A program made the translations under genes and the position numbers. A stretch of DNA of 30,020 bases from a virus: positions 1 through 30,020 of the IMG/VR virus record IMGVR_UViG_3300037042_002298; one strand, 5' to 3'. This document shows positions 1 through 30,020 of this stretch, piece after piece. Within the stretch, counting starts at the first letter, position 1. Each line of letters starts with the position of its first letter. Below the pieces are notes generated by a model. The model had not been told where the DNA came from, searched no databases, and was given only the letters and a program-made list of their open reading frames with translations.

Positions 1-126
1 GCGCGGTTGGACTGGCTGGAACGCCGCACCGTATCCCGCCTACAAGCGGTACTTGACCACGTAGAGCTGCACAAGCTGCCGATCCGCGAGGCCATTGATC
101 TTGCGATTGAGGAGATTGGACAATGA
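1..126 (+). CDS. 3' end of coiled-coil early protein (duplicate of 29894-30019)
   Basis: Position 1 starts a codon of the same frame as the gene at 29597-30019, giving the C-terminal 41 residues of that protein and its TGA at 124-126. It includes the DWLERR segment and the C-terminal helix ending in EEIGQ. It is partial only because the circular molecule was linearised here; it is not a second gene. The stop overlaps the ATG of the next gene (ATGA at 123-126), which shows that the early operon runs across the join. Confidence 0.9.
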   Translation, partial: ARLDWLERRTVSRLQAVLDHVELHKLPIREAIDLAIEEIGQ

Positions 127-127
127 G
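1..127. repeat. Terminal direct repeat, left copy (assembly overlap of a circular genome)
   Basis: These 127 bases are identical to 29894-30020 at the other end. The reading frame of the gene ending at 30019 runs through both copies in the same phase. An exact overlap of 127 bases is what short-read de Bruijn assemblers leave when a circular or terminally redundant molecule is assembled with k=127. It is more likely a sign of circularity than a biological terminal repeat. The unit genome is then 29,893 bp. Confidence 0.93.
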
Positions 128-335
128 CGACACACCGAGAACCGACGGTGCCGTGTTCGTTGTCTTTTCAAGCCCGTCGAACGACGTTGAAGCGGTGGAT
201 GCCGATTTTGCACGAGAACTGGAACGCGAGAATGCCGCGCTGCGGGAGGCGCTTCACGACATCATGACCGAGAGCGACGAGCAACACATCTGGCGGATGG
301 CGCGGGCCGCGCTGGAAAAGGAACTGAAGCCGTGA
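123..335 (+). CDS. Small hypothetical protein with short coiled coil
   Basis: This is a 70-residue protein of unknown function. The ATG overlaps the upstream TGA, and a GAGGAG sequence lies 8 bases before the start. The C-terminal half is helical and acidic, with an ERENAALREAL heptad-like stretch typical of a short coiled coil. The N-terminal 25 residues are less ordered in appearance. It sits in a tight train of small early proteins, and its stop overlaps the GTG of the next gene. The ENAALR segment is shared with the upstream protein at 29597-30019 almost base for base, so the two may be related by duplication. No catalytic motif is visible. Confidence 0.7.
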   Translation: MSDTPRTDGAVFVVFSSPSNDVEAVDADFARELERENAALREALHDIMTESDEQHIWRMARAALEKELKP

Positions 336-535
336 AGGCCACCCTTGAATTCCAGCTCCCAGACGAGCGCGAAGAGCACATTCGCGCCGTTCACGCCGCC
401 GATGCATGGGCGACGATCGACGATATCGACCGGGAGCTGCACCGCATTCTGAAATACGGCAGTGAAATCACCCGGGACCAACTTGCGGAAACGATCCGCA
501 CTCAAATCAACGAACTATGCCAACGCATCACATAA
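332..535 (+). CDS. Small hypothetical phage protein
   Basis: This 67-residue protein starts at GTG 332, which overlaps the TGA of the gene before, with AAGGAA about 9 bases upstream. It is acidic and helical. The arrangement KATLEFQLPDEREEH, then a helix with DDIDRELHR, then a C-terminal helix resembles small phage proteins often found near replication genes. I know of no assigned biochemical role for that group. Translational coupling on both sides (4-base overlap upstream, 19-base overlap downstream) supports that it is expressed as part of the early operon. Confidence 0.72.
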   Translation: MKATLEFQLPDEREEHIRAVHAADAWATIDDIDRELHRILKYGSEITRDQLAETIRTQINELCQRIT

Positions 536-705
536 TCATCGACGATCTGCAGGCCGAGCTGGACCGGCTTAAGCAGGAAAATCTGGATCTGCGAATCGCA
601 AATGATCGGCTCACCAGGGCGAATGCTCAAATGGTCCGCCTGGCTGCGGTCGCCGATCGGCACATCGCGGAACTGAAAGCGCAACTGGGAGAGCTCGGCC
701 GATGA
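517..705 (+). CDS. Small coiled-coil protein
   Basis: The product is 62 residues, almost entirely a predicted coiled coil: leucines and isoleucines recur every 3-4 positions from about residue 7 to 60 (LQAELDRLKQENLDLR and onward). Function is unknown; a role as an oligomerising or adaptor protein is only a guess. The start at ATG 517 lies 19 bases inside the preceding gene and has no Shine-Dalgarno sequence, so translation probably depends on coupling. Its stop overlaps the ATG of the next gene by the usual ATGA. Confidence 0.65.
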   Translation: MPTHHIIIDDLQAELDRLKQENLDLRIANDRLTRANAQMVRLAAVADRHIAELKAQLGELGR

Positions 706-875
706 GCCTAATGGGCGCTATTATCTTGGGCGGCTGCGTCGGTCTGCTCGCGATGCTATGGGGAATTTATCTCGGCATCGAGATCGGCCGCGATCGCGAA
801 TGGTTCAACTCCACATTCACACGACATGACACAAACTCACAAACAACATCTCCGCGCAAGCGACGCCGCAATTAA
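702..875 (+). CDS. Small single-pass membrane protein
   Basis: This is a 57-residue reading frame from ATG 702 (ATGA overlap with the upstream stop, purine-rich GGGAGAG about 9 bases before it) to TAA 873-875. Residues 4-28 form a strongly hydrophobic segment with glycines (AIILGGCVGLLAMLWGIYLG), which should be one transmembrane helix. It is followed by a polar tail ending in PRKRRRN. The basic C-terminus should stay in the cytoplasm. The role is unknown; early membrane-anchored small proteins can act in superinfection exclusion or host takeover, but nothing here proves that. Its last 50 bases overlap the next gene in another frame. Confidence 0.6.
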   Translation: MSLMGAIILGGCVGLLAMLWGIYLGIEIGRDREWFNSTFTRHDTNSQTTSPRKRRRN

Positions 876-1041
876 CGCGATGGTGCTGGACGGCACCGAC
901 CCCAAGCTGGTGGCCTACGCGCAAAACGTCTCGCTGGCTAAGGTTTACAAGAACATCAGCCGAATGCAGATGGCGAAAATGTATGTCTCAATAACCGAGC
1001 GGCACAAGCTGCTCGCATCACGGAAAGGGATTAACTTGTGA
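826..1041 (+). CDS. Small hypothetical protein, possible HTH
   Basis: The frame gives 71 residues from ATG 826. A second in-frame ATG at 880 would remove the overlap with the preceding gene and leave 53 residues. No clear ribosome-binding site precedes either start. The middle (KLVAYAQNVSLAKVYKNISRM) can be read as helix-turn-helix: a short helix, a turn around NVS, then a basic second helix. That makes a small DNA-binding protein possible but unproven. Its TGA overlaps the GTG of the next gene, which also looks like an HTH protein. Confidence 0.55.
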   Translation: MTQTHKQHLRASDAAINAMVLDGTDPKLVAYAQNVSLAKVYKNISRMQMAKMYVSITERHKLLASRKGINL

Positions 1042-1292
1042 ACGTCAGCGAAACCATGCGCAGGATCGAATTCCTGCTAGAGAAGCACGCGCCGCGAGAT
1101 GCTCTGGCATTTGACATCGGCGACGCCATCAGATCCATGCCGAGAGACGGCAGGCGCCGGCCGATCACCGACGCACAAAAGGCCGAGGCCCGCCGGCTGC
1201 GGGTCGCGGGCTATTCGTACAAGCGCATTGCCCGCGCAATTAACGCGTCCGATACCGTCGTCTACCGTGTCATCACCGGAGCCCACCACTGA
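1038..1292 (+). CDS. Helix-turn-helix protein
   Basis: This is an 84-residue protein starting at GTG 1038, which overlaps the upstream TGA, with AAAGGGA 8 bases before it. The C-terminal half (about residues 41-82, ITDAQKAEARRLRVAGYS, then YKRIARAINASDTVVYRVI) has the spacing of a resolvase/transposase-type HTH: an alanine-rich first helix, a G-Y-S turn, and a recognition helix beginning at ASDTVV. It probably binds DNA as a small regulator or architectural protein; the target is unknown. The rusA gene starts inside its last 26 bases. Confidence 0.7.
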   Translation: MNVSETMRRIEFLLEKHAPRDALAFDIGDAIRSMPRDGRRRPITDAQKAEARRLRVAGYSYKRIARAINASDTVVYRVITGAHH

Positions 1293-1740
1293 CCTGCGGT
1301 TTTGGATCCCGGGAGATCCCAAGGGCCAGCCAAGGCCGCGGGCATTCGCTCGGCGCATGGGCGCCCGATTCGTGGCGCGCATGTATGACAGCGATGCGGC
1401 CGACACCTGGAAGGCTGCCGTAGATGCGCAGCTAGCAGAGATTGCGAGAACGCATTCGCTGGAGCCGTTCGCCGGGCGCTGCTCGGTGATCCTGCAGTTC
1501 TACTTTCAGCGGCCGAAATCTCACTTGCGCACAAGTGGCATGCTAAAGGAACACGCGCCGACTGCGCACACCAGCAAGCCGGATCTGGATAACCTCGCCA
1601 AGCTCGTGCTCGACCGCATCACGCGCAACGGCCGATTCTGGGGCGACGACGCCCAGGTGGACATGCTCGCGATCGGCAAGGAGTGGGCGCCGCCTCCGCA
1701 AGGTGGTGGGGTGATGGTGATGATTGGGCAGGGAATTTGA
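1267..1740 (+). CDS. rusA: RusA-family Holliday junction resolvase
   Basis: RusA enzymes are dimeric, metal-dependent endonucleases that cut four-way junctions to resolve recombination or replication intermediates. The protein has the family signature KPDLDN (residues 104-109), a further Asp at 116 (LVLDR) and an Asp pair at 127-128 (GDDAQV). These match the three acidic residues known to be essential in E. coli RusA. The N-terminal strand RFWIPGDPKGQPRPR is also typical. I chose GTG 1267, which gives 157 residues, a normal RusA length and a 26-base overlap with the HTH gene. The frame stays open further upstream, but that part is an arginine/proline-rich shadow of the HTH gene. It closes the early recombination block (RecE, RecT, RusA). 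Confidence 0.88.
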   Translation: MSSPEPTTDLRFWIPGDPKGQPRPRAFARRMGARFVARMYDSDAADTWKAAVDAQLAEIARTHSLEPFAGRCSVILQFYFQRPKSHLRTSGMLKEHAPTAHTSKPDLDNLAKLVLDRITRNGRFWGDDAQVDMLAIGKEWAPPPQGGGVMVMIGQGI

Positions 1741-1765
1741 CATAAAACGAAGAAAAGTTTTCTCC

Positions 1766-1794
1766 TTAATCGGCGAAGTAAGACTCGCTGTAAT
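1766..1794 (+). promoter_or_regulatory. Possible sigma70-like promoter for the replication operon
   Basis: TGTAAT at 1789-1794 matches the -10 consensus in five of six positions. TTAATC at 1766-1771 is a weak -35 at 17-base spacing. It is the only plausible promoter I see in the 148-base gap between rusA and the initiator gene, and it would place the transcript start just before the structured leader. Phage- or host-specific sigma factors could use different boxes, so this is tentative. Confidence 0.3.
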
Positions 1795-1811
1795 GAAACC
1801 AACAAAAATTT

Positions 1812-1888
1812 CCCCGGCCGTTTGCGTCTGCTGAAACTGCGTAGCGGAATCAGCAAGTCTTACCGCAGGCGGGCCGGGGTCTTTGTTT
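1812..1888 (+). promoter_or_regulatory. Structured leader RNA over the start of the replication initiator gene
   Basis: CCCCGGCC (1812-1819) pairs perfectly with GGCCGGGG (1872-1879). After a 5-base bulge, CGTCTGC (1825-1831) pairs with GCAGGCG (1865-1871) with one G-U pair, stacking directly on the first helix. The enclosed 33 bases hold alternative short helices (TGCTGA 1829-1834 with TCAGCA 1850-1855, and CTGCG 1837-1841 with CGCAG 1864-1868) that would form a pseudoknot. The 3' arm ends 9 bases before ATG 1889 and contains the only G-rich ribosome-binding candidate, so the fold would hide it. A TCTTTGTTT tail follows, so termination is an alternative. The pairing is visible in the sequence; the regulatory role is inferred. 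Confidence 0.55.
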
Positions 1889-2626
1889 ATGACTTATTTT
1901 AACCTTGAGCTCTCAACACTTCGCGCCGCGGAGTTTTTAGGAAGCGAACCCATCGCAAGGGCAACCTGGCTTTGCGTTGTCGCTTATTGCATTGACCAGG
2001 AAAACAATGGCCGAATCGCCAATTGTGCTGCATGGAAAGATCGGCAATGGCAGCAAACATGCGGAGTCACCCTGGACGAAGTAAAGGCGTCTGTTCCGCT
2101 GCTAACATGGGAAGGGCAAGACCTAATCGTGTGGCGTTATCCGCTCGCGCATCAGACTAAGTGGGAACGAAATAGAGAAGCAGCTAGCGCAGGAGGACGA
2201 AGCAAGAGCCAAGCAAAAACCCAAGCAGCTCGCACCAACGGGGCCAAGCACAACCCAAGCAGAACCCAAGCATCAACCCAAGCAGAACCCAAGCATCAAC
2301 CCAACATAAAGGAAGATAAGATAAGAGAAGATAAGAGAAAGGAAGAGAGGGCTGCGCCCTCGACCCCGCGCACGCCAACTTTGCAGCAATGGCTCGAACA
2401 CGCGCAGCAAACGCATGCAGATTGGCCGCAGGGCGACGCAACAAGCGCATGGGAGCATTACGAGTCGCTAGGCTGGATGAAACGCAAAACGCCAATTCAA
2501 CGCTGGCGCTCGTGCCTTGAAACATGCTATCGCAACTGGGCCGGCAGGAACGCGCCGAAAACGGAATCAGTCGAGGCATTCGTTGAGCGGATGAATCAAC
2601 CGATCTTCCCTGGGTACCGCACATGA
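1889..2626 (+). CDS. Replication initiation protein, lambda-O-like layout
   Basis: This is a 245-residue protein. The N-terminal ~95 residues look like the winged-helix domain common in phage initiators (MTYFNLELSTLRAAEFL at the start, then a W-rich stretch ending LIVWRYPLAHQTKWERNRE). A low-complexity Q/K/T/N linker (about residues 100-155) follows, then a helical, tryptophan-rich C-terminal part (QWLEHAQQTHADWPQ, AWEHYESLGWM, QRWRSCLETCYRNW) that could contact the helicase. In lambda O the linker DNA is the origin, and here too the linker DNA carries tandem repeats. I prefer ATG 1889 over TTG 1883. The stop overlaps the primase-helicase ATG by 4 bases, an initiator-helicase pair. I cannot assign a named family with certainty. 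Confidence 0.72.
   Translation: MTYFNLELSTLRAAEFLGSEPIARATWLCVVAYCIDQENNGRIANCAAWKDRQWQQTCGVTLDEVKASVPLLTWEGQDLIVWRYPLAHQTKWERNREAASAGGRSKSQAKTQAARTNGAKHNPSRTQASTQAEPKHQPNIKEDKIREDKRKEERAAPSTPRTPTLQQWLEHAQQTHADWPQGDATSAWEHYESLGWMKRKTPIQRWRSCLETCYRNWAGRNAPKTESVEAFVERMNQPIFPGYRT
2219..2306 (+). repeat. Iteron-like tandem repeats, candidate replication origin
   Basis: ACCCAAGCA occurs at 2219, 2253, 2264, 2276 and 2287. Partial copies lie at 2244 (CCAAGCA) and 2299 (ACCCAACA). The spacing alternates 11 and 12 bases, so a 23-base unit is repeated and the sites fall roughly one helical turn apart on the same face of the DNA. The repeats lie in the linker-coding part of the initiator gene, as the four iterons of lambda lie inside gene O. 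A purine/AT-rich tract follows immediately. Codon usage for a Q/K/P-rich linker could also create such repeats, but the regular phasing argues for protein binding sites. Confidence 0.68.
2307..2350 (+). other. Purine/AT-rich tract, candidate DNA unwinding element
   Basis: Right after the last iteron the top strand has only purines and T. It includes a 10-base tandem copy GATAAGAGAA (2320-2329 and 2330-2339), and it is clearly richer in A than the flanks. In lambda and many plasmids an easily melted AT-rich or purine-strand region sits next to the iterons and opens when the initiator binds. The tract encodes the highly charged KEDKIREDKRKEER segment of the initiator. Confidence 0.55.
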
Positions 2627-4449
2627 ACGCCGCCGAAATAAAAGCGCGACTTGCGGCGCGCACTGAAGACGTTTGCAAGTTACTGCTGCCGGCTGGAAAG
2701 GCGAAAGGCGGCGAATGGGTATGCGGCGATGTTGATAACAACCAGGGCCAGTCACTCAAGGTCCGCTTGAACGGATCCAAAGCGGGACTCTGGGCCGATT
2801 TCGCAGCAAGCAAGCAAGGCGACATCATCGGACTCTGGATGGAGTGCCGGCATCAGGACTTTGTTGCCGCTCTGCGCGACATCAAGGCATGGCTCGGCAT
2901 CGAAGACCGATTCGAGGCTAAATTTGCCAAGCCAAACGCGATCACAAAGAAGTTCGACAAGCCCGCGCTTGATCGCGTCAAGCCTATCGAAAGCGGAGGG
3001 GCGGTTTTCGACTATTTGACTAAGGAGCGATTCATTTCCGCAGAGATTTTGCGCGCTTTCGAGGTAATGCAGTTGGACAACTCAAGCAGCGGACCGGCTT
3101 GCGTCTTCCCAGCGCACGAGAGCAACGGCAAAAGCATCGACCTGCTCAAGTTCCTTGCCATAAAGCGAGACGACGATGGAAAGAAAAACTCGTGGGCGTC
3201 ACCTAACTCGAAGAGCCATTTGATCGGCTGGAAAACAGTAACGAAGAACGATCGCGAGATCTGCATCACTGAAGGCGAGATCGATGCTTTTACGGTGGCA
3301 TTTTGGGGAACTAGGGCGCTTTCAATTCCGTTTGGAGTTAAAAACTTCGACTGGATCGAAAATGATTACGAGGCTCTTGAGCGCTTCGAGCGGATTTTAA
3401 TTTGTACCGACATGGATGCAGAGGGTTCGGCCTGCGCCGAGCAGATCGCCGCACGACTCGGCAGGACTCGGTGCTTTCGCGTTTCACTCCCGGTCAAGGA
3501 CGCGAACGAGGCACTCGTGCATTACGATTGGACCGTGGAGCAATGGAAACAAGCTGTTGCAGAAGCGCGCACACTTGATCCGGAAAGCCTTCGATCGATC
3601 GTTGATTTTCAAGCCGACGCATGGGAAGCGCTTCACCCTACAAACGAGCGCGCAATCGGAACCGAGCCACCGATTCCGATGCCTTGGCGCTGCCGGCACG
3701 GCGAGGTCACGCTATGGTCCGGCATCAACGGTCACGGCAAAAGTCAGTTACTCATGCAATTCGCGGTGCACGATGCCGCCCAGGGTCAAAACATTTGCGT
3801 GGCTTCGCTAGAGATGCCGGGATCGAAAATCGCAGCGCAACTTGTGCGCATGGCTCTGGGCACTATGCCTGGAAAGACGGAAGAGGCGAAGGCCCATTGC
3901 GCGATTTCCTGGCTAGCGAATCATTTTTGGATTGTTGATCGCGTCGGCGTGATGCCGTGGAAGGAACTGTTGGCCGTCATGGAATACGCGGCGAAACGCT
4001 ATGGCTGCACGCGATTCGTGATTGATTCGCTTGTGCGATGCGCGATTGGCGAAGACGATTACGACCAACAAAAAGAATTCGTGGGCGAGCTCACGACATT
4101 CGCGGGCAAATTTGGCCACGTTCACATCGTCGCGCACCCGCGGAAGGGCACCGATGAAACGCAGGTTCCTGGCAAGCTCGACGTGCGCGGATCCGGGACG
4201 CTCGCGGATCTGGTGCACAATGGGTTTACCGTTTGGCGAAACAAAGACAAAGAGCAGAAATTGCAGATGCTGCAGCCGCATGACCTGGCTGCGCGGGTCG
4301 CGCTTGAGAAGGCAAAGGACGGGCAGCTGACCGTGTGGAAGCAGCGCGAAGGAGGCGAAGAGCCGATCCGTCCGCTTTGGTTACATCGATCATCGCAGCA
4401 GTTTATGGCCGCACCGGACCACAAGCCTAGGGTTTACCTGCAAAAGTGA
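2623..4449 (+). CDS. Primase-helicase (TOPRIM plus DnaB/T7 gp4-type helicase)
   Basis: This 608-residue protein combines priming and unwinding at the fork. The N-terminal ~90 residues resemble the template-recognition domain of phage primases, but the paired zinc cysteines are missing (only C18, C34, C75). The TOPRIM domain shows E217 in CITEGEIDA and the DxD pair D263/D265 in ICTDMDAEG. The RecA-like helicase domain has Walker A GINGHGKS (367-374), a Walker B-like FVIDSL (D468), a VAHPRKG motif (503-509) and GSGTLADL (523-530). The order matches T7 gp4-like and Twinkle-like proteins. ATG 2623 overlaps the initiator stop. No polymerase gene is present, so the host replicase is presumably recruited. 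It is followed by a 172-base non-coding gap. Confidence 0.9.
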   Translation: MNAAEIKARLAARTEDVCKLLLPAGKAKGGEWVCGDVDNNQGQSLKVRLNGSKAGLWADFAASKQGDIIGLWMECRHQDFVAALRDIKAWLGIEDRFEAKFAKPNAITKKFDKPALDRVKPIESGGAVFDYLTKERFISAEILRAFEVMQLDNSSSGPACVFPAHESNGKSIDLLKFLAIKRDDDGKKNSWASPNSKSHLIGWKTVTKNDREICITEGEIDAFTVAFWGTRALSIPFGVKNFDWIENDYEALERFERILICTDMDAEGSACAEQIAARLGRTRCFRVSLPVKDANEALVHYDWTVEQWKQAVAEARTLDPESLRSIVDFQADAWEALHPTNERAIGTEPPIPMPWRCRHGEVTLWSGINGHGKSQLLMQFAVHDAAQGQNICVASLEMPGSKIAAQLVRMALGTMPGKTEEAKAHCAISWLANHFWIVDRVGVMPWKELLAVMEYAAKRYGCTRFVIDSLVRCAIGEDDYDQQKEFVGELTTFAGKFGHVHIVAHPRKGTDETQVPGKLDVRGSGTLADLVHNGFTVWRNKDKEQKLQMLQPHDLAARVALEKAKDGQLTVWKQREGGEEPIRPLWLHRSSQQFMAAPDHKPRVYLQK

Positions 4450-4621
4450 CCGCAAATCTGTTTTAAGGTAATTTGCCACCTTTTGTTATGCTAGGGACGA
4501 TTAGGACAATCTGACAGTCAGATTTTCAAAGGAAAGGCCGTTTCCCGCCAAACCGTGGTCATGGCAACAGGCATTCCCATCCTTGCGCCGATCCGTGGAA
4601 TAATTACACGTTAGGCACACG
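4450..4621 (+). promoter_or_regulatory. Control gap between replication and packaging operons
   Basis: These 172 bases have no convincing reading frame and are AT-richer than the surroundings. They contain AAGGT/ACCTT arms with an 8-base loop (4465-4482) followed by TTTTG, which could be a weak terminator of the replication operon. A -10-like TATGCT lies at 4487-4492 with only a poor -35, and the palindrome described separately is downstream. By position this is the best candidate for the start of middle or late transcription, since everything downstream to the lysis genes is closely packed. No Shine-Dalgarno sequence precedes ATG 4622. Confidence 0.45.
4508..4524. promoter_or_regulatory. 17-bp palindrome, candidate operator
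   Basis: AATCTGAC (4508-4515) and GTCAGATT (4517-4524) are exact reverse complements around a single central A. The arm length and one-base centre suit a dimeric regulator better than an RNA hairpin. As RNA it would form only a 7-bp AT-rich stem with a CAG loop, followed by TTTTC. It lies about 15 bases downstream of a possible -10 box and 97 bases upstream of the next start codon, where a repressor or activator of the late operon could bind. Confidence 0.5.
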
Positions 4622-4876
4622 ATGAGCAAGGCACACACAGGTTACAAAACCGCGAGCGATATTTTGCTGCGCGTGCGAGTGGCGACCCATCAACTTTCAG
4701 CTGCTCGAAAACAGGCGATTGCAGCTTATGACGAAGATCTGCGAGCGCTTAAGAATCTGGATCTGAAGCTCGCGACGGTTGAGACGCTGCAACAGCCGGA
4801 GATGTTCGACATCGATGCGAGTCTAACTCCCGAGATGATCCGTTTGCTTGAGCATCCGCTTGCCAATTACCAGTGA
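4622..4876 (+). CDS. Hypothetical protein, first gene of the packaging/late operon
   Basis: This is an 84-residue protein, helical throughout, with alanine/leucine-rich amphipathic stretches (about residues 12-60: LLRVRVATHQLSAARKQAIAAY and onward) and an acidic C-terminal part (MFDIDASLTPEMIRLLEH). No family is recognised and no catalytic motif is visible. ATG 4622 follows the control gap, without a Shine-Dalgarno sequence. Its TGA overlaps the GTG of the next gene, so the two are probably co-translated. Confidence 0.65.
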   Translation: MSKAHTGYKTASDILLRVRVATHQLSAARKQAIAAYDEDLRALKNLDLKLATVETLQQPEMFDIDASLTPEMIRLLEHPLANYQ

Positions 4877-5256
4877 ACTTTGTGCCGCTGACGCCTAATC
4901 TTGCCACACATCCGTGGCAAGAGATGAAGCGCAGCAAGCGCGCCGAGCTACTCGGCGAAATTGCTGAACGCATCATTGAATGGGCCGAAATTGAAGGAAG
5001 GCCGAAAGTTCATCGCTGGCTATTGCGAGTTGCCGTTATGGCTGGAGATCCCGAGAGCACGGAAGCCGTTTGGCTATATTTGCGTCTTTCCACCGGAGAT
5101 CTAGCCGAGCTAACGACCTCGTTTAGTGAATTGGGGAAAAAAAGGAACCGCACCAAGCAGGCTGAGCAGCAGGAGACTGAACGGGCAATGCTGGTAGTAG
5201 CTAGGCATTTTCCAGAACTGAAAGAAGCGCTTCTTCAGCTGAAAAAAATTAAGTGA
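4873..5256 (+). CDS. Hypothetical protein, possibly sigma/HTH-like late regulator
   Basis: This 127-residue protein starts at GTG 4873 (overlap with the upstream TGA). The region from about residue 66 to 115 (EAVWLYLRLSTGDLAELTTS, then a GKKRNRTKQAEQQE segment and VVARHFPELKEAL) reads as helix, turn and basic helix. It recalls small phage proteins of the sigma-70 region 4 or HTH type, in which TKQAxxQ marks the recognition helix. That assignment is from memory of family patterns and is uncertain. Its place directly before the terminase genes would suit a switch to late expression. The stop overlaps the GTG of terS. Confidence 0.6.
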   Translation: MNFVPLTPNLATHPWQEMKRSKRAELLGEIAERIIEWAEIEGRPKVHRWLLRVAVMAGDPESTEAVWLYLRLSTGDLAELTTSFSELGKKRNRTKQAEQQETERAMLVVARHFPELKEALLQLKKIK

Positions 5257-5756
5257 GCGAGCACAAGACGCACACGGCGCTGGCACGAGCGCTCAATGTT
5301 TCATCGACCGCGATCCGCAACTGGCAGCGCGAATACGATGACGCGCCGAAAACATGGACCGAGGCCGACTGGCGCGACTTCATCGACCGGCACGGGCTCG
5401 GCCAGGCAGGCCCGCGCAAGTCTAGGCGACGCGAGGAGCTCCTGGTTGAGAAGCTGGCGAGCGAAGTGCGGCTCAATCAAATCAAGATTCAGCAGGCCGA
5501 GGCCAAGCTGATCCCGGCCGAGGACGTGGACAACTACCTGCTGTTCCTCGCGGCACGGGTAAAGTCAGCGATGTATCAGGGTTTCACCACCGAGCTGCCG
5601 CCCAAGGTCGCCGGGCTCGAGGTGAGCGACATTCGCCGGCTGGCCCGAGAGCACGCAGATCTGGTCTGCGTCTCCATGCAGCACGCGCTCGAGGACTGGA
5701 AGACCGAGCAGAACGCCAGGCGCAAGGCAGCCGCTCAGGAGGCGCGCAGCGCATGA
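5253..5756 (+). CDS. terS: Terminase small subunit (Nu1-like)
   Basis: The small terminase subunit binds the packaging site and loads the motor. The 167-residue protein opens with a helix-turn-helix (residues ~8-25, ALARALNVSSTAIRNWQRE) in the manner of gpNu1-type DNA-binding domains. A basic linker (GPRKSRRREEL) and a long helical oligomerisation part follow, containing the segment KLIPAEDVDNYL that is common in small terminases. The start is GTG 5253, overlapping the upstream TGA. The ATG of terL overlaps its stop. Its position and the GpA-family partner support the call strongly; sequence similarity to lambda Nu1 itself is modest. Confidence 0.82.
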   Translation: MSEHKTHTALARALNVSSTAIRNWQREYDDAPKTWTEADWRDFIDRHGLGQAGPRKSRRREELLVEKLASEVRLNQIKIQQAEAKLIPAEDVDNYLLFLAARVKSAMYQGFTTELPPKVAGLEVSDIRRLAREHADLVCVSMQHALEDWKTEQNARRKAAAQEARSA

Positions 5757-7546
5757 GCCTCGAGGTTCTCCAAGGATGGCGCCGCGGGTGGGCGCTGCCA
5801 GATCGCCGGCCGATCCACGACTGGGCCAGGGATTTTGTTCAGCTCGGCGGAGGCTACGCACGCCAGGGTTCCTTTGACATCCGCACCTGCCGACACCTGC
5901 TCGAGCCATTCGAGGCCGTCGCCGACGAACGTGTGCGCGAGGTGACATGCCGCGCCGCGATCCAGACACTCAAAACGCTCTTCGTGGAGATCTCCAGTCT
6001 CTGGGCGATTGCCAACGAGCCAGGGCCGATCATGTGGACGCAGCAGGACGACGAGAGCGCGGCCGAGCACGTCAAAGGACGTTACCGCAACCTGCTGCGC
6101 AACTGCGAGCCGGTGGCGCGCCTGCTGCCGAAAAACAAGCACGACGCCGCGACCTGCGAGATCTACTTTGGCGATTTCTACCTAATCATCAACGGCGCCA
6201 ATCTAAACAACCTGCAGAGCAAATCGATTCGCTGGAAGCTCAACAGCGAGTGCTGGCTCTGGAAGCAAGGGCTGCTGACACATGCTCGCCGGCGCGTCTC
6301 GGCTTATGCTCGCGACGGAATCAGCAAGATCCTAAACGAGAGCCAAGGATCCCACGCGGACGACGATTTTGACCGGCTTTGGCATGAGGGGACGGCGCAG
6401 ATCTGGTCTGTCCAGTGTTTCGGTTGCCAGCGCTTTGTGCCGCTCGAGTTTTTCGGCCGCGCCGCGGACGAGCCGGCGAAGCGCGCCTGTGTGATCTGGG
6501 ACGAAGGCGCACGAAAGGAAAACGGCATGTGGGACGAGCAGCTTGTGCGCAACTCGACGCGCTGGCTTTGCCCCTACTGCGGGCACGAACACGCGAACAG
6601 CGCCGCCACTAGGGCACGCTGGAACAGCACCGGACGCTACGCCGCGCCGCGACCAGACCGCGACGGCAAGCACCGATCCTTTAACTGGAACGCGATTCTA
6701 GCCGAGGACATGGGCCAGCTGGCGGTCGAGTTCCTGCAGGCGGGCGAGTTCAAAAAACGCGGCCAGATCAACCCGCTGCGGGATTTTTACATGCAGCGCT
6801 TGGCGCTACCTTGGCGCAACGAAGAGGCGCAGCTTAACCGCACAACGGTCGAGCTCCGCGGCGGCTACATGCTTGCGGATCTGCATGCCCGAGGTCGCGA
6901 GAAGGTTGAGAATGAGGCCAGACGGATGATGACGATAGACCGGCAGCGCGACCACTTCTGGGCCGTGGTACGCGCCTGGAAGAGTGACGGCGGCTCGCAG
7001 CTGCTCTGGCGCGGAAAACTCAGCACAACCGAGCAGGCCGAGGGCATCCGCCAGCACTTTGGAGTGGAGTCGCAGCTCTGCTTCGAGGACGCGCAGTTCA
7101 GCACGGCGCAAGTTTACGAGGATTGCATCCGCTACGGGTGGACGGCGCTCCACGGCAGCGGCGATGATTCTTTCGCCCACATCAGGCCCAACGGCCAGAA
7201 GGTGATGAAATTCCACTCGAGCATCAAGCAGACCCAAGTGCCCGGCGGTTATGCGCGTTACATGTTCTGGGCATCCGACCCGGTGAAGGATGTGCTGGCG
7301 GCTCTGGTCGCCGGCAATTCGCATCCGTGGGAATGCGGCGCCGACCACGGCGAAGAATACGCACGCCACCTCCGCGGCGAGGTAAAACGCGAACGCATCA
7401 GCAAGAGCACCGGACGCAGCGAGTGGCGCTGGACGAAGACCGGACCGAATCACATGTGGGACTGCGAGGCCATGCAGGTCGCCGTGGCTCTCGCGCTGCA
7501 GTTACTCCCTTCACCCGAAAAAACCGAAACACCTACTCAATCATGA
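5753..7546 (+). CDS. terL: Terminase large subunit (GpA family)
   Basis: This is the ATP-driven packaging motor and genome-cutting nuclease, 597 residues. Family features visible: the N-terminal DWARDFVQLGGGYARQGSFD segment, a Walker A-like site reduced to IQTLKT (K74, T75), the IMWTQQDDESAAEH and LNNLQSKSIR segments, and a zinc-binding pair typical of GpA proteins, CFGC (222-225) with CPYCGH (273-278). The presumed Walker B segment reads KLNSEC instead of a canonical hydrophobic run with Asp, so the Glu at 166 may serve. The C-terminal half holds the nuclease domain. GpA/Nu1 motors normally make cohesive ends (cos), so a cos site is expected somewhere in this genome. AGGAGG lies 11 bases before the start. 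Confidence 0.92.
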   Translation: MSLEVLQGWRRGWALPDRRPIHDWARDFVQLGGGYARQGSFDIRTCRHLLEPFEAVADERVREVTCRAAIQTLKTLFVEISSLWAIANEPGPIMWTQQDDESAAEHVKGRYRNLLRNCEPVARLLPKNKHDAATCEIYFGDFYLIINGANLNNLQSKSIRWKLNSECWLWKQGLLTHARRRVSAYARDGISKILNESQGSHADDDFDRLWHEGTAQIWSVQCFGCQRFVPLEFFGRAADEPAKRACVIWDEGARKENGMWDEQLVRNSTRWLCPYCGHEHANSAATRARWNSTGRYAAPRPDRDGKHRSFNWNAILAEDMGQLAVEFLQAGEFKKRGQINPLRDFYMQRLALPWRNEEAQLNRTTVELRGGYMLADLHARGREKVENEARRMMTIDRQRDHFWAVVRAWKSDGGSQLLWRGKLSTTEQAEGIRQHFGVESQLCFEDAQFSTAQVYEDCIRYGWTALHGSGDDSFAHIRPNGQKVMKFHSSIKQTQVPGGYARYMFWASDPVKDVLAALVAGNSHPWECGADHGEEYARHLRGEVKRERISKSTGRSEWRWTKTGPNHMWDCEAMQVAVALALQLLPSPEKTETPTQS

Positions 7547-8079
7547 CGACGCTGCAGAATATATTTGAAAGCCGCGCATCATCGCACGGCCACCAGGACA
7601 TGATCCCGCACATGCACCAGCTGCATCAACTAGCGCAGATGTGCCGCACGGTGGTGGAGTTTGGAGTGCGGACAGGACAGAGCACCTTTGCGCTGGCTGC
7701 CGGCCTGGAATCTGGCGGCGGTGGATCGCTTCGATCCTATGACATCGCGGAAGCATCGGTGGATATTCCGAAAAGCGAAACCGTCAGATGGACGTTTCAG
7801 CGGGCAGACACCTCCAAGCTGGATCTGATCGAGCCGTGCGACATGCTGTTCATTGATACGCTGCACAATTCCGACCAGGTCGAGGCAGAGCTTAAGCACG
7901 CAGCAATGGTGCGCCGTTACATCGTCTTGCACGATGTTTACATGTTTGCGCAACGCGGAGAAAACGGCGGCGGCATCATCAAACCGATCCTAGAGTTCCT
8001 CGCAGACAACCCAGAATGGCAGGTGATGAAATATCATCACTCCGAATGGGGTCTGCTCGTCCTTAACCGCGTCTCCTAA
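7543..8079 (+). CDS. Class I SAM-dependent methyltransferase-like protein
   Basis: This 178-residue protein has a Rossmann-fold SAM-binding signature VVEFGVRTGQSTFALAAG (37-54), an acidic second strand (RSYDI, residue D67), FIDTLHNSDQV (103-113) and YIVLHDVYMF (126-135). These are the features of the cephalosporin-hydroxylase/CmcI-like and sugar O-methyltransferase groups. The substrate is unknown; a small molecule or sugar is more likely than DNA because no NPPY/DPPY-type motif is present. The ATG at 7543 overlaps the terL stop, so it is expressed with the late genes. It sits between terL and the gpW-like gene, a place that is normally tight in lambda-type phages. A glycosyltransferase-like gene follows 3 bases later. 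Confidence 0.72.
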   Translation: MTTLQNIFESRASSHGHQDMIPHMHQLHQLAQMCRTVVEFGVRTGQSTFALAAGLESGGGGSLRSYDIAEASVDIPKSETVRWTFQRADTSKLDLIEPCDMLFIDTLHNSDQVEAELKHAAMVRRYIVLHDVYMFAQRGENGGGIIKPILEFLADNPEWQVMKYHHSEWGLLVLNRVS

Positions 8080-8082
8080 TTT

Positions 8083-8784
8083 ATGGGATCTGTCATCATT
8101 CTCGCCGGCCACATGCGCACATGGAAAACGTGCGCGCACACGTTCAACTGGCACGTCGCTAGGCACCTGCCCAAGCCGCTGCACTTTTACATCTCGACGG
8201 TGCAGGACGAAGACGCCGACGACTGGAAGATCACGCAGCAGCTGTTCCGGCCGAAAACGCTGATCAGCAAGGTCGAGCCAAGCCAGCCTGAGATCCCAGA
8301 GCTGGCCGAGCCGGTCCGGTTTGAGCCGTATGCGCGCAGCGTGCCGATGCAGGCCGTGCTTCGCCAGCTCTGGCAGCTAGAGCAGGGCTGGAAGCTCTAC
8401 ACCGACCACCCAGTCAGCGATGTGGATCTTTTCGTTCGTGTGCGGCCGGATCTGTTCTTTCACTCATTCGATCAGACCTACACGCCTATCATCAACGAAG
8501 CTCTGACCCCTTGGTGGGGCCGATTCGGCGGAATTAACGACCGCTTCGCGATTATGGGAGGACTCGCCGCGGCCGAATACTTCCAAACTTTTAGCAAGCT
8601 CGAGCAACTGCGCGAGGCCGGCTGCCCGATCCACCCGGAAAGCCTGGTCAAGGGCTCGCTGCGTCAAGCGTACTGCATCGTTCGCGATAACCTGCGGGTG
8701 GAGTTTTCCACGCTGCGCAAGACGGGCGAGATGCGGCCGCCCGAAATCTCGGCAATAGACATCGCTCACGCTGGGCTACGTTGA
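8083..8784 (+). CDS. Glycosyltransferase-like protein (putative)
   Basis: The product has 233 residues. The N-terminus (GSVIILAGHMRTWKTCAHTF) looks like a first beta strand and nucleotide-sugar loop. The middle has a VDLFVRVRPDLFFHSF stretch whose RxRPD resembles the region around the metal site of several surface-glycan transferases. An exact family cannot be named, and a classical DxD is not present apart from DVDLF and DEDADD. It forms a pair with the methyltransferase-like gene before it. Together they suggest making or decorating a sugar during late infection, either on the virion or on the cell surface. Start at ATG 8083, no Shine-Dalgarno. Confidence 0.55.
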   Translation: MGSVIILAGHMRTWKTCAHTFNWHVARHLPKPLHFYISTVQDEDADDWKITQQLFRPKTLISKVEPSQPEIPELAEPVRFEPYARSVPMQAVLRQLWQLEQGWKLYTDHPVSDVDLFVRVRPDLFFHSFDQTYTPIINEALTPWWGRFGGINDRFAIMGGLAAAEYFQTFSKLEQLREAGCPIHPESLVKGSLRQAYCIVRDNLRVEFSTLRKTGEMRPPEISAIDIAHAGLR

Positions 8785-8802
8785 CGCGCCGGCCGTTTTC
8801 AG

Positions 8803-9081
8803 ATGAAAATCCTCGTCTCCATTCTGCTGCGTCAAGCGAGGCGGAACAACGCGGCCAATCCGCGAAAGTGGCTGGAAGACCTCCAGGCCAGCAAGTGGAC
8901 CGACATGAGCGCGCAGAACGGCCAGATCGTTGGGACTGCGCTAAACGGAAAATCCATCACGGTGCAGGCTCTCCCGGGCACCACGATCGCCGACCTGATC
9001 ATGGCGAGCGAACTAGCCATCCAGACGATTGACGCAGGGTTTACTGCGCCAGTGTCTCAGACAGCCGGATTCTTACGCTGA
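8803..9081 (+). CDS. Small head protein in the gpW position (putative head-tail joining)
   Basis: This is a 92-residue protein between the terminase and portal genes, exactly where lambda places gpW, a connector protein that seals the packaged head. The centre of the protein (WTDMSAQNGQIVGTALNGKSITVQALPG, then TTIADLIMASELAIQTID) has a beta hairpin followed by a helix, compatible with gpW-like folds. Sequence similarity is too weak to be sure. The start is ATG 8803, without Shine-Dalgarno, and the portal ATG follows 5 bases after its stop. Confidence 0.55.
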   Translation: MKILVSILLRQARRNNAANPRKWLEDLQASKWTDMSAQNGQIVGTALNGKSITVQALPGTTIADLIMASELAIQTIDAGFTAPVSQTAGFLR

Positions 9082-9086
9082 CGACT

Positions 9087-10919
9087 ATGCCGACGCCACT
9101 CCCGCAACGATTCCGCGCAGCGCTAGGTGCTCTATTCGACGCCACTAACCGCAAGGAAATCGTGCGGCGACCGCTCGAAGTTCGCACGATCGGCAGCATC
9201 TCGAGTGAGGTAAATTCCACCGACCGGGCGCAGCTCCTGAGCGATTCCCGCAAACTATACGCCAATCTGGGGCCGGCCAAGGGCGCAATCGACGCGAAAG
9301 CCATGTATGCCGTCGGCCGTTCCTGGCTGCCGAAATTTGACGGCGCCGATCAAGCCTGGGGCGAAACCGCACGCGAATGGCTGCTTAATGAATGGTATCC
9401 GATCGCCGACATCAGCGGGCGCGATTTCCAGACCAGCCTTTTTCTGGCATCGGTCGCCGTGGACCGCGACGGCGACGTGGGCGCGATCCTGACCGAGTAC
9501 GAGACCCAATTTCCAGCGATCCAGCTGATCCCCAGCGAAGGTATCCACAATCCGAGCAGCGATAAGCTCGATCGTGACGGATTTTTGCTCAGTGGACCGT
9601 ACCAGGGGCTGCGCGTCATCGATGGCGTCGTGATCAACCCGCAAGGCCGGCCGGTCGCATTCTACGTAGAGGAGGAGGCGCAGGCGCCCGGTAGCGAAGA
9701 GGAAATGCCCGAAGTTCGCGAGTACGTCACCGCTCGCGACATGATGCTGCTGGCCGAGCCGGCCTGGATTAACCAGTTCCGCGGCCTCCCGGGCTTCGCG
9801 CATGCCATCCTGGATCTCAAGGATCTGCGCACGGTGCAGGGGTATGAGAAGATGGCCTCTGCGCTGGCGTCCAGCATCGGCCTGATCGAGTACAACGAGA
9901 GCGGGCTGGCAGATACCAGCGATCCAGCGGTGGCGCTTTCCGGCGCTCCGTACGTCGGCCAGGATGTCGCCGCCAAGGAGTTTTTCGGCGGAATGGTTCG
10001 CCACTTCAAGGCCGGCAGCGGCTCAAAGCTCGAGGCATTTAAGAACGACCGGCCGGGCGATGCTTGGCAAAAGTTCATGGATCGGCTGCTGCGTAACGCG
10101 ATGGCGGGCATCAACTGGCCGTTCGAGCTCGCGTGGGATATCTCGGCACTTGGTGGCGCTAACACGCGCTTCGTGATCTCGACCGCAATGCGCAGCGTCG
10201 AGGATCGCCAGGATCTTCTAAAGCCGTTCGCTCGCCGAGCGGTCGGCTACGCGGTCGCGAAGGCGATGAAGAATGGCCGGCTGCCGGCGAATCCTGACTG
10301 GTGGAAATGGTCGTTCACGATGCCGCCGCGGCTTACGGTTGATTTCGGCCGCGATGCCGCCGCCCAGCGCGAGGACTATTTATCCGGCATCATCAATCTC
10401 AGCGACATCTGCGCCGAGCGTGGCATTGATCTCAAGAGCCACATCGCGGGTCGAGCTGCTGAAAATGCAGCGCTCGAGGAAGCCGGGCTACCGGTGCCCG
10501 GGCTGCGTGGCGATCTTTCGCCGACAGCGAACGAGCCGATCCCGGTGCCGGTTCAGATCCCGAGCGACGCCGCCGCACTCTCCCAGGCTGCGCTGCAGGT
10601 GGACACGGCGCCTACTGAGGCGATGCGCGAAGAGGCCGAACGCGGCTTGCGCTGGCGCGAAGAGTTCAACCGCGGCGGCACTGCCGTCGGCGTGGCACGC
10701 GCCAGGGACATCTCTAACGGCCGGAATCTCTCGAATGAAACGATTTTCCGCATGAAGAGCTTTTTCCGCCGGCATGAGGTGGATAAGCAGGGCGAAGGAT
10801 TCAACGCTGGTGAGCCCGGCTATCCATCCGCTGGCCGCATTGCGTGGGCGCTCTGGGGCGGGGATCCTGGCTATGCCTGGGCCGAGCGCAAGGTGCTCGA
10901 GATTGAGCGCGAAAGTTGA
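9087..10919 (+). CDS. Portal protein (lambda gpB family) with C-terminal accessory domain
   Basis: The portal is the dodecameric ring through which DNA enters and leaves the head. The 610-residue protein has the lambda-type portal layout: DSRKLYANLGPAKGAIDAKAMYAVGR (about 51-76), then GRDFQTSLFLASVAVDRDGDVG, QLIPSEGIHNP, and WPFELAWDISALGGANTRFVI near residue 350. After the usual portal part comes a proline-rich linker (about 470-500) and an extra domain (about 535-608: GVARARDISNGRNLSNETI, RMKSFFRRHEVDKQGEGF, GYPSAGRIAWALWGGDPGYAWA). This highly conserved-looking module is familiar from head proteins of various phages, but I know no biochemical function for it. ATG 9087 without Shine-Dalgarno. 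Confidence 0.9.
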   Translation: MPTPLPQRFRAALGALFDATNRKEIVRRPLEVRTIGSISSEVNSTDRAQLLSDSRKLYANLGPAKGAIDAKAMYAVGRSWLPKFDGADQAWGETAREWLLNEWYPIADISGRDFQTSLFLASVAVDRDGDVGAILTEYETQFPAIQLIPSEGIHNPSSDKLDRDGFLLSGPYQGLRVIDGVVINPQGRPVAFYVEEEAQAPGSEEEMPEVREYVTARDMMLLAEPAWINQFRGLPGFAHAILDLKDLRTVQGYEKMASALASSIGLIEYNESGLADTSDPAVALSGAPYVGQDVAAKEFFGGMVRHFKAGSGSKLEAFKNDRPGDAWQKFMDRLLRNAMAGINWPFELAWDISALGGANTRFVISTAMRSVEDRQDLLKPFARRAVGYAVAKAMKNGRLPANPDWWKWSFTMPPRLTVDFGRDAAAQREDYLSGIINLSDICAERGIDLKSHIAGRAAENAALEEAGLPVPGLRGDLSPTANEPIPVPVQIPSDAAALSQAALQVDTAPTEAMREEAERGLRWREEFNRGGTAVGVARARDISNGRNLSNETIFRMKSFFRRHEVDKQGEGFNAGEPGYPSAGRIAWALWGGDPGYAWAERKVLEIERES

Positions 10920-10936
10920 CGGATTCTGAACCAATT

Positions 10937-11968
10937 ATGAGCCATCGCGTTTGCCTCCAGGAGTTCTCCGCTGACGCCAGCGGCTTCGCCAACGTCTCGC
11001 TAATCACTGGCGGGATCGAGGCTGCCGGCCACGGCCTTTACATCGACGACAAGAGCATTGACGACGCGATGCGCCTGCTGCTCGGCAAGAGTCTCCGCGC
11101 CTATCTCAAGCACGACGGCGCAGGATCCGATCGGCTCGGCCAGGAGATCGGCTTTTTCAGCGGCATTTATCGCGAGGGAAACAAGATCAAGGCCAAGTCT
11201 TTCGAATTCCTCGAGAGCTTCAAGCGCGAGGCCGGCGGCACTTATGAAAAGCTAGTAGAGCTCGCGCAAAAGGTGCCCGATCAATTTGGGGTCTCGCTGG
11301 TGCTCGAGTATCGGCCAGTTTGGGTTCTGGCCGACGGCAGCGAGATCCCAGCCGCTCTCGGCGACTCCGCGCCGAGCGGCGTCCTCCGCTCCTCGCCCAG
11401 CATGCGAATCGCCAACGTGATGTCAGCTGACCTAGTACAGCGCCCAGCCGCAAATCCCAACGGCCTGCTATCCGCCGTTGACGCGCCACAATCTTTGCAA
11501 GCTACCATGACCACCGAAACCAAGCCCGAGACCGTCCCCGCGCCTGACGCGGCCGCTCTTGCTGCCAAGGATTCCGAAATCGCTACCTTCAAGGCTGATG
11601 CCGCGAAGCACGTTGCCGAGCTCTCCAAGCTCACCGACACCCACAAGGCCGCTCTGGCCGAAAAAGACGGCCTGATTGCCACGCTGACCGCCGACAAGGC
11701 AAAGGCCGAGGCTGCCGTCGCCGAGCTCTCCAAGGAGCGCGACGAGCTCAAGGCTAAGGTCGAGGATCTCGCCGCCTATGACGCCCGCCAGCTCGGCGTG
11801 GCGCCGGTCAAGGTCGCGCATGCGCAGCTGGCCCGCAAGAGCGCGAGCTACAAGACGCCCGAGGAGATGCTGACCGCCTATGAGTCGATGCCCGAGGGCT
11901 CCGAAAAGCGCGCCTTCCGCAAGCTCAACCGCGATGCTCTTTTCGCCGCTTTTTCCGTCCGTAAATAA
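10937..11968 (+). CDS. Prohead protease fused to scaffold
   Basis: This 343-residue protein (from ATG 10937; a TTG at 10916 would add 7) combines two functions used in head assembly. The N-terminal ~175 residues look like a prohead protease, with HGLYIDDKSIDDAM, then LRAYLKHDGAGSDRLGQEIGFF (a candidate catalytic His in KHDG) and VPDQFGVSLVLEYRPVW. The second part is a linker rich in T, E, P and A, then a coiled coil of about 100 residues (SEIATFKADAAKHVAELSKL and onward), the hallmark of scaffolds. The C-terminus (PEEMLTAYESMPEGSEKRAF) is a likely capsid-binding end. Gene order portal, protease/scaffold, capsid agrees. Which of the known protease clans it belongs to is not clear to me. Confidence 0.82.
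   Translation: MSHRVCLQEFSADASGFANVSLITGGIEAAGHGLYIDDKSIDDAMRLLLGKSLRAYLKHDGAGSDRLGQEIGFFSGIYREGNKIKAKSFEFLESFKREAGGTYEKLVELAQKVPDQFGVSLVLEYRPVWVLADGSEIPAALGDSAPSGVLRSSPSMRIANVMSADLVQRPAANPNGLLSAVDAPQSLQATMTTETKPETVPAPDAAALAAKDSEIATFKADAAKHVAELSKLTDTHKAALAEKDGLIATLTADKAKAEAAVAELSKERDELKAKVEDLAAYDARQLGVAPVKVAHAQLARKSASYKTPEEMLTAYESMPEGSEKRAFRKLNRDALFAAFSVRK
11507..11968 (+). CDS. Scaffold protein from in-frame internal start (putative, Nu3-like)
   Basis: ATG 11507 is in frame within the protease-scaffold gene, exactly at the border between the protease part and the scaffold part. It would give a free scaffold of 153 residues starting MTTETKPETVPAP. The bases before it end in GCTACC, very like those before other starts in this genome (ACTACC before 15518, CCTACC before 26838). 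Lambda makes Nu3 scaffold from an internal start of gene C in the same way. No experimental support can be seen in sequence alone. Confidence 0.5.
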   Translation: MTTETKPETVPAPDAAALAAKDSEIATFKADAAKHVAELSKLTDTHKAALAEKDGLIATLTADKAKAEAAVAELSKERDELKAKVEDLAAYDARQLGVAPVKVAHAQLARKSASYKTPEEMLTAYESMPEGSEKRAFRKLNRDALFAAFSVRK

Positions 11969-11990
11969 TAACCACTAACCTACTACTCTC

Positions 11991-12857
11991 ATGGCTAATT
12001 CCCTGAGCTCCTCCCTGGTCCTCGACACCCTCGCCGAGGCCACCCTTACGACGCTGGGCAATCGCCTGGCTCCCCTCCGCGCCTTCAGCACGGACTTCAC
12101 GACCGACATGATGAACCAGAACGCGTACGTTCAGGTTCGCAAGGCCAACGCGGCCGGCGCGGTCCAGACCAACCCGACGAACTTCGAGACGGGTGACACC
12201 AATGTCACCAACGTCGCCGTGCAGGTTAAGCACTACTCGAAGAGCTACAACCTCTCGAGCCAGGAGCTTAACCAGGGCTTCCGTCTCGAGCAGCTCGCGC
12301 AGATCAACGCGCAGGTCTTGGCTAACAAGATCATCGACATCGCGCTGGCTCCCATCACGTCGACGAACTTTGCGAACAACGTCACCGTTGCGCAGGCTTC
12401 GTTTTCCGCGACGAACGCCAAGACCCTCTGGGGCTTCGTTGCGAAGAGCTCGCTGCGTCATCTGATCTTGGACGGCACTGCCTTTGCGCAGCTCCTCCCG
12501 ACCAGCGGCGAGAACTTCCAGATCGCTCCTGGCGGCTCCTCGAGCTATCGCCCCGGCGCCTATGGTTTCGACGGCATTATTCTCAACACCCGTTGGGATG
12601 GCGCCGGCACGAATATCTACGGCTTCGCGGTCGGACCCGAGGCCGTTGCGGCCGCGGCTGGTCTGCCGATCGTCGACCCTGGCGTGGCCTCCATGCTTGC
12701 CGGCTCGCGCACCCTGACGCTGCCTGATCTCGGCATCTCGGTCCAGCTGAACACCTGGGGCTCGCTCTCCAGCCGTGCGGCCTGGGCTTCGCTGGACATC
12801 ATGTTCGGCGCTGCGCTCGGCGACAACACCGCCGGCGCGCACGTCAAGACTGCCTAA
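11991..12857 (+). CDS. Major capsid protein
   Basis: The product is 288 residues and lies directly behind the scaffold, the standard place of the capsid gene. The sequence is rich in A, N, T and G with long beta-type stretches (NAYVQVRKANAAGAVQTNPT, NVTNVAVQVKHYSKSYNLSS) and an internal helix with SQELNQGFRLEQLAQINAQV. A domain follows with HLILDGTAFAQLLPTSGENF and IYGFAVGPEAVAAAAGLPIV, as in HK97-fold capsid proteins of the P22/lambda-E-like type. Codon use is strongly biased and GC-rich, as expected of a highly expressed gene. The leader (ACTACTCTC before ATG) has no Shine-Dalgarno. Two hairpins follow the stop. Confidence 0.87.
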   Translation: MANSLSSSLVLDTLAEATLTTLGNRLAPLRAFSTDFTTDMMNQNAYVQVRKANAAGAVQTNPTNFETGDTNVTNVAVQVKHYSKSYNLSSQELNQGFRLEQLAQINAQVLANKIIDIALAPITSTNFANNVTVAQASFSATNAKTLWGFVAKSSLRHLILDGTAFAQLLPTSGENFQIAPGGSSSYRPGAYGFDGIILNTRWDGAGTNIYGFAVGPEAVAAAAGLPIVDPGVASMLAGSRTLTLPDLGISVQLNTWGSLSSRAAWASLDIMFGAALGDNTAGAHVKTA

Positions 12858-12858
12858 T

Positions 12859-12888
12859 AAACTCCCGGCCACCGCTCGCGGCCGGTTT
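12859..12888 (+). terminator. Hairpin after the capsid gene, likely terminator
   Basis: CCGGCC (12865-12870) pairs with GGCCGG (12880-12885) around a 9-base loop. AAAC before the stem and GTTT after it can extend the pairing and supply a short U-run. It begins right after TAATAA. A terminator behind the capsid gene would let the capsid be made in excess over the tail genes. Confidence 0.6.
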
Positions 12889-12898
12889 ATCGTGTGCT

Positions 12899-12926
12899 AC
12901 CCAGCTCCTCGAAAGGGGGGCTGGGT
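12899..12926 (+). terminator. Second strong hairpin after the capsid gene
   Basis: ACCCAGC (12899-12905) pairs with GCTGGGT (12920-12926). The following TCC can pair with GGG, leaving a loop of about 8 bases. No U-run follows, so on its own it is not a classic intrinsic terminator. It could protect the 3' end of the capsid mRNA from exonucleases or act in tandem with the hairpin before it. Confidence 0.5.
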
Positions 12927-12959
12927 TAGCCACATAATCGCGAGCACCACACGATTTTG

Positions 12960-13859
12960 ATGAGCACCAAAACAGCACACGCGCCGGCTGATGCCGGCAA
13001 CGCACTAGCAGACCACGCTGCCGAGATTGCAGCGGTCTCGAGCCAGACCGAGGACACGCCCGCGCCTATGGTCTTCGACGATGCCGACCGCATCGTGATC
13101 GGCACGCCATGTTATGGCGGTAACGTCAAAATGGGCTTCATGACTTCGTACAACGAGACGCTGCTGCACGTCCGCATCCGCGTCCGTAATGAGCAAAACG
13201 AGATCGAGCTGCAACCGCTCGTGGCCGAGAGCCTATTCCTGGACAAGGAATCGCACATCGACCGAGCGCGGAACAAGATCGCCGCCAAGTTTCTCGCGAG
13301 CAAGTACAACTGGCTGCTCTATATCGACGCCGACATTGTCTTCCCGGGCACCGCGGTCGCGAGACTCTGGCAGCACGGCATGGTGGGGCACAAGATCGTT
13401 ACGGCACCTTACGCGCTAAAAGGCGTCGTGCCTCAGTTCGCGATCAATGGGCTAGCTGGCGCCAAGATCGACGAACGCGGGCTGGTCGAGGTCGTGCATG
13501 CCGGCACAGGCTTCATGCTGATCCATCGCAGCGTGTTTGACGCGATCCGCGATGCCGGCTTGGCGCCCGAGTACAACCTCGGCAGCAATGATCCCGACGT
13601 TCACACGCTCAAGACCTCCAGGGCTTACTTCAAGTCGGGCGTGCGCGAAGTGATGCCGGGCAATCCCATATGGCTCTCAGAGGATTACATGCTCTGCCAC
13701 GAGTGGCGCAATCTGGGCGGCAAGATCCACACCGACACCAAGGTGGCACTGAGCCACATAGGCGATCTTACCTATCCGGCGAATCCCAAGGAGATCTTCG
13801 CCGCCGTGGCCGAGCTCCGCCGCATCAAGCATCACGATTGCCCAGCCACGCTGGTTTAG
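12960..13859 (+). CDS. GT-A fold glycosyltransferase
   Basis: This 299-residue protein has a ~40-residue A/T-rich N-terminal tail, then IVIGTPCYGGNV (first beta strand and nucleotide loop), ESHIDRARNKIAAKFL (97-112), and the metal-binding DxD in WLLYIDADIVFPG (D123, D125). FMLIHRSVFD, the acceptor-side acidic SEDYMLCHEWRNLGGKIHTD (240-259) and LSHIGDLTY with a metal-ligand-type His266 complete the set expected of a retaining or inverting GT-A enzyme. It transfers a sugar from a nucleotide donor; the acceptor is unknown. The position directly behind the capsid and in front of the head-tail connector points to a late function, perhaps glycosylating a virion protein. Start ATG 12960 (TTG directly before). 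Confidence 0.84.
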   Translation: MSTKTAHAPADAGNALADHAAEIAAVSSQTEDTPAPMVFDDADRIVIGTPCYGGNVKMGFMTSYNETLLHVRIRVRNEQNEIELQPLVAESLFLDKESHIDRARNKIAAKFLASKYNWLLYIDADIVFPGTAVARLWQHGMVGHKIVTAPYALKGVVPQFAINGLAGAKIDERGLVEVVHAGTGFMLIHRSVFDAIRDAGLAPEYNLGSNDPDVHTLKTSRAYFKSGVREVMPGNPIWLSEDYMLCHEWRNLGGKIHTDTKVALSHIGDLTYPANPKEIFAAVAELRRIKHHDCPATLV

Positions 13860-13860
13860 G

Positions 13861-14196
13861 ATGAGTGCTTTCAACGATCTCAACACCCGAGCGGCTGAGT
13901 TTGCCGAGGACACGATGGGCGAGGCGTTTTCCTACACGTCTCTGGCCGGCGTTACCACGGCCGGGCTGATCGGCGTGTTCAACCAGGTCGAAAGCACCTT
14001 CCTTTTCGAAGATCATTCCCAGCGCAGGACCGTCGAGCTGGACTGCTGCACCAGCAAAACGCAATGGGGCGCGACGGTTCCTGCCAATCGGGCCAGCATC
14101 ACTTACGGCGGCGTGGGCTACGTCATCGACAAGATCGACGCGACCGACACCGCGGGGGATCCCTGGTACACGCTGCGGCTAAAGCGGCTGTCGTGA
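13861..14196 (+). CDS. Head-tail connector-like protein
   Basis: The product is 111 residues, starting one base after the glycosyltransferase stop. The pattern is a helical N-terminus (DLNTRAAEFAEDTMGEAF), then beta strands (HSQRRTVELDCCTSKTQWGA, ASITYGGVGYVIDKIDATDT), ending in WYTLRLKRL. It matches small connector/completion proteins such as the lambda FII-type or neck proteins by length, fold pattern and place between capsid and tail terminator. No single diagnostic motif exists. A CC pair at about residue 61 is unusual for such a protein. The stop overlaps the next gene's GTG. Confidence 0.6.
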   Translation: MSAFNDLNTRAAEFAEDTMGEAFSYTSLAGVTTAGLIGVFNQVESTFLFEDHSQRRTVELDCCTSKTQWGATVPANRASITYGGVGYVIDKIDATDTAGDPWYTLRLKRLS

Positions 14197-14993
14197 TCTC
14201 ATTCGACTACCAGGAGAATCTCGATAAGGAGCTGGCATTCCGGCTCATGCGTATTCAAGACCTTGCCCGCGAGGGCTTGGTGGATCCTGGGCTAGGGACA
14301 TTAAGCGTCCAGGCAAAGTTGCTCTTGGAGCATGTGATGCGCATAACGCCGCCCAAGACGATCAAGCAGGGCAAGGATCGGGTGCGAATCGATCTCGAGC
14401 GCATATTCAGGCCGCTGGATCCAAACAAGTTCCGCAGCGAGAGCATCCGCAAACTCATCCGCGTCGGCGATCCAGTCGCTTGGGAGAACTTTTCCAGCAA
14501 GCAGCGCGAGGGTGAGCTGGCCCAGACGCAGGCAATCATTCCCAACGAGCGACTGCACCGCGCTAACCGAGACAAGCGCGGCCGGGCTTACCGCAACCCG
14601 CGGCCAAGGATGGTGACGCTCAAACCCGAGCAGGTCGTGCTTAAACAGATGATCCTAGCATCGCAGGCCAACGTTGGGCACGCAAAGGCCGGCTGGGTGC
14701 GTGCGTACACGGAACTAGGCGGAGATCGGGCGCCCGAGTGGGTTAAAAGGCATTTCCCCGGCAAGGGTGTCTTCCAGGATGGCCGCAAAGCCGATAACCC
14801 ATTTATCGCCGCATACAATCAGACCGGCTGGGGGAAAAAGAGCGACGAAGCGCAACGCATCATGAATGCCGCGATCAAGGGCCGCACCAACGCCATGCGC
14901 AGTTACTTCGACACGATTGGCAAGATGATCGCCGAGGGGAAGCTAACTCCATTCCAGGCGCAGCAGGCAGCGATTGCCGAGCAGTTCTTTTAA
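14193..14993 (+). CDS. Neck/tail completion protein (putative)
   Basis: This protein has 266 residues from GTG 14193, which overlaps the connector stop. The frame is open 129 bases further upstream, but that part is an arginine/histidine-rich shadow of the connector gene. It is basic and helical, with VMRITPPKTIKQGKDRVRIDLERIF (about 45-70), a feature of phage neck or minor tail proteins that begin by recognising the connector. A long C-terminal helix ends TPFQAQQAAIAEQFF. It lies in the slot of lambda gpZ. The function is taken from the position, not from a clear domain. Confidence 0.55.
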   Translation: MISFDYQENLDKELAFRLMRIQDLAREGLVDPGLGTLSVQAKLLLEHVMRITPPKTIKQGKDRVRIDLERIFRPLDPNKFRSESIRKLIRVGDPVAWENFSSKQREGELAQTQAIIPNERLHRANRDKRGRAYRNPRPRMVTLKPEQVVLKQMILASQANVGHAKAGWVRAYTELGGDRAPEWVKRHFPGKGVFQDGRKADNPFIAAYNQTGWGKKSDEAQRIMNAAIKGRTNAMRSYFDTIGKMIAEGKLTPFQAQQAAIAEQFF

Positions 14994-14994
14994 T

Positions 14995-15492
14995 ATGCCA
15001 GCCAGCACCATCGCAGCGCTGCTCGATTACGAGACCAACATTGAAGACGCGCTAAAAACGCACTTCCAGAACACGCTGCCGACAACCCAGATTTTGACGC
15101 CGCGGGTGCTGATCGGGACCGCGCCGATCTTGACCACGCCGCGCATCACGCTCGTCGTCGGAGTTACGGGCACCAATCCAAACCAGACGGCAACGCGCCA
15201 GAACACGGCGCAGGATTACGACTCGCACAAGCTGGGCACCGTGCAGGCCATCGGCACCACCCGGCGCGACGGCACCGGGCAATCTCTGGGCACGCTGCGC
15301 GGATCTATTCGCCAAGCGATGCTGCAGGCCACCGCGGCGCTGAACGTAAACACCCTGCCTTACTACCAAGTGATCACGCTGCGCGAGGGCTCCTGCGTCT
15401 CACTGAGCGACGCCGAGAACGACGAAATCAGCACGCAGGTCACTTACAACCTGGAATTCTACATAAAACCCGACCAGTGGCCGGCGAGTTGA
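14995..15492 (+). CDS. Tail terminator-like protein
   Basis: This 165-residue protein starts at ATG 14995, one base after the previous stop; an in-frame TTG further upstream is less likely. The alternating pattern (ITLVVGVTGTNPNQ, a central loop region, LRGSIRQAMLQATAALNVNT helix, then YQVITLREGSCVSLSDAEND and ISTQVTYNLEFYI as closing strands) is that of the tail terminator family (lambda gpU, SPP1 gp17). These proteins cap the tail tube and connect it to the head. The gene order connector, neck, terminator, tube supports it. Confidence 0.65.
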   Translation: MPASTIAALLDYETNIEDALKTHFQNTLPTTQILTPRVLIGTAPILTTPRITLVVGVTGTNPNQTATRQNTAQDYDSHKLGTVQAIGTTRRDGTGQSLGTLRGSIRQAMLQATAALNVNTLPYYQVITLREGSCVSLSDAENDEISTQVTYNLEFYIKPDQWPAS

Positions 15493-15517
15493 CGCAAACC
15501 GCAAAAGCTAGACTACC

Positions 15518-15880
15518 ATGCCCTACCAAGACGGCACATTCCCGAGTGGCTCGCCCACCATCACGATTAACAGCGTCGCCTACAAGGCGAACAGCTTTAC
15601 CATCACCAAGCCGGCGAACACCGTTAACATCACGGACCAGAACGGCGATCCGTCCGGCGCCATCAGCTTTAAGCAGCCGCGCAACGGCACCGCCGAGGTT
15701 CAGTTCGCCGCCAACACCACGGCCGAGCCGACGACCGCCGCTTACAATTCCACGACGGGCGTATTCGTTGCCACGATCGACAACGCGAACGTGAACTGCT
15801 TTGTCACGTCAGTCTCGATCTCAAAGCCCAAGGACGCTCCCTGGACTGCCACGCTGAACTGGCAGGAAAAGATTAATTGA
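15518..15880 (+). CDS. Tail tube-like protein
   Basis: This is a 120-residue all-beta protein (SPTITINSVAYKANSFTITK, AISFKQPRNGTAEVQFAANT, CFVTSVSISKPKDAPWTATL), consistent with a compact tail tube monomer by position between terminator and tail assembly protein. It is shorter than most tube proteins. The N-terminal MPYQDGTF nearly equals the MAYQDGNF that opens the 622-residue tail protein at 17975. CTACC directly before ATG, no Shine-Dalgarno. Confidence 0.62.
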   Translation: MPYQDGTFPSGSPTITINSVAYKANSFTITKPANTVNITDQNGDPSGAISFKQPRNGTAEVQFAANTTAEPTTAAYNSTTGVFVATIDNANVNCFVTSVSISKPKDAPWTATLNWQEKIN

Positions 15881-15905
15881 GGACCGGCACGCGCCGGCTG
15901 GCGTG

Positions 15906-16535
15906 ATGTCGACCGTCCTCCAATTCAGAGAAATCCCAGGCTTCGCGGACGCACTGCGCCGCGAGGCTTCTGTGCGTCGGCAGGCATGGGCACACACGCA
16001 CACCGAGATCGCAGGCATCCGCGTCCGCGTACTAACGATGCGTGACGTGATCATCCTCGAGGAGCTGCAAAACGGATTTTTCGCTCCCTGGCGCTTCGAC
16101 ACCAACGAGGAATTTCTGGCCCACTGCGCGCAGCTCGTCTGGTGGATGTCGGACCTGCCTAAGCCGCCGCTCTACTCTCGCAGCGTCTTCCACCCTTGGA
16201 TCGCCGGGCGCCAGCAGGCTCTAATCCGCTACCTAGCGACCAGGCCCAAGCAGCTCGCTGACGACACCAATCGCTACCTGCGCGATGCGTTCATGGACGC
16301 GCCCAAGGGCGGAGAGACGCAGGGCCAAGCCGTCGCCGGCATGCCCGCCTATCTCGCCGACACTCTGGCCGCTGGTGGCTTCCAGGTGACGACCGACGAG
16401 ATGCTGGACATGCCGATTGCTCGCCTTTGGCAGCTTATCCGTCTCGCGAGCCGCAGGGTTTACGGCACGGCATTAACGAATGAGAGCGACAAAATCGCCT
16501 GCGACTTCCTCGCCGGCATGACCGGGAGAAATTAA
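15906..16535 (+). CDS. Tail assembly protein (putative chaperone)
   Basis: The protein is 209 residues between the tube and tape measure genes, the place of tail assembly chaperones (lambda G/GT). The first part (IAGIRVRVLTMRDVIILEEL) fits such proteins. The remainder is helical, with WWMSDLPKPPLYSRSVFHPW and RLWQLIRLASRRVYGTALTN. In lambda a -1 frameshift makes a longer form; I find no slippery heptamer followed by an open frame here, so one product is assumed. ATG 15906 is preceded by an in-frame GTG. Confidence 0.55.
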   Translation: MSTVLQFREIPGFADALRREASVRRQAWAHTHTEIAGIRVRVLTMRDVIILEELQNGFFAPWRFDTNEEFLAHCAQLVWWMSDLPKPPLYSRSVFHPWIAGRQQALIRYLATRPKQLADDTNRYLRDAFMDAPKGGETQGQAVAGMPAYLADTLAAGGFQVTTDEMLDMPIARLWQLIRLASRRVYGTALTNESDKIACDFLAGMTGRN

Positions 16536-16537
16536 CC

Positions 16538-17968
16538 GTGGCCGAATTTGGCGTTGGATTCCGTTTCTTTGCCAAGACCGACGAGCTCGCCGCCGGTCTG
16601 CGACAGGCTGGCGAAGAGGGCAAGCAGCTCAAAAAGACCCTAGGCGACACGTTCGGCGAATCATCCGTCTGGAAGAATCTAACCGCGGTCGGCATCGGCA
16701 CGACGCTGATCCGCGGATTCATGCTCGCGACCGAGAACGCGCAAAAGCTCCGCGAGGAATCAGAGCGACTCGGCCGGCCGCTGGACTACGCCACCGCATC
16801 TGTAGCCAGGCTCGGCGATGCCTTCGACCAGCTTAAGCAGTTTGGCGCCGATTCCGCGACGTTTATCCTATCGGGGTATACGCTGATCGGCGACGAGATC
16901 GGCAAGGTCATTAACCGTGTCCGCGGCATCACTGAGGCCCAAGAAGTATTCGCCGAGCGCGCCGCCAAGGCCGCCGAGGAGGCCGAGAAGCGGCTGGCCA
17001 AGGCTCGCGAGGCCAACGACCCAGAGAAGATCCGCGAGGCCGAGCGGCGCTTGGCTGACGCCCGCATTGAGGCCGCGATCAAAAACGCGGACGAAGTGGG
17101 CAAGGTGTTCCTGCTGATGCAGCGCGAGCTAGCGATCAAGGAAGAGATTGCCCGCGTGGGTGAACGCACGGTCAAGGGCATTGAGCTCCAGGGCCAGCTC
17201 GAGAAGACCCGGGCGGAGATAATCGCCGAGAATCGCAAAGACCAGGAGAAGCTAGCGAAGGAAGGCGAGGCCGCCGTTGAGGCCGAGTTCAAGGCGATCG
17301 ACGAGACGCTGGCAGCTCGCGAGAAGCTGGCGAAACTGAAGTTTGACGCGCTGACAGCCGCCGAGCAGGAAGTGATTGTGGCCCGCGAGATGGCCCAGCT
17401 CGAGAAGGAATTCCGCCAGCTAAAGGTCGACGGCGTCGAGACGACCGACGTAGAGATCCAGCTGCTCGAGAAGGGCAACCAGCTTGCCAAGATCCGCGCC
17501 GAGATCGCGAAAGACACCGCCAACCAGAGCGAGCGCGCTGTGCAGGCCGAGGTGCAGAAAAACCGCGTGATGGCCTTTCGCGGCGGCGCCACCTTCAACG
17601 AGCAAAGCGACGAGACGCTGCGCGAGATCATACGCCGCAATGAGCAGCAGGCATCCAGACTCCAGGCGGAGGGTATCGGGCAGCCGCAGCTAGTGGCTTC
17701 GCTCAACCTCGGCGAGGCATCCAGGCTACGCTTCGAGGCGCAGAACGCGCAGCAGATTCTCGCCAGCCGCGAGGAGCTGCGCCGAAACGTGCAGATGATG
17801 GGCATTGAAGGCGCCCGCATGCAGTTCCGCGGCGATCCGATTGTGTTTGAATCAATGGTGCAGCGCTTCGTCGAAGACTCACGCACCACGCAAGACGTGC
17901 AGCGCGAAAACGGACGCCAGCTCCAGGACATCAACCAACGGCTGCTGAAAGCCGGATTCGGAAAGTAA
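16538..17968 (+). CDS. Tape measure protein (short, coiled coil)
   Basis: The tape measure sets tail length and crosses the host envelope during infection. The 476-residue protein starts at GTG 16538. It opens with GVGFRFFAKTDELAAGLRQAGEE, the usual tape-measure start, then has a glycine/alanine-rich hydrophobic segment (AVGIGTTLIRGFML, about 50-63) and about 250 residues of charged coiled coil (AERAAKAAEEAEKRLAKARE and onward). A QQ-rich C-terminal part follows (QMMGIEGARMQF). At about 0.15 nm per residue a tail of roughly 70 nm would follow. A peptidoglycan-hydrolase domain is not visible. The antisense frame is open almost throughout, an effect of codon use and not a gene. Confidence 0.82.
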   Translation: MAEFGVGFRFFAKTDELAAGLRQAGEEGKQLKKTLGDTFGESSVWKNLTAVGIGTTLIRGFMLATENAQKLREESERLGRPLDYATASVARLGDAFDQLKQFGADSATFILSGYTLIGDEIGKVINRVRGITEAQEVFAERAAKAAEEAEKRLAKAREANDPEKIREAERRLADARIEAAIKNADEVGKVFLLMQRELAIKEEIARVGERTVKGIELQGQLEKTRAEIIAENRKDQEKLAKEGEAAVEAEFKAIDETLAAREKLAKLKFDALTAAEQEVIVAREMAQLEKEFRQLKVDGVETTDVEIQLLEKGNQLAKIRAEIAKDTANQSERAVQAEVQKNRVMAFRGGATFNEQSDETLREIIRRNEQQASRLQAEGIGQPQLVASLNLGEASRLRFEAQNAQQILASREELRRNVQMMGIEGARMQFRGDPIVFESMVQRFVEDSRTTQDVQRENGRQLQDINQRLLKAGFGK

Positions 17969-17974
17969 ACGCAC

Positions 17975-19843
17975 ATGGCCTACCAAGACGGCAACTTCAC
18001 CAACGCGATCCAAGACGGTCCAGCGCGCATCTTTTACCCGTTCATCAACGCGCCCACCAAGGACACGACCACTAAGGGCACGGTGCGCAATTACGTCGTG
18101 GTGCCGTCCAGCTATACGCCCGCCGCAGCTCTCAGCACGGATCCGGCCGATAACACGCAGTATCTGATCGAGGAGACTGATCTGACCGTGGAAGGTGGCC
18201 TGGGTCGCTATGGTCGCACTTACTGCAAGGTGCCAGGACAGCAGATTGAGCCTGGGACGATTGCCCTATCTAAGCCAACGATCCCTGGCAACGACGCATT
18301 TCCGCGCAATTTCGGCAGCTACCTAATCGTTCAGCCAGACACGACGCTGGAAAAATACGACGCCTACCAGCGCACGGCTGTTACCAGCGACAGCGGGGTG
18401 CCGGGCTTTTATCCGAGCGGAGGCACGTACACGCTCGGATTCGACGGGAACACGTCGTCTGCACTAAATTACGCAGCGAATGCGGCCACGGTGCAGACCG
18501 CACTGAACGGATTTAGCACGGTTCAGAATCGCGGCAATGTGACAGTGAGTGGAAGCTACAATTCGTCGACGGGATTTGATGTGACGTTCGCGAACATTTC
18601 GGCGGCGACGATGAATACTGCCGGAATTACAGTCGCAACCGATTCAACAGTCACAAACTCAGTGTCAAGCAGTCAAAATGGGTACTCCCAAGCGTTTGAG
18701 ATTAAGTGCAATCCAGGAACACTTTCCAACACGAATCTAGTGCAAAACACGGTGAATATCACCGCTGTTATTGGTCCAAGCTCGTCCTACAGTTATAACG
18801 CCACGTCTAGAACATGGTCGGCATCAATATTTGCTGCTTTTAGTGGTGGTGGGTATCAACCCATGACGGGTGGATCGTTTACCATAGGCTTACTTGGAAA
18901 TACTAGTTCAGCGATCAACGTTGCATTCAATACCGCCACAATGCTATCAAGCATAAATTCTGCGGTATCATCGTTTACGGAGGTAAGCTCTAGGGGTGGT
19001 TGTATCGTTACATGCTCTTCTGCAAGCAATACGTTGATAAGTTACACAATTTCGTTGCCGGGAGCGATAACGGGAGGCACCTTTGCGATTTCTTTACTTG
19101 GAGATACAACCGCTGCCATAGGATATAATGCTAATACTGCTACAGTAGAGACTGCGATAAATAATTTAGCTAACGTACAAACGCGAGGCAATGTCATTGT
19201 AACAGGTTCTAGCGCCACATCGACAATTTTAAACAATACAAATACCTCTGCTGTATTTTCTATTGGTTTCAGCAACAACATATTTGCAGGAAATGCCGTT
19301 TCTCTGACGCCATCCGGCAGCACGATCACGATTGCAAAGACCGACGGCACCATCGGCCGCACCCAGCGTATCACGTTTGGCGCAGCCACTGCTACCCGCA
19401 CGCTTTACGCCGCCGGCCACGGGATCGACGCTGGGGAAACGATCTTCATCCGCAATTCTGGCAGCATCTTCACGAACATCGCATCAAGCAAAGTTACGGT
19501 GATCGATGCCAACACGATCCAGCTTTCGGTTGCCGCTTCCGATACCTGGTCCAACGCTACCACGATTACGGAGATTGGACCGCGCACGAAGACGAATTAC
19601 GAGCCAGGCAGCGTCGTGATCCGGTCTAAGACCACAACCGATTTTTATCTGCCTGGGGTCACTGCGGGCATCACGACTGCGGACGACATTCCTATTCCGG
19701 TCGACGAAAGCGGCACGGCGGCTTTTCTCCAAGGCGTCTTTTCCGGCCAAGACAACATCAACGTTCGCGTTGGCGAGCTCACGCCCTGGCGCGGGCCGAT
19801 CTTGCTGGTGGATCGCACCAGCGTGGCATCTGCTGACGTATGA
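17975..19843 (+). CDS. Distal tail / receptor-facing protein with three repeated domains
   Basis: This is a 622-residue protein starting MAYQDGNFTN. The N-terminal ~145 residues (with GRYGRTYCKVPGQQ and FPRNFGSYLIVQPDTTLEKY) and the C-terminal ~170 (RTLYAAGHGIDAGETIFIRN, then YLPGVTAGITTADDIPIPVD) have the GC-rich composition of their neighbours. Between them lie three copies of one beta-rich domain, starting at residues 149 (GGTYTLGFDGNTSSALNYAA), 299 (GGSFTIGLLGNTSSAINVAF) and 367 (GGTFAISLLGDTTAAIGYNA), each followed by a NxATVxxAINxxxxVxxRGN-type segment. Repeated domains of this type are typical of adhesive or exposed proteins. The DNA of the repeats is notably AT-richer. The role is probably a baseplate/adhesin or tail surface protein. 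No enzymatic motif. Confidence 0.7.
   Translation: MAYQDGNFTNAIQDGPARIFYPFINAPTKDTTTKGTVRNYVVVPSSYTPAAALSTDPADNTQYLIEETDLTVEGGLGRYGRTYCKVPGQQIEPGTIALSKPTIPGNDAFPRNFGSYLIVQPDTTLEKYDAYQRTAVTSDSGVPGFYPSGGTYTLGFDGNTSSALNYAANAATVQTALNGFSTVQNRGNVTVSGSYNSSTGFDVTFANISAATMNTAGITVATDSTVTNSVSSSQNGYSQAFEIKCNPGTLSNTNLVQNTVNITAVIGPSSSYSYNATSRTWSASIFAAFSGGGYQPMTGGSFTIGLLGNTSSAINVAFNTATMLSSINSAVSSFTEVSSRGGCIVTCSSASNTLISYTISLPGAITGGTFAISLLGDTTAAIGYNANTATVETAINNLANVQTRGNVIVTGSSATSTILNNTNTSAVFSIGFSNNIFAGNAVSLTPSGSTITIAKTDGTIGRTQRITFGAATATRTLYAAGHGIDAGETIFIRNSGSIFTNIASSKVTVIDANTIQLSVAASDTWSNATTITEIGPRTKTNYEPGSVVIRSKTTTDFYLPGVTAGITTADDIPIPVDESGTAAFLQGVFSGQDNINVRVGELTPWRGPILLVDRTSVASADV
18419..19294 (+). repeat. 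Three diverged copies of a tail domain in AT-rich DNA
   Basis: Copies begin at 18419, 18869 and 19073 and share GG[TS][FY]-x(4)-G[ND]T[ST][SA]A[IL], the following N-x-ATV/ATM-x(3)-[IL]N pattern, and RGN or RGG before a TGS/CSS segment. Base identity between copies is low, so the duplication is old or the copies were acquired separately. From about 18640 to 19300 the DNA is visibly richer in A/T than the flanking tail genes. Confidence 0.7.
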
Positions 19844-20133
19844 CGCCGATTCCAGAGCCAACGGATCCTTTGCTTGGCTGGGCGATGGACAATCCGACCG
19901 CAGTGCGCGAGGCGATCCGGCGCATCAATCTGCTGACTGGCAACGTCCAAGTGGTAATCACGAACACGGGGGGATCCCAGTTAACATTCACAGAGCGAAA
20001 CGCTATTCTGACGATTAGCACCAAGGACATCGACTTCGGGACCATCTCTGGAAGCAAAGCCAGCAATGCAGCGCTCTCGAGCCTGATGACTTCGATCAAA
20101 CGCATCTTCACCGTCACTGATTCCACGTCTTGA
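19840..20133 (+). CDS. Small tail-associated protein
   Basis: This is a 97-residue protein whose ATG overlaps the previous stop by 4 bases, between two tail proteins. It begins PIPEPTDPLLGWAMDNPTAVREAIRR (helical), then becomes beta-rich (NVQVVITNTGGSQLTFTE, NAILTISTKDIDFGTISG) and ends in a serine/threonine-rich helix. I recognise no family. A baseplate or fibre-joining role follows only from the position. Confidence 0.58.
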   Translation: MTPIPEPTDPLLGWAMDNPTAVREAIRRINLLTGNVQVVITNTGGSQLTFTERNAILTISTKDIDFGTISGSKASNAALSSLMTSIKRIFTVTDSTS

Positions 20134-20151
20134 CGAAACACTCTCTCTCAA

Positions 20152-23088
20152 ATGGCCCGCAACGACGTTTTCCTAAACATTAACGCACTCTCGCCTGCTG
20201 ATGCGGTCGTTACCGGCCAGCAGGACATGACCGCGGCCACCGTGCCCGAGCTGGTGCTGGGCGATACGCCGACGTTCAATTTCTATTTCACCGATAACAC
20301 CAACGTCTGGCCGAGCTGGGCGGGAAATGCGTCTTACACGCTGACCTGGGCGCTATCCGATGCCGTGGCCGGCGACTTTACGCCCGCGGCTACGACAGCC
20401 GACGCCACGCCGATTACCGGCGGCTGGAGTGTCGTCCTCCCGCTTAATGCTTACGACCTGGTGGGCCTGCTGAACACGAAGCGCGTCGGCCAACCCTACC
20501 CGGTGCAGAATCTCTGGCAGCAGCTGCGCGTGGCCGATCCCAGCGGGAACGAGATCACGCGGGCGATGTTCTGGACGCCGGTCCGCTACCGGGCGATCAG
20601 CGATACGCAGAACACCGAGAGTGCGAGTCCGACCGGCGGGCGCTTCGTCACGGTCAATAACGTAAACACGCTTACGACTCCAACCGCGGCGCAGTTCTAC
20701 GCGGCCAATCCGGTGCCGACGTCCGCGCTGGGCACCGCGGCAAACGGTGAACTGCTGATCGGCAATGGCACCGGCTTCGTCAAATCGACGCTGACCGCAG
20801 GCACGGGCATTACCGTCACCAACGCCGCAGGAGCGATCACGATCGACGCGAGCGGCGCGCAGGAATTGCTGACCGCGACCGTAAAGAACGCAGAAAGCGT
20901 CGCGATAACAAAGGGTCAGGTGGTGTATATTTTCGGCGCCACCGGAAACAGGCCGTCGGTTAAGCTGGCCTTCAACACGACCGACGCGACGAGCGCCAAG
21001 ACCTTTGGCGTAGTCTCCGACACATCAATTTCAGCCGGCGGCACCGGAACCGTCACCTGCGTCGGCGTGCTCGATGGTCTGAACCTCGGCGCGTACAACG
21101 ACGGCGACACCGTTTATCTAGGAGCGACGCCAGGCAGCATCACCAACGTAAAGCCCTACGCTCCCAATCATCTCGTTTACGTCGGCATCATCGAGCGGGC
21201 GAACGCTGGCAACGGCGAGCTCTACGTCCGCATTCAAAACGGATACGAGCTCGACGAGATCCACGACGTGCAGATCAACGCGCCGCGGCAAAGCGGCCAG
21301 ACGCTGATTTATGACAACACGTTAAGCCTTTGGAAAAACGCCCGCCTCACTGCCGGCAGTAACATCGCCGTTACCAACGGCGACGGCTCGATCAGCATCG
21401 GCTTCAGCGGGACGCTGCCAGTCGCCAACGGCGGCACTGGCGTCACGACCTCGACCGGATCTGGATCGGTTGTTCTCTCGACGAGCCCGACGCTGACGAC
21501 TCCGATCCTGGGCACGCCGCAGAGCGGCACGCTGACCAGCTGCACCGGGCTGCCGATCTCAACTGGCGTCTCAGGTCTCGGCACTAACGTTGCCACCTTC
21601 CTGGCGACCCCAAGCAGCGCCAATCTTGCGGCCGCAGTTACTGACGAAACCGGCACCGGCGCACTCGTCTTCGCAAATACGCCCACGCTGGTCACGCCCA
21701 ACATCGGCGCGGCGACCGGAACGAGCGTCAATTTATCGGGCGCAGGAACGTTTGGCGGCAACCTCACCGTCAGCGGCTCTACCACGGCAGCGAGCGGATC
21801 TGTTGGCGTAACGTCCTCGGACCCATCAATCCGCCTCAAAGCGACTGGCACGGTAGTTGCCGACGGAAATACTTTTGAAATCCGCAACCTGGGGATCGTC
21901 TCCAGTAACTTTCTCCAATTCCGCACGGTCAACGACGCAAACAGTTCGTTTACGACGCGAGCGGCTTTGTGGAACAGTGGCGGATTTTATCTCGGCACTG
22001 ACCCCGTAGGAGCAGGCAATCCCGGTGCGGGTAATATGCTGATTTCTGGCAACCTCACCGTCAACGGCGGCACCGCGACATTTCAAGATCCGACCAATAG
22101 TTATCGTGTGACGTTGACCACCGCGGCCGCCAAGTCGGTTCTGGCTACGTCGTTTGGCGGGTCGTCGCTGGCTCTGCGCACCAACGGGTCCGCGACCGAC
22201 GCGCTGCTGATCGACTCGTCGCTAAATACCACCCTCTCCGGCAACCTCACCGTCAGCGGGACGGGGACGAGCGCATTAACTTCCTCCTCCGCAAATTTAG
22301 TCGTCGGCTCAACGACCGCCACTTCAACAAATGCCGTCGGAGTTCCGCAAATTACCACGGAAAGCGATATTTATTCGTCGATCTGTTCGATGGCGCACAA
22401 CAACACCAACGGGAACCACGGATTCCTGATGGTTGGTAAATCACGCGGAACAAAAGCCAGCCCGACGATTCTGGCAGATGGTGATGTTTTCGGAGAGCTA
22501 GGATTTGTCGCTTACGACGGCGCTGCATACCGGACAGCAGGACAAATACGGAGCGTGATTGCAGGAACTCCCGGAGCGACAGATTTGCCGTGCGCCTTGG
22601 ATTTCCGAGTTGCTCCAGATGGGTCTTCAACTCCGGCAACTGCGATGAGGATTGCGCCCACCGGCAACGTCCTCATCGGCACGACCACCGACGGCGGGCA
22701 GAGGTTGCAGGTGAACGGGACGGCGACGTTTGCGGGGGACGTCACCATCTCTGCCAGTACCGGAACCTACTACGGCGGAACTAGCACGGGTGCCGGAGGA
22801 TTTTCCAACAACAATGCTAGTGCCTATTTGTTGGCGTATGGCAGCAGCAATGTCACATATCCGTCGCAACTGCAATTTAATGCTGGAGGAGCTGTTGCGT
22901 TGAGGATTGATGGTAGCCAGAACGCGACGTTTGCGGGCAACATCAAAACCGCCGCTCCTTCTGGCGGCACCGCTGGCGCGTGGAAGCTCGGCGTTCGCGT
23001 TGCGGCCACGACCACTCTGGACACGACCCAGTATCTCCAAGTCGATATTGGCGGCACGTTGTACAAGGTAGCCCTCGTAACCTCATAA
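20152..23088 (+). CDS. Tail fibre protein
   Basis: This 978-residue fibre probably contacts the host. The N-terminal ~160 residues (MARNDVFLNINALSPADAVV and onward) likely bind the tail. A hinge with GTGFVKSTLTAGTGITVTNA follows. The shaft has the well-known repeats GGTGVTTSTGSGSVVLSTSP, TLTTPILGTPQSG and PTLVTPNIGAATGTSV, shared by many phage fibres, plus three NLTVSG/NLTVNG units. Then come a domain with HNNTNGNHGFLMVGKSRGTK and the fibre end NVLIGTTTDGGQRLQVNGTA. The C-terminus TAAPSGGTAGAWKLG with QYLQVDIGGTLYKVALV has no chaperone-type autoprotease motif. Parts near 21840-22120 and 22330-22650 are AT-richer, as often seen where fibres exchange modules. Leader ACTCTCTCTCAA, no Shine-Dalgarno. 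Confidence 0.86.
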   Translation: MARNDVFLNINALSPADAVVTGQQDMTAATVPELVLGDTPTFNFYFTDNTNVWPSWAGNASYTLTWALSDAVAGDFTPAATTADATPITGGWSVVLPLNAYDLVGLLNTKRVGQPYPVQNLWQQLRVADPSGNEITRAMFWTPVRYRAISDTQNTESASPTGGRFVTVNNVNTLTTPTAAQFYAANPVPTSALGTAANGELLIGNGTGFVKSTLTAGTGITVTNAAGAITIDASGAQELLTATVKNAESVAITKGQVVYIFGATGNRPSVKLAFNTTDATSAKTFGVVSDTSISAGGTGTVTCVGVLDGLNLGAYNDGDTVYLGATPGSITNVKPYAPNHLVYVGIIERANAGNGELYVRIQNGYELDEIHDVQINAPRQSGQTLIYDNTLSLWKNARLTAGSNIAVTNGDGSISIGFSGTLPVANGGTGVTTSTGSGSVVLSTSPTLTTPILGTPQSGTLTSCTGLPISTGVSGLGTNVATFLATPSSANLAAAVTDETGTGALVFANTPTLVTPNIGAATGTSVNLSGAGTFGGNLTVSGSTTAASGSVGVTSSDPSIRLKATGTVVADGNTFEIRNLGIVSSNFLQFRTVNDANSSFTTRAALWNSGGFYLGTDPVGAGNPGAGNMLISGNLTVNGGTATFQDPTNSYRVTLTTAAAKSVLATSFGGSSLALRTNGSATDALLIDSSLNTTLSGNLTVSGTGTSALTSSSANLVVGSTTATSTNAVGVPQITTESDIYSSICSMAHNNTNGNHGFLMVGKSRGTKASPTILADGDVFGELGFVAYDGAAYRTAGQIRSVIAGTPGATDLPCALDFRVAPDGSSTPATAMRIAPTGNVLIGTTTDGGQRLQVNGTATFAGDVTISASTGTYYGGTSTGAGGFSNNNASAYLLAYGSSNVTYPSQLQFNAGGAVALRIDGSQNATFAGNIKTAAPSGGTAGAWKLGVRVAATTTLDTTQYLQVDIGGTLYKVALVTS
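21757..22259 (+). repeat. Three 20-base direct repeats in the fibre gene
   Basis: GGCAACCTCACCGTCAGCGG occurs at 21757-21776 and 22240-22259, and with one change (AACGG for AGCGG) at 22048-22067. Each encodes a GNLTVSG or GNLTVNG turn at a module border. Identical bases at module borders could let fibre segments be exchanged or deleted by recombination. Confidence 0.75.
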
Positions 23089-23100
23089 TCATTTACACCC

Positions 23101-23466
23101 ATGCAAACTGCCATCTCTCCAGTCGCCGTATACCCGGCCACCGCTAACACGCTCCTGATCCGCTCGATCTCCCTCGGGCCTCCGCCCGCCTACTACTACG
23201 AGTTGCAAGAGGTCACGGTGGTGCCCGGCACTCCCGCTGTTCCCGGCACGACGGAGCAGCTCGACCCGACTACGGGCGAGGTGATTGTGCCTGCCACGCC
23301 GGAGATTCCCGCGACGCCCGACACGACCACGGTGGTGGTGCTGAAAAACGGGAACGTGAACATGACCATCGACCAATGGGACAACTGGGCGGCTGGTCCA
23401 GAATCGGAGGACGATGACTATCAGTTGGACTGCATTGCCTTGAATCTTGGACTAAATCGCGCTTAA
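23101..23466 (+). CDS. Fibre-associated protein with proline-rich segment
   Basis: The product has 121 residues. A beta-type N-terminus (VAVYPATANTLLIRSISLGP) is followed by a Pro/Thr/Val-rich stretch (VVPGTPAVPGTTEQLDPTTG and onward, about 40-72). A C-terminal part with NMTIDQWDNWAAGPESEDDD follows; DQWxxW segments of this kind recur in small proteins encoded after phage fibres. It may be a fibre assembly factor or a fibre tip component. Leader TTTACACCC before ATG, no Shine-Dalgarno. Confidence 0.62.
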   Translation: MQTAISPVAVYPATANTLLIRSISLGPPPAYYYELQEVTVVPGTPAVPGTTEQLDPTTGEVIVPATPEIPATPDTTTVVVLKNGNVNMTIDQWDNWAAGPESEDDDYQLDCIALNLGLNRA

Positions 23467-23475
23467 CATTTGCAC

Positions 23476-23628
23476 ATGGACACGATAACTCCCCAACAGG
23501 GCCTCGAAGTAATTGCCCAGGCGCTGCAGCAGTTCCGCGGCACCCGGGCCGATCACGATCTGCTCGAACGCGCTTTCCGCGCCGTGCAGGAAGCCATCAA
23601 ACCAAGTGAGACCAAACCTGCCCAGTGA
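23476..23628 (+). CDS. Small hypothetical protein (50 aa)
   Basis: A 50-residue frame runs from ATG 23476 to TGA 23626-23628: MDTITPQQGLEVIAQALQQF, then ADHDLLERAFRAVQEAIKP. It is helical and soluble, with an amphipathic pattern. It starts 9 bases after the fibre-associated gene and overlaps the next small frame. No family is recognised. It opens the cassette of small proteins that leads to the holin. Confidence 0.55.
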   Translation: MDTITPQQGLEVIAQALQQFRGTRADHDLLERAFRAVQEAIKPSETKPAQ

Positions 23629-23701
23629 CGAGGATCTGATGATGCTTGCCGGCGTCTGTGTCGGCATCGCGATCGCCGCTTTAGTGGCGTTTTTTTGGTG
23701 A
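23606..23701 (+). CDS. Very small single-pass membrane protein (31 aa)
   Basis: A 31-residue frame runs from GTG 23606 (or only 20 residues from ATG 23639) to TGA 23699-23701. After an acidic start comes one transmembrane helix, MLAGVCVGIAIAALVAFFW. It would be one of several tiny membrane proteins before the holin. A seven-T run (in GCGTTTTTTTGG) near its end could be a slippage point. Such short frames can arise by chance, so support is moderate: coupling to the frame upstream, and the holin ATG begins one base after its stop. Confidence 0.42.
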   Translation: MRPNLPSDEDLMMLAGVCVGIAIAALVAFFW

Positions 23702-23702
23702 C

Positions 23703-24101
23703 ATGCTCGACCTGCTGACCAACGCGCTCGGCGGTGGAGCACTCGGTGTGCTGCTCCGCATCGGCAACGGATTCTTTGAGACCTGGCGCGCAGACAAGGA
23801 ATCGAAGCTCAAGATCGAAGAGGCGAAGGCAATGGCAGCCATCGCGGCGGACAAGGCGTCCTGGGATGCTTTCACGGCGTCCCAGGCCCAAGCCACCCCG
23901 CCCTCTAACACCCCGGGCTGGGCAGCCGCCATCCTGACGCTTTTCCGGCCATTCATCACCCTGCTGCTGCTGATCATCGTGGCGGTGATTTTCTTTCACG
24001 TCACGGGCCAGGAACAGGCGGATATGGTGGATGAGTTCCAGTTCGCAGCCATGAACTGCATCGGCTGGTGGTTCGGTGATCGCATGGTGCGCAAAAAATG
24101 A
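23703..24101 (+). CDS. Holin of the GTA 3-TM type
   Basis: This is a 132-residue protein with a glycine-rich hydrophobic start (LLTNALGGGALGVLLRIGNG), an amphipathic central helix (KESKLKIEEAKAMAAIAADK), a TPPSNTPGW linker, and a long membrane segment (AAILTLFRPFITLLLLIIVAVIFFHV, about residues 74-99). The C-terminal end CIGWWFGDRMVRKK, in particular the WFGDR motif, is characteristic of the 3-TM holin family first noted in gene-transfer agents. It would form the membrane lesion that lets the lysozyme act or depolarises the membrane. It is followed with a 4-base overlap by another membrane protein. Confidence 0.8.
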   Translation: MLDLLTNALGGGALGVLLRIGNGFFETWRADKESKLKIEEAKAMAAIAADKASWDAFTASQAQATPPSNTPGWAAAILTLFRPFITLLLLIIVAVIFFHVTGQEQADMVDEFQFAAMNCIGWWFGDRMVRKK

Positions 24102-24454
24102 GCGCTGAGAATCAGACGGAGACAGCTAAAGAGGTCGCCGGCAAAAGCATCGGGCGATTCGGCCTCGCATACATCACAGCGATCGTGCTGATCAGCGTCG
24201 GCGCATCGGCGTTTCTGCGCGATTCGGCAATCACCGCGGTGATGACCATGACTGGCGGGGCGCTTGTCGCTCTGATCAACATGATGCAGGGCATCACTGG
24301 CACCAAGGATCGCGAGGAAAAGCCCGAGTTCAAAATTATCGGCGAACTGATCGAGCGGCTGGAATCGAGTAACGAGCCGATGAGCGTCACCGTCGATGGA
24401 AACAAGGTCACGGTTCAAAAGGGCGGATCTACGTTTAAGGCCCATAAACAATGA
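24098..24454 (+). CDS. Two-helix membrane protein, possible second holin or antiholin
   Basis: The product has 118 residues. Two hydrophobic segments (AYITAIVLISVGASAFL at about 24-40, and ITAVMTMTGGALVALINMMQ at about 45-64) are followed by a polar tail with MSVTVDGNKVTVQKGGSTFK. Two membrane segments behind a holin suggest a partner that times or modulates lysis. No family is certain. ATG 24098 overlaps the holin stop, and its own stop overlaps the next ATG. Confidence 0.62.
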   Translation: MSAENQTETAKEVAGKSIGRFGLAYITAIVLISVGASAFLRDSAITAVMTMTGGALVALINMMQGITGTKDREEKPEFKIIGELIERLESSNEPMSVTVDGNKVTVQKGGSTFKAHKQ

Positions 24455-24615
24455 ACAGCCTGCGCCCAACCGACGTAATCGCGGCATCGATGCCCACTGT
24501 ATCCGCGACGCTGGTCGCTCAGGCCAACCAATGGGCCGGGCTGATCGGCTCCCTGCTCGGCATCGTGTATCTCTTGTGGCGCTGGCGTCGCGAAGCGCGT
24601 GAAGGCAAGATCTAA
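24451..24615 (+). CDS. Small single-pass membrane protein (54 aa)
   Basis: A 54-residue frame runs from ATG 24451 (ATGA overlap) to TAA 24613-24615. A polar start, then AGLIGSLLGIVYLLW (about 29-43) as a transmembrane helix, then a basic end RWRREAREGKI that should remain in the cytoplasm. It is the fourth small membrane protein in a row. It could be a spanin-type or lysis-timing component, but no lipobox and no periplasmic coiled coil are seen, so no spanin claim is made. Confidence 0.55.
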   Translation: MNSLRPTDVIAASMPTVSATLVAQANQWAGLIGSLLGIVYLLWRWRREAREGKI

Positions 24616-25342
24616 GCGTTTCGTGGTGGTCGCCGACAGCCACGGCGACATGCTCGACGACAAGGTCGCGAAGGCACTGTTCGCCTTCCTGGATGATTGG
24701 AGACCAGAGATCCGCGTGCATGCCGGCGATGCTTGGGACTTCCGCAATTTGCGTCGCGGTGCGAGCGATGACGAGAAGGCCGCAAGCCTGGTCGATGACT
24801 GGGACGCAGGCACCCAGTTCCTGACCAAGTACTTTGCGGGCGGGCGCGAGAACTGGTTTCTCCGCGGCAATCACGACGAGCGGCTCTGGCACTTTGCGGG
24901 ATCTGCCACCGGGCTGCTGCGCGACTATGCGCAGGACGGCATCAAGAGAGTTCAGCAGCTCATGAAGAAAACGAAGGCTGTGATGCTGCCATATGATGCA
25001 GCGCATGGCGTCTTACGCCTGGGCGAGCTGCGCGTCGTACACGGCTACCACGCCGGCATCGGAGCCGCCAGGGCGCATGCCAACGTTTACCGCAACGTGA
25101 TCTTCGGGCACACGCACACTATCGAGACAAGCGCCATCGCAGCACTCGAGCCGGCAGAGGCTCGCAGCATCGGCTGCCTTTGCGTGCGCGACATGGACTA
25201 TGTCAACGCCAAGACCGGCAAGCTGCGCTGGGGCCAAGGCTGGGCAAGCGGGATTCTGCACGATAATGGCACGTACACGCTCAACCAAATCCGCTGCATC
25301 GATGGCGCCTTCGTCGCGCCCGTCGAATTCAAGACCTACTGA
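24599..25342 (+). CDS. Calcineurin-like metallophosphoesterase
   Basis: This 247-residue protein has the complete metal-binding set: D13-x-H15 in VVADSHGD, GD in HAGDAWD (43-44), GNHDE (90-94), a His in VVHGYH (148) and GHTH (170-173). It should be a two-metal phosphoesterase; the substrate (nucleotide, DNA end, protein phosphate, lipid headgroup) cannot be told from sequence. GTG 24599 overlaps the previous gene by 17 bases, so it belongs to the lysis-region transcript. The acidic start and the ASDDEKAASLVDDW insert are unremarkable. No signal peptide, so it acts in the cytoplasm. Confidence 0.88.
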   Translation: MKARSKRFVVVADSHGDMLDDKVAKALFAFLDDWRPEIRVHAGDAWDFRNLRRGASDDEKAASLVDDWDAGTQFLTKYFAGGRENWFLRGNHDERLWHFAGSATGLLRDYAQDGIKRVQQLMKKTKAVMLPYDAAHGVLRLGELRVVHGYHAGIGAARAHANVYRNVIFGHTHTIETSAIAALEPAEARSIGCLCVRDMDYVNAKTGKLRWGQGWASGILHDNGTYTLNQIRCIDGAFVAPVEFKTY

Positions 25343-25631
25343 CTGGGCACGGCGCTTCGTCGAGGCGCAGGCTGAAGGCCAAGAGCCGCCGCCTGGCTGG
25401 CTAACGGCCGAGCAGTGGGCGAAACGCATCGGGCGAATGCCCAGATCTGCACGCGAGCGCCTGCGGCACGCTGAGGCTGACGGCTGCGCGACGCGCAAGA
25501 TGTTCAGAGATTCTGGCCCCAGCTCGGTCACTCGCTCTAAGGTGCACTGGTGGGTTAATGGGGTATCCGATGAAATCGCACAGGGTGGCGTCAAAAACAA
25601 ACCGGGCGGGGGTATGCGGTCGCGCAAATAA
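25302..25631 (+). CDS. Winged-helix/HTH-like protein at the end of the late operon
   Basis: The protein has 109 residues from ATG 25302, overlapping the phosphoesterase by 41 bases. In-frame codons further upstream lie wholly inside that gene. The core (PPPGWLTAEQWAKRIGRMPR, then SARERLRHAEADGCATRKMF) resembles excisionase/MerR-type winged helices, with GWLTAEQWAKRIG as first helix and turn. A glycine/lysine-rich tail ends the protein. It could regulate the control region that follows at once. Function unproven. Confidence 0.62.
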   Translation: MAPSSRPSNSRPTDWARRFVEAQAEGQEPPPGWLTAEQWAKRIGRMPRSARERLRHAEADGCATRKMFRDSGPSSVTRSKVHWWVNGVSDEIAQGGVKNKPGGGMRSRK

Positions 25632-25681
25632 GGGGTGGGGTTATTAACGGCATCGGGGCTTCGCGAAAATAAGAGGGGGAG

Positions 25682-25724
25682 GTGTATATTTTTTGTCAGA
25701 AAAACTGCGTGGTTTTTCTTACAC
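25682..25724. repeat. Compound inverted repeat
   Basis: AGAAAAAC (25698-25705) pairs with GTTTTTCT (25712-25719) around a 6-base loop TGCGTG. The outer GTGTA (25682-25686) pairs with TACAC (25720-25724). The 5' side of the enclosed interval has a T6 run. The stem is A/T-rich, with no U-run after it on the + strand, so it is not a standard terminator in the sense of late transcription. An extruded structure, a protein site or a weak terminator are all possible. Confidence 0.5.
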
Positions 25725-25893
25725 GGATCGCGGTTTGGCGCACGACAAAGCTGGGAGTATTCACGGGGGGTGTCAGACGCGACATGGAAGCCACATGCCG
25801 GTGTGGGTGGGGGCTGTTCATGCCAGGATCGGATCGCAAGGGGCATGCTGGCAGATCGCGACGGCAAAACCTGCCGAGAAATCCGTTTTAAAG

Positions 25894-25912
25894 CGTCAAG
25901 GATTCCTTGACG
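25894..25912. promoter_or_regulatory. 19-bp perfect palindrome, candidate operator
   Basis: CGTCAAGGA (25894-25902) and TCCTTGACG (25904-25912) are exact reverse complements around one central T. Its right arm includes TTGACG, a good -35 box, but no -10 box follows at suitable distance. The one-base centre parallels the 17-bp palindrome at 4508-4524, although the arms differ. A dimeric HTH protein of the phage is the likely ligand. Confidence 0.55.
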
Positions 25913-26298
25913 GTTCACGCTGCGCCGCGCTCGAGCGATCGCGTTAAAACGCAAAGCTCGGCAAATGCGAGGCAACGCAGCAGCAGCCGGCCAGAGTCAC
26001 GACGCAATCGCGACGAGAACGAAGCGAGCGGAGCACCCCGGTGCATGCGTAAAGGAATCTATTGCAGCAATTTACCGTGCGCCGGTTTGGCGACCCGCGT
26101 GAAACGCACATTTTGGGTAAAAACACTCAACTTCCAAAACCAGAACCAGCCCAGGGTCGCCGTTTAACTTTGTTACGCGGCAAGCACCTGCGGCTGCGCC
26201 ACTTGCGCAAGCATCGTCCGATTCTTCTTCACAAGTGCTAGGGTCATCGGCTAAGTTGTGTGCGTCGGAGGCAATCAAGCCCGAGACCAAAACACACG

Positions 26299-26442
26299 AT
26301 GAACGACAAATTCAGCATCACCCCCGAGTGGATCGGGCAAGACGGAAACCGTTACCGTAGCTTTCGCCGCTGGCAGGGAGACGGTTGGACTCAAAGTTTT
26401 CTGCAGTGCTTCCAGCAGAATCGCTGGGTGACGCTTTACTGA
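26299..26442 (+). CDS. Small hypothetical protein (47 aa)
   Basis: A 47-residue frame runs from ATG 26299: NDKFSITPEWIGQDGNRYRS, then FRRWQGDGWTQSFLQCFQQN. It is rich in W, Q and R, so it may bind nucleic acid or a host protein. It is the first gene after the long control region and stops 3 bases before the lysozyme start. The position at the head of the early genes fits a host-takeover protein, an unproven idea. Leader ACACACG, no Shine-Dalgarno. Confidence 0.55.
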   Translation: MNDKFSITPEWIGQDGNRYRSFRRWQGDGWTQSFLQCFQQNRWVTLY

Positions 26443-26445
26443 GCC

Positions 26446-26841
26446 ATGAAACGTTTACTGTTTCTCCTCACCCTGGCCGCTGCCGCTCACGCGGCTCCGC
26501 CGGCGTCATTCTGGACCGCGCTGCACCAGGTCGAGACATCCGGCCGGCTTGGCGCGATCCTCGGCGACAACGGCCGCTCACTCGGTCCGCTCCAGATCAG
26601 CCGCGCCTACTTCGCCGATTCCAAAGTGGCCGGCAGTTACGAACAAGTGATCGAGCTAGATTCCGCGATCAAGGTCGCCTCAGCCTACATGCGCCGCTAC
26701 GAGCCCGAGGCGTGGCGCCAAGGCAACGTCGAGATCCTCGCCCGGCTGCACAACGCCGGGCCTAGCTGGCGCCGCAAGCTGGCGGCGACCGATGCCTACG
26801 CTGCAAAGGTGCAACGCGAAATGCGCAAACTCCTACCATGA
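26446..26841 (+). CDS. Secreted i-type lysozyme/destabilase-like endolysin
   Basis: This 131-residue protein has a Sec signal peptide (KRLLFLLTLAAAAHA, probable cut after A16). The mature part matches the invertebrate-type lysozyme pattern: HQVETSGR with Glu30, GDNGRSLGPLQISRAYFADS with Asp41 (the QI-x(3)-Y pattern), then YMRRY (81-85) and ARLHNAGP (99-106), corresponding to the family's YMxRY and ARxHNGGP. Glu30 and Asp41 take the positions of the two catalytic residues known from clam lysozyme. The cysteines that stabilise animal members are all absent. It would cleave peptidoglycan glycan strands in the periplasm after Sec export. It lies after the 667-bp gap, apart from the holins. Confidence 0.78.
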   Translation: MKRLLFLLTLAAAAHAAPPASFWTALHQVETSGRLGAILGDNGRSLGPLQISRAYFADSKVAGSYEQVIELDSAIKVASAYMRRYEPEAWRQGNVEILARLHNAGPSWRRKLAATDAYAAKVQREMRKLLP

Positions 26842-27257
26842 CCAACGAACAATACACCGAGCTGATGCTCGAGATCCGCGCTATCCGATCCGCGCTCAGT
26901 GATCGCATCAAGCCAGCTGCAACCGCAGCGGCTTCCAAGCCCTTGGGGGCCAAGTCTGCCGATATCCAGCAGCCAACGGAGATCGTGGACAACCCGGGCG
27001 CCGTGCAGGTGCACTTTGGCAAGAACAAGGGCCGAGCGCTGGCAGATCTCGGAGCGAAGAGCGTCGAGTGGTACGCTCAAGAGCCCGAGCCCCGACTGCG
27101 CACCGATGGCTCGCCATTCCCGCCGCGGGCGGAGGATCTGCTGCTGCGCAACGCAGCCAGGACAATCGTCCATCAAAACCGCGGCACCCTTGCCGGCGGC
27201 AGCGCCAAGCTGGTGCTGAAAGATGACATCAACGTGAGCGAGCAAGTTCCTTTCTGA
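26838..27257 (+). CDS. ExoX C-terminal-like domain protein
   Basis: This is a 139-residue protein, ATG 26838 overlapping the lysozyme stop. After a helical start comes VHFGKNKGRALADLGAKSVE (about 58-77), the FGKxKG-x(n)-W pattern of the small domain found at the C-terminus of exonuclease X-like proteins and in stand-alone phage proteins; there is no nuclease domain. The extreme C-terminus, LKDDINVSEQVPF, ends in acidic residues and VPF and recalls the DDDIPF tip of single-strand binding proteins. A role with single-stranded DNA in the recombination block is therefore possible. The next gene is RecT-like. Confidence 0.6.
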   Translation: MTNEQYTELMLEIRAIRSALSDRIKPAATAAASKPLGAKSADIQQPTEIVDNPGAVQVHFGKNKGRALADLGAKSVEWYAQEPEPRLRTDGSPFPPRAEDLLLRNAARTIVHQNRGTLAGGSAKLVLKDDINVSEQVPF

Positions 27258-27259
27258 GC

Positions 27260-27919
27260 ATGAACACAACACACGATACAACCGACACGGCGCTGGTTAA
27301 AGCCACTGCCAATAAATCGCCCATCACCTTTGGTGATTCGGGCGTGAAACTAGCGAGCCTCGAAGATGCGTACCGATTCGCTAACGCGATCTGCGCAAGC
27401 GGATTCGCGCCGCGAGGCATGGAGAAGCCCGAGGCCGTCCTGGTGGCGATCCAGCTGGGCGCTGAAATCGGGCTTTCTCCCATGGCGGCGCTGCAGAATA
27501 CCGCGGTGATCAATGGGCGCCCGGCGATCTACGGTGACGCTGCTCTGGCACTTGTCCGCGGATCTGGGCTGCTCGTCTCTTATAAGGAAGAGGAGATCGG
27601 CGAGGCCGGCAGCGACGGCCACGGCTACCGGGTGACAGCGGTGCGCCAGGGCGAGCAGACTGCCGTCGAGACGTTCACCGTTGGCGACGCCAAGCGGGCG
27701 AAGCTCTGGGGCAAGTCTGGCCCGTGGACAGATTATCCTAAACGCATGCTGCGGTTTCGTGCCCGGGGCTACGTCCTGCGCGATCTATTCGGCGACGTGC
27801 TGAAAGGGCTGCGCACCGTCGAGGAGGTGCGCGACATTCCAGCGGAGCCGATTAACGTAACGCCGCTGGCCGATAAGGTCGCTGGCGGGCTTTCGAGCCA
27901 GATTGGAGGTGCCGCATGA
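27260..27919 (+). CDS. RecT-like single-strand annealing protein
   Basis: RecT/Redbeta-type proteins coat single strands and anneal them. The 219-residue protein has the segments VLVAIQLGAEIGLSPMAALQ (about 56-75) and NTAVINGRPAIYGDAALALV (about 76-95), typical of RecT-family members in many phages. An aromatic SGPWTDYPKRMLRFRARGYV (about 150-169) follows, where RecT proteins carry WxxxPxxMxxKTAxR-type residues. A RecE-like exonuclease gene two positions downstream completes the usual pair. ATG 27260, no Shine-Dalgarno. Confidence 0.82.
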   Translation: MNTTHDTTDTALVKATANKSPITFGDSGVKLASLEDAYRFANAICASGFAPRGMEKPEAVLVAIQLGAEIGLSPMAALQNTAVINGRPAIYGDAALALVRGSGLLVSYKEEEIGEAGSDGHGYRVTAVRQGEQTAVETFTVGDAKRAKLWGKSGPWTDYPKRMLRFRARGYVLRDLFGDVLKGLRTVEEVRDIPAEPINVTPLADKVAGGLSSQIGGAA

Positions 27920-28212
27920 GCGCCGACGAACGCCGCGAACGGGTAATCAGCTCAATCGTCGAGCAGTTCCGCAATCTCCTCGAGACACGCTATCCGCAGA
28001 TCATCAAGGCCGCTACCGACACCTTCCAGGACGACAGCGACGCCGCGGAGCCAACGTGCAAGGTAAACGCGCTGGTGGAGTGGGATGCGATGGCGCCCAG
28101 CACTAAGGTCGCGGTGCGGCTCACCTGGTCCGCTAAGTTTAAGGACGAGAGCGACGACATCGTGGACTTCGAGCAAGGCAAGCTGGCGCTCGGAAAGGAT
28201 GAGACGCCATGA
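27916..28212 (+). CDS. Hypothetical protein between recT and recE
   Basis: This is a 98-residue protein with a helical N-terminus (ADERRERVISSIVEQFRNLL) and a beta-type second half (CKVNALVEWDAMAPSTKVAV, RLTWSAKFKDES). The total is acidic. GGAGGT lies 6 bases before the ATG, one of the few good Shine-Dalgarno sequences in the genome, and both ends overlap neighbours by 4 bases. No family is recognised. By location it may assist the recombinases. Confidence 0.65.
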   Translation: MSADERRERVISSIVEQFRNLLETRYPQIIKAATDTFQDDSDAAEPTCKVNALVEWDAMAPSTKVAVRLTWSAKFKDESDDIVDFEQGKLALGKDETP

Positions 28213-28511
28213 ACTTGGAAACGATCCAAGCATGGATCGCCGGCAAAGAGGCCGCGATCATGCAGAGCCACGCGCAGCACTTCTCGCAGATTCAGATAAT
28301 CATTGATAAGAGCAAGGTGAGAATCTGGGGCTATGGGGTCCGCGGCGACGAACGGAACTGGTATCGAAACGGAGAAGGCGGCACGGTCGAGGAGGCCGCA
28401 GCCGCTCTGGCTGCGAATTTTCCAAGCGGATCGGAGCGGATAAATCGTCTGCGCGACCAGGCGAAAGAGCTGCTGCGGCTGGCGGCAGAAATCGAAAAGG
28501 AGCAGCCATGA
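28209..28511 (+). CDS. Hypothetical protein
   Basis: The product has 100 residues. A helix (NLETIQAWIAGKEAAIMQSH), a beta part (QIQIIIDKSKVRIWGYGVRG), and a C-terminal helix with GGTVEEAAAALAANF and ERINRLRDQAKELLRLAAEI follow. The TVEEAAAAL part recalls small phage proteins that use this helix to dimerise. The function is unknown. It is coupled on both sides by 4-base overlaps inside the recombination block. Confidence 0.65.
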   Translation: MNLETIQAWIAGKEAAIMQSHAQHFSQIQIIIDKSKVRIWGYGVRGDERNWYRNGEGGTVEEAAAALAANFPSGSERINRLRDQAKELLRLAAEIEKEQP

Positions 28512-29344
28512 TCCAAGAATCATCATCCGAGTATCATGCCAACGCCGCGGTCTCGCACTCGAAACTCGAGACGTTTAGACGCCGGCCGGCGCTGTATCAT
28601 AAGCGATACATCGCGAAACAGATTGTTTCAGAGGAGCCGAGCGCGGCTTTTCGCATCGGATCCGCGGTGCATTGCTCGGTGCTCGAGCCGGCCGAGTGGG
28701 CGCATCGTTATGCGATCAAGCCAGAGGGCATCGACCGCCGCACGAAAGAGGGCAAGGAACGGTGGGCGCAGTTTGAGCAGCAGAACGGCGGCAAGACGAT
28801 TATTGATCAGGACGAGTCAGCACTGGTGCTGCAGATGACCGATGCCGTGCGTCACAATCCTCTGGCCGCGCAGCTGCTGGGCCGGGGCGTGCCCGAAGCG
28901 ACTTGGCGCACCGGCGGCACCATGCCACTGCAGTGCCGCACCGACTGGTTTAACCCCGACGGCTGCGAGCTGACCGATGGGCGCGCATACGTGGCCGATC
29001 TGAAGACCGTTGAGAGCCTGGACGACGAGACGTTTAGCAACTTCGAGCGTGCCGTTTTCCGGTTCGGCTACCACCGGCAGGCTGGGTTTTATCTGCCGCT
29101 AATCTCAGAGCTCTGGGCAAAGCCGGTCTTTGATTTCTTCTTTCTGGCCGTGGAGAAGTGCGAGCCGTTTGGAGTCGCCGTGTTCCGGCTCACCGATGAT
29201 GCGGTTTCGCTCGGCCAGGACGAGACGATTGCGGATCTGCGCGATCTGAAGCGCTGCATTGATTTCGACGTTTGGCCCAACATCGATGCCGTAGTGCGCG
29301 AGCTCGGCGTTCCGGCGTGGTACACGAAAGGACTGACGCCATGA
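28508..29344 (+). CDS. RecE-like PD-(D/E)XK exonuclease
   Basis: This 278-residue protein is of the RecE/exonuclease VIII C-terminal type that digests one strand from double-strand ends to feed RecT. Signatures visible: YHANAAVSHSKLETFRRRPA near the start, FRIGSAVHCSVLEP with His55, Asp146 in LQCRTDWF, the catalytic pair D164-x-K166 in YVADLKTVES, and Q191-x(3)-Y195 in GYHRQAGFY. Together they form the PD-(D/E)XK/RecB-like core. AAGGAG sits 6 bases before the ATG, and the ATG overlaps the stop upstream. Confidence 0.86.
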   Translation: MIQESSSEYHANAAVSHSKLETFRRRPALYHKRYIAKQIVSEEPSAAFRIGSAVHCSVLEPAEWAHRYAIKPEGIDRRTKEGKERWAQFEQQNGGKTIIDQDESALVLQMTDAVRHNPLAAQLLGRGVPEATWRTGGTMPLQCRTDWFNPDGCELTDGRAYVADLKTVESLDDETFSNFERAVFRFGYHRQAGFYLPLISELWAKPVFDFFFLAVEKCEPFGVAVFRLTDDAVSLGQDETIADLRDLKRCIDFDVWPNIDAVVRELGVPAWYTKGLTP

Positions 29345-29613
29345 TGGATTTCAACGCGATCGAGGCTATGGTGCGCAAGTGGGCGCCAGTCTACATGAAG
29401 GCCGGCGAGCCAGAAAAGCCCAAGCGGATATGCGATTGGCAGCAGGGAGCGTGGCGTCCTCCGACAAGCAAAGCGCTCCGCGCTCAAATGCAGCAGATGC
29501 GTCGCGAAGGCATGACCATCGGCGACATTGCGCGTGCCTGTAAGGTAACGTGGCGCACGGCGTGGAAACACTCAAACATCAGCAAGGAGGTGCGGCGTGA
29601 GCAACTGGATTGA
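29341..29613 (+). CDS. Helix-turn-helix protein
   Basis: This is a 90-residue protein starting at ATG 29341 (ATGATG; the second ATG 29344 is an alternative), overlapping the recE stop. A long upstream extension of the frame lies inside recE and is rejected. The C-terminal half, RREGMTIGDIARACKVTWRT, then AWKHSNISKEV, is a clear HTH: first helix with DIARACKV, turn, recognition helix WRTAWKHS. The N-terminal part is basic with ICDWQQGAWRPP. Probably a regulator of the early genes; a good candidate ligand for the palindromes at 4508 or 25894. Confidence 0.72.
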   Translation: MMDFNAIEAMVRKWAPVYMKAGEPEKPKRICDWQQGAWRPPTSKALRAQMQQMRREGMTIGDIARACKVTWRTAWKHSNISKEVRREQLD

Positions 29614-30019
29614 CGACGGTCACGGGAACAAGTGGCACCGCTGCAAGCTCGGGCCGGATTGCGGTCTGAAGGTAATCGAGGCCGGCAGGGCTCGGTGCTG
29701 GTGCCAAGATCAAGAGGCGAGCCGCTGCGAGGTGCAGGGCGCACGCGAGGAGATTCGGTCCCTTAAGGACGACAATGAGCGGCTGCGTGAGGAAGCGCAA
29801 AGGGCTAAGGTCGACCGCGATCTGGCTGGCTGGGACGACTACGCCGTAATCGCCGAACTCAAACGCGAGAACGCCGCGCTGCGTGCGGACAACGCGCGGT
29901 TGGACTGGCTGGAACGCCGCACCGTATCCCGCCTACAAGCGGTACTTGACCACGTAGAGCTGCACAAGCTGCCGATCCGCGAGGCCATTGATCTTGCGAT
30001 TGAGGAGATTGGACAATGA
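29597..30019 (+). CDS. Coiled-coil early protein with Cys cluster
   Basis: The product has 140 residues from GTG 29597, preceded by AAGGAGGT, the best Shine-Dalgarno in the genome, 5 bases upstream. The N-terminal 50 residues have five cysteines and three histidines in a spaced pattern (HRCKLGPDCGLK, RCWCQDQEASRCEV), so a zinc site is possible. A coiled coil (REEIRSLKDDNERLREEAQR, about 52-95) and the DWLERR with IREAIDLAIEE end follow, a tail shared by many phage early proteins. The gene crosses the arbitrary cut point: its last 126 bases are also at 1-126. Function unknown. Confidence 0.72.
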   Translation: MSNWIDDGHGNKWHRCKLGPDCGLKVIEAGRARCWCQDQEASRCEVQGAREEIRSLKDDNERLREEAQRAKVDRDLAGWDDYAVIAELKRENAALRADNARLDWLERRTVSRLQAVLDHVELHKLPIREAIDLAIEEIGQ

Positions 30020-30020
30020 G
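29894..30020. repeat. Terminal direct repeat, right copy
   Basis: This stretch is identical in all 127 bases to 1-127. Joining the two removes the duplicate and puts the gene at 123 directly behind the one ending at 30019. Confidence 0.93.

Follow-up and report, generated by a model that had tools for sequence, protein, structure and literature searches.

The window analysed here, i.e., the whole stretch of 30,020 nucleotides at positions 1 to 30,020 of an IMG/VR virus record (IMGVR_UViG_3300037042_002298), encodes a protein that is a genuine relative of the i-type (invertebrate, destabilase) lysozymes. We consider it likely that this protein belongs to a phage i-type (destabilase) branch and is a tailed-phage endolysin, exported by the Sec pathway and timed by a holin-like protein.

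The lysozyme gene and its product

The gene of the i-type (destabilase-like) lysozyme and putative endolysin lies on the plus strand at positions 26446 to 26841 (ATG start, stop included) and encodes 131 residues, none of them cysteine. A sequence-only reading of this DNA had described an exported protein of 131 residues, and the open reading frame was confirmed at this position and strand. Judged by eye, its N-terminus, MKRLLFLLTLAAAAHA|A, looks like a typical Sec signal peptide that is cleavable and has an AxA site (26446 to 26493, plus strand; predicted cleavage after Ala16). Ala16 is present in 80 of 83 distinct relatives, and a signal peptide-like N-terminus was found throughout the phage family. 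The motifs pointed out in the same reading, i.e., GDNGRSLGPLQI, YMRRY and ARLHNAGP, were all recovered in the protein.

The gene is under strong purifying selection, with Nei-Gojobori dN/dS values of 0.13-0.15 against the nearest homologues (L001-L003) and of 0.19-0.35 against more distant ones. The values for the nearest homologues support that the frame is a real gene. Its 3' end overlaps the next gene (26838) by 4 bases.

Relationship to the i-type lysozymes

A phmmer search of all PDB chains with the single window sequence placed the leech destabilase first (E = 8.4e-6), followed by clam lysozymes (0.05-0.1) and nothing else sensible. In Pfam, the window protein matched Destabilase (PF05497) alone, at 17 bits and thus under the curated cut-off of 26.2, a threshold that is cleared by the relative at locus L083 (34.9 bits). 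With a profile of 13 family sequences, the PDB matches were 8bbu (6e-17), 3ab6 (1e-14), 4pj2 (1.1e-14) and 2dqa (2e-12); the next unrelated match was at 0.01 and goose-type lysozymes were at 0.5. Individually, 10 of the 13 profile members matched PF05497. The phmmer and profile E-values (8.4e-6 and 6e-17), considered together with a dN/dS of 0.13-0.15, show that the resemblance to i-type lysozymes is not due to chance. Successive scans of IMG/VR for relatives returned 5, then 123, and then at least 464 stretches. No PHROG family matched the window lysozyme, which makes phage-specific annotation uninformative for it.

An AlphaFold2 model built from 23 sequences (pLDDT 90.5, pTM 0.82) gave the same picture. 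The i-type fold proposed in the sequence-only reading was borne out, since i-type lysozymes occupied ranks 1 to 6 in a Foldseek comparison with the PDB (E 1.1e-4 to 6.6e-4, TM 0.65-0.75). A confident match to an SLT or goose-type enzyme with other catalytic residues would have spoken against this fold; goose-type lysozymes (0.028) and SLT70 (0.064) both came behind the i-type structures, and no significant match to either group was obtained by profile, Pfam or Foldseek.

The leech destabilase (8bbu/8bbw), the clam i-type lysozymes (3ab6, 2dqa, 4pj2) and PF05497 share with the phage family both the fold and the Glu/Asp pair. Glu30 (codon gag, 26533 to 26535, plus strand), the predicted general acid, falls on clam Glu18 of 3ab6 in the profile alignment and by homology on destabilase Glu34, and Asp41 (codon gac, 26566 to 26568, plus strand), the predicted second catalytic acid, falls on residue 29 (D29) of 3ab6, with no gap between the two positions. 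In the same alignment Asp41 stands opposite residue 26 of 8bbu (Asp46 in full-length numbering), and a MAFFT alignment paired both acids identically. Glu34 and Asp46 are the reported muramidase dyad of destabilase (PMC10126035). Across 83/83 distinct full-length phage sequences neither Glu30 nor Asp41 varies, and the same is true of Gly40, Gly43, Gly47, Gln50, Asp58, Tyr81, Arg84, Arg100, Asn103, Thr115 and Tyr118. The alignment with the i-type dyad and this invariance point to Glu30 and Asp41 as the catalytic pair, as had been predicted.

The C-terminal motif YMKRY...ARIHNGGPxG...AT.xY..KV is also common to the animal i-type lysozymes and the phage family, although in the subclade of the window HNAGPSWRRKL replaces HNGGPxGxxK. 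Identity to the leech destabilase is 36% over 86 residues for the window protein. The Asp loop of the phage protein is shorter by one residue than that of the animal enzymes.

A further difference concerns the cysteines. Many conserved disulfides are typical of the animal i-type members and are not catalytic, and we treat them as a trait of the animal branch and not as family-defining. The claim of a cysteine-free protein is correct for the window protein. It also holds for 57 of the 83 relatives, whose mature part carries no cysteine, but not for the rest, with one cysteine in 23 and two in 3. In members such as L083, L065 and L090 the lone cysteine sits at an animal half-cystine position (YEDCADL versus YESCTKN). 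With zero to two cysteines per relative, the disulfide network is absent throughout the phage branch. The P1 endolysin Lyz uses a disulfide switch, and a switch of this type is impossible in the window enzyme, which has no cysteine. The animal destabilase, in contrast to the phage protein, has 14 cysteines (PMC10126035).

The i-type family is already on record in phages, in the form of traces in a Cellulophaga phage, UniProt and PhaLP 2.0. Cellulophaga phage Calle_1 gp060 / phi38:1 gp032, annotated as 'lysozyme (Destabilise-like protein)', is an exported protein of 143 aa that is ~31% identical and keeps the E, GDNG, GxLQI and HNGG motifs; it is much more distant, has two insertions, and is seen by Pfam as SLT instead of Destabilase. 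The UniProt entry A0A6J5P067 ('Destabilase [uncultured Caudovirales phage]'), a structure match with an E-value of 1.8e-7 and 39% identity, is annotated by name only. PhaLP 2.0 lists 'destabilase' domains among machine-predicted lysins, and its authors class them as 'miscellaneous', suspect an annotation error and do not name Destabilase there as an i-type lysozyme catalytic domain (PMC13237592). Beyond such passing mentions, we found no paper in the literature describing a phage i-type lysozyme family.

Two other enzymatic activities were weighed against an i-type muramidase. The protein could be a lytic transglycosylase-like enzyme of the SLT/goose type, working with Glu30 alone and releasing anhydro products, in which case the i-type likeness would reflect a shared core. 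The folds are related, with goose-type lysozymes and SLT70 next in the Foldseek ranking, and the best Pfam match of the distant Cellulophaga phage relative is SLT (18.7 bits, under the cut-off). Weak NCBIfam matches to RpfC (0.0018-0.013) point the same way; an RpfC identity was itself rejected, these matches being put down to the shared superfamily core. Yet SLT was matched by none of the other 12 profile members, against 10 of 13 for Destabilase, the profile search of the PDB returned no SLT structure at E<=10 and goose-type lysozymes at 0.5, and the model of the Cellulophaga protein also ranked i-type lysozymes first (pLDDT 76.7, E >= 0.02). Moreover, Asp41, dispensable for SLT enzymes, is invariant in 83/83 sequences, and we regard a transglycosylase as quite unlikely. 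An isopeptidase or peptidase, comparable to the second activity of the leech destabilase, appears very improbable. For the isopeptidase activity of that enzyme, Ser51 and His112 have been proposed (PMC10126035), and in the alignment Ser45 lies near the first and His102 opposite the second. However, 32 of the 83 relatives have Ala at position 45, which makes the role unlikely since the proposed serine of the animal protein is then not conserved in the phage family, and 3 have Phe or Trp in place of His102.

Genomic context

Along the window, a primase/helicase and the TerS, TerL, portal, tail and tail fibre genes precede three small genes with hydrophobic or transmembrane (TM) stretches; then come a metallophosphoesterase, the lysozyme, and a module of RecT and exonuclease VIII. 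All features given with coordinates in this paragraph are on the plus strand. The tail fibre-like protein (20152 to 23088; PHROG 18345, E 9.6e-16) closes the series of large structural genes ahead of the lysis region. It is followed by a 132-aa candidate holin (23703 to 24101) which has a single, strongly predicted TM segment and a C-terminal WWFGDR, belongs to PHROG 6637 (no function assigned) and is conserved in L153 and L154; by a 118-aa candidate holin or antiholin (24098 to 24454) that has two predicted TM segments and overlaps its neighbours; and by a 54-aa possible lysis accessory protein (24451 to 24615) with a basic tail and one moderately hydrophobic stretch, of which the KD maximum of 1.29 is under the TM threshold of 1.6. 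The metallophosphoesterase (24599 to 25342; PHROG 221, E 4e-15) lies between these holin-like genes and the lysozyme. Directly upstream of the lysozyme, a 47-aa ORF (26299 to 26442) ends 3 nt before the ATG, and translational coupling between the two is possible; a small ORF occupies the same place in related phages. Downstream, a 139-aa conserved protein (26838 to 27257) that overlaps the lysozyme stop codon starts the recombination module, which includes a RecT-like annealing protein (27260 to 27919; PHROG 561, E 2.5e-41) and an exonuclease VIII-like nuclease (28508 to 29344; PHROG 412, E 2.4e-61).

Close relatives repeat the order of tail fibre, TM genes, metallophosphoesterase, lysozyme, RecT and exonuclease, and other lineages keep that of tail gene, lysozyme, RecT and exonuclease. 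In most relatives the lysozyme is flanked by the last structural genes on one side and by the 139-aa gene, RecT and exonuclease on the other, its surroundings being different in L079, L083 and L155. In lineages L149 and L150, no TM gene was found adjoining the lysozyme. A Pfam search of the window TM proteins returned no holin family, scans of the window with Rfam and for tRNAs found none, and a sigma-70 promoter scan upstream was likewise negative.

Several further features of these phage genomes were observed. Position 1 of three related contigs from three different datasets (L001, L002 and L003) falls on one and the same base, window position 26084 (GGTTTGGCGACCCGCG...), whereas the window and two other contigs run on across it. 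The pattern suggests a physical, cos-like genome end, lying ~360 nt upstream of the lysozyme. The sequence GTCGGAGGCAATCAAGCCCGAGACCA occurs once in the window (26264-26289). In L001-L004, L008 and L030 it is conserved directly upstream of the ORF that precedes the lysozyme; L116, L135 and L139 also have matches, and it is a possible regulatory leader. In L005 and L030 the N-terminal half of the lysozyme is near-identical to the window protein and the C-terminal half is mainstream-like (HNGGPAGARK), which looks like intragenic recombination. By eye, genes are inserted directly after the lysozyme in L150 (10110-12463), L152 (9853-12326) and L153 (9679-11874), in coordinates of the reverse complement of each locus: a helicase-like gene and, in L150 and L152, also one like a DNA methyltransferase. 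Elsewhere in the window, the early region encodes a protein of 57 aa with one TM segment (702-875) that is conserved in these phages, and the structural region a 300-aa protein (12957-13859) with weak glycosyltransferase matches (E 0.003) that belongs to PHROG 1574 (no function assigned).

Proposed role in lysis

A lysin census was made on 13 phage records of 29.6-47.6 kb, which may themselves be incomplete. Since the records were picked for carrying the gene, the census tests its single-copy occurrence and the absence of other lysins. The lysozyme family occurred exactly once in each of the 13 records, and SLT (PF01464), Amidase_2 (PF01510), Phage_lysozyme (PF00959) and Peptidase_M15_3 (PF08291) were found in 0/13, with positive controls matched; GH25, GH108, CHAP and Amidase_3 lie outside these four domains and could be present. 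One copy per record and the absence of four common lysin domains support the lysozyme as endolysin. A tail-gene-linked protein in L149, L150 and L156, which we take from its motif to be NlpC/P60-like, looks like a tail protein. From the original proposal of a phage endolysin, the i-type lysozyme stands, while the lysin role is one that we infer from gene position, the export signal and the absence of other lysin domains.

In the mechanism that we propose, the lysozyme would be made late in infection and carried by Sec across the inner membrane, where the signal peptide would be removed after Ala16. The mature enzyme of ~115 residues would then act on peptidoglycan and cleave its MurNAc-GlcNAc bond; Glu30 would serve as the general acid and Asp41 as the second acid. 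The timing of lysis would probably be set by a holin-like membrane protein, the candidates being those starting at 23703, 24098 and 24451. The host is plausibly Verrucomicrobia-like and Gram-negative, since among named phages the closest TerL is that of the Verrucomicrobia phage P8625 (22% identity), which shares with the window the order of tail fibre, metallophosphoesterase and RecT. No i-type lysozyme was detectable in the P8625 record.

It is also conceivable, if rather unlikely, that the protein is an i-type muramidase exported early for another purpose (such as local opening of the wall, superinfection control or the killing of competing bacteria) and that lysis is left to an unrecognised enzyme. 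The gene lies at the start of the recombination module, whose first gene (26838) it overlaps, and it might therefore be transcribed with early genes; the TM genes of the window lie ~2 kb upstream, with the putative genome end at 26084 in between. In addition, Callevirus phages, which carry the distant homologue, reportedly use an amidase, named as the candidate endolysin in the description of phage Calle (PMC8776804). What speaks against a role outside lysis is the presence of one copy in each of the 13 records with no other recognised lysin, the strong purifying selection, and the late genes that adjoin the lysozyme in most of the lineages examined. On balance, we favour the endolysin of a tailed phage.

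Origin and significance

The i-type lysozymes are known as immune and digestive enzymes of animals. A scan of bacterial genomes for the family gave a single locus (L083, PBPC01000080.1). Its contig, 5.3 kb long, belongs to a Gemmatimonadetes MAG (G001) and is possibly misbinned phage DNA. A search of plasmids found no family member. As PF05497 was present in 1 of 395 genomes of that phylum, and on this short contig, a source on bacterial chromosomes is not apparent in this phylum. Among the members compared, L083 is the closest to the leech destabilase, and its identity of up to 44% over 86 residues suggests a real common descent of the phage-like and leech proteins. We tentatively raise the possibility, which we hold to be doubtful in this full form, that these proteins are a large and essentially undescribed viral i-type branch of disulfide-free, Sec-exported endolysins from phages of Verrucomicrobia-like hosts, standing to the animal enzymes either as a reservoir, by transfer, or as a sister group.

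The breadth of the phage branch, with at least 464 IMG/VR stretches, makes the origin of i-type lysozymes testable, and the branch adds a lysozyme type that phage lysin collections (PMC13237592) do not so far treat as a catalytic domain. Having no disulfides, a member such as this one could fold in the cytoplasm of bacteria; i-type enzymology and antibacterial use would then be simpler than with the 14-cysteine animal proteins.
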